This document shows positions 1 to 35,064 of a DNA stretch of 35,064 nt, in pieces. How positions within the stretch are numbered: position 1 is the first letter of the stretch; every line of letters starts with the position of its first letter. The translations under genes and the position numbers were made by a program. The notes beneath the pieces are model-generated. The model had not been told where the DNA came from, did not search any database, and saw only the letters and a program-made list of their open reading frames with translations. The DNA is from Verrucomicrobiia bacterium (GTDB lineage: Bacteria > Verrucomicrobiota > Verrucomicrobiia > Verrucomicrobiales > DEV007), in contig JAGROX010000026.1 in the NCBI GenBank assembly GCA_020440025.1, forward strand, positions 24,167-59,230, in the 5' to 3' direction.

Positions 1-885
1 CCGCCGCGCTTCGGCTTGATCGAGCTGGGTATCGCGCTTTTCAAAAGCCGTGAAATCCAGCCGCACCGCATCCAGCGCCGCGCTCGATACCCCGACCGCT
101 TCCGCCAAGCGCACCCGCGCCACGGCGGCCCGACGCTCCGTTTCGTGCAGGGCCAAGCGGGTCTGGCTCAGGCCGAGACGCGCCAGACTTGCTTCGAACG
201 CGGAGGACTCACCGGCTTTTCGTTTCCCTTCCAGCAAGGCGGCGATTTCTGCCTGAAGCGTTTCCTGATCGACGAGAAGATCCCGGGTTCGCTCGGCCGC
301 ATACAGGGTCAGCATGCTTTCCCGCAAATGCTGGCGAGTCTGCCATCCAGTCTCGGCCAAGCGCCAGCGCGAGGCCTCGACGCTTTGTTCGGCTCCTTTG
401 CGTCGGAGGGAACGTTTGCCGTGAAGTTCGAGGGGAAAGTCCAGCGCGGTGGTCAGAATCCACGGCGAGATTCCCGTCGAAGTGGCGTTGTATCCGGGAC
501 TCAGGTTCACACTCGGATTCGGTCGCTCCTCGGCCTGCTTCAGGCTGGCTTCGGCCGCGTTCTGCTCAGCTCTGGCCGCTGCCAGATCGGGATGAAAGTA
601 GAGCGCCGCGAGGGTCAGTTCCGGCAAGCCCCATTTCCCGGCATGGGCGCCGATCTCCGAGCCGTGGGCCGACAAAAATTCCTGAAGGCCGGAATCGTTC
701 AGCGTGCGCCCCTCGACCGATGCCAACGACTGCGTCGTATCGAGCGGCTTCGCCTCATAGGTGACGCAACTTTGGAGGAGAAGTGTGACCACCAGAAGGG
801 AGGCCAACCCACTCCGTGAAATCAGAGCACACCCATCGACACGTGAGAACGCGTTGGAAGTGAGACACGAGAACAGGCGGAACAT
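1..885 (-). CDS. TolC-family outer membrane efflux lipoprotein (3' part beyond window)
   Basis: Read on the minus strand, 295 codons stay open to the window edge. The N-terminus carries a hydrophobic stretch ending in a lipobox, Leu-Gln-Ser-Cys at residues 37-40, so an outer-membrane lipoprotein of the CusC/OprM type is likely. The rest is Ala/Glu/Arg-rich helical sequence with the TolC signature: 'LTLAALYFHPDLAAARAEQ' followed by 'ASLKQAEERPNPSVNLSPGY', then long coiled-coil helices ('SSAFEASLARLGLSQTRLAL'). Such proteins form the trimeric exit duct of RND or heavy-metal efflux systems; the pump and adaptor genes would lie to the left and are not visible. The start is uncertain: ATG at 885 gives a long 26-residue leader, while TTG at 807 would start just before the hydrophobic segment and has GGAG a few bases upstream. 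Confidence 0.85.
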   Translation of the reverse strand, partial: MFRLFSCLTSNAFSRVDGCALISRSGLASLLVVTLLLQSCVTYEAKPLDTTQSLASVEGRTLNDSGLQEFLSAHGSEIGAHAGKWGLPELTLAALYFHPDLAAARAEQNAAEASLKQAEERPNPSVNLSPGYNATSTGISPWILTTALDFPLELHGKRSLRRKGAEQSVEASRWRLAETGWQTRQHLRESMLTLYAAERTRDLLVDQETLQAEIAALLEGKRKAGESSAFEASLARLGLSQTRLALHETERRAAVARVRLAEAVGVSSAALDAVRLDFTAFEKRDTQLDQAEARR

Positions 886-1064
886 CAGAATGCGCAACCG
901 CGGTGGCTGAAGCGGCAGGCAATTATTGCCCTCCCGGCATTATCAACCGATTAGCGCGTGCGAAAAAATCGCAGAAGGTTTCGGCAGGGCTCGTCTGGCG
1001 AGGGGTTAAAAACTCTCTGAATCAGACACTTGACCAAATCGCGTTTGCCGGATCTAATTGGGAA

Positions 1065-1946
1065 ATGAAAAGGCTGATGTTACTGGTTTTTCTCCTTCCG
1101 ACAGGGTTTCTGATGTCTCAGGAAAAGGTGGTTGCTGAAAAACCGGCAGTGGTTGTGGAGCAAGAGATCAAAGCCCGCGTCGTCAGTATTTATGAAACGA
1201 GACGGTTCGGTGAGGATGACGTTTCATTCACTGGAGATGTCAGGGTGAAACTGCTTTTCGAGGCTCCAGTCGAAGGTGCCGAACTGCTGAGCACGGAAGT
1301 CATCTCGGCGACCGATGCCAAAGGAACCAATCTCCTGAATCCGCGGAGGGCGATCACGGAGGCGAGAGAAAGGCTTGCCTTTCAATCTTCGCCGAAGCCG
1401 GGAATCGAAAGTGACATCAATCTCAAAGCGGGCCCCCGCGAGGCAGAATCCATCGCCGAAATTACTGGAATTGCCGTTTTTCAGGATCCGGCCAAGGCGA
1501 TGAAGCCGGTGGATATTTCCGACTACAAAAAGACGCCCGGTGAATTCATTCCCAATGAAGTCTTGGAGAAGGCTGGGCTCTCAGTGGCCTATTTGGATGA
1601 GGAAACCTTCGATGACAAAGGAGCCAAAATCCTGATGAAAAGCATGGGCATGTTAGATGATGTGCCTGAAGAGATGCGTAAGTCAACGCTCGGGCCCATG
1701 AAGATGGTGTTCGGCCTTGGGGCATCCCTTTTTGTGGTCAAAGACCCCAATGACATCTTCATCAAAATCGAAGGCTTGGATGCTGACGGAGAGAAATGCG
1801 CGATGGCACAATCTTCTCTGAGAGGATTGTGGATTCTTACCCCTTCTGAAAAAGAAAACGCAATAGCGACCGTGCGAATTCACCTGAAATCAACCGAAGC
1901 CGAAATCAGGCGGCGTTTTTCAATCAAGGATGTGAAGCTGCCTTGA
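1065..1946 (+). CDS. Unrecognised secreted protein, 293 aa
   Basis: I do not recognise a family. The ATG at 1065 starts a classic signal peptide (MKRLMLLVFLLPTGFLMSQE), which is why I prefer it to an in-frame start 162 bases upstream that would put unrelated sequence before the signal. The mature part is a mixed, charged sequence with no cysteine pairs, repeats or recognisable catalytic motif; one hydrophobic segment (MKMVFGLGASLFVVKD) is near residue 215. Alternating strands in the first 100 residues ('VRVKLLFEAPVEGAELLS') look like a beta-sandwich of the kind found in periplasmic proteins. Codon use is less GC-rich than in the neighbours. It is transcribed divergently from the TolC-like gene and converges on the dehydrogenase small subunit 18 bases away. 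It is probably exported and of unknown role. Confidence 0.75.
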   Translation: MKRLMLLVFLLPTGFLMSQEKVVAEKPAVVVEQEIKARVVSIYETRRFGEDDVSFTGDVRVKLLFEAPVEGAELLSTEVISATDAKGTNLLNPRRAITEARERLAFQSSPKPGIESDINLKAGPREAESIAEITGIAVFQDPAKAMKPVDISDYKKTPGEFIPNEVLEKAGLSVAYLDEETFDDKGAKILMKSMGMLDDVPEEMRKSTLGPMKMVFGLGASLFVVKDPNDIFIKIEGLDADGEKCAMAQSSLRGLWILTPSEKENAIATVRIHLKSTEAEIRRRFSIKDVKLP

Positions 1947-1964
1947 GCCGGTCTGCCGCTGGCT

Positions 1965-2621
1965 TCATTCCTGAGCCGAAAGGCCGAGTTTTTCCAGCAC
2001 CTCCGGTGGTGGTCCGGTCCATTCGATCGAGGCGATGTTGCCCCGGTATCCCAGGTCGCGCATTCCCAGTGGGGTGGTGTAGTAGCCGCCGGCGATCAGG
2101 TCGCGCAGCCTCAGGAAGAAATTGCCGGGAAATTTCTTCGCGTCGGTTTTTGCCGCTTTGGCGAGGTCTTTGCAGAGGGCGAGTTGTTCGGCAGGCTTGA
2201 GGGAGACGAAATCCTTTCCCCCATGTTGGGTTGCCATTTCATCGAGTGATTCCAGACCTTTGAGGATGAGGCTGCGGTCGCGGGCTTGATCTGGATAGGG
2301 CGAGCTGATCCATTCGTCGAGAAAATCGGGCACGCCAACCGCCGAGGCGCTCGGGGATTGTTCGTCGGCAGGAATGATGAGATCACAGAGCACGCTGACA
2401 AGTTTTCGCTGTGCGTCGGTGAAAGTCAGGGGCCAGAAATCGCCGGGTTGGTAGACCTTGGTCACGTCGGGATCTGGTCCGTAGCCCTTCGCTTCGGGGG
2501 TGGGGCCCGCTCCCCACGATACGCCGCTCAGTGCGGGAACCGAGGTGGCGGCTGCGATCCATTTGAGCGCCACCCGGCGGTCGATCCGGGGCCGGTCATT
2601 GATGTTATTGGACTCGGTCAT
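1965..2621 (-). CDS. Gluconate 2-dehydrogenase subunit 3-like protein (Tat-exported small subunit)
   Basis: The 218-residue protein opens with a twin-arginine signal (DRRVALKWIAAATSVPALSG, Arg15-Arg16), then the pattern of the gluconate 2-dehydrogenase subunit 3 family: 'FTDAQRKLVSVLCDLIIPAD' near residue 67, a 'GVPDFLDEWI' segment and a C-terminal 'GYYTTPLGMRDLGYRG' block. Members are small partners of FAD-containing GMC dehydrogenases and carry them across the membrane through Tat, since the large subunit lacks its own signal. It begins one base after the stop of the upstream GMC gene, so the two are co-transcribed and probably form one periplasmic enzyme. The substrate is likely a sugar or polyol, but cannot be fixed from sequence. 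No cytochrome c subunit follows, unlike the three-gene sorbitol and gluconate dehydrogenase operons. Confidence 0.9.
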   Translation of the reverse strand: MTESNNINDRPRIDRRVALKWIAAATSVPALSGVSWGAGPTPEAKGYGPDPDVTKVYQPGDFWPLTFTDAQRKLVSVLCDLIIPADEQSPSASAVGVPDFLDEWISSPYPDQARDRSLILKGLESLDEMATQHGGKDFVSLKPAEQLALCKDLAKAAKTDAKKFPGNFFLRLRDLIAGGYYTTPLGMRDLGYRGNIASIEWTGPPPEVLEKLGLSAQE

Positions 2622-2622
2622 C

Positions 2623-4443
2623 TCAGAGATTGCCTTTCTTCAATTCGCCAACCAGATGATCGGCCGTCCGCCAGGCCAGCGCGAGGATGGTGAGCGTGGG
2701 GTTTTTGTCGGCAGTGTTGGGAAAGGTTGCCCCGTCAGCCACGATGAGGTTCGGCACGTCCCAGGTCTGGCACCATTGATTCGTCACGGATGCGGCCGGA
2801 TCGGCGCCCATGATGGCACCCCCAACTTCGTGAATGATCTGGCCGCCCTGTTTGATTGATTTGAGCGGATCATCTGAGGCTGGTGGTCGACTGAAACGGC
2901 CGCCCATGGACTCGAGAATGGCGGCCATCGTTTCCTGCTGGTGGGCGATCTGTTTCAGTTCGGCGTCGGCCCATTTCCAGTGAAAGCGCGGAACCGGGAT
3001 GCCCCACTGGTCTTTCACTTCCGGATCGATGTCGGCGTAACAATCATCATTCGGCACCATCGCGCCCTGCGCGCCGATGCCCTGGATCGAACCGTAGTAG
3101 CGTCTGGCGTCCTCTTTGAGATCAGCTCCGAAAGCGATGCCGTCGCGCTCGTTCAGCCAATCAAACTTGGTCGCCGCCGTCATGCCCGGGAGGCGACGTC
3201 CGCTGGAGACGAGCAATTTGTAGCCACCGGGAAAGTCGAGTTTGCCGTTCATCTGTTCCTTGCAGAAGGACCACGGAATGTAGGCCTGCTGTCCGACCAC
3301 GCCGTCTTCGTTGTGGGGCGTTAGATTCTCGAGCGCCGGGATCTGGGCGCTCAGGCTGCTGGAAACCGAGTCGGTGAGGTATTTGCCGACGAGGCCGCTG
3401 GAGTTTGCGAGACCGTCCGGGAAGGCATTGGATTTCGAATTCAGGAGCAGGCGAACCGTTTCCTGAGAACTCGCAGCCAGCACAACGACCCGGCCGGAGG
3501 CGTGGTGTTCGCTGCCATCGACCTTGTCGATATAGGTCACTCCGCTGGCTTTGTCTGCCGCATTCAACGTGACCTCCCGCACCATGGCGTTGGGGAGAAT
3601 GTCGAGGTTTCCCGAGGCCAGGGCCGGTCGCAGCAGGGCGGTGGCGGAATCGAAGGCGGCCCCAATCGAGCAGCCTCGATGGCAATCGGTGGCGTAGAAG
3701 CACGCGGCTCGCATGCGCATGTTCTCCGCGAGCAGCCCCTGTGCCTTGGCATTGCCGGGATGGAGCTTTGCCGGAATGCCATCGGCATCCTGACGTTGCG
3801 TCAGCACCGCGCGGTGAATCGGTACTACCGAGAGACCCAGCTCCTTTTTCGCCCGTGCTTTGGCGAGGAGTTCACCTGCCCGGAACTTGGGAGGAGGCAG
3901 CAGCACCCCCGGTGAAGAGTCTGGCGAATTCTCCATTCCTTCCGCATCGCCAAAGACGCCGACCAGCATCTCCGCCTTGTCATACCACGGGGCGAGGTCA
4001 TCGTAGGAAATCGGCCAGTCAAAGCCGACACCCTGTCGGGTGCGGGTTTTGAAATCGTAGGGGCCATTGCGCAACGAGACGCGCCCCCAGTGGTTCGTCC
4101 GTCCGCCGAGCATCCGTTGCCGCCACCAGGCAAACTGGCGCTTCTGTTCCTTCGACGCATTGGTGTAGGGCTCGCCCGGAATCTCCCAGCCCGAGGCGAT
4201 CGAAGCGTCGTAAAATCCGTATTGCTTGTCCGGTGTTTTCTCTCCCCGCAACGGAGCCTGATCGGGCGTGTGAAACATCGCCGTCTCTCGCACCGGATCG
4301 AACATCCGCCCCGCTTCCAGCACGAGGACCTTGATGCCCTCCATCGCCAGGGTGTAGGCCACCTGTCCGCCGCCAGCTCCGGAGCCAACGATGACAACAT
4401 CGTAGTCTGATTGATTGGCTTCCTTGGGAGAGATGACTGGCAT
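2623..4443 (-). CDS. GMC-family FAD-dependent dehydrogenase, large subunit
   Basis: This 606-residue flavoprotein has the N-terminal Rossmann motif GSGAGGG (about residues 21-27) and 'VLVLEAGR' at the end of the second strand. The GMC block 'RMLGGRTNHWGRVSLR' is near residue 110, and the C-terminal FAD/catalytic block has His538 (HEVGG) and Asn581 (KNPTLT). These are the expected catalytic pair of glucose-methanol-choline oxidoreductases, which oxidise an alcohol or sugar hydroxyl. There is no signal peptide; export would depend on the Tat-carrying small subunit encoded next, one base downstream. The similarity is to the gluconate 2-dehydrogenase/sorbitol dehydrogenase branch rather than to choline dehydrogenase. 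The substrate is unresolved; the sugar-oxidoreductase-rich surroundings suggest a carbohydrate. Confidence 0.93.
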   Translation of the reverse strand: MPVISPKEANQSDYDVVIVGSGAGGGQVAYTLAMEGIKVLVLEAGRMFDPVRETAMFHTPDQAPLRGEKTPDKQYGFYDASIASGWEIPGEPYTNASKEQKRQFAWWRQRMLGGRTNHWGRVSLRNGPYDFKTRTRQGVGFDWPISYDDLAPWYDKAEMLVGVFGDAEGMENSPDSSPGVLLPPPKFRAGELLAKARAKKELGLSVVPIHRAVLTQRQDADGIPAKLHPGNAKAQGLLAENMRMRAACFYATDCHRGCSIGAAFDSATALLRPALASGNLDILPNAMVREVTLNAADKASGVTYIDKVDGSEHHASGRVVVLAASSQETVRLLLNSKSNAFPDGLANSSGLVGKYLTDSVSSSLSAQIPALENLTPHNEDGVVGQQAYIPWSFCKEQMNGKLDFPGGYKLLVSSGRRLPGMTAATKFDWLNERDGIAFGADLKEDARRYYGSIQGIGAQGAMVPNDDCYADIDPEVKDQWGIPVPRFHWKWADAELKQIAHQQETMAAILESMGGRFSRPPASDDPLKSIKQGGQIIHEVGGAIMGADPAASVTNQWCQTWDVPNLIVADGATFPNTADKNPTLTILALAWRTADHLVGELKKGNL

Positions 4444-4567
4444 GAAAAGGATTGGTGACGGAAATCAACCAGAACAAACCGACCAAGGTGCCGCAAGTCC
4501 GCAATCACCCCGTTTTGTCGATGATGGACCTCGAGCGGAAGTATTCGAATCTGCGCGTCGCAGTCAG

Positions 4568-5320
4568 TTAGTGGCTTTTCCTCTCGACTGCCTTCATCAA
4601 ACAGCAGATCTCGTCGTCGTAATCTTCATCTGGTAACAGAGTGGCCCGGACTTCTTCGGCAAAGATTTGACCGAACCGTTTGCGGAGCCGGCTGAGAGCG
4701 ACCCTGACCGCCCCCGGGGAACTGCGCAGGGTTCGGACTGCGGTTTCAGTGGTGTGGCCATTTTCTGAAGTCAGCAGAGGAGAGAGTGCCTCAAACTGCA
4801 GAGACTTATTCTGTTCCTCATATTCGCTGCGGAGCCGTTCGTGACAATGTTCTAGCATCGCGCAGACCCAGCGATGTTGGTAGGCATCCTCGGGAGTTTC
4901 CAAACTGGCGATCTGCCAGGCACCGCTGTGTTCGCCAGCTTCAGCATCCACTGAGATCATTTGAAATTCGCCACCGCGCTTTTTGGCAGACCGGGCGCGT
5001 TGCTGATCGATCAAGAATCGTTTCAGTGATCCGAGCAGGTAGTTTCGCAAACGGCCTTTCTCTGGGTTGGCCGATTCAAAAAAAGGCTTCTCCAAAATGC
5101 TGGCAAAAAAATCCTGAACCAGATCCTCGGCTTCTTCTGGGGCATATCCTTGTCGTCGGACGAAGACAAAAAGCGGTGGCCAATAGGTTCGGCAGAGAAC
5201 CTCCAAAGCCTCGAGTTGTTCTGCTTCCTGTTGAGCATTGGTAGGTGCCTGGGCTGCTTGCGCCACCAGCGTCCAGCGGGTAGGGGAAAAAGAAGCGGTT
5301 TGGCCGGGTGTCTGGATCAT
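4568..5320 (-). CDS. ECF-type RNA polymerase sigma factor, kinase-linked type
   Basis: The 250-residue protein begins with 'FSPTRWTLVAQAAQ', a motif typical of the sigma factors expanded in Planctomycetes and Verrucomicrobia. Region 2 follows ('YWPPLFVFVRRQG', then 'AEDLVQDFFASIL') at about residues 46-80. Region 4 is near residues 200-235, with the recognition helix around 'SPGAVRVALSRLRKRFGQIF'. It lacks regions 1 and 3, as ECF factors do, but is somewhat long, with an acidic C-terminal tail (DEDYDDE). No anti-sigma gene is adjacent; instead a membrane Ser/Thr kinase is transcribed divergently 178 bases away. In these phyla such pairs are recurrent, and phosphorylation is thought to replace anti-sigma control; that link is inference here. 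Confidence 0.9.
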   Translation of the reverse strand: MIQTPGQTASFSPTRWTLVAQAAQAPTNAQQEAEQLEALEVLCRTYWPPLFVFVRRQGYAPEEAEDLVQDFFASILEKPFFESANPEKGRLRNYLLGSLKRFLIDQQRARSAKKRGGEFQMISVDAEAGEHSGAWQIASLETPEDAYQHRWVCAMLEHCHERLRSEYEEQNKSLQFEALSPLLTSENGHTTETAVRTLRSSPGAVRVALSRLRKRFGQIFAEEVRATLLPDEDYDDEICCLMKAVERKSH

Positions 5321-5498
5321 CTTCAGCAGAAAGAGCGATAAGGTAACTAGTCGAAATGGAGGTGTTTGGACATCTTTTTTGAGATTTTCGGTTACTCATC
5401 GCAATTTTTTTCGAAGGAAAGTGTGAACAGAAGAATGGCTACGCTGGCGGGAAATATCCATTTCCTGCCCTCATCTAATTCCATAGAGAACCCACGAC
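5321..5498. promoter_or_regulatory. Divergent control region between sigma factor and kinase
   Basis: This 178-base gap separates the diverging sigma-factor and kinase genes, so both promoters must lie here. The middle is AT-rich, with T-runs at about 5370-5377 and 5404-5410. I see no inverted repeat strong enough to name an operator, and no purine-rich ribosome site directly before the kinase ATG. A self-regulated ECF promoter is plausible but not identified. Confidence 0.4.
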
Positions 5499-8435
5499 AT
5501 GCCCGAGAATCCTCAAACCAATCCGATCGAGTCGCAAGCTACGGTGGCTGGTCACGATCCTGTAGAATTGCTGAACGTGGCAGTGAAAGCGGCAGAATCT
5601 AGCGCAACGCCGATCCCTCCGGAGCGGTGGGAGCTGCCATTACCCGATGAGGTGTGTGCCATGCTTGATGGCTACGTGGTGACGAGTATCCTCGGAAGGG
5701 GTGGCATGGGGGCTGTCTACAGGGGGGTGCAGAATAGTCTTGAGAGAGAGGTCGCCATCAAGTTGTTGCCGCCGGAATTGGGTGTCGATCCGGAGTTTGA
5801 AGCTCGGTTTCACCGCGAAGCCAAAGCCATGGCAAAGCTGAATCACTCGAACATCGTCCAGATCTACGATTTTGGACAGACTTCCGAAGGATATCACTAT
5901 TTCGTGATGGAATTCGTCGATGGGACTGATTTGTACCGGATGATTCGAACCGGCCAGTTGGATTCTGAGGGCGCCTTGAACGCGATCAGCCAGATCTGTG
6001 ACGCGCTGGAATACGCACACGACGAGGGTTTCGTCCATCGCGACATCAAACCCGCCAATATTTTCATCAACAACAAGGGCATTCTCAAAGTGGGCGACTT
6101 CGGTCTGGCAAAGTTGGTCGGAGGCGAGGTGGGTGGTGACGCACGCGATGAACCGTTGGGGCTGACCATGACTGGTGTGACCTTGGGCACCCCGCACTAC
6201 ATCGCGCCTGAGCAGATGGTGGAAGGTTGCCACGTTGATCGCCGGGCGGACATCTACAGTCTCGGGGTGATGTTCTATGAAATGCTGACCGGCGAGATCC
6301 CGCGCGGTGCCGTGAAACCGCCGAGTCAAAAAACGAGAGCAGCCGACAAAGCGCTCGACGTGCGAATCGATGGAGTGGTCTTCAAGGCGATGGAGAGCGA
6401 TCCCGACGAGCGATATCAAACTGCCACGGATCTGAGGATCGATGTCGATGGCATTCGGATGACACCGGAGGAAGCGCCGGTGGATTTCGGAAGTGAAAAG
6501 CATATGACCACCCCGTCTGGAGAGAGCGATCGCACCCCCAAAGCGGGGGCGAACTCGAGGCCTTCCCCGGCGCTCATCGTATTCGCGGGGCTGGCGATAC
6601 TGCTCGCGGTGGGTCTGGGGATTTTTTGGCTGGGTGACTTTCAGGAGGGTAAGGCTACGGCATCGAACGCCGAAAACGAAGAGGACACACGCATCGCGAT
6701 TCCCGTTGCTGAGAGTGGAGCGATCGCCTCAGTGAAAGCGGAGAAAGCGAGCACCCCGGAAAAGGGGATCATTGTGGCTCAATCCGAAAATCCTCCCCCG
6801 ACTCCGACCGATGAAACGACGGTCGCAAGGGAAGCCAATGCCGCAGATGCCAACCTAGGGAAATTCGGGGATCTTTCCAACGCTGCACCGATTGAATTGC
6901 AGGAAGCGAAAAGCGAGCCAGGAAGATTGGAGTCCATTTTGCCATCCGAGCAGCCACTCGCTGAGTCTTCGTTCAAACTCCCAACGTCGGAAGGTCAATC
7001 AAGTCAACCCGCTAGTCCCTCTGATCCCGTTGGGCAACGCCTTGCCGGGATCGAAGCGGGCTTTCGTGATCGCTACCTTGCTGAAGTGGGCGAGGCGCAC
7101 GAGGCCGCCGTAGAGAGGCTCGGCGGGCAAATCGTCGCGGCGCTGAAGCGGGAGGAGGACGCGGCGGCCCAAGCGGGAAATCTCGATGCCGTGCTCGCGT
7201 GGAAACGAGCCGGGGAACGCCTGTCCTCCAAAAGGGGGGTGCCGGGCGACGCGGAAATCGCCGCCGAGAGTCCCCCAGTTCAGCGTCCGGAGAGACTCCT
7301 CCAATTTTATGTCACCTACCGCACGGAATTTGCGAAACTCGAAGCCGCTCGCATCGAAAAGGCTGCCTCTTTGCTTGCGCTGCGGGATCAGGCTATGGAG
7401 CTCTACCAGCAGGAACTTACCAAAGCGCAGGATATCGAGGGGGCATTGCGAGTGAAAGCGTATCGCGAGCAGGCTCCCGATAGCTTCGGACCCTCAGATG
7501 TCAAAGTTCCGACTTCCGCCGAAGTCGCCTCCCCTTCTGAGAGCAAAAAACCCTCATTGAATTCAGGAAACATCGAAGTCTACCGGCTCGACGGGAGTCC
7601 TGTTCCCGCGAGTGATTCAAATCCCCTCTTGAACTTCCCCGATGGTTTCAACGGCGATGTCGTGGATCTGGCGATCAATGACTGGGAAGTGAAAACGGCT
7701 GCCGCGCTTCTGAAAGACGGCACCGTCAGGGTCTGGGGGTCGGAGCCCACTACAACACCCACTGACCCTACCTTGGGAGCTCAAAATATTGTCTCCCTCT
7801 GCGTCGGGGTCCAAAGTGTTCTCATGCTGGATCGCTCCGGTAAGGTCTGGGTATCAGCTCCCGGAACTGGACTCACGAAATCTCGCGTCACCCGGATCGA
7901 GCTTCCAGGCAAAGCCCGGGCCATCAGTGGCAGTGAAACCACCGCACTCATTCTCCTGGAGGACGGCTCGGTCCACCGTCTGGTGAGGCATACCGCAAAC
8001 ACTTCCCCGATCGCGGTCCCACCCGGCAAGGCGATTGTCTCTGCCTATAGCGGATTTATTCTCGGGCAGGATAACATTTGGCGACACGTCGACGACAATG
8101 ACTCCGTCAAAGAGATCGGCCGCATTGAACCCGAGCTTGTCGCGGCGTCCTGTTTTCAGCATTCGCTTCAGTTTATTGATGCCCGCAACGAGCCTCTTCA
8201 TCTGGAAGCCGGGGCGAATTTGAATTCCCCACCCAAGTCACCGATCCGCGTGAGCAATGCCGGGCAATTCGTGATCACGAGCAGCACCTCCTTTGTGCGA
8301 AGTGAAGGAAACCGCTGGCACATCAAATCCACCTCAAAATCCGTCGATGAACGGAAACTGGAAGCCGCGCTCCGCGGTTGTTTCCAAGTAGTCGTGATAC
8401 GTGGATACGTCTTTGCTCTTCGGGAACAGGATTGA
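5499..8435 (+). CDS. Membrane Ser/Thr protein kinase with exported RCC1-like sensor region
   Basis: A 978-residue Hanks-type kinase. Kinase domain at about residues 58-320: glycine loop GRGGMG (66-71), Lys88, Glu107, HRD with Asp182 and Asn187, DFG 200-202, and the P+1 'GTPHYIAPEQ' (230-239). All catalytic residues are present, so it should be active. A proline/threonine linker leads to a single membrane helix at about 357-378, leaving some 600 residues outside the cytoplasm. These contain an acidic linker, a helical, probably coiled-coil segment (about 500-660), and a beta-propeller-like part (about 690-960) with RCC1-type strands ('AAALLKDGTVRVWGS', 'VLMLDRSGKVWVSA', 'ALILLEDGSVHRLV'). The domain order suggests an envelope sensor signalling inward, with the divergent ECF sigma factor as the obvious candidate target. 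The ligand is unknown. Confidence 0.93.
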   Translation: MPENPQTNPIESQATVAGHDPVELLNVAVKAAESSATPIPPERWELPLPDEVCAMLDGYVVTSILGRGGMGAVYRGVQNSLEREVAIKLLPPELGVDPEFEARFHREAKAMAKLNHSNIVQIYDFGQTSEGYHYFVMEFVDGTDLYRMIRTGQLDSEGALNAISQICDALEYAHDEGFVHRDIKPANIFINNKGILKVGDFGLAKLVGGEVGGDARDEPLGLTMTGVTLGTPHYIAPEQMVEGCHVDRRADIYSLGVMFYEMLTGEIPRGAVKPPSQKTRAADKALDVRIDGVVFKAMESDPDERYQTATDLRIDVDGIRMTPEEAPVDFGSEKHMTTPSGESDRTPKAGANSRPSPALIVFAGLAILLAVGLGIFWLGDFQEGKATASNAENEEDTRIAIPVAESGAIASVKAEKASTPEKGIIVAQSENPPPTPTDETTVAREANAADANLGKFGDLSNAAPIELQEAKSEPGRLESILPSEQPLAESSFKLPTSEGQSSQPASPSDPVGQRLAGIEAGFRDRYLAEVGEAHEAAVERLGGQIVAALKREEDAAAQAGNLDAVLAWKRAGERLSSKRGVPGDAEIAAESPPVQRPERLLQFYVTYRTEFAKLEAARIEKAASLLALRDQAMELYQQELTKAQDIEGALRVKAYREQAPDSFGPSDVKVPTSAEVASPSESKKPSLNSGNIEVYRLDGSPVPASDSNPLLNFPDGFNGDVVDLAINDWEVKTAAALLKDGTVRVWGSEPTTTPTDPTLGAQNIVSLCVGVQSVLMLDRSGKVWVSAPGTGLTKSRVTRIELPGKARAISGSETTALILLEDGSVHRLVRHTANTSPIAVPPGKAIVSAYSGFILGQDNIWRHVDDNDSVKEIGRIEPELVAASCFQHSLQFIDARNEPLHLEAGANLNSPPKSPIRVSNAGQFVITSSTSFVRSEGNRWHIKSTSKSVDERKLEAALRGCFQVVVIRGYVFALREQD

Positions 8436-8504
8436 ACCGATGTTGCGCTGATTGTCGTGATACCCAAGGTAAAGGGAAAGAGCCTAATTCAGCGGAGCTG
8501 GTAT

Positions 8505-9776
8505 TCACCAGAGGCTTATCCTCCTGGCTTTCCAGTAGGCGGCCAGATGATAGACGATGCCGCAGCCGGATTGGTGGGCGTAGTCGCTTTCCGCGATCAA
8601 TGTCTGCAAGGCCTCGGTGGAAAAAGCCGATTCGTCCGGCGTCGGGAGCATCAGGGTGATCAGCGAGGCTTCGCCGGCCTCGCGCAGGTGGTGCCAGACG
8701 TGGCGATAGTGTCCCCACTGGGGAATGCGATAACCTGCTGCGGATTCTTTCCACTCCGGCACCGTCCGCCAGTCGGGAGGCAACAGGGTGCGGTCCTCCT
8801 CGCTCATGCTCGCCAGCACCCGACCCACGTGCGTGACGCGATTCGCTGCCAGTTCTGCCACGTATTGCATGCAGGAAGCGATTTTCGTCCGCAACGCGGG
8901 ATCGGTTTCCACGGCGTGCAGGACTTCCAGTGAACACTGCATCTGCAATAGGGCGTAGGCGGGACTATTTGGAGAAGGTTCAGCGGACTGTTCGATCGCT
9001 TGGGCGACATAGCGCCGATACTGAGCGCGATAGAGCTCTTCGCCGGTCACGTCCCAGGTGGCGGCATAGATCATTGGTAATCGCGCGGCTTCGTGAGCTT
9101 GGACCTCCCACATTTTCGAAATGCCCAGCGGGTCTCGTTTGCCATCGGCTCGCAGCGAATCGAATCCGTTTTCTGCGGTGACATTCCGGATCATCCGGTC
9201 TGCGACCGATCGGAGCAGATGGCCGATCTGCTCCCGGTGCTCATCGTCGCAAAGCGGACTTTTCGCATACTTCCAGAGTCCGTGAACGCAGTGCGTGTAC
9301 TGATCTCGTGAGGAATTGATGTAGACGCTTTTTCCGTCCTCCGGGCATACGCTGCGCGCCACGAAACCGGGAACGGCGTGGACGGTGACGCAGCGCTCGA
9401 CGCCTGCGAACACTTCCTTGATTTCCTCGCGAACCTCCTCGTCTCCGGTGACGGCAAAGCGATCGACCAAGGTGCTGAGCAGGGCGCCGCCGAGGATCAT
9501 GCTGTCCTCCATGCCGGTGCCATAGCCGCATGGATTGGGAAACTGCCGACTTACTTCCTCTGCGGTCGGAAGGTGATTCAGGTGATGGCCGTCCTCGTAG
9601 CTGCTGATGAAATCGTAGAAAAGGTGAGTCTCGGGATGGCGAAATCGTTGCCAAAGCATCGACCAAGCGAGATCCATCTGGGCCTCGTCGGGATCGGGGC
9701 TGGCGGCGTGCGCAGGTTCTACCGAGAGGAGACAACAGACAGAAAAAATCAGGGCGATGGGGAAGTGATGGCGCAT
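8505..9776 (-). CDS. Unrecognised secreted protein, possible alpha-helical toroid enzyme
   Basis: A 423-residue protein with a signal peptide (MRHHFPIALIFSVCCLLSVE, cleavage after AHA near residue 24). The mature protein is almost entirely helical and Trp/His/Tyr-rich, with segments such as 'MDLAWSMLWQRFRHPETHLF', 'GYGTGMEDSMILGGALLS' and 'QWGHYRHVWHHLREAGE'. Acidic and aromatic residues recur at helix ends. That texture is like six-hairpin (alpha/alpha)6 glycosidases and lyases, and an 'NPCGYGTGMEDS' loop could hold catalytic acids, but I cannot assign a CAZy family. The gene stands alone, converging on the kinase gene (69 bases between stops) and diverging from the heme protein gene. Given the surrounding sulfatases and sugar oxidoreductases, a carbohydrate role is a reasonable guess only. 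Confidence 0.8.
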   Translation of the reverse strand: MRHHFPIALIFSVCCLLSVEPAHAASPDPDEAQMDLAWSMLWQRFRHPETHLFYDFISSYEDGHHLNHLPTAEEVSRQFPNPCGYGTGMEDSMILGGALLSTLVDRFAVTGDEEVREEIKEVFAGVERCVTVHAVPGFVARSVCPEDGKSVYINSSRDQYTHCVHGLWKYAKSPLCDDEHREQIGHLLRSVADRMIRNVTAENGFDSLRADGKRDPLGISKMWEVQAHEAARLPMIYAATWDVTGEELYRAQYRRYVAQAIEQSAEPSPNSPAYALLQMQCSLEVLHAVETDPALRTKIASCMQYVAELAANRVTHVGRVLASMSEEDRTLLPPDWRTVPEWKESAAGYRIPQWGHYRHVWHHLREAGEASLITLMLPTPDESAFSTEALQTLIAESDYAHQSGCGIVYHLAAYWKARRISLW

Positions 9777-9924
9777 GAGAAATCAAAGCCTTCAGGCGCT
9801 GAGTCGCCAAGTCAAGCCCTGCCTATTTCGGTGCCTGTCTCAAGTCGATTGGGGCGGAGGTTGCAGTCTGACCGGGCGCATTCAGGCAAAAATTGTCATT
9901 TGAGCCACCTCTGGGTATGCCGCT

Positions 9925-12774
9925 ATGATCGCCACCATGTTCAAACCTCACTTTTTCGCGACCCTGCTGACCTTCGCATCGGCTTGGACGATTCAGGCGG
10001 CCGACTTTCCTGCTCCCTATAATACCGAGAAGGAGGAAACGCCGCCGATGACCGCCGAGGAAGCCGCCAAAGCGGCGAAGTTGCCCCCGGGATTTCATCT
10101 GGAAGTGTTCGCCTCTGAGCCAGAGGTGCAGCAGCCGATCTCCATCAGTTTCGACAAGGCGGGCCGCCTGTGGGTCGCGGAGTGTTACACTTACGCGGAG
10201 CAACCTGGCCGCTGGGATCTCGACCTGCGCGACCGCATTCTGGTGCTCGAGGATACCGATGGTGACGGCAAGTCCGACAAGCGCACGGTGTTCTGGGATC
10301 AGGGAACCCGCCTCACCAGCGTCCTGCCTGGACCGGGCGGCGTCTATGCCCTTTGTGCGCCGCAGCTGTTGTTCCTGCCCGATGCGGACGGCGATTTGGT
10401 TCCTGACGGGGAGCCGATCGTGGTGCTGGATGGATTCGACGCGGAGAGCATTGGCCACAACGTCGTCAACGGTTTGAAGTGGGGGCCGGATGGTTGGATC
10501 TATGGCCGACACGGCATCACCGCCACGTCGGCGGTCGGAACACCCGGAACTCCCAAAGATCAGCGGACGGAACTGAACACCTCGATCTGGCGATTTCATC
10601 CCGGGAGCAAGAAATTCGAAGTCGTCTGCAACGGTGGCACCAATCCCTGGGGAACGGATTGGGACAGCAACGGTCAGCTTTTCTATACCAACACCGTGAT
10701 CGGCCATCTCTGGCACGCGATCCCGGGCGCCTACTACACCCGCATGTTCGGGGCTCATCTGAATCCACATGCCTACGAGTTGATTCCCCACACGGCCGAT
10801 CACTATCACTGGGATTCGGGGGCGGAAAAGTGGAGCGACATTCGGCAGGGGATCACCAACACCACTTCAGCCTTGGGAGGCGGGCACGCCCACATTGGAT
10901 GCCTGATCTACAACGGCGGGGTCTGGCCCGAGAGCTATCAGGGGAAACTTTTTTCCTGCAACCTGCACGGTCGCCGGGTGAACATGGATATACTGGAACG
11001 AGAAGGCGTGGGCTATGTCGCGCACCACGGGAAAGATTTTCTCATGATGGAGGACCCCTGGTTTCGCGGTCTCGATCTGATCACTGGACCGGACGGACAG
11101 GTCTGGATGAACGATTGGTCCGACACGGGGGAATGCCACGACAGCGACGCCATTCATCGCACCAGCGGTCGCATCTACCGAATCGTCTACGACGGGCCGG
11201 ATGCCGGAAAGGCGAAACCTTCGCTCCCTTCCTGGCTCACCGAACGAGCGAATCCAGAATTTGGGAAAGACCAGATCGTTGCTCTGCTGAATTCCGGCGA
11301 TGAAGCCAAGGCATCGATGGGAGTTCGCTGGCTGTGTGAGGATTTTCCGGACGAACCGGAGACCCTGCAAACCCTGCTGAAGATCGCTCGCACGGATCCT
11401 CCGGGCCTCGTTCGTCTGGAACTCGCGTCAGGTCTGCAACGCCTGCCCGGCAAAGAGCGATTCGCTCTGGCCAAGGTGCTCACCCAGGTTGAGAGCGATC
11501 GAGACGACCGCCAGCAATCTCTCCTTATCTGGTATGGGGTTTCCGTATCGGTGGGCGAGCATTTCGAGCAAGGCATTGATCTCGCGATTCATTCCAAATT
11601 GCCGACCGTCACCCGCCTGATTTCGCGTCGCCTCTGCGAAAACCTGGAGCAGCAACCCGACGTGGTGAACGATCTGCTGACCCGTGCCTCGAAGAGCGAC
11701 GCGTCGACCAAGCTGGCCGTTCTCAACGGAATGGCAGCTGCGCTGGAGGGACTCGGAGAGGCCAACGCGCCAGCCGCATGGGAGAAGTTTTCCAGTGACC
11801 TGAGCAAAGGGGAATCCGCCAAGACCGTTCAGAGCCTCTCCGTTCTGTTCGGTGATGGACGTGCCCGTGACGAACTGTTGGCCATCGTGAACAACGAAGA
11901 GGCCGATCCTGGCGCGCGGCGCTCCGCGCTCGCCAGTATCCTCCGCCAACCTGATGAGGCGATGTTGCCGAGCCTGATCGAGTGGCTCAGAGACCGGGTT
12001 CTCGGCTACCAAGTCATTCAGGCATTGGCCGCCTACGATGACTCCGGGATCCCGCCGCGGCTCATCAATCAGTGGCGTTCCCGTGCCAGCGAACAGAGCG
12101 TGATCATTGACACCCTCGTGTCGCGACCGGCCTTTGCGTCGGCTTTGCTCGATGCGGTGGAGGCAGAGAAAATTCCGCGCAATGCCATTTCCCCGCTGCA
12201 GGCCCGACAGATCGCCAACTTCAACGACGAGGCGCTGAGCCAACGGCTTGGCAAGCTGTGGGGTGAAATCCAGATCACCCCCGAAGCGAAACTGAAAGAG
12301 ATCGCGGAATGGAAAACGCTGCTCACGCCCGAAGTGATTGCCGCCGCCGATCCGCTCAAGGGCAAGACGACTTTCACTCAAATCTGCGCAGCCTGTCACC
12401 GACTCTACGGAGAAGGCGGAGCCATTGGGCCCGAGCTGACCGGCAGTGATCGGCACAACATCGACTACCTTCTTGGCAACATCGTCAATCCCAGCGAAGT
12501 GATTCCTGCCGACTATCAATTGACCGTTTTCACGCTGAAAGATGGTCGGGTCGTTTCCGGAGTGGTTCCGGAACAGAATCAGAACAGCGTCACCGTGCAG
12601 GCGGCGGCGGAGAAAGTGACGCTCAAACTCGACGAGATCGCCAAACGGGAAACGCTGCCCGTTTCCATGATGCCCGAAGGGTTGCTCAAAGCTCTCGGCG
12701 AAGACAAAGTCAAGGACCTGGTCGCCTACCTGATGACGAGCGGGCCAGTCATGGACCCTGCGGCCGCCAAGTGA
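9925..12774 (+). CDS. PVC-type beta-propeller/HEAT/CxxCH heme protein
   Basis: A 949-residue exported protein. After the signal peptide (cleavage after 'WTIQA') comes the Pirellula/Verrucomicrobium N-terminal dehydrogenase-like propeller, beginning 'KLPPGFHLEVFASEPEVQQP' and 'FDKAGRLWVAECYTY' and running to about residue 430. Helical HEAT-like repeats follow at about 440-770. The C-terminal cytochrome-type domain binds heme through Cys821-Ala-Ala-Cys824-His825, followed by 'GEGGAIGPELTGSDR'; a Met in 'SMMPEGLL' near 914 may be the distal ligand. These match the two domains named for this phylum group (TIGR02604- and TIGR02603-type). The propeller resembles sugar dehydrogenases, so periplasmic substrate oxidation with electron transfer to the heme is likely but unproven. 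A second in-frame ATG at 9937 gives a tighter signal peptide and may be the real start. Confidence 0.93.
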   Translation: MIATMFKPHFFATLLTFASAWTIQAADFPAPYNTEKEETPPMTAEEAAKAAKLPPGFHLEVFASEPEVQQPISISFDKAGRLWVAECYTYAEQPGRWDLDLRDRILVLEDTDGDGKSDKRTVFWDQGTRLTSVLPGPGGVYALCAPQLLFLPDADGDLVPDGEPIVVLDGFDAESIGHNVVNGLKWGPDGWIYGRHGITATSAVGTPGTPKDQRTELNTSIWRFHPGSKKFEVVCNGGTNPWGTDWDSNGQLFYTNTVIGHLWHAIPGAYYTRMFGAHLNPHAYELIPHTADHYHWDSGAEKWSDIRQGITNTTSALGGGHAHIGCLIYNGGVWPESYQGKLFSCNLHGRRVNMDILEREGVGYVAHHGKDFLMMEDPWFRGLDLITGPDGQVWMNDWSDTGECHDSDAIHRTSGRIYRIVYDGPDAGKAKPSLPSWLTERANPEFGKDQIVALLNSGDEAKASMGVRWLCEDFPDEPETLQTLLKIARTDPPGLVRLELASGLQRLPGKERFALAKVLTQVESDRDDRQQSLLIWYGVSVSVGEHFEQGIDLAIHSKLPTVTRLISRRLCENLEQQPDVVNDLLTRASKSDASTKLAVLNGMAAALEGLGEANAPAAWEKFSSDLSKGESAKTVQSLSVLFGDGRARDELLAIVNNEEADPGARRSALASILRQPDEAMLPSLIEWLRDRVLGYQVIQALAAYDDSGIPPRLINQWRSRASEQSVIIDTLVSRPAFASALLDAVEAEKIPRNAISPLQARQIANFNDEALSQRLGKLWGEIQITPEAKLKEIAEWKTLLTPEVIAAADPLKGKTTFTQICAACHRLYGEGGAIGPELTGSDRHNIDYLLGNIVNPSEVIPADYQLTVFTLKDGRVVSGVVPEQNQNSVTVQAAAEKVTLKLDEIAKRETLPVSMMPEGLLKALGEDKVKDLVAYLMTSGPVMDPAAAK

Positions 12775-12804
12775 GGCTTTTCGAACTCCAATGATCTCGA
12801 CTCA

Positions 12805-12834
12805 ACAGGGTTGGGTCGCTGATTCAACCCTGTT
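12805..12834 (+). repeat. 30-nt palindromic element, copy A
   Basis: The sequence reads ACAGGGT, a 14-base spacer, then AACCCTGTT. With one flanking base each side of the left arm, AACAGGGTT (12804-12812) pairs perfectly with AACCCTGTT (12826-12834): a 9-bp stem and 13-nt loop. It lies 30 bases after the heme-protein stop and ends 22 bases before the ATG at 12857, with an open frame running through it into that gene. Other copies, in sites where a terminator makes no sense, argue against a simple terminator. Confidence 0.8.
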
Positions 12835-12856
12835 TAATTCAACTAATCTATTCACC

Positions 12857-13552
12857 ATGAAACGAAACTCCTTATCCTTGATCTTTGCCGCTGTCCTCGT
12901 CGCGGGCGAGGCTGCTCCCTCCATGCTTCGGGCGGAGGAACCTTTTAAAACCGTTCTGTTCGAGGATGATTTTTCCGGGACGACGCTGAAAGAAGGCTGG
13001 GGTTCATGGAAAAGTGAGACGGTGGTGCGCGACGGCGTCATGGTCGGGATCACGCCGAAAGGTTCTGATCATCCTTCGGTCAACACCGTCGAGCTTCCTC
13101 CCTTGAGCGACATGGAGGTGGCGGTTTCCTTCAAGTTCGCGGGTTCAAACCGATTCAACGTGATGTTTCGTGATCTCGACTACAAAGGCTCCCACGCGGG
13201 ACACATCTGCCATGTGTCGATCACGGACACGGCGGTGACGCTTTTCGACGGAAAGATGGGGATTTTTGCCAACGAATATTACGACAAGAAAAAGGCCGGG
13301 GGAAAACTCAGTGAGGAGGAAAATCAGACCTTGGCGAAAAAGAAGTCCATCACGCCAATCGAAATCGATCCGGAGAAATGGCATGACCTGGTCATCCGTA
13401 TCGAAGGCGATGTCATCAAGGTCTGGATCGACGGAAAACCCTCCGGCACACTTCAGTCGGAAGGTATTGCGCATCCCACCAAGTCGAACATGAACATCAC
13501 GACCGTGGATCGCGAAGTGCACTATGACAACTTCGCCATCCGCAAGCCTTGA
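12857..13552 (+). CDS. Secreted DUF1080/LamG-like protein, 231 aa
   Basis: The ATG at 12857 starts a signal peptide (MKRNSLSLIFAAVLVAGEAA, cleavage near 'LRAEE'); an in-frame ATG 66 bases upstream would translate through the palindromic element and is less likely. The mature domain has the concanavalin-like pattern of DUF1080/3-keto-disaccharide hydrolase proteins: 'VLFEDDFSGTTLKEGWGSW' at the start, 'WHDLVIRIEGDVIKVWIDGK' near residue 180, and the closing 'VHYDNFAIRKP'. It is a single minimal jelly roll with no extra catalytic module. Members either bind or hydrolyse sugars; here binding or a small accessory hydrolase is possible. It follows the PVC heme protein by 82 bases on the same strand and may be co-expressed with it. 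Confidence 0.85.
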   Translation: MKRNSLSLIFAAVLVAGEAAPSMLRAEEPFKTVLFEDDFSGTTLKEGWGSWKSETVVRDGVMVGITPKGSDHPSVNTVELPPLSDMEVAVSFKFAGSNRFNVMFRDLDYKGSHAGHICHVSITDTAVTLFDGKMGIFANEYYDKKKAGGKLSEEENQTLAKKKSITPIEIDPEKWHDLVIRIEGDVIKVWIDGKPSGTLQSEGIAHPTKSNMNITTVDREVHYDNFAIRKP

Positions 13553-13632
13553 CCCCTGACCGCTCTTGCCGAACGGGAGGGGTGCCGTCAAAGGATTGGC
13601 TGCAATCGCCCTCCTGTTGTTTGGGCCGAGTG

Positions 13633-15012
13633 TCAGGAAAGCGCGGGCGGGGCGAAGCCTTCGCGGTAGGTCCGGGAAAGGATCTGCTGATTGGCTTCCT
13701 CGTGATTGGTGAACCGATAGTTCGCGCCGTCCCAGTGCAGTTCCTGTCCGGGGAAACGGGTCGCTTTGGTCGCGAGGAGCGCGGGTTCGGTGATGCGGGA
13801 ACCGATGTCCCACGGCGTCCACAGAGGTTTTTCCGTGCCGAGGCAGCAATCGGCCCAGTCTTTCCAGTGATCGCGCGGCGCGACCTCGGGCAGGGGTTCG
13901 TTCTCCACCAATTTGCCCTTCCGATAGATCTCCATGTTGCCGCTGGGTTCCAGCAGGAGCGCTCCATCCTCGCAGACGATCATGGTGCAGGTGCCGGTGA
14001 TTTTTGACACCGGTAGTCCCAGTGCCGCGAAGGACGGGCGAATGCCGCTGTCGTTGTAGTGGAGCACGAATTGATCCCGTGCAAAGCGGTCACCGAGCCC
14101 GGTGTAGGTGATGGTGGATTCGTTGTGCCCGGAGTGACAGACCCCGGCCGGTTTGGGAGTGTTCGTCTGGACCGCGGTGGGCGAAGGCAGGTCGTAGGCG
14201 AAATACAGCACGTCGATGAGGTGGCATCCCCAGTCGGCCAGCATGCCGCCGCCAGTCTTCCAGTAGGATCGCCAACGCCGTGGATGAATATCTTCGCTGT
14301 AGGGCATCGCCTCGGTCAGCGGTCCATTCCAGAGATCCCAGTTCACCGTTTCGGGGACGGGCGAGGCTTCGGGCAGTTCGTTCCACGGCTCGACGAAATA
14401 GGTTCCGTATTTCATACCGCCGGTCCAGATGTGGGCTTCGATGGGACGTCCCAGTTGATTGGTTTTCAGCATCTCTACGGCCTGCATTCGTCCGGTAAAG
14501 CAGGCGCGTTGATTGCCCATCTGGGTATAGAGATCGGGCCGTGCCGCGAGGGCTTCGCGAATGGTGTGCAGTTCGTCGAGCTGTTGGACCAGCGGTTTCT
14601 GGCCGTAGGCATGCTTGCCGTTTTTCAACGCGGTCACCATCATGGGACAATGGTGAAAGTCTGGCGTATCCACGATGACGGCATCGAACTGGTCGAGTCG
14701 GTCAGCGAAGGCCTCGCGATAGTCCTTCACGCGCCAAGCGTCGCCGTGATCTTTTTCGATACCTGAGAAGGCCGAGTCATCGATGTCGCAAAAGCCCGCG
14801 AACTCGACCATGGGATGCCCCGCCAGTCCTTTCCGCTGCATGGCACCGATGCCGCTGACGCCGATTTGGAAAATGCGGAGACGGCTATTCTTGTTCGTCG
14901 CAGCACGGATCGTGGCGGCGTTGGAAAAAAGCGCTCCCGCACCCAGCGCGAGGGAGGATTTCAGAAAGTGGCGACGGTGCTGAGACGAGGGGGAGTCCGG
15001 GGTTGTGGTCAT
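13633..15012 (-). CDS. Tat-exported Gfo/Idh/MocA-family oxidoreductase
   Basis: A 459-residue NAD(P)-type oxidoreductase with a strong twin-arginine signal (HRRHFLKSSLALGAGALFSN). The Rossmann start is 'RLRIFQIGVSGIGAMQRKG' near residue 45. The family's EKP motif is present as QKP ('GKHAYGQKPLVQ'), a variant usual in the exported planctomycete/verrucomicrobial branch. A further conserved 'GGGMLADWGCHLIDVLYFAY' segment (about residue 255) carries the expected Asp/His of the active site. These enzymes act on sugars or inositols; exported members such as GH109-type glycosidases keep NAD tightly bound. It lies third on the minus strand after the sulfatase and the ceramidase-like gene, 110 bases below the latter, so it could join that pathway or have its own promoter. 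Confidence 0.92.
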   Translation of the reverse strand: MTTTPDSPSSQHRRHFLKSSLALGAGALFSNAATIRAATNKNSRLRIFQIGVSGIGAMQRKGLAGHPMVEFAGFCDIDDSAFSGIEKDHGDAWRVKDYREAFADRLDQFDAVIVDTPDFHHCPMMVTALKNGKHAYGQKPLVQQLDELHTIREALAARPDLYTQMGNQRACFTGRMQAVEMLKTNQLGRPIEAHIWTGGMKYGTYFVEPWNELPEASPVPETVNWDLWNGPLTEAMPYSEDIHPRRWRSYWKTGGGMLADWGCHLIDVLYFAYDLPSPTAVQTNTPKPAGVCHSGHNESTITYTGLGDRFARDQFVLHYNDSGIRPSFAALGLPVSKITGTCTMIVCEDGALLLEPSGNMEIYRKGKLVENEPLPEVAPRDHWKDWADCCLGTEKPLWTPWDIGSRITEPALLATKATRFPGQELHWDGANYRFTNHEEANQQILSRTYREGFAPPALS

Positions 15013-15078
15013 GGGGAAAGTTTACCTGTCGATCCTGTTTGACGCGAGCCTGACTTGATCCCGTCTTCGAGGCGACTA

Positions 15079-15097
15079 GGGAGCGGGCGCGGCTCCC
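15079..15097 (-). terminator. Possible weak hairpin after ceramidase-like gene
   Basis: GGGAGC and GCTCCC can form a 6-bp stem around a 7-nt loop 26 bases past the stop of the ceramidase-like gene. There is no T-run after it on the minus strand, so an intrinsic terminator is doubtful. Confidence 0.25.
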
Positions 15098-15122
15098 GTT
15101 CGATGCCTGGCTGAAGCTGCAG

Positions 15123-16580
15123 TCACAGCGCCTTCAACTCTCCGAGCATCTCCAGCAAGGCCTTCGTCAGTTTGACGGAAGCCTCTTTCTCAAAGCGCGA
15201 GGTGCCAAGCCAGGTCTCGTAGCCGCCGAGTTCGTGCTGATTGGGCGGAGGCAGGTAGCCGTAGCCTCCGTTGGCCAGCTCAATGGTAAACGTGTGGGGG
15301 AAGGGACTCTTCTCCTTGATCTCGAGACCGATCTCGACCAGCACCTCGAACGGCATGGAGACGATGGCCTGATCACCGATGCGGATCGCCTGAACGATAA
15401 CGCTTTCGGTGCCGGGATTTTCGGCACCTCCGTAGAAGACCGTGGCGTTGGCGACGGAACCGGTCCGGCCATTGATGGCCTCTTGTTCCTTGCGGGGAAG
15501 TTCGAGCAGGGCGAGCGCTTTTTCGACCTCAGCCTGCGAGGGTACCCGGTAGTTGAGAGTGACTTCGCGTTGCCGCATGGCGACGAGGGGATTCTCGTCG
15601 TAGGTCTCGATCTTTTTCACCGCCCGCCAAGCCGCGTCGGCCGTCTTGCTTGCGACGACGCGGATCTGTTCGAAAGGTGCGCGGGGAGGGCGTTTGCCGT
15701 CAAAATCGATGTTGTTGATGTCGCCGCTGGTGCCGTTGGTCATGAAGGCGACGAAGTTCTCCGGCGGCTTCGATCCGCCCACGCGATAGGGCATGATGCG
15801 GGCGAATTCACCATAGTAGTCGGCCGAGGCCATCCCGACTTCCTTGCCGTTTTCTTCGATGACCTTGGGGACGCCTCCCACGTAGTGAAGCGAATAATTT
15901 GCGATCAGTCCCAGCGCCCGGCCCCGGCGAGTGCGGACATCGACTACGCAGACTTCGGGATCGGTCGGCCCCGCTGGCTTGAGCAAATTCTGACGCGGCG
16001 CGTTGGTGCGAACCTGATCATAACCACCGAGAGGATTCTTCTCCATCGTGCCCTCTTTCAAAAACCAGCGTCGATTGTAAACTTCGGAGGGCTCCTCATC
16101 GGAAGCAAAGCCGACCTCGGCGGGTTCGAGAGATTCGATCGCTTTGGTGAGGGCATCCACGACTCCCTGTTTTCGCCTTTCCTCATAGGCGATGCGTCCC
16201 GGTGACGTGTCGCCGCCTTTCGGAGCCGTGTGGGTGTGGGTTCCGGAAACGAGCATCTCCTCAGGTTTCCAACCGGTTTTCTCGGCGACGATGGCCTTGG
16301 CGGCGTCCGTCATTTCGCGTCCGACACCGATGTCGTCAATGAGGGCGATCACTGCCCGGCCTTCGCCATTTTGAAACGCGACCGCCCGGACGTGCAGGGG
16401 ATCGTGGACGTAGTTCGACGCGCCGGATCGCAGCTGAATCGGGAAAACGGTGGGCGAGATGTCGATCGCGGCGGTGCCGGCCTGAAGCCCGGAAGTTTTT
16501 TCCTGGGCGTTGGAGATACCAGGTGACAGACAGAGTATGCCGAACAGGAGAGAGAATGCGAGAGGGGTGCGAAGTTTCAT
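15123..16580 (-). CDS. Neutral/alkaline ceramidase-like secreted hydrolase
   Basis: A 485-residue exported protein (signal MKLRTPLAFSLLFGILCLSP, cleavage after 'ISNA') with the N-terminal domain of neutral/alkaline non-lysosomal ceramidases. The zinc-site motif 'SGTHTHTAPKGG' is near residue 113, 'NYSLHYVGG' supplies another His near residue 230, and 'FMTNGTSGDINNIDFDG' matches the Ser-nucleophile-containing GTSGD region of the family. The C-terminal immunoglobulin-like domain of true ceramidases is missing; at 485 residues the protein is much shorter than the roughly 650-750 of the classic enzyme. In Planctomycetes and Verrucomicrobia this short version is widespread and its real substrate is not established. 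It starts 24 bases after the sulfatase stop, so the two are almost certainly co-transcribed. Confidence 0.9.
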   Translation of the reverse strand: MKLRTPLAFSLLFGILCLSPGISNAQEKTSGLQAGTAAIDISPTVFPIQLRSGASNYVHDPLHVRAVAFQNGEGRAVIALIDDIGVGREMTDAAKAIVAEKTGWKPEEMLVSGTHTHTAPKGGDTSPGRIAYEERRKQGVVDALTKAIESLEPAEVGFASDEEPSEVYNRRWFLKEGTMEKNPLGGYDQVRTNAPRQNLLKPAGPTDPEVCVVDVRTRRGRALGLIANYSLHYVGGVPKVIEENGKEVGMASADYYGEFARIMPYRVGGSKPPENFVAFMTNGTSGDINNIDFDGKRPPRAPFEQIRVVASKTADAAWRAVKKIETYDENPLVAMRQREVTLNYRVPSQAEVEKALALLELPRKEQEAINGRTGSVANATVFYGGAENPGTESVIVQAIRIGDQAIVSMPFEVLVEIGLEIKEKSPFPHTFTIELANGGYGYLPPPNQHELGGYETWLGTSRFEKEASVKLTKALLEMLGELKAL

Positions 16581-16604
16581 CGTGTGAAAAGCAAAAAGGA
16601 GGGG

Positions 16605-18134
16605 TTACTCGGCGTGCTGGGCGTCCAGAACGGGGTTGGCAAAAACCTCGGAAGGCACGCGCTCCGAGATCATGAGTTTCTCGATTTCGGCGAGCACTTC
16701 GGGATTCTCGCCAGCCACATCTTTGGATTCCGAGATGTCGGCTTTGAGATCGTAGAGTTCGGTCTTCACCTTCACATCGGCAGGTTTGGTGTTTTTTCCT
16801 CTGGGAATCAGATCCTGTCGGATGCCTTTCCAGCGTTCGCCCAACCAAACGGCCTGTTGGCCGCCATAGCCGCCGAATTCCCGATAGAGAAAGGGACGCT
16901 CGGGCTGTCCCGTGCCGAGCAGGGTGGGGGCAATGCTGATCCCGTCGATGTCGGCGGGCGCCTTGGTTTTGGCGTTCGCCAGATCCAGCAGGGTCGGCAT
17001 CCAGTCCTCGAATCCCGTGACAATGTCCGACATGCTCCCGGCTTCGATTTTGCCGGGCCACTTCACGATCAGCGGTACGCGAACGCCACCTTCGTAGAGT
17101 GAACCTTTCAGGCCGCGCAGCGGTCCAACACTGTCGAAAAACTCGTAGTCCACTTCGTCACCGAGATGGGTGGTGCCGTTGTCGGAGGTGAAAACGACGA
17201 TGGTGTTGTCGGTTAGTTTCAGCTCATCGAGCAGATCCAGCACCCGCCCGATGTAGGTGTCCATCCGGCTGATCATCGCCGCGTAGGCCGCCCGCGGAGT
17301 GAAGTGCGGGGTGTAGCCCGCTTTTTCTCGAGTGAAGGGCGGATCGTTCCATTTTTCGGCGAGATAGGGCTCGAGTTCCTCGTCAGGCACATGGAGCGCC
17401 ACGTGGGGAATGATCGTCGGGTAGTAGCAGAAAAAGGGCTCGTCCTTGTGATCCCGGATGAAGTTCAGCACCTGCTTGTTGATCTGATCCGGCGCATAGT
17501 CCTGCCCTTTGTAGAGATCGTAACTGCGGGGATCTTTCGGATCGGCACCTTCCGCCAATCCTCCGTGACCGGGAACGGGTGGGACATTGCCGAGGGAAAA
17601 CGTGCTGTTGTCGCTCCACAAGGTGGCCGGGTAGTAGCTGTGAGCGTGACCCTGGCAATTGTAGCCAAAGAATCGATCAAAGCCCTGCTTCAGCGGGTTT
17701 CCGGTCGATTGCATGTTGCCGAGTCCCCACTTGCCGAAAATCCCGCTCTTGTAGCCCTCTTCGTGCAGCACCTCGGCGATGGTGACAGCTTCCGCCGTGA
17801 TCGGATGCTGACCCTCGGGTTCGCCGAGCGGGATCATCGAGCGATTGTTGCGGACCTCGGCATGACCGGGATGTTTGCCCGTCATGAGCACGCACCGCGA
17901 CGGAGCGCAGACGGCGTTGCCGGAATAGTTGCGGGTGAATCGCATTCCCTGCGCCGCGATGCCATCGATGCGGGGCGTCCGAATTTTCGTCTGCCCGTAG
18001 CATCCCAGTTCGGCATAGCCGAGGTCATCAGCCATGATGAAAACGATGTTCGGTTTGTCGGCCGCATGGGCCGGGAGCAAGCCTGCCATCAGCAGGGCGG
18101 CGAGAATGATTGAGAAAAACCGGGGGTGTTTCAT
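16605..18134 (-). CDS. Secreted formylglycine-dependent sulfatase (first of three)
   Basis: A 509-residue type I sulfatase with signal peptide (cleavage after 'LLPAHA'). Metal-binding Asp36-Asp37 occur in 'IVFIMADDLGYAELGCYG', the modifiable cysteine is Cys76 in CAPSR (76-80), and 'FTSDNGTTHLGDE' near residue 320 supplies the second metal pair. 'EVDYEFFDSVGPLRGLKGSL' and 'EGGVRVPLIVKWPGK' are standard for arylsulfatase A-like enzymes of the S1 family. It should remove sulfate esters from a glycan or lipid in the periplasm or outside after Cys76 is converted to formylglycine; no maturase is encoded here. It is the first gene of a minus-strand unit with the ceramidase-like hydrolase, hinting at a sulfated glycolipid or sugar as substrate, which is inference. 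Confidence 0.95.
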   Translation of the reverse strand: MKHPRFFSIILAALLMAGLLPAHAADKPNIVFIMADDLGYAELGCYGQTKIRTPRIDGIAAQGMRFTRNYSGNAVCAPSRCVLMTGKHPGHAEVRNNRSMIPLGEPEGQHPITAEAVTIAEVLHEEGYKSGIFGKWGLGNMQSTGNPLKQGFDRFFGYNCQGHAHSYYPATLWSDNSTFSLGNVPPVPGHGGLAEGADPKDPRSYDLYKGQDYAPDQINKQVLNFIRDHKDEPFFCYYPTIIPHVALHVPDEELEPYLAEKWNDPPFTREKAGYTPHFTPRAAYAAMISRMDTYIGRVLDLLDELKLTDNTIVVFTSDNGTTHLGDEVDYEFFDSVGPLRGLKGSLYEGGVRVPLIVKWPGKIEAGSMSDIVTGFEDWMPTLLDLANAKTKAPADIDGISIAPTLLGTGQPERPFLYREFGGYGGQQAVWLGERWKGIRQDLIPRGKNTKPADVKVKTELYDLKADISESKDVAGENPEVLAEIEKLMISERVPSEVFANPVLDAQHAE

Positions 18135-18208
18135 GGGGACTTTTTATCGTGCCAGGCCGTTCCATGCAATCACGCGAATCCGCAGCACACGGTGGTGGCA
18201 TCGATCCA

Positions 18209-18238
18209 ACAGGGTTCAGTCGCGGAGGAAACAGGGTT
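18209..18238 (+). repeat. 30-nt element, copy B with second arm inverted
   Basis: ACAGGGT, a 14-base spacer, then AACAGGGTT. Length and spacer match the other copies, and the spacer keeps GTCGC near the same place, but the second arm is the reverse complement of the usual AACCCTGTT. The copy cannot form the hairpin. It lies between two diverging sulfatase genes, 34 bases before the ATG at 18273, so it cannot be a terminator for either. Confidence 0.65.
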
Positions 18239-18272
18239 GAATCGATCCCGGTTTCTCAGATAGGCTTCCCTC

Positions 18273-19820
18273 ATGCGCCCCATCTTTTTCGCTCTTCTGC
18301 TTTTGCTCCCTTTGATCGCTTCGGCGAAGGAGGAGCGACCGAATATCTTGTTCATCTACACCGACGATCACTCGCATCGAACGGTCAGTTGCTACCCTGA
18401 GGCCTATGACTTTGTCAAAACGCCCCACATCGATGCCCTCGCGGAAACGGGAATCCGATTTCGCTACGCCTACATCGGCACCTGGTGCATGCCGTCGCGG
18501 GCGACGCTGTTGACGGGGCACTACCAGCACGCGGTGGAATCGATGCGGATGGAGGGCGCCTATCCGGGCAGCGAATACGATCCCGAGAAATGCCCGTTCT
18601 GGCCCAAGGTCTTTCGGGAAAACGGCTACCAGACAGCCCAGATCGGGAAATGGCACACCGGCACCGACACGGGCGCGGGTCGCGATTGGGATCATCAGGT
18701 TGTCTGGAACCGACCGCGTCATCCGAAGAATGCGGGGAGCTATTACAAGGATCAGCTCATTGAAAAGAACGGGGCCGAGGCCGAGTTGGTGAAGGGATAT
18801 TCGACCGACAACTATACGGATTGGACCGTCGATTATCTCAAAGGCGAAGGTCGCGACCCGGAGAAGCCGTTTTACCTGTGGCTCTGCTATGGCGCGGTGC
18901 ACGGACCCTTCACTCCGGCCAAACGCCACCTCGAGGCCTATCCTGACGCAACCGTTCCCGTGCCGGCGGACATTTTTCCGCCGCGTCCCGGCAAGCCCGC
19001 CTACATGCAGACCATCGCGAGTTGGATCCCGGGCGAGGACGGGCAGCCGCATCTGAAAGGCAGCAAGCGGGCGACCGGAGAATCCGCTCCCTCAAAGGGG
19101 ATTCACGGCAGTGATTTGAATAGTTGGGTGAGGCAATATCATCAGGGCGTGCTGGCGCTGGATGAAGCCGTCGGCCGAATCGTTCAGACGCTGAAGGACA
19201 CGGGGCTCTACGACAACACGCTCATCGTGTTCACTTCCGATCAGGGCTTCGCCTGGGGGCAGCACGGATTCCGCAGCAAGGTCGCGCCCTATGATGCGAC
19301 CATTCGCAGCCCCATGATTCTGGCGATGCCTTCGCGTTTCCCGCAGGGGAAGGTGAACGACACGCCAGTCGGAGGGGTCGATCTGGTACCGACGTTTTTC
19401 AGCATGGCAGGAATCGAGTTGCCATGGGAAATGCACGGTCGCGACCTGACTCCCTTGTTAGAAAAACCGGAAACGAAGTGGGATCGCTCCCTGCTGATGG
19501 TTCACACCGGCAAATACTATGGATCGGATACCAAGGTCATTCCCACCGATCCTGCGATCCTGAAAGACACCGCCGGCGTGCCTTGGTATGCGTCGATCCA
19601 CGATGGGCGCTACAAATACATCCGCACCTTTGTCGAGGGTGAGATCGAGGAGCTTTACGATTTGGAAAGCGATCCCGAGGAACTCACCAATCTGGCGCAG
19701 GAGAAATCCCAAGCCGCTCGCGTGGCGAAGATGCGTGCGGATACCATCGCCGAGTTGAAGCGCACCGACGCCGGTTTCGCCGATGCCCTGCCATCTGTCG
19801 CGACCGCGAACGAAAAGTGA
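18273..19820 (+). CDS. Secreted sulfatase (second of three)
   Basis: A 515-residue sulfatase with a short signal peptide (MRPIFFALLLLLPLIASAKE). Asp31-Asp32 lie in 'ILFIYTDDHSHRTVSCYPEA'; the formylglycine cysteine is Cys72 in CMPSR (72-76); 'FTSDQGFAWGQHGFRSKVAP' near residue 320 holds the second metal site, with Gln in place of the more usual Asn. 'DDHSHRTVSCY' and the 'GTWCMPSRATLLTGHYQH' block set it apart from the first sulfatase, so it belongs to a different S1 subfamily and probably cleaves another linkage. It is divergent from the first sulfatase across a 138-base gap containing a 30-nt element. No other gene shares its transcript unless the FAD oxidoreductase downstream does. Confidence 0.95.
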   Translation: MRPIFFALLLLLPLIASAKEERPNILFIYTDDHSHRTVSCYPEAYDFVKTPHIDALAETGIRFRYAYIGTWCMPSRATLLTGHYQHAVESMRMEGAYPGSEYDPEKCPFWPKVFRENGYQTAQIGKWHTGTDTGAGRDWDHQVVWNRPRHPKNAGSYYKDQLIEKNGAEAELVKGYSTDNYTDWTVDYLKGEGRDPEKPFYLWLCYGAVHGPFTPAKRHLEAYPDATVPVPADIFPPRPGKPAYMQTIASWIPGEDGQPHLKGSKRATGESAPSKGIHGSDLNSWVRQYHQGVLALDEAVGRIVQTLKDTGLYDNTLIVFTSDQGFAWGQHGFRSKVAPYDATIRSPMILAMPSRFPQGKVNDTPVGGVDLVPTFFSMAGIELPWEMHGRDLTPLLEKPETKWDRSLLMVHTGKYYGSDTKVIPTDPAILKDTAGVPWYASIHDGRYKYIRTFVEGEIEELYDLESDPEELTNLAQEKSQAARVAKMRADTIAELKRTDAGFADALPSVATANEK

Positions 19821-19837
19821 GGGCGCAAACTGCCCAC

Positions 19838-19963
19838 GTAGCATGGGATTCCATCCCGTGCCCGTCCGGGCGGGATTGCATCCCGCCCAGCCAGTCGACC
19901 CCGATCTCCGCCTCGCGGGATGAAATCCCACGGGGACAGGCACGGAGTCCAACTCCATGCTAC
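19838..19963. repeat. REP-like cluster of GGGAT-ATCCC hairpins
   Basis: The outer ends are an imperfect inverted repeat: GTAGCATGGGATTCCATCCC from 19838 and, on the opposite strand, the same start read from 19963 (about four fifths of 25 positions match). Inside are successive small hairpins of one design, GGGAT-NNN-ATCCC: at about 19844, in GGGCGGGATTGCATCCCGCC at about 19869, and GCGGGATGAAATCCC at about 19915; a diverged one (GGAGTCCAACTCC) lies near the right end. This looks like an extragenic palindromic repeat cluster. It differs in sequence from the REPs around the transposase. Confidence 0.75.
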
Positions 19964-19995
19964 TTTCCCGCCTTCGCCGAACCCAAACTCATCTC

Positions 19996-21954
19996 GTGAA
20001 ATCCTCCCACCTTCGAAAATCCCACCTTCTCCTCGGAGCGTTCCTGCTTCCGCTCTCCGGTTTAACAGCAGAACCGGAAACCCTCACCGCCGATGTCTGC
20101 GTCTATGCAGCGACCCCTTCCGGCATCATGGCGGCGATCGCCGTGCATCGCGAGGGTCGATCCGTGGTGATCGTGGAACCCAGTCGCTGGGTGGGAGGCA
20201 TCCTCGGCGCGGGTCTGAAGCCGATGCAGGATTGCCCCAACTACGCGGCGACCGGCGGCATGACGAAGGAATTGCTGAAGAGTCTGGGGCAACCGAATTG
20301 GGGTGAGCAAGGCGTCACGAATCGAAAGGTGTTGTCGTCGATCAGCCCGAAAACCCTGCGCGAGGATTTTCTCAAGCTGCTCGCCGATCGTGACATTCGC
20401 GTGATCTACGATCATCGGATCGCTCGCTGTGATCGCGAAACAGGGAACGAATCCGCCATTTCCGCCGCCTGGTTTGATCGCGCCCCCTTCGATGCCCTCG
20501 GATGCCCGGTCGTCGAAGCGGAAGCGACCGAGTCACTTCAGGTGAACGCCAAGGTTTTCATCGATGCGAGCTACGAAGGCGATCTAATGGCCATCGCGGG
20601 AATCTCCTACCGGGTGGGCAGGGAATCGGCGGCAGAGTTCGATGAAGAAAGCGCTGGCGTGCAACCTCCCGTGGAACTGACCCCCATCGATCCCTTCGTC
20701 GTTCCCGGCGACCCCGAGAGCGGAACGCTCAAAGGCGTGGAGAAAGATCACGGCAAGCCCCTCGGCGCGGCAGACGAATACACCCAGGCCTACAACTACC
20801 GCTACTACACCACCGCCGAACCCGAGCATCGCGCGCCGTTCACCGTTCCCGAAAACTACGCTGCCGCTGATTTCGAACTGGTGGGTCGTTACGTGACCTA
20901 CCTCGCGGCGACCTTTCCCGATGCCGAAGAATTGCGAAAGCACCTGGTCGGCATCTTCCCCGGTTGGAAAAACTCCGGCGATTGGAATTACCAACGCGCC
21001 TCGCTGATTTCGATGTCTCCCGTCGGCATCAGTCGCGAGTATGCCGATGGCGATGTGGCGGCCCACGTCAGAATTTGGAAAGCGCATCAGGATTATCTCC
21101 GGGGGCTTCATCATTTCATGAGCACCGATCCCCGAGTGCCCGAGTCCTATCGCGAGGAAGTCGCCGCGCTCGGTCTCGACAAACGCTACCATCCCGAGAC
21201 CGCTGGATGGCCGCATCAGCTCTATGTCCGCGTGTCCCGTCGACTCGCCGGTCGCTACACCATCACCGCCCACGACGTCTACAATGAGACCGCCATCGAC
21301 GATCCCATCTGTCTCGCGCAGTATGGCATCGACGTCTATCCCGTCCGCCGGATCTGGCTGAAGCAGGATGGGCAGACCCTGGTGGGCTTGGAGGGGAAAA
21401 TGTTCGTCGGCGGCTCGAATGGCCCCACCAATCAACCCTACCCGATCCCGTATCGAGCCATCACGCCGCAGCCCGAAGAATGCACCAATCTCCTCGTGCC
21501 CGTCTGTTTTTCCGCCACCCACCTCGGCTACGCCTCGGCGCGGATGGAACCCGTGTTCATGATCTGCGGCGAATCCGCCGGCATCGCCGCCTGTCAGGCT
21601 CTCGAGGAGGATTGCTCCGTGCAGTCCATCGATTCCACCGTCTATCGGAAAGCCCTCGAACAGGCCGGACAAAAACTCACCTGGGACCCGGCCACCGACA
21701 AGCCCAGCTCCGGTCGCGGGAGTGGCAACGAGGGCTTGAGCATGAAACGCCTGACCCAGGAGTGCGATACCGATGGCGACGGCGCCGTGTCACAGGCCGA
21801 ATGGAATGAAGGAAAATCCGGTTGGGAATGGCTCTTTGCCGTCATCGACACCAACAAAGACGGCCGCATCGTCGCGACCGAATACGAGGCCTTCCAGACC
21901 TACAAAGCCACCCATCCCGATTGGGCGCAACGGGCGAGGGAAGCGGTCTTCTGA
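19996..21954 (+). CDS. Secreted FAD-dependent oxidoreductase with C-terminal EF-hands
   Basis: An FAD-binding protein of the FAD_oxidored type (652 residues from GTG 19996). The dinucleotide fold begins 'ADVCVYAATPSGIMAAIAVH', in which the usual GxGxxG is degenerate, followed by 'VVIVEPSRWVGGILGAGL'. The C-terminal FAD block is 'ARMEPVFMICGESAGIAACQ'. Two EF-hand calcium loops close the protein: DTDGDGAVSQAE (first Asp codon at 21766) and DTNKDGRIVATE (21847). The start is a choice: an ATG at 19957 lies inside the right arm of the upstream REP-like repeat and adds 13 residues before the signal-type sequence 'HLLLGAFLLPLSGLTAEPET'; GTG 19996 gives a normal signal peptide. The substrate is unknown; in related genomes these accompany sulfatases and glycoside hydrolases. 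The EF-hands imply an exported protein. Confidence 0.88.
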   Translation: MKSSHLRKSHLLLGAFLLPLSGLTAEPETLTADVCVYAATPSGIMAAIAVHREGRSVVIVEPSRWVGGILGAGLKPMQDCPNYAATGGMTKELLKSLGQPNWGEQGVTNRKVLSSISPKTLREDFLKLLADRDIRVIYDHRIARCDRETGNESAISAAWFDRAPFDALGCPVVEAEATESLQVNAKVFIDASYEGDLMAIAGISYRVGRESAAEFDEESAGVQPPVELTPIDPFVVPGDPESGTLKGVEKDHGKPLGAADEYTQAYNYRYYTTAEPEHRAPFTVPENYAAADFELVGRYVTYLAATFPDAEELRKHLVGIFPGWKNSGDWNYQRASLISMSPVGISREYADGDVAAHVRIWKAHQDYLRGLHHFMSTDPRVPESYREEVAALGLDKRYHPETAGWPHQLYVRVSRRLAGRYTITAHDVYNETAIDDPICLAQYGIDVYPVRRIWLKQDGQTLVGLEGKMFVGGSNGPTNQPYPIPYRAITPQPEECTNLLVPVCFSATHLGYASARMEPVFMICGESAGIAACQALEEDCSVQSIDSTVYRKALEQAGQKLTWDPATDKPSSGRGSGNEGLSMKRLTQECDTDGDGAVSQAEWNEGKSGWEWLFAVIDTNKDGRIVATEYEAFQTYKATHPDWAQRAREAVF

Positions 21955-21959
21955 GAGCT

Positions 21960-22045
21960 GTAGCACAGGCATTCTTGCCTGTGATCTGTGATCTGTGATC
22001 CCATATTTTTACTTTTTCCTCCACAGGCAGGAATGCCTGTGCTAC
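21960..22045. repeat. Left REP pair
   Basis: Two 24-nt copies in opposite orientation: one begins GTAGCACAGGCATTC at 21960, the other ends with its reverse complement at 22045. They are separated by 38 bases that include three copies of GATCTGT/GATCCC-type sequence. Each copy is itself a hairpin (CACAGGCA..TGCCTGTG). The left copy has one mismatch (TTCTTG for TTCCTG). Confidence 0.85.
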
Positions 22046-22057
22046 GACCGACTTGTC

Positions 22058-22750
22058 ATGGCTCGCGGTCCTTTTTTGCTTGATCCGCCTCCGGGATTTC
22101 AGGGGTTCGATCCTTGGAAGTCAGTTCGAGTCTATCGCCGAAATCTGCCTCACTGGCGTCAGGATGGGGCGACGTATTTTGTTACCTTCCGGTTGGCGGA
22201 TGCCCTTCCCGCGAAGTGCCTCCGCGAAATCGCCCGAGCCAAAGCCGCCTGGGAACGGGAACATCCCGAGCCCAGATCCGATGAGGACTGGCGCGAGTAT
22301 GCCCAACTGATCACGCGGCGAGAGGAACAATGGCTGGACCGGGGTCACGGGAAATGCTGGCTCGCACAACCGGAGCATGCCGGCCGGATCGTGAGCGCCC
22401 TGACGAAATTCGACAGCCAGCGCCTCCATCTCGGCGCGTATGCCGTGATGCCCAACCATGTGCATGTCATCGTGCGACCGTTGCCGGGCCATGAACTCGA
22501 TGCGATCACGAAAGGCTGGAAAGGATACACGGCTCGGGAGATCAACGAAGCGGTCAGCCGTCGGGGGACTTTGTGGCAGGAGGAGAGTTACGATACGATT
22601 ATCCGGGATGCCGAGCATCTCTATCGGGTCATTCGATACATCGGCGATAATCCCCAAAAAGCCGGCTTGGCGAGAAGGTGTCCCCTGTGGGTTCGCAAGG
22701 ACTGGAGTGATGCGGGCTTCCGATTTCGAAAGGAAGGAGATGAGCCGTAG
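22058..22750 (+). CDS. REP-associated tyrosine transposase (RAYT)
   Basis: A 230-residue Y1 HUH nuclease. The metal-binding motif is 'MPNHVHVIVRPL' with His134 and His136. The catalytic tyrosine is most likely Tyr178 in 'LWQEESYDTIIRD', followed by the family's 'RVIRYIGDNPQKAGL' block. The N-terminal 'RRNLPHWRQDGATYFVTFRL' is characteristic of the verrucomicrobial/planctomycetal RAYT group. The ATG at 22058 is preferred over an upstream in-frame ATG at 21995, whose extra residues are translated REP sequence. The enzyme would nick and join single-stranded REP DNA in flanking repeats. The TAG stop (22748-22750) lies inside the downstream REP, so gene end and repeat have evolved together. All key residues are present, so it is probably active. 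Confidence 0.93.
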   Translation: MARGPFLLDPPPGFQGFDPWKSVRVYRRNLPHWRQDGATYFVTFRLADALPAKCLREIARAKAAWEREHPEPRSDEDWREYAQLITRREEQWLDRGHGKCWLAQPEHAGRIVSALTKFDSQRLHLGAYAVMPNHVHVIVRPLPGHELDAITKGWKGYTAREINEAVSRRGTLWQEESYDTIIRDAEHLYRVIRYIGDNPQKAGLARRCPLWVRKDWSDAGFRFRKEGDEP

Positions 22751-22809
22751 CACAGGCATTCCTGCCTGTGTGATTTCGCAATGAACACAGGCAGGAATGC
22801 CTGTGCTAC
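22747..22809. repeat. Right REP pair overlapping the RAYT stop codon
   Basis: Two exact inverted 24-nt copies, 22747-22770 and 22786-22809, separated by 15 bases. The first supplies the stop codon of the RAYT gene. Together they can fold into a long imperfect hairpin. Confidence 0.9.
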
Positions 22810-22825
22810 TGCCTACGACGAATAA

Positions 22826-22840
22826 CACAGGCAGGAATGC
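22826..22840. repeat. Truncated REP copy
   Basis: CACAGGCAGGAATGC repeats the first 15 bases of the right-hand REP copy and then breaks off into unrelated sequence (GACGTCGCGG). It marks an old insertion or recombination junction. Confidence 0.7.
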
Positions 22841-22958
22841 GACGTCGCGGTGGGAGAGGACGACGCACCCTTTCCGCTGGCGGAAGGGCGGGGCGTTTCG
22901 AAGGCGGAGCGAAAAGGTCTCCAGGTGATCGTGAAGGGTTCATCCCGTCGGCGACCCA

Positions 22959-22988
22959 ACAGGGTATGATCGCCGACCCAACCCTGTT
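22959..22988 (+). repeat. 30-nt palindromic element, copy C
   Basis: ACAGGGT, a 14-base spacer, AACCCTGTT. The stem extends to CAACAGGGT/ACCCTGTTG. It ends exactly 22 bases before the ATG at 23011, the same distance as copy A from its gene, and again an open reading frame runs through it in phase. The surrounding 22841-23010 contains no other gene that I can support. Confidence 0.8.
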
Positions 22989-23010
22989 GAATCCGCCGCT
23001 GTCGGTGGCG

Positions 23011-23334
23011 ATGACTTCGCCTCGGCGGTCGATTGACGGGGAGAAAGCGCCCTTTGCAAGACCGTCCCAAGCGTTTGCATTCCTGTTGCAGGAAGATTCA
23101 TTCTTCTTGCACGCAGTTTACTTCTTACTCCAATCTATTGCATGCCTGCTAAACGCGTTTGAATTCTTATTCAACGCCGTTGAAATCCAGCGACTCGCTA
23201 TTGAATTCCTGCTGAACGCTATCGAATTCACCTTCCACTCTGCTGCATTCCTGCTCCACGCCATTGAATTCTCGGAGCAAGCTGTTTACTGTTTAGAGCA
23301 AGTGATTGCATTCCTCTCCTGCGCCGTTGATTGA
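23011..23334 (+). CDS. Heptad-repeat protein, 107 aa, unknown function
   Basis: I do not recognise the family. After a short basic leader (MTSPRRSIDGEKAPFARPSQ) the protein is twelve consecutive seven-residue units with consensus A-I-E-F-L-L-N (for example AFAFLLQ, AVYFLLQ, SIACLLN, AFEFLFN, AIEFLLN, AIEFTFH, AIEFSEQ), then CAVD and stop. The units differ widely at third codon positions of codons 1, 5 and 6 while the encoded residue class is kept; the opposite strand in the same register has a stop (TTA in unit 11 reads TAA). This favours translation in this frame. A seven-residue period with Phe/Leu at fixed positions would form one long amphipathic or membrane-associated helix. The frame is open further upstream to 22837, but that part is repeat-derived. 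It may instead be non-coding repeat DNA. Confidence 0.5.
   Translation: MTSPRRSIDGEKAPFARPSQAFAFLLQEDSFFLHAVYFLLQSIACLLNAFEFLFNAVEIQRLAIEFLLNAIEFTFHSAAFLLHAIEFSEQAVYCLEQVIAFLSCAVD
23071..23322. repeat. Twelve tandem 21-nt degenerate units
   Basis: Units start every 21 bases from 23071 and share the core (T)TG(A/C)ATTC at the same offset; the approximate consensus is GCNNTTGAATTCCTGCTNNAC. The period equals two turns of B-DNA, so the cores would face the same side of the helix. Copies are diverged, with no identical neighbours, so this is not a recent slippage product. The array is AT-richer than its surroundings. Confidence 0.8.
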
Positions 23335-23405
23335 CCTTTTTTGCCGGATTCCTCTCCTGCGGCGGCTCGATTCGCTGCCGAAGTGAGATCGACCGATCGG
23401 ATGGC

Positions 23406-24479
23406 TTACAGCTCCACCGTTTTCCCGCTCTTGAAGGCTTCGTCGGCGGCGAGGACGATGCGGAGGCTGTTGATGGCGTCGTCCATGTGATCGGAGAGAT
23501 CGACGTCGTTGGTGATGGCATTGAGGAAAACTTCCTGCTCGCGGGCACACAAACCGTCGTGATCCGGCTCGTCGGCACAGTCGAGAATTTCGTCGGGCTT
23601 GGAGAATTTCCCGTCCTCGCCGAGTTCGGCGTGATGCAGTTTCAGGGCGGCGGCTTTGGAGTGGGAATCGATGTCGTCACTCTCGGTCTCGCCTTCTTTC
23701 ACCCCGGCAATGCTGACGCAGCCTTTCGGGCCGATGACGTCTTTCACGAAAAAGGCAGTCTCGCTCATCATCGGGCCCCAACCGGCCTCATACCAACCGA
23801 CGGACCCGTCCTCGAAGGTCACCTGGAGCTGGCCGTAATTGTACATGCCCTCCACCAGTTCATCGGTGAGTCGCGCGCCGATGGCGCTGACGCGGACGGG
23901 TTTGGATCGCGTCATCTGGCACATCACATCGACGTAGTGCACGCCGCAGTCGACGATGGGCGACATGGAATTCATGAGCATGCGGTGGGTGTGCCACATG
24001 TCGCCGGAGGATTGCTGATTGAGATTCATCCGCATCACCAGCGGCTTGCCGAGCCCCTGCGCCACTTCGATGAAGCGCTCCCAGGTCGGATGCACGCGCA
24101 GGATGTAACCGATCACCAGCTTACGATTGGCGGCCTTGGCGGCATCGACGATTTCCTGGGCTTCCGCGACGGTATTGGCGATGGGTTTTTCGAGAAAGAC
24201 GTGGCAACCGGCGGCGAAGGCTTTCTTGGTGAAATCGGCGTGGGTGTCCGGATAGGTGTTGATGGAAACCGCGTCCGGCTTCGTCGCGGCGAGCGCTTCC
24301 TCGTAATTGGAGAACTGCGGGTAATCGGCACCGAGGGTATCGAGCAGATCGCGGCGGGAGGTTTCACCGCGCGAGACGACGCCGACGATTTCGAAACCCT
24401 CCATGGCGTGATAGGCCTTGGCGTGAGATTTGCCCATGTGGCCGCAGCCGACGACGAGGATTTTGATGGGATTTGACAT
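23406..24479 (-). CDS. Cytoplasmic Gfo/Idh/MocA-family oxidoreductase
   Basis: A 357-residue NAD(P)-dependent dehydrogenase beginning 'NPIKILVVGCGHMGKSHAKA', with the GCGHMG nucleotide motif at 11-16 and the EKP motif at 97-99 ('GCHVFLEKPIANTVAEA'). 'DCGVHYVDVMCQMTR' supplies the Asp/His of the catalytic region. There is no signal peptide, unlike the member at 13.6 kb. I place the start at 24479 because the Rossmann fold begins there; an upstream in-frame ATG at 24515 adds twelve residues with no family match. The family oxidises or reduces sugars, inositol and aldose derivatives; this one probably acts on a monosaccharide released by the cluster. It stands alone on its strand. Confidence 0.93.
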   Translation of the reverse strand: MSNPIKILVVGCGHMGKSHAKAYHAMEGFEIVGVVSRGETSRRDLLDTLGADYPQFSNYEEALAATKPDAVSINTYPDTHADFTKKAFAAGCHVFLEKPIANTVAEAQEIVDAAKAANRKLVIGYILRVHPTWERFIEVAQGLGKPLVMRMNLNQQSSGDMWHTHRMLMNSMSPIVDCGVHYVDVMCQMTRSKPVRVSAIGARLTDELVEGMYNYGQLQVTFEDGSVGWYEAGWGPMMSETAFFVKDVIGPKGCVSIAGVKEGETESDDIDSHSKAAALKLHHAELGEDGKFSKPDEILDCADEPDHDGLCAREQEVFLNAITNDVDLSDHMDDAINSLRIVLAADEAFKSGKTVEL

Positions 24480-24605
24480 GATTTTGGAAGGGGAATGTTG
24501 GGAAGAAACGAGCACTAGGCAAGCCCGATGGTGGACCTAATCATGTCGCCACGTGGTGAATCGGGGAAATCTTGTCTTCCGTTGACGAAATGGTAGGTTG
24601 CAATC

Positions 24606-24791
24606 GTGGAACGAATCGCGACCAAAAAAACTCTCCACGACGAGAAAGTTGCTCCTTTGATCAAGGACCGTGAGAAATCTCTGGAGGTGTTCTCAGAGTT
24701 GTTGAAACGGGGGCGTTCTTTCTATCCTGACCATGGAACTTCAAGCGGATATCCGAGAGTTTGTCGAGTTGCTCCTCTCCGAGAAAGTTGA
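24606..24791 (+). CDS. Small ORF overlapping the nucleotidyltransferase start
   Basis: A 61-codon frame starting at GTG 24606 and ending 59 bases inside the next gene. The charged N-terminal part ('ATKKTLHDEKVAPLIKDREK', 'SLEVFSELLKRGRSF') is helical and looks protein-like. A short partner overlapping a nucleotidyltransferase is the usual layout of toxin-antitoxin-like pairs, but I do not recognise the sequence. It could also be a remnant of a longer partner. Confidence 0.35.
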   Translation: MERIATKKTLHDEKVAPLIKDREKSLEVFSELLKRGRSFYPDHGTSSGYPRVCRVAPLRES

Positions 24792-25191
24792 GTTTCTTCT
24801 AGTGGGTGGCTACGCGTTGGCGTTTCACGGATGTCCGCGATTCACTGAAGATATCGATTTCCTGGTGATGGTCTCTCCGGAGAATGCGGAACGGCTTGAG
24901 CGAGTGCTGGATCGATTTGGTTTTTCGGCCTTGGGTATCACGCGAGATGATTTTCTAAAACCGGATTGTGTGATTCAACTCGGTCGCGCACCGAATCGAA
25001 TCGATCTACTGACAGGAATTGATGGTCTTACGTGGGATAACGCATGCGAGAGCCGGGAGACGGTCGATCTGGGTGGGCTGACGATCAATGTGATTGGTAA
25101 AGAAGCACTCATTCGAAACAAACGCGCCACCGGGCGAACCCAGGACCTGGCGGATGCGGAGCGTTTGGAGCAACCGAATGAGAGTGCGTGA
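24733..25191 (+). CDS. Nucleotidyltransferase-fold protein (AbiEii/MNT-like)
   Basis: A 152-residue minimal nucleotidyltransferase. 'FLLVGGYALAFHG' has the GG of the polymerase-beta fold near residues 25-26. 'RFTEDIDFLVMVS' provides the D-x-D metal ligands (Asp40 and Asp42), and 'RIDLLTGIDGLTW' the third acidic position. 'VIGKEALIRNKRATGRTQDL' near the end matches the closing Lys/Arg-rich helix seen in AbiEii- and DUF6036-type proteins. Such proteins transfer nucleotides to RNA or protein and often act as toxins or antitoxins of type IV-like or HEPN/MNT pairs, but lone chromosomal copies are common in Verrucomicrobia. A small overlapping ORF precedes it. It converges on a Gfo/Idh gene with 11 bases between stops. 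Confidence 0.88.
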   Translation: MELQADIREFVELLLSEKVEFLLVGGYALAFHGCPRFTEDIDFLVMVSPENAERLERVLDRFGFSALGITRDDFLKPDCVIQLGRAPNRIDLLTGIDGLTWDNACESRETVDLGGLTINVIGKEALIRNKRATGRTQDLADAERLEQPNESA

Positions 25192-25202
25192 TGGCGGGTT
25201 GC

Positions 25203-26153
25203 TTAGATTTTCCCCTCAAGCACTTCCTCCAGCATCACTTCGCGTCCGAGTTCGAGCGACCGCTTTCCGGCTTCGAGGGCGGCGATGACTTCGACCTCTT
25301 CTTCGACGGGCACGCTTTCCTTGCCGGTATCGAGCAGATTGAGGAAGGCGTCGAGCAGGTAGGAATAGAGATTCGTGAGATCGGGCTGAACCGTTTTCCA
25401 GCCTTTCTCACCGTAGAGATTGATCTGGTAGCCGGCCCGCATCCATTCCTTTTCGGCGACCATGAGCATGACGTCGCGGTGGTTGTCGAATCGGAGACGA
25501 ACGAGGTTGCTGCCGGGTTGACCGACATTCATCGCGCTCACGGCACCACGCCCGAGGACGGCGTAGATCATGGAAAGGGCGTGAATGCCGTAGTAGACCA
25601 GTTCGTTGCCACAGGCGGCGCTGGCGAGATTGACGTTGCCGAGTTTGGGCAGATCAACCTCGCGCAGATTGACGATGTCGGGGACAAAACGCAGGCTGCT
25701 GGCCGACATGAAGGGCGTCTGGGTTTCCCGCACCAACTTGGCGACGGCCTGGGCTTCGCGGGCGGTCATGGCGAGCGGTTTGTCGCAGAAAACCGGGATG
25801 CCTTTTTTCAGGGGATGAGTGGCGTATTTCCACTGTGCTCCGCTGCCATCGTCGATAATGAGCACGGCATCGACACCCTCGCAGGCGGCTTCGGGTGAAG
25901 TGGCGACTTCCTCGACGCCGCAGACATCGGCGAGTTTTTTGGCAGCGGCCTGATCGGGATCCCAGAGTTTCACCACTCGGGCGCCTTCCAGTTTTCGACC
26001 CGACTTCACGAAGGTGCCTTCGATCGTCTTGGCTTTTTCCTCATCCCAGCCATTGAAGGTGGTGGTGAAGGCGGTGCCATGGTGCGAGCCCGGCGTACGG
26101 GGTTTGTCGCGATAACCATAGGTGGCGGCGGAGATGACGGCGAGGCGGCGCAT
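25203..26153 (-). CDS. Gfo/Idh/MocA-family oxidoreductase, divergent member
   Basis: A 316-residue protein of the same superfamily. It begins 'RRLAVISAATYGYRDKPRTP' without a normal GxGxxG motif, so the first part of the nucleotide fold is unusual, but then follows the family closely: 'VVKLWDPDQAAAKKLADV', 'GVDAVLIIDDGSG', and the cofactor motif as DKP in 'GIPVFCDKPLAMTAREAQ' (about residue 122). 'ACGNELVYYGIHALSMIYAV' supplies the catalytic-region His. A loop 'DKPRTPGSHHGTAFTTTFNG' replaces the standard glycine turn and may bind metal or a different cofactor. There is no signal peptide. The start lies 17 bases downstream (minus sense) of copy D of the 30-nt element. The substrate is unknown. 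Confidence 0.88.
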   Translation of the reverse strand: MRRLAVISAATYGYRDKPRTPGSHHGTAFTTTFNGWDEEKAKTIEGTFVKSGRKLEGARVVKLWDPDQAAAKKLADVCGVEEVATSPEAACEGVDAVLIIDDGSGAQWKYATHPLKKGIPVFCDKPLAMTAREAQAVAKLVRETQTPFMSASSLRFVPDIVNLREVDLPKLGNVNLASAACGNELVYYGIHALSMIYAVLGRGAVSAMNVGQPGSNLVRLRFDNHRDVMLMVAEKEWMRAGYQINLYGEKGWKTVQPDLTNLYSYLLDAFLNLLDTGKESVPVEEEVEVIAALEAGKRSLELGREVMLEEVLEGKI

Positions 26154-26170
26154 GATGGGGAAGGGGAGTA

Positions 26171-26200
26171 TTCAGGGTTGAGTCGACGACCATACCCTCT
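26171..26200 (-). repeat. 30-nt palindromic element, copy D
   Basis: Read on the minus strand it is AGAGGGT, a 14-base spacer, AACCCTGAA; arms are slightly diverged, spacing is identical. It lies between diverging genes, 17 bases before the minus-strand ATG at 26153 and 70 bases before the plus-strand ATG at 26271, so it is a leader or promoter-region element, not a terminator. Confidence 0.7.
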
Positions 26201-26270
26201 TTGGTCGGTCTTGAGATCCCCCGCAATGGCGGGATGGACCGGCGCGGCGGCGATCTCTATGAATGTGGTC

Positions 26271-27356
26271 ATGAAATTCCTTCTCGGCCTGATTTCCCTG
26301 TGGTGTCTCACGTTTTCCCCGGTGATCGCGGAAGGGCCAGAGCCCGAACCGCCGGGTTTGAAACGGGTGGTGGCGGTGGAGAATGTCTGTGCCTGGCCCA
26401 ATCTGACGCTGATGGCCGATGGCACGGTGATCGCGGTCTTTCACAATCAGCCGAGTCATGGCCAAGGGGAGGGGGACATCGATTGCTGGGCCAGTCGCGA
26501 TGGGTTGACCTGGGAAAAGCGGAGCACGATCACCGCGCATTTGCCGGACACCGTTCGGATGAATCACGCGGCTGGTTTGGCGAGGAACGGCGATCTCGTG
26601 GTGCTTTGCTCGGGGTGGACAAATGTGAAGCAGCCGGAGCGTCCCAAGCAGTCGGCCTTTCGCGATGACATTTTGCGGAGCTGGGTGCTGCGCTCGGCCG
26701 ATGGCGGTCGGACCTGGGAAAAGCGCGAGGCATTCCCCGCCACCGAGCCGGGATGGTCGGAGCACATTCCTTTTGGCGACATCTGGGCGGGCGACGATGG
26801 TGCGCTCCACACCTCGTGTTATCAGGGCGAGTTCGTCGATCCGGCGGTGTCGACCAAGACGAAAGGATGGCGGTCCTGGCATTTCAAAAGCGAGGACGAC
26901 GGTTGGACTTGGAAACCGGTCTCTATCATCGGGCCGACACACAACGAGACGGACCTCTTCTATCTCGGCGGGAAAAGCTGGCTCGCGGCGGCGAGGATCA
27001 CCACGATGGAACTGTTCCGCAGTGACGACAATGGCGTGACCTGGCAGGCGCCTCAAGTGGTCACGGGAAGGAACGAGATCAACGGCCACCTCGAGCGATT
27101 GAAAGATGGGCGGCTATTGCTGAGTTACGGCGTTCGCGTTGATGGTCGCCGAGGCGTGCTCGCGAAGCTCAGCGCTGACGAGGGAAAAACGTGGGGCGAA
27201 CCCCTGCGTCTCGCTCACACGGTCGATGGCGGGGATTGCGGATATCCCTCCAGCGTTCAGCTCGCCAACGGCAAGATCGTGACGGCTTGGTATTCCAAGG
27301 AAACGCCGGACCATGTCGGCTATCACATGGGTGTCAGCATTTGGGAAGCGCCGTAG
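26271..27356 (+). CDS. Secreted BNR/Asp-box sialidase-like protein
   Basis: A 361-residue exported protein; ATG 26271 gives the signal peptide MKFLLGLISLWCLTFSPVIA. Several Asp-box (S-x-D-x-G-x-x-W) turns mark propeller blades: 'ASRDGLTWEKRS', 'RSADGGRTWEKRE', 'KSEDDGWTWKPVS', 'RSDDNGVTWQAP' and 'LSADEGKTWGEP'. Sialidase-type 'GHLERLKDGRLLLSYGVR' and 'YPSSVQLANGKIVTAWYSK' follow. The fold is therefore the six-bladed propeller of the sialidase superfamily. Typical catalytic Arg triad positions cannot be confirmed by eye, and in this phylum most homologues are unclassified exo-hydrolases, so hydrolysis of sialic acid specifically is not claimed. Two further in-frame ATGs upstream (26079, 26259) are less suitable starts. 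The stop is 4 bases from the convergent PQQ-like gene. Confidence 0.88.
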   Translation: MKFLLGLISLWCLTFSPVIAEGPEPEPPGLKRVVAVENVCAWPNLTLMADGTVIAVFHNQPSHGQGEGDIDCWASRDGLTWEKRSTITAHLPDTVRMNHAAGLARNGDLVVLCSGWTNVKQPERPKQSAFRDDILRSWVLRSADGGRTWEKREAFPATEPGWSEHIPFGDIWAGDDGALHTSCYQGEFVDPAVSTKTKGWRSWHFKSEDDGWTWKPVSIIGPTHNETDLFYLGGKSWLAAARITTMELFRSDDNGVTWQAPQVVTGRNEINGHLERLKDGRLLLSYGVRVDGRRGVLAKLSADEGKTWGEPLRLAHTVDGGDCGYPSSVQLANGKIVTAWYSKETPDHVGYHMGVSIWEAP

Positions 27357-27360
27357 GAGA

Positions 27361-28629
27361 TCACTGTCCCGCCAGGCACCACAGTCCTTCGTGGGTGCGG
27401 AGGAAAATGTCGCCGTCGGAGATGGCGAGGGAGGCGTTGGTTTCTTCGCCGACTTTGCTTTGAGCGACGACTTCAAATTGCTCGGGCGAGGCTTTGAACA
27501 CGACGGTATCTCCGGCCTGACTGAGGGTGTAGATGAGGTCGCCGGATCGCACGAAGGATCCCCAGGATTTGCCGGCGCCGGGGAGGCGATCTTTCCACAG
27601 GGTTTTGCCGGTCTTGATGTCGTCGCAGTAAACGACACCGCCGGAATCGTGGTAGTAGTAGTAACCGTCTTTGATCAGTCCGGTGCCGATGCCGCCGTTG
27701 TGGCGAACTTCCTGCCAGAGCCGATGGCTGCCAGTGACGTCGCCGTTGCCGCCGACTTTGACGCCGATGGAGTTGCCAAAATAGCCGCCCATGGCGACGA
27801 CGATGCCGTCCTCATACACCGGCGAGGTGTAGACGAGCGGGTTCAGGCCAGAGCAGGTCCAGAGTTCCTTGCCAGTGGTGGGATCAAAGGCCTTCATTTC
27901 CATGGGGAAGCTCATGATGAGTTCGTCCCGTTCGCCAGTGTTGACGAGGATGGGCGTGCTCCAGGAACCGATGACGCCCTCGCCATCACTGTCCTTGAAT
28001 CCATCGGTCCGCTTGCCGGGCTTCCACACGGGTTCGTTCCATTGCCAGACAGTCTCGCCGGTCTGTTTGTTCAGTCCGTAGAGCACCGCGTTTTTTGCAG
28101 GGCCGTGGTAGTGAATGACGAGATCGCCGTGGATCACGGGCGAGGTGGAGTTTCCCCAGACATGATCGATGGCACCGAGGTCGCGATGCCAGAGTTCCTT
28201 GCCGTCGAAATCATAGGCGGCAATGCCGGCGGATCCGTAAACGGCCACGACCAGCTTACCATCGGTGGCGGGCGACGCGGAGCAGAAGGGGTTGGATCGG
28301 TGAGTGCGCTCTTCCTTGTCGTAGGTGACTCCGTTCTTCCAGAGTAGTGAGCCGTCCTTGCGGCTGAAGCACATGAGTCCGCGCCATTTCGTATCGGTGA
28401 CCGGTTGGGTGACGAACACCTTGTCATCGTGGATGATCGGGGTGGAATTTCCCGCCTCGGGGAGATCGATGCGCCAGCGGACATTTTTTTCCTCTCCCCA
28501 CTCAGTGGGTAGGCCGGTCTCGTGGGTGCTGCCGGAACCGGCGAGATCGCCGCGCCAGGTGGGCCAGGGTTCGGCCTTGGCGGCGGCAGGGGCGAGGAGG
28601 AGGGCGAAAAATACAGCTGGGGATTTCAT
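27361..28629 (-). CDS. Secreted PQQ/BamB-like beta-propeller protein
   Basis: A 422-residue exported protein (signal MKSPAVFFALLLAPAAAKA) opening with 'WPTWRGDLAGSGSTHETGLP', the standard W-x-x-W-R-G start of planctomycete/verrucomicrobial PQQ-like propellers. Blades show tryptophan-docking repeats: 'CFSRKDGSLLWKNG', 'AYDFDGKELWHRD', 'GLNKQTGETVWQWNE', 'AFDPTTGKELWTCSG', 'CDDIKTGKTLWKDR'. No PQQ-binding residues or heme motif can be named, so it is more likely a scaffold or binding protein than a quinoprotein dehydrogenase. A role in outer-membrane protein assembly like BamB is possible but the phylum has many paralogues of this type. It stands alone, convergent with the sialidase-like gene and divergent from the GH-like gene. 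Confidence 0.9.
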   Translation of the reverse strand: MKSPAVFFALLLAPAAAKAEPWPTWRGDLAGSGSTHETGLPTEWGEEKNVRWRIDLPEAGNSTPIIHDDKVFVTQPVTDTKWRGLMCFSRKDGSLLWKNGVTYDKEERTHRSNPFCSASPATDGKLVVAVYGSAGIAAYDFDGKELWHRDLGAIDHVWGNSTSPVIHGDLVIHYHGPAKNAVLYGLNKQTGETVWQWNEPVWKPGKRTDGFKDSDGEGVIGSWSTPILVNTGERDELIMSFPMEMKAFDPTTGKELWTCSGLNPLVYTSPVYEDGIVVAMGGYFGNSIGVKVGGNGDVTGSHRLWQEVRHNGGIGTGLIKDGYYYYHDSGGVVYCDDIKTGKTLWKDRLPGAGKSWGSFVRSGDLIYTLSQAGDTVVFKASPEQFEVVAQSKVGEETNASLAISDGDIFLRTHEGLWCLAGQ

Positions 28630-28768
28630 GAGCGGTGACAGATTATTCGGGGAATTTTTTCAGGGCGAGTGAAACCGGATGACGGGGTTACGTTACCCGG
28701 GGAGGGCAAGAAACCGTGTTTGCGTGAGTGCCTTTTTCTCCCGCGGCTGCGAGAAAGGAAGGCGACGC

Positions 28769-30235
28769 ATGAGACCTTTGACTTTCCTTCTTCTCTTCTC
28801 ATTCATTCCGATGGGAAATTTTGCGATTTCGGCGGAATCGATTGCCATCGGTGATCGCCGCGAACTGCTGGTGGACCATGAATTGATCGATTCGCTTGAG
28901 AACGTTCAGCTGGTGATGCATCCGCCTCGAGACGAGGGGCCGGTGCTGAAATTTGAGCGTCCGTGGGAGGGGCGATTCAGCGGCTACGCGACGGTGATTC
29001 GGGACGGGGACCTGTTTCGACTCTACTACCGGGGAAATCCCGAGGCGGGAAAAGACGGCGACAAGGATGAGGTCTATTGCTATGCCGAATCCACCGATGG
29101 TATCACCTGGATGAAGCCTGATCTCGGTCTGTATGAGATCGACGGCACGCGGGAAAACAATGTCGTGCTCGCCAACGTGGCACCGATCACCCACAATTTC
29201 AGTCCCATGCTCGATACCCGCGCCGGGGTTCCGGCGGATCAGCGATTTAAGGCGCTCGGTGGGACAATGGAAAGCGGGCTGGTGGCGCTGGTTTCTGCTG
29301 ACGGGAAAAGCTGGAAGAAGCTGCGGGAGGAAGCGGTGATTCCCGGTTCGATGGTGCCTTTTCCCTATTACTTCGATTCACAGAACGTGTGTTTTTGGTC
29401 GGAGGCCGAGCAGAAATACGTCAGCTTCTTCAGGGTATTTGAAAACAAGATTCGACGGATCTGCCGAATCACGAGCGATGATTTTCTGACGTGGTCCGAG
29501 CCGGTTCTGATGGAGTATCAGCACGAGGGTGGTGACGCGCCGATCGAACACCTCTACACCAATCAGACGCATCCCTATTTCCGGGCACCCCATCTCTACT
29601 TGTCGATCGCCGCGCGCTTCATGCCGGGCCGTCAGGTGCTGACCGATGATCAGGCCAAGGCGATCGATGTGAATCCGGGCTATTTTAAGGACACCTCCGA
29701 TGCCATTCTGATGACGGCGCGTCCGGGGCGTGGTCACTACGAGCGGACCTTTCTCAGCAGCTTCGTTCGCCCGGGAATCGGGGCGCGGAACTGGGTGTCC
29801 CGGACGAATTATCCGGCACTCAACGTGGTCCAGACCGGGCCGACGGAGATGTCGGTCTATCTGAATCAGGACTACGCCCAGACCACTGCGCACCTGCATC
29901 GTTATTCCATGCGGCTGGACGGATTTTCCTCCGCCCAAGGAGCCTATGAGGGTGGTGAACTGATCACGAAGCCGCTGACTTTTTCCGGCAAAGAACTGGC
30001 GCTGAATTTCTCGACCTCGGCTGCCGGAGGGATTCGGGTGGAGATTCAGGATGTCGAGGGGAAGGCGATTCCCGGGTTCTCGCTGGCCGAGGCGAGGGAA
30101 CAAATCGGCAACGAGATCGAGCGGGTCGTTTCGTGGAAGGGGGGCAGTGATGTTTCCTCCTTGGCTGGGAAAGCAGTTCGGTTGCGCTTTGAGTTGAAGG
30201 ACGCGGATCTCTTTGCCTTCAAGTTCTCCAAATGA
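28769..30235 (+). CDS. Secreted GH32/GH43-like five-bladed propeller protein
   Basis: A 488-residue exported protein. ATG 28769 begins a signal peptide (MRPLTFLLLFSFIPMGNFAI) and has GGAAGG 6 bases upstream, one of the few clear ribosome sites here; an ATG 90 bases earlier is rejected. The mature part begins 'IAIGDRRELLVDHELIDSLE' and runs through the pattern of the GH32/43/62/68-type superfamily: 'ATVIRDGDLFRLYYRGNP', 'CYAESTDGITWMKPDLGLYE', 'FDSQNVCFWSEAEQKYVSFF'. A C-terminal beta-sandwich ('ELALNFSTSAAGGIRVEIQD', about residue 395 on) resembles the GH32 accessory domain. Catalytic acids cannot be assigned by eye. It overlaps the sulfatase downstream by four bases (ATGA), so the two are translationally coupled and probably serve the same sulfated glycan. 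Confidence 0.9.
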   Translation: MRPLTFLLLFSFIPMGNFAISAESIAIGDRRELLVDHELIDSLENVQLVMHPPRDEGPVLKFERPWEGRFSGYATVIRDGDLFRLYYRGNPEAGKDGDKDEVYCYAESTDGITWMKPDLGLYEIDGTRENNVVLANVAPITHNFSPMLDTRAGVPADQRFKALGGTMESGLVALVSADGKSWKKLREEAVIPGSMVPFPYYFDSQNVCFWSEAEQKYVSFFRVFENKIRRICRITSDDFLTWSEPVLMEYQHEGGDAPIEHLYTNQTHPYFRAPHLYLSIAARFMPGRQVLTDDQAKAIDVNPGYFKDTSDAILMTARPGRGHYERTFLSSFVRPGIGARNWVSRTNYPALNVVQTGPTEMSVYLNQDYAQTTAHLHRYSMRLDGFSSAQGAYEGGELITKPLTFSGKELALNFSTSAAGGIRVEIQDVEGKAIPGFSLAEAREQIGNEIERVVSWKGGSDVSSLAGKAVRLRFELKDADLFAFKFSK

Positions 30236-31779
30236 TGAAATTCCTATTCTCATTCACTTGCCTGATTCTTTCGGGTTCAGGTATCGCAGCCTCCGCCGAG
30301 CGCCCTAACATCATTTATATCCTCGCTGATGACATGGGGATCGGAGATGTCAGTTGTTACAACGAGAACGCCAAGCTCTCGACGACGCACATCGATCGAT
30401 TGGCGGCGGAGGGGATGCGGTTCACGGATGCCCACACGCCGTCGGCGGTTTGTTCGCCGACGCGATACGGGATTCTGACCGGTCGCTATTGCTGGCGGAC
30501 GCGCTTGAAATATCGAGTGCTGGACGGCTTTGATCCGCCACTGATTGAACAGGGTCAGGTCACGGTTCCAACCCTGTTAAGTGGGGCCGGATACGACACG
30601 CATTGCGTCGGGAAATGGCATCTCGGAATGACGTGGACGGATCGCGAGGGCAATCCGATGCCAGCGGTTCCCCTGGAGCGTAAGGGGCCGCCTCGGGCGG
30701 GGGAGGAAGTGGATTTTTCAAAGCCGGTGATCGGCGGACCGACAGCGGTGGGCTTTGATACTTACTTTGGGATTTCGGCGTCGCTGAACATGTCGCCGTT
30801 TTGCTACTTGGTGAATGATCGCCCTTATCGATTGCCAGTGTTGCCGCAGGAGAAGATGCAGACCGAATTCATTTCGGTCGACAAAGGGGTGCGTTCGCCG
30901 GATTTCACGATCTTCGGGGTGTTGCCTCGACTCGCCGGGGAGGCGGTGGCAGTGATCGAACGACAGGCGACCGAGCGACCGGACACGCCCTTCTTTCTTT
31001 ACGCGCCGCTGACGTCGCCGCATTTGCCGGTGGTGCCAAACGAGGAGTTTCGCGGTCACAGCGATGCGGGGGAATACGGGGATTTTGTCGAGGAAACCGA
31101 TGCCTTTGTCGGCGCGGTGCTGGAGACGCTGGAACGGACGGGGATCGCGGACAATACATTGGTCATTTTCACCGCCGACAACGGCAGCCTATATCACTGG
31201 TGGGAGGCGCAGGAGGCGGACGACGTGAAACATTACCAAGTGCGAAATCGCGGGCTTTCGATGAAAGAACTCGGGCATCAGGGGAACCGTCATCTCCGCG
31301 GCACCAAGGCAGACATCTGGGAGGGCGGTCACCGGGTTCCCTTTGTGGTTCGTTGGCCCGGGAAGACTCCGGCGGGCACCGTGAATGATCAATTGATCGA
31401 GTTGACGGATTTGCTGGCAACCTGTGCGGCGATCGTGGGCACGGAACTTCCTGAGGGGGCGGGGGAAGATTCGCGGAACGTGCTGCCCGCTTTTCTGAGC
31501 GTATCGCAGGACAAGCCGTTGCGGGATTTCTCAGTTCATCATTCGCTTTGGGGTGTGTTCGCGATTCGGCAGGGACCGTGGAAAATGATTCCGCATCGCG
31601 GCTCGGGCGGTTTCACGTCTCCGAGGGACATTGATCCGGCGAAGGAGGGCGGGCCTCCGGGGCAGTTGTATCATTTGAACGACGACCCGTCGGAAACTCG
31701 GAACGTGTGGGATGAACATCCAGAGGTGGTGGCACGGCTGAGCGCACTGCTCGAAAAGGTGAAGGGAGACGAGGCCTGA
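30232..31779 (+). CDS. Secreted arylsulfatase (third of three)
   Basis: A 515-residue sulfatase with signal peptide (MMKFLFSFTCLILSGSGIAA). Metal Asp33-Asp34 occur in 'IIYILADDMGIGDVSCYNEN', the formylglycine cysteine is Cys74 in CSPTR (74-78), the 'HCVGKWHLGM' block holds the conserved Lys-His pair near residues 128-132, and 'IFTADNGSLYHWWEAQE' supplies the second metal pair. A 'GHQGNRHLRGTKADIWEGGH' segment is normal for S1 arylsulfatases. It starts inside the stop codon of the GH-like gene. A copy of the 30-nt palindrome (30549-30578) is embedded in the frame, encoding 'EQGQVTVPTLL' where relatives have sequences like 'TVASLL', so it does not break the fold. Confidence 0.95.
   Translation: MMKFLFSFTCLILSGSGIAASAERPNIIYILADDMGIGDVSCYNENAKLSTTHIDRLAAEGMRFTDAHTPSAVCSPTRYGILTGRYCWRTRLKYRVLDGFDPPLIEQGQVTVPTLLSGAGYDTHCVGKWHLGMTWTDREGNPMPAVPLERKGPPRAGEEVDFSKPVIGGPTAVGFDTYFGISASLNMSPFCYLVNDRPYRLPVLPQEKMQTEFISVDKGVRSPDFTIFGVLPRLAGEAVAVIERQATERPDTPFFLYAPLTSPHLPVVPNEEFRGHSDAGEYGDFVEETDAFVGAVLETLERTGIADNTLVIFTADNGSLYHWWEAQEADDVKHYQVRNRGLSMKELGHQGNRHLRGTKADIWEGGHRVPFVVRWPGKTPAGTVNDQLIELTDLLATCAAIVGTELPEGAGEDSRNVLPAFLSVSQDKPLRDFSVHHSLWGVFAIRQGPWKMIPHRGSGGFTSPRDIDPAKEGGPPGQLYHLNDDPSETRNVWDEHPEVVARLSALLEKVKGDEA
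30549..30578 (+). repeat. 30-nt palindromic element, copy E, inside the sulfatase gene
   Basis: ACAGGGT, a 14-base spacer, AACCCTGTT, with arms identical to copies A and C. The reading frame through it is in the same phase as the open frame through copy A. Either an element became exapted as coding sequence, or the coding constraint produced a strong coincidence. Confidence 0.6.
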
Positions 31780-31786
31780 TACTCGC

Positions 31787-32233
31787 TCAGCAGGTGCCCG
31801 GCTCCGAAAGGCAGAGCACACGGACATCGAACAGGAGTGCCAGAGCTTTGGGGGTGTCGTCGGGGATCTCGATGTAGCCCTCCTGCTCGGGGTATTTTGA
31901 TCGAAGAAAATCGCGTGAAGCGATGGGCAGATCATTCAGATCCGCTACGCGCATGCCCCAATCTTCGAAAGACCGTTGGGAGATGGATTCGTAGCTGATA
32001 AGGGTGACGTCCTGGTGGCGTTTATCCTGAATGATATTGCGATAGAGCTGATTGACCGGTTCGGATTCGCCCTCGAGGACCTGAAGAAATGTTTCGCCAG
32101 ACAGCACCAGCAGCCCGGTGATCCCGTTCTCGCGATTTCGGCGTTCGCTGTTGATCGCCAATTTCTGCAGCACCTCATTGGAGAGGATGTCCCACGAAGT
32201 TTGGCTCTTGTAGACGAGGCGGCAGAGTGGCAT
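31787..32233 (-). CDS. BLUF-domain blue-light photoreceptor
   Basis: A 148-residue stand-alone flavin photoreceptor. The residues of the photocycle are all present with the spacing seen in AppA: Tyr8 ('RLVYKSQTS'), Asn33 ('RRNRENGITGLLV'), Gln51 ('FLQVLEGE'), Trp92 and Met94 ('FEDWGM'); the spacings 25, 18, 41 and 2 compare with 24, 18, 41 and 2. FAD should therefore be bound and light-active. The last 45 residues form a short C-terminal helical cap with no output domain, so it signals by protein interaction. No EAL, GGDEF or MerR-type gene is next to it. It converges on the sulfatase, 7 bases from its stop, and diverges from nothing: the release-factor-like gene is on the same strand upstream, 71 bases away. 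Confidence 0.95.
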   Translation of the reverse strand: MPLCRLVYKSQTSWDILSNEVLQKLAINSERRNRENGITGLLVLSGETFLQVLEGESEPVNQLYRNIIQDKRHQDVTLISYESISQRSFEDWGMRVADLNDLPIASRDFLRSKYPEQEGYIEIPDDTPKALALLFDVRVLCLSEPGTC

Positions 32234-32304
32234 TTCGAGCGAAGATTAGCGATTGGACTCTGAACTTGCAAGTCGTCTGCGATATCGACCGTTGATGAGG
32301 CTGG

Positions 32305-32709
32305 TCAATCGTCGCCACGGACGCGGCCGCGCTTTTTCTTCTTTTCCGAATGCTGGCGTTTGTCTTTCAGCATGATCGCTTTTTGGTTGGCCGAGCGCTT
32401 GCGTTTCTGAAATCGTTTCTTGGCCCGCTGCCGATCCTGCTCCGCCTTCTTTGCCATCCGGGCGGTCTCGATCCGGTCACATAGGCGGACTCTGGCCTGA
32501 TGTCTGTTGGCCGATTGCGAACGACCCTCCTGACACTGGATCTCGATGCCACTTGGTCGATGGAATAGGGAGACGCAGGATGAGGTCTTGTTGATCTTCT
32601 GGCCGCCCGGACCGGAGCCAGCGATAAAACGTTCATCGAGATCTTCTTCGCGAATCCCGAGTCTTTCCATGCGGTCGGCGAGGGCGGTCTCTTGGGAGGA
32701 ACGGCTCAT
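32305..32709 (-). CDS. GGQ-containing ribosome-rescue factor, ArfB-like
   Basis: A 134-residue protein with the peptidyl-tRNA hydrolysis motif Gly35-Gly36-Gln37 in '[17 protein letters not shown]', followed by the rest of release-factor domain 3 ('[18 protein letters not shown]'). The codon-recognition domains of RF1 and RF2 are missing. The last 50 residues are extremely Lys/Arg/Gln-rich ('[20 protein letters not shown]'), like the basic tail that ArfB/YaeJ inserts into the empty mRNA channel. It should free ribosomes stalled on non-stop mRNA. The match is closest to the short 'peptide chain release factor-like' group rather than classical ArfB, because of its acidic N-terminal helix. Confidence 0.92.
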
Positions 32710-32914
32710 GAGCGAATACGGGTCAGGAGGGGTAGGTTCTTGAGAGGGTGGAAAAAGATACTGAACAAAAAGGGGGCAATCTCATCTAAGACGTTCCGGC
32801 AATGCTTCGTATAGAGAGGATAAGCGGAGAAATGAGAGTTCCCAGACGCAAATCTGAGAATCTAACAAAGGTCAAATAATTGTCGTTTCAGTGGACCTAT
32901 GGCCGCAAGTAGGC

Positions 32915-32933
32915 TAAAATTTTGAAAATTTTA
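32915..32933. promoter_or_regulatory. Perfect 9-bp AT palindrome upstream of the SH3-like gene
   Basis: TAAAATTTT, one G, then AAAATTTTA: a perfect inverted repeat 15 bases before the ATG at 32949. The gap from 32710 to 32948 holds no gene. The site could be an operator, a bent AT element or part of the promoter; the rest of the gap shows nothing I can name. Confidence 0.5.
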
Positions 32934-32948
32934 CCAAAATAGAATCGC

Positions 32949-34745
32949 ATGGTTGCAAAAATATTACGGAATCGCATCCGAAACATCGGTTGGGGAGCAC
33001 GGGGAAGTGAATCGAAGGCGGCGCGTCTTTTCATGGCTTTCCTGCTGGTTCCGATTTTGGGCTGGTTCGGTGTCGACCTGCAGGCGCAGGAGTCCAGTCA
33101 GAGTCCGGCGGCCGCGTCGGGAATGACGACTGGATTGCCCGGCGTATCCCAGCAACGTCAGGCAGAACTGATGCACATCAGGGCGCGGGCTCAGGCAGCG
33201 AAGCCAGAAGCCGAGCGCGCGGCGATGGAGCGGTCAGCGGAGGACGCCTTGGCGAGGAGTTCCGATCAGCAGATTCTCGATGATGCCCGTGAAACGAAGC
33301 GCCTGAAGGAAGAAGCTTCGCGCCAGATTCAGTATCAGAAGGCCGCCAACGCTTATCAGGGGGTCAGTGCCAGTGAGTTGAACAGTTGGGCGGATGAGAC
33401 GGGAAGGGTAAAAGTGGAGCGAGGTGTACCTCCGGAAGTATTGGCCGCACTGCCGCCCGAATTGGAGGATTCTGAAGAGGCCCAAGAAGAAAAGACCGGC
33501 TTCAGTCCTTTTAAGATGCCCAAGAAAGCGGCCCAAGGTGCCGCGCGTGCCGCCGGTGGGGCAGCGGGCGCTGCCATGGGAGCTGCCAAGAAAGGGTTGT
33601 CCTGGATTCCGGGAGTGGGAAAGGATGACGAGGAGACGGGAATCACCGCCAAGCCGCGAAATCAAGAGGCCGCTCCGTCTTACAGCGCTGCGGATGAGGT
33701 AGAATCGGGGGGCGGAATGTTCAGCCGGTTGAGGAATCGAGGTGGCGATGCCGCCGAACCTGCGGCCACTCAACAGGCAGCTCAGACCTATGAGCCCGAA
33801 GAGGAGAAAAAAGGTTTCTTCCGAGGAGTCGCCTCCAGCATTCCGTTTGTCGGTCGCAATGACGCGGATGGAGCAGCGATCTCTGACAGCGGTTATGTCC
33901 CGGACAGCAGTGGAAGTGGTCCGGCTTTTGTGGGGCCGTCAGGTTCAGTGCCAGCGCCGGCAATGGCTCCGGTTGCGAGCAGTGGAGAGTTCGACAGCGG
34001 GTCAACCTCGGTTGGCGCCAGCAGTGCCATGCCCTCCACCGACAGTGACAATGGAGGAGGTGGTTTCTTCAAGAATATCATCGGGCGTGGATCGAAGGAC
34101 AAGAGCGACGGACTCGCCAGTGGCTCCGGAAACATCGACGCCAGTCTTTTCCCGCAAGAAGGCGACCCGGATGAGATGATGGCCGATACCTCATCGGGTC
34201 GGAAAAGGTTCTTCAAGATGCCAAAGTTGGAAATTCCAGAATTGGCTCTGCCCAGTTCACAGGAGTCACCGGCTCCGGATACCCCGATGCCCAAGAAGGA
34301 TCGTAGTCCTGTGCATTCGGGAGGGTCAGCGTTGTATGTCGTTCAAACCAACGGGGCTCAGTTCATGCGATTCGCGGGCGGGCCGCTCGGTTCAGAGGCC
34401 CAAACCCTCAGCGCTGGCACTCAAGTGAAAATGACCAAGGTGGGCGACGAATGGAGTTCCGTTCAGCTGTCGAACGGCTCGACGGGCATCGTTCGCAACA
34501 AGGATTTGAAGCCTTCCTCAGGCAGTGATGGCGGCGCGAATTTCGCCACTCAGATGCCCGCCACGGGTGGCCTAGCCACGTCTTCCACGTCGGGAAGCGC
34601 CCGAATCACCTCTCCGGTTTCCGCAACCGGTGCTGGCATCAGCGATGTTCCCGGTCCTCCGGTCAGCTTGCCCACATCCACCCTGACGGGTGGTGGTCTT
34701 CTGCCCAGCCCCAACACCAGCGCGTCTCAGACGGCGGTTGAGTAG
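32949..34745 (+). CDS. Low-complexity envelope protein with SH3-like domain
   Basis: A 598-residue protein I cannot place in a named family. An arginine-rich N-terminus leads to one hydrophobic helix ('LFMAFLLVPILGWFGVDLQA', about 27-47), a signal peptide or membrane anchor. The next 100 residues are Ala/Glu/Arg-rich helix, then about 300 residues of Gly/Ser/Ala/Asp low complexity holding short repeated motifs: 'SWIPGVGKDD' and 'SSIPFVGRND'; 'FSPFKMPK' and 'KRFFKMPK'; 'KGFFRGVASS' and 'GGFFKNIIGR'. A bacterial SH3-like domain occupies about 460-524 ('ALYVVQTNGAQFMRFAGG', 'WSSVQLSNGSTGIVRNKDLK'), suggesting peptidoglycan binding. The end is Ser/Thr/Gly-rich. The gene precedes the putative delta-subunit gene by 161 bases. 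Confidence 0.85.
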   Translation: MVAKILRNRIRNIGWGARGSESKAARLFMAFLLVPILGWFGVDLQAQESSQSPAAASGMTTGLPGVSQQRQAELMHIRARAQAAKPEAERAAMERSAEDALARSSDQQILDDARETKRLKEEASRQIQYQKAANAYQGVSASELNSWADETGRVKVERGVPPEVLAALPPELEDSEEAQEEKTGFSPFKMPKKAAQGAARAAGGAAGAAMGAAKKGLSWIPGVGKDDEETGITAKPRNQEAAPSYSAADEVESGGGMFSRLRNRGGDAAEPAATQQAAQTYEPEEEKKGFFRGVASSIPFVGRNDADGAAISDSGYVPDSSGSGPAFVGPSGSVPAPAMAPVASSGEFDSGSTSVGASSAMPSTDSDNGGGGFFKNIIGRGSKDKSDGLASGSGNIDASLFPQEGDPDEMMADTSSGRKRFFKMPKLEIPELALPSSQESPAPDTPMPKKDRSPVHSGGSALYVVQTNGAQFMRFAGGPLGSEAQTLSAGTQVKMTKVGDEWSSVQLSNGSTGIVRNKDLKPSSGSDGGANFATQMPATGGLATSSTSGSARITSPVSATGAGISDVPGPPVSLPTSTLTGGGLLPSPNTSASQTAVE

Positions 34746-34784
34746 GGGAAGGGAACCGAGGAGAGGAGAAGAATCGAACCGAAC

Positions 34785-34802
34785 TCGGGGCTGAAACCCC
34801 GA
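34785..34802 (+). terminator. Candidate terminator hairpin
   Basis: TCGGGG and CCCCGA form a 6-bp stem with loop CTGAAA, 39 bases after the SH3-like gene stop. The run after it is only ATTTGGG, so an intrinsic terminator is weak at best. Confidence 0.35.
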
Positions 34803-34906
34803 TTTGGGTGATCGATTTCTTTGCAACTGGGGAGAAGTCTCTATAGGGTGGGCTGCGGCGCCACGGCGTCTTCACCTATTGAGTTTCGCGTTTCTTTTTC
34901 CTCCGC

Positions 34907-35064
34907 ATGCCATCCGTCAGCAGTCAGCAAAACATCTACGCGGTACTCGGGACCGATGAAGGCAGGGTGAAGGAGGTGGCAATGGGGTTGGCGAAAAAGC
35001 TGGCTCCGCCGGATGACGAATTCGGCCTGGAGACGATCAGCGGTCAGGCCGACAATTCGGATCA
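34907..35064 (+). CDS. holA: Putative DNA polymerase III delta subunit, 5' end only
   Basis: The frame from ATG 34907 stays open to the window end (52 codons). It reads 'MPSVSSQQNIYAVLGTDEGR' then 'VKEVAMGLAKKLAPPDDEFG' and continues acidic. The start 'NIYAVLGTDEGRVKE' resembles the nucleotide-domain start of clamp-loader delta (HolA: '..YLLxGxDxxLxxE'), where a Rossmann-like strand precedes a helix. A delta subunit would open the beta clamp at the replication fork. The call rests on a short stretch and is tentative; another P-loop-like protein is possible. Confidence 0.55.
   Translation, partial: MPSVSSQQNIYAVLGTDEGRVKEVAMGLAKKLAPPDDEFGLETISGQADNSD

Follow-up and report, generated by a model that had tools for sequence, protein, structure and literature searches.

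Between two divergently oriented sulfatase genes in the window (the whole stretch of 35,064 nucleotides analysed here) lies a short two-armed repeat, copy B, whose arms run in the same direction, while copies A, C and D, the window's other clear examples, are inverted with the same spacing. The locus raises the question of whether copy B is a flipped and rare member of a family of inverted repeats, or one of the regular forms that such an element can take. In the window sequence, AACAGGGTT occupies 18208-18216 and is repeated in the same direction at 18230-18238, with 13 bases between the 9-base arms and a period of 22 bp. A sequence-only reading of this locus had correctly recognized the direct repeat, since both same-direction arms were found, but the repeat begins at 18208, one base before the stated 18209, and its spacer is 13 bases long and not 14. 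The features needed for the argument are as follows.

12799..12839, no strand assigned: copy A, inward (><) pair, arms 12804-12834, after the gene ending at 12774
16605..18134, minus strand: sulfatase (PF00884, 190.6 bits), divergent neighbour of copy B
18203..18221, plus strand: left unit of copy B, GATCCAACAGGGTTCAGTC, core orientation '>', matching the 19-bp unit profile
18225..18243, plus strand: right unit of copy B, GAGGAAACAGGGTTGAATC (the 'flipped' arm), core orientation '>'
18273..19820, plus strand: sulfatase (PF00884, 158 bits), divergent neighbour of copy B
22953..22993, no strand assigned: copy C, inward (><) pair, arms 22958-22988, from the window pattern scan
26165..26205, no strand assigned: degenerate inward copy with substituted cores, between 25203-26153 (minus) and 26226-27356 (plus)
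30543..30583, no strand assigned: copy D, inward (><) pair, arms 30548-30578, within the sulfatase CDS 30232-31779

With up to one mismatch, the window contains 15 occurrences of AACCCTGTT, where 4.99 would be expected, and none of 100 shuffles reached 15. As called, ORF 12791-13552 (3-keto-disaccharide hydrolase domain) runs over copy A at its 5' end, but the ATG at 12858, which by eye is a plausible alternative start for that ORF, lies downstream of the copy. Copy C overlaps no gene at the stricter calling threshold and a weak ORF (22966-23334) at the looser one. Copy D shares 39 of 41 bases (counted by eye) with its counterpart in the genome labelled G003, compared with 78% identity across the sulfatase gene, and its third codon positions are identical at 12 of 15 sites inside the copy versus 248 of 463 outside. 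Since 16-codon windows of the same gene starting at 30592-30604 and 30853-30859 are equally or more conserved, copy D alone is weak evidence. A candidate third unit to the left of copy B, centred at 18190, had the one-mismatch core ACACGGT and poor arms and was rejected; by our own estimate, about 0.6 one-mismatch third units are expected by chance among approximately 120 elements.

Architecture and orientation of the element

A profile of 119 distinct elements defined the element as two 19-bp units whose centres are 22 bp apart, the three bases that separate them being loosely conserved. The unit, GAYYNAACAGGGTNNRRTC, is an imperfect palindrome with an asymmetric core and can be written out as GAYYN-AACAGGGT-NNRRTC, where the core AACAGGGT is constant by search design and the inner arms differ between genomes. 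The cores of the two units may point either way, giving inward, direct or outward pairs. The profiled loci were picked partly by orientation and the outward form was over-sampled, so orientation proportions were taken only from whole-genome counts.

In the source genome (6.38 Mb in 500 contigs), 258 core-exact pairs were found, of which 143 were inward, 96 direct and 19 outward, and reversed controls gave none. The exact direct pairs were distributed as 39 and 57 on the two strands, again with no match for the reversed control. Relaxed searches gave the same picture: the inward form, AACAGGGT-N15-ACCCTGTT, occurred at 212 places with up to one mismatch and its reversed pattern at none, the direct form at 227 places with up to two mismatches versus 1 for the control, and the outward form at 31 places with up to one mismatch and none for the control. 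Further flipped copies, which the sequence-only reading had proposed to look for across the genome, are therefore present far above chance frequency. The same counts undo its description of copy B as a peculiar rare flip, as the direct form accounts for 37% of the core-exact elements.

The distance between units is rigid. When only units with intact arms were taken in, offsets of ±22 bp alone recurred (73 and 61 cases) and every other listed offset occurred once. Such strict units were partnerless in just 2 of 64 cases in the source genome (761 kb) and 2 of 76 in G003 (930 kb). Three-unit cases were rare in the source genome (G000), with two genuine-looking examples (L008 and L162). Stretches of G002, some of them chosen for the arrays listed there, had three or four units in 7 of 21 arrays. 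Several of the G002 arrays (among L288-L298) are bordered by TTTCCGATC ... GATCGGAAA, and several of the G025 copies (among L299-L305) are bordered by A- and T-runs as judged by eye.

The proportions of the three forms were compared with those expected if each unit were oriented independently of its partner. In the source genome, 141 inward, 99 direct and 17 outward pairs are expected, very close to those observed (p=0.60; p-values for orientation and gene context rest partly on rounded background shares). Independent orientation also fits G001 (p=0.85), G003 (p=0.65) and G013 (p=0.33), and thus four of the six element-rich genomes. The fifth, G025, is marginal, with a slight departure (p=0.03), and the model fails for G002, where a strong excess of direct pairs was found (77/185/21, p=1e-9). 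The inward share of exact copies is 55% in the source genome and 92% in G025. Because the split in the source genome is what independent units predict, there is nothing anomalous in a direct copy, and no special inversion is needed to explain it.

Other repeats were also noted in the window. A Y1_Tnp transposase gene (PF01797, 34.3 bits) at 22058-22750 has GTAGCACAGGCATTCCTGCCTGTG-type palindromes on both sides (window 21955-22816), and this region looks like a RAYT with its own REP/BIME sequences, distinct from the AACAGGGT elements. The gap after the sulfatase gene contains a long imperfect inverted repeat (19838-19963) that starts with GTAGCATGGG and ends with CCATGCTAC, and similar sequence occurs at many places in G001 and G003. 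Tandem-like repeats of about 21 bases, TTGAATTCTTATTCAACGCC and variants, occupy 23096-23330.

History of copy B and conservation of the element

The divergent sulfatase pair is common to the source genome and two congeners, G001 and G003. Alignment of the orthologous promoters, an approach suggested by the sequence-only reading, revealed the element and not unrelated sequence in both G001 and G003, in each case as an inward pair with one core mismatch; no element was found in the orthologous stretch of G002. The right unit of copy B aligns with the left unit of the G001 (L228) and G003 (L229) elements, with 14 of 15 positions identical, and this aligned unit is centred 39 bp before the sulfatase ATG in all three genomes. 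The second unit lies 22 bp downstream of it in G001 and G003 and 22 bp upstream of it in copy B, and no unit was found in G001 or G003 at the upstream place that matches the left unit of copy B. In forced alignments, a shift scored higher than an in-place flip for both G001 (36 versus 26) and G003 (20.5 versus 8.5). The intergenic gap measures 138 bp at copy B, 115 bp in G001 (about one unit shorter) and 175 bp in G003; since the G003 gap is the longest of the three, gap lengths alone do not decide between shift and flip. The 30 bp downstream of copy B are too diverged to anchor the alignment, which leaves the shift as the more probable reading rather than a certain one. Most simply, these alignments would be explained by a one-unit shift of the pair at this promoter rather than by inversion of an arm, in which a left unit may have been gained and a right unit lost at copy B, or the reverse may have taken place in the relatives.

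A true in-place inversion of the second 9-base arm appears unlikely. It draws on the observation that 12 other orthologous pairs keep their orientation, making copy B a real exception, and on a left-anchored comparison in which the first unit is separated from the shared CAATCACGCGA by 30 bp here and by 28 bp in G001 (hand count). However, its alignment scores fall below those of the shift in both genomes, unit identity drops to 12 of 15 compared with 14 of 15, and the flip would need, in addition, an indel of about 22 bp to account for the gap length in G001 (115 versus 138 bp). The local inversion that had been considered more likely than point mutation for copy B is thus not supported, either by these scores or by the share of direct copies, which is as expected for independent orientation.

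Conservation was then assessed at orthologous places in the two directions. A place in G003 could be assigned to 24 of the 120 elements of the source genome; 14 rows, representing 13 distinct loci as two rows are the copy B locus, had an element within 200 bp, and the other 10 had none at the mapped place, perhaps in some cases through paralogous mapping. Orientation class was the same at 12 of the 13 distinct loci, the exception being copy B. Since class is unchanged at these 12 loci, copy B is a genuine exception in its evolution, although direct pairs as such are common. In the reverse direction, 31 of 101 G003 elements were mappable, 13 with an element in the source genome and 18 without, and orientation agreed in 11 of the 13. 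The exceptions were copy B and the copy A locus, where the direct element of G003 lies 156 bp from the mapped place. Where both flanks were orthologous, the element was present at 5 of 6 distinct loci. An element is expected within 200 bp at a rate of approximately 3% by chance, according to our own density estimate, and conservation at orthologous places is above this rate, as it should be for a dispersed family of protein-binding sites.

Recognition, genomic setting and proposed function

Across the 119 elements, Watson-Crick pairing exceeded the composition expectation by no more than 0.04 at any tested pair of positions, whether within or across units. Inward copies folded no better than their column-shuffled versions, both in the source genome (-18.5 versus -19.1 kcal/mol) and in G025/JABDJT (-18.1 versus -18.9 kcal/mol). 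One of eight fold comparisons beat its shuffles, by about 1.6 sd, and this was the outward set (n=19) with longer flanks. The strongest dependence was between the neighbouring core positions +4 and +5, which are mostly TG, CA or TA and also AT, and suggests readout by a protein. Given no covariation and folds similar to those of column shuffles, recognition is at the DNA level. The idea that the direct copy retains two protein-contact sites holds up well, as the family behaves as DNA-level sites and not as RNA hairpins. Copy B had also been expected to help tell RNA from DNA function; the question is answered in favour of DNA for the whole family, and this answer does not depend on copy B.

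These data bear directly on the possibility of an RNA hairpin or intrinsic terminator, in which the inward copies fold into a 31- to 43-nt hairpin. Elements do lie near stop codons, inward copies form the majority of exact copies here and nearly all of those in G025, and several G025 copies have A- and T-run flanks. Nevertheless, compensatory changes are missing, the fold energies in both genomes are about as expected from column shuffling, the direct copies, over a third of exact copies in the source genome, have no long hairpin, and a T-run is absent from the flank profile of the source genome, which makes a terminator most improbable. Rfam gave no matches in the window at the gathering threshold.

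Gene context was derived from calls made with our own simple codon-usage caller, and the counts omit weak-armed elements. In the source genome, 87 of 117 elements fell in intergenic classes and 17 inside genes, while 83% of random points in this genome are coding; the corresponding numbers inside genes were 26 of 93 in G003, 7 of 61 in G025 and 6 of 29 in G002. Within co-directional gaps, elements lay nearer to the upstream stop than to the next start in 31 of 50 cases in the source genome, 24 of 38 in G003, 19 of 24 in G025 and 4 of 14 in G002, with median distances to stop and next start of 46.5 and 102 bp, 45 and 88.5 bp, 34 and 66.5 bp, and 119 and 63.5 bp, respectively. Convergent gaps were enriched in the source genome and G025, marginally so in G002 (p=0.047), and not in G003 (p=0.93). 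Divergent gaps held 13 elements versus 26 expected in the source genome, 6 versus 16 in G025, and 16 versus 16.5 in G003. Direct copies ran against gene direction in a ratio of 43:13 when pooled; the source genome alone gave 16:8, which is not significant (p=0.15).

A divergent promoter would be a natural place for the operator of a transcription factor controlling a sulfatase regulon. Two divergent sulfatases flank copy B, a third contains copy D, and the element is kept at this promoter in G001 and G003. Such an operator is nevertheless very unlikely: only 3 of 84 element-adjacent genes are sulfatases versus 24 of 592, which is no enrichment (15 weak-armed elements were omitted from this test), the scanned neighbours of conserved elements are functionally mixed, and the deficit in divergent gaps holds for the source genome and G025, though not for G003.

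The element is confined to a narrow lineage. Among 386 genomes sampled from the order, 35 contained exact inward sites, with no matches for controls, and every one of the 35 belongs to one of three genera (g1, g2 and g11) out of 50. Members of g2 ranged from 0 to 87 such sites, a contrast within a single genus that could help to find the binding protein. A one-mismatch search of 57 genomes, in which controls gave one match per strand in six, detected 1 to 2 places in three genomes of other genera, which is the control level. Among the matches listed (at least 104 stretches and 80 loci), all named loci were titled Verrucomicrobiales, Verrucomicrobiia or Verrucomicrobia. In the viral contigs of IMG/VR, an exact search for the inward pattern including TC...GA gave no match. 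The 20 proteins scanned against Pfam, 15 of them encoded next to conserved elements and 5 elsewhere in the window, shared no DNA-binding family; a single one is a sigma-70 region-2/4 protein. A description of the element was not found in the freely accessible literature searched.

We consider it probable that copy B is the direct form of a dispersed, rigid paired operator for a putative lineage-specific DNA-binding protein. The protein, the symmetry of its dimer and its cooperativity are inferred. Most likely, a symmetric dimer of the protein would occupy each unit and two such dimers would bind together. Units exactly 22 bp apart, or about two helical turns, would present themselves on the same face of the DNA, and a symmetric dimer would accept a core in either direction, so that inward, direct and outward pairs would all work. 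A tentative role for the sites is at transcription-unit ends, where they may serve as a boundary, as a roadblock or in nucleoid organisation. A simple symmetric dimer would not be expected to require an asymmetric core, and the paired-operator model has further evidence against it in G002, with its departure in orientation, its arrays of three to four units and its lack of stop proximity. Also counting against it are the slight orientation departure of G025, the lack of convergent enrichment and the 26 intragenic elements in G003, the non-significant direct-copy bias in the source genome alone, the mapped places that have no element, and the one outward set that folded better than its shuffles.

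A doubtful though conceivable variant is a lineage-specific chromosome-boundary system of the Verrucomicrobiales, in which the protein would bind hundreds of rigid two-unit sites, mostly intergenic and often directly behind genes, core direction would be informative and the site would function as a roadblock or insulator, either polar or bipolar. Direct pairs would then mostly face against co-directional transcription and inward pairs would serve convergent genes, and 'flipped' copies would be functional settings and not damage. Under the paired-operator model, what seemed an odd single copy becomes one of the states in a two-unit code that extends over the genome. To our knowledge, little is known of such proteins in this phylum. 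If the protein is found, the three genera, whose genomes carry between 0 and 478 exact inward copies, would provide natural cases in which hundreds of sites were gained or lost, and these could be used to test the role of paired intergenic sites in transcription ends or chromosome folding.

Comparison with known systems

The element resembles REP/BIME sequences in copy number, size and intergenic 3'-end location, as these are described in PMC3733652. A palindromic repeat of the REP/BIME type, spread by a transposase (RAYT) and retained at gene ends, would account for hundreds of short intergenic copies near stop codons and for enrichment in convergent gaps in the source genome and G025, which the same text reports for REPs along with GTAG or CGTC tags and variable dimer spacers. 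It is also in keeping with nearest-neighbour distances somewhat below those of column shuffles and with the Y1_Tnp genes present in these genomes, including the one in the window. We nevertheless regard it as quite unlikely. The consensus of the 119 elements has neither tag, stem covariation is not seen, the core is orientation-free, the phase is fixed at 22 bp where REP dimer spacers vary, and elements are conserved at orthologous places (13 loci in one species pair). Y1_Tnp genes and elements are also mismatched between genomes, with 36 matches and no elements in G006 and one match and 123 exact copies in G013.

The uptake sequences known so far function as short motifs that occur singly. 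A two-unit DNA uptake (transformation) signal with genus dialects would be consistent with hundreds of copies, a conserved core with arms differing between genomes, sites both within and between genes, and an orientation bias relative to genes. The uptake sequences of Neisseriaceae and Pasteurellaceae share the copy number, the occurrence within and between genes and the orientation bias (PMC2346458), and they too have dialects. According to PMC2346458, many known uptake sequences are not inverted repeats, and 65% of those in H. influenzae are in coding sequence, compared with 17 of 117 elements in the source genome. The present element is moreover obligately two-unit, with single units almost absent in both genomes where they were counted, and an uptake signal is on balance improbable.

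Two further systems share features with the element. The omega repressor of pSM19035 reportedly binds repeats in direct or inverted order, and tolerance of both orders is shared by the present element. The omega heptads are 7 bp long, contiguous and located at a few plasmid promoters; the element described here consists instead of 19-bp units in fixed chromosomal pairs.

ARG boxes, the sites of hexameric ArgR, are two imperfect palindromes of about 18 to 19 bp set 3 bp apart on one face of the helix (PMC6640053), and the 19-bp units and 22-bp period found here match that paired-box layout. No arginine genes were found among the 20 scanned proteins, and GAYYNAACAGGGTNNRRTC is unrelated to the ARG-box consensus. 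The present element differs from ARG boxes in its G-rich asymmetric core that is usable either way, and in its occurrence at hundreds of sites, often at gene ends.
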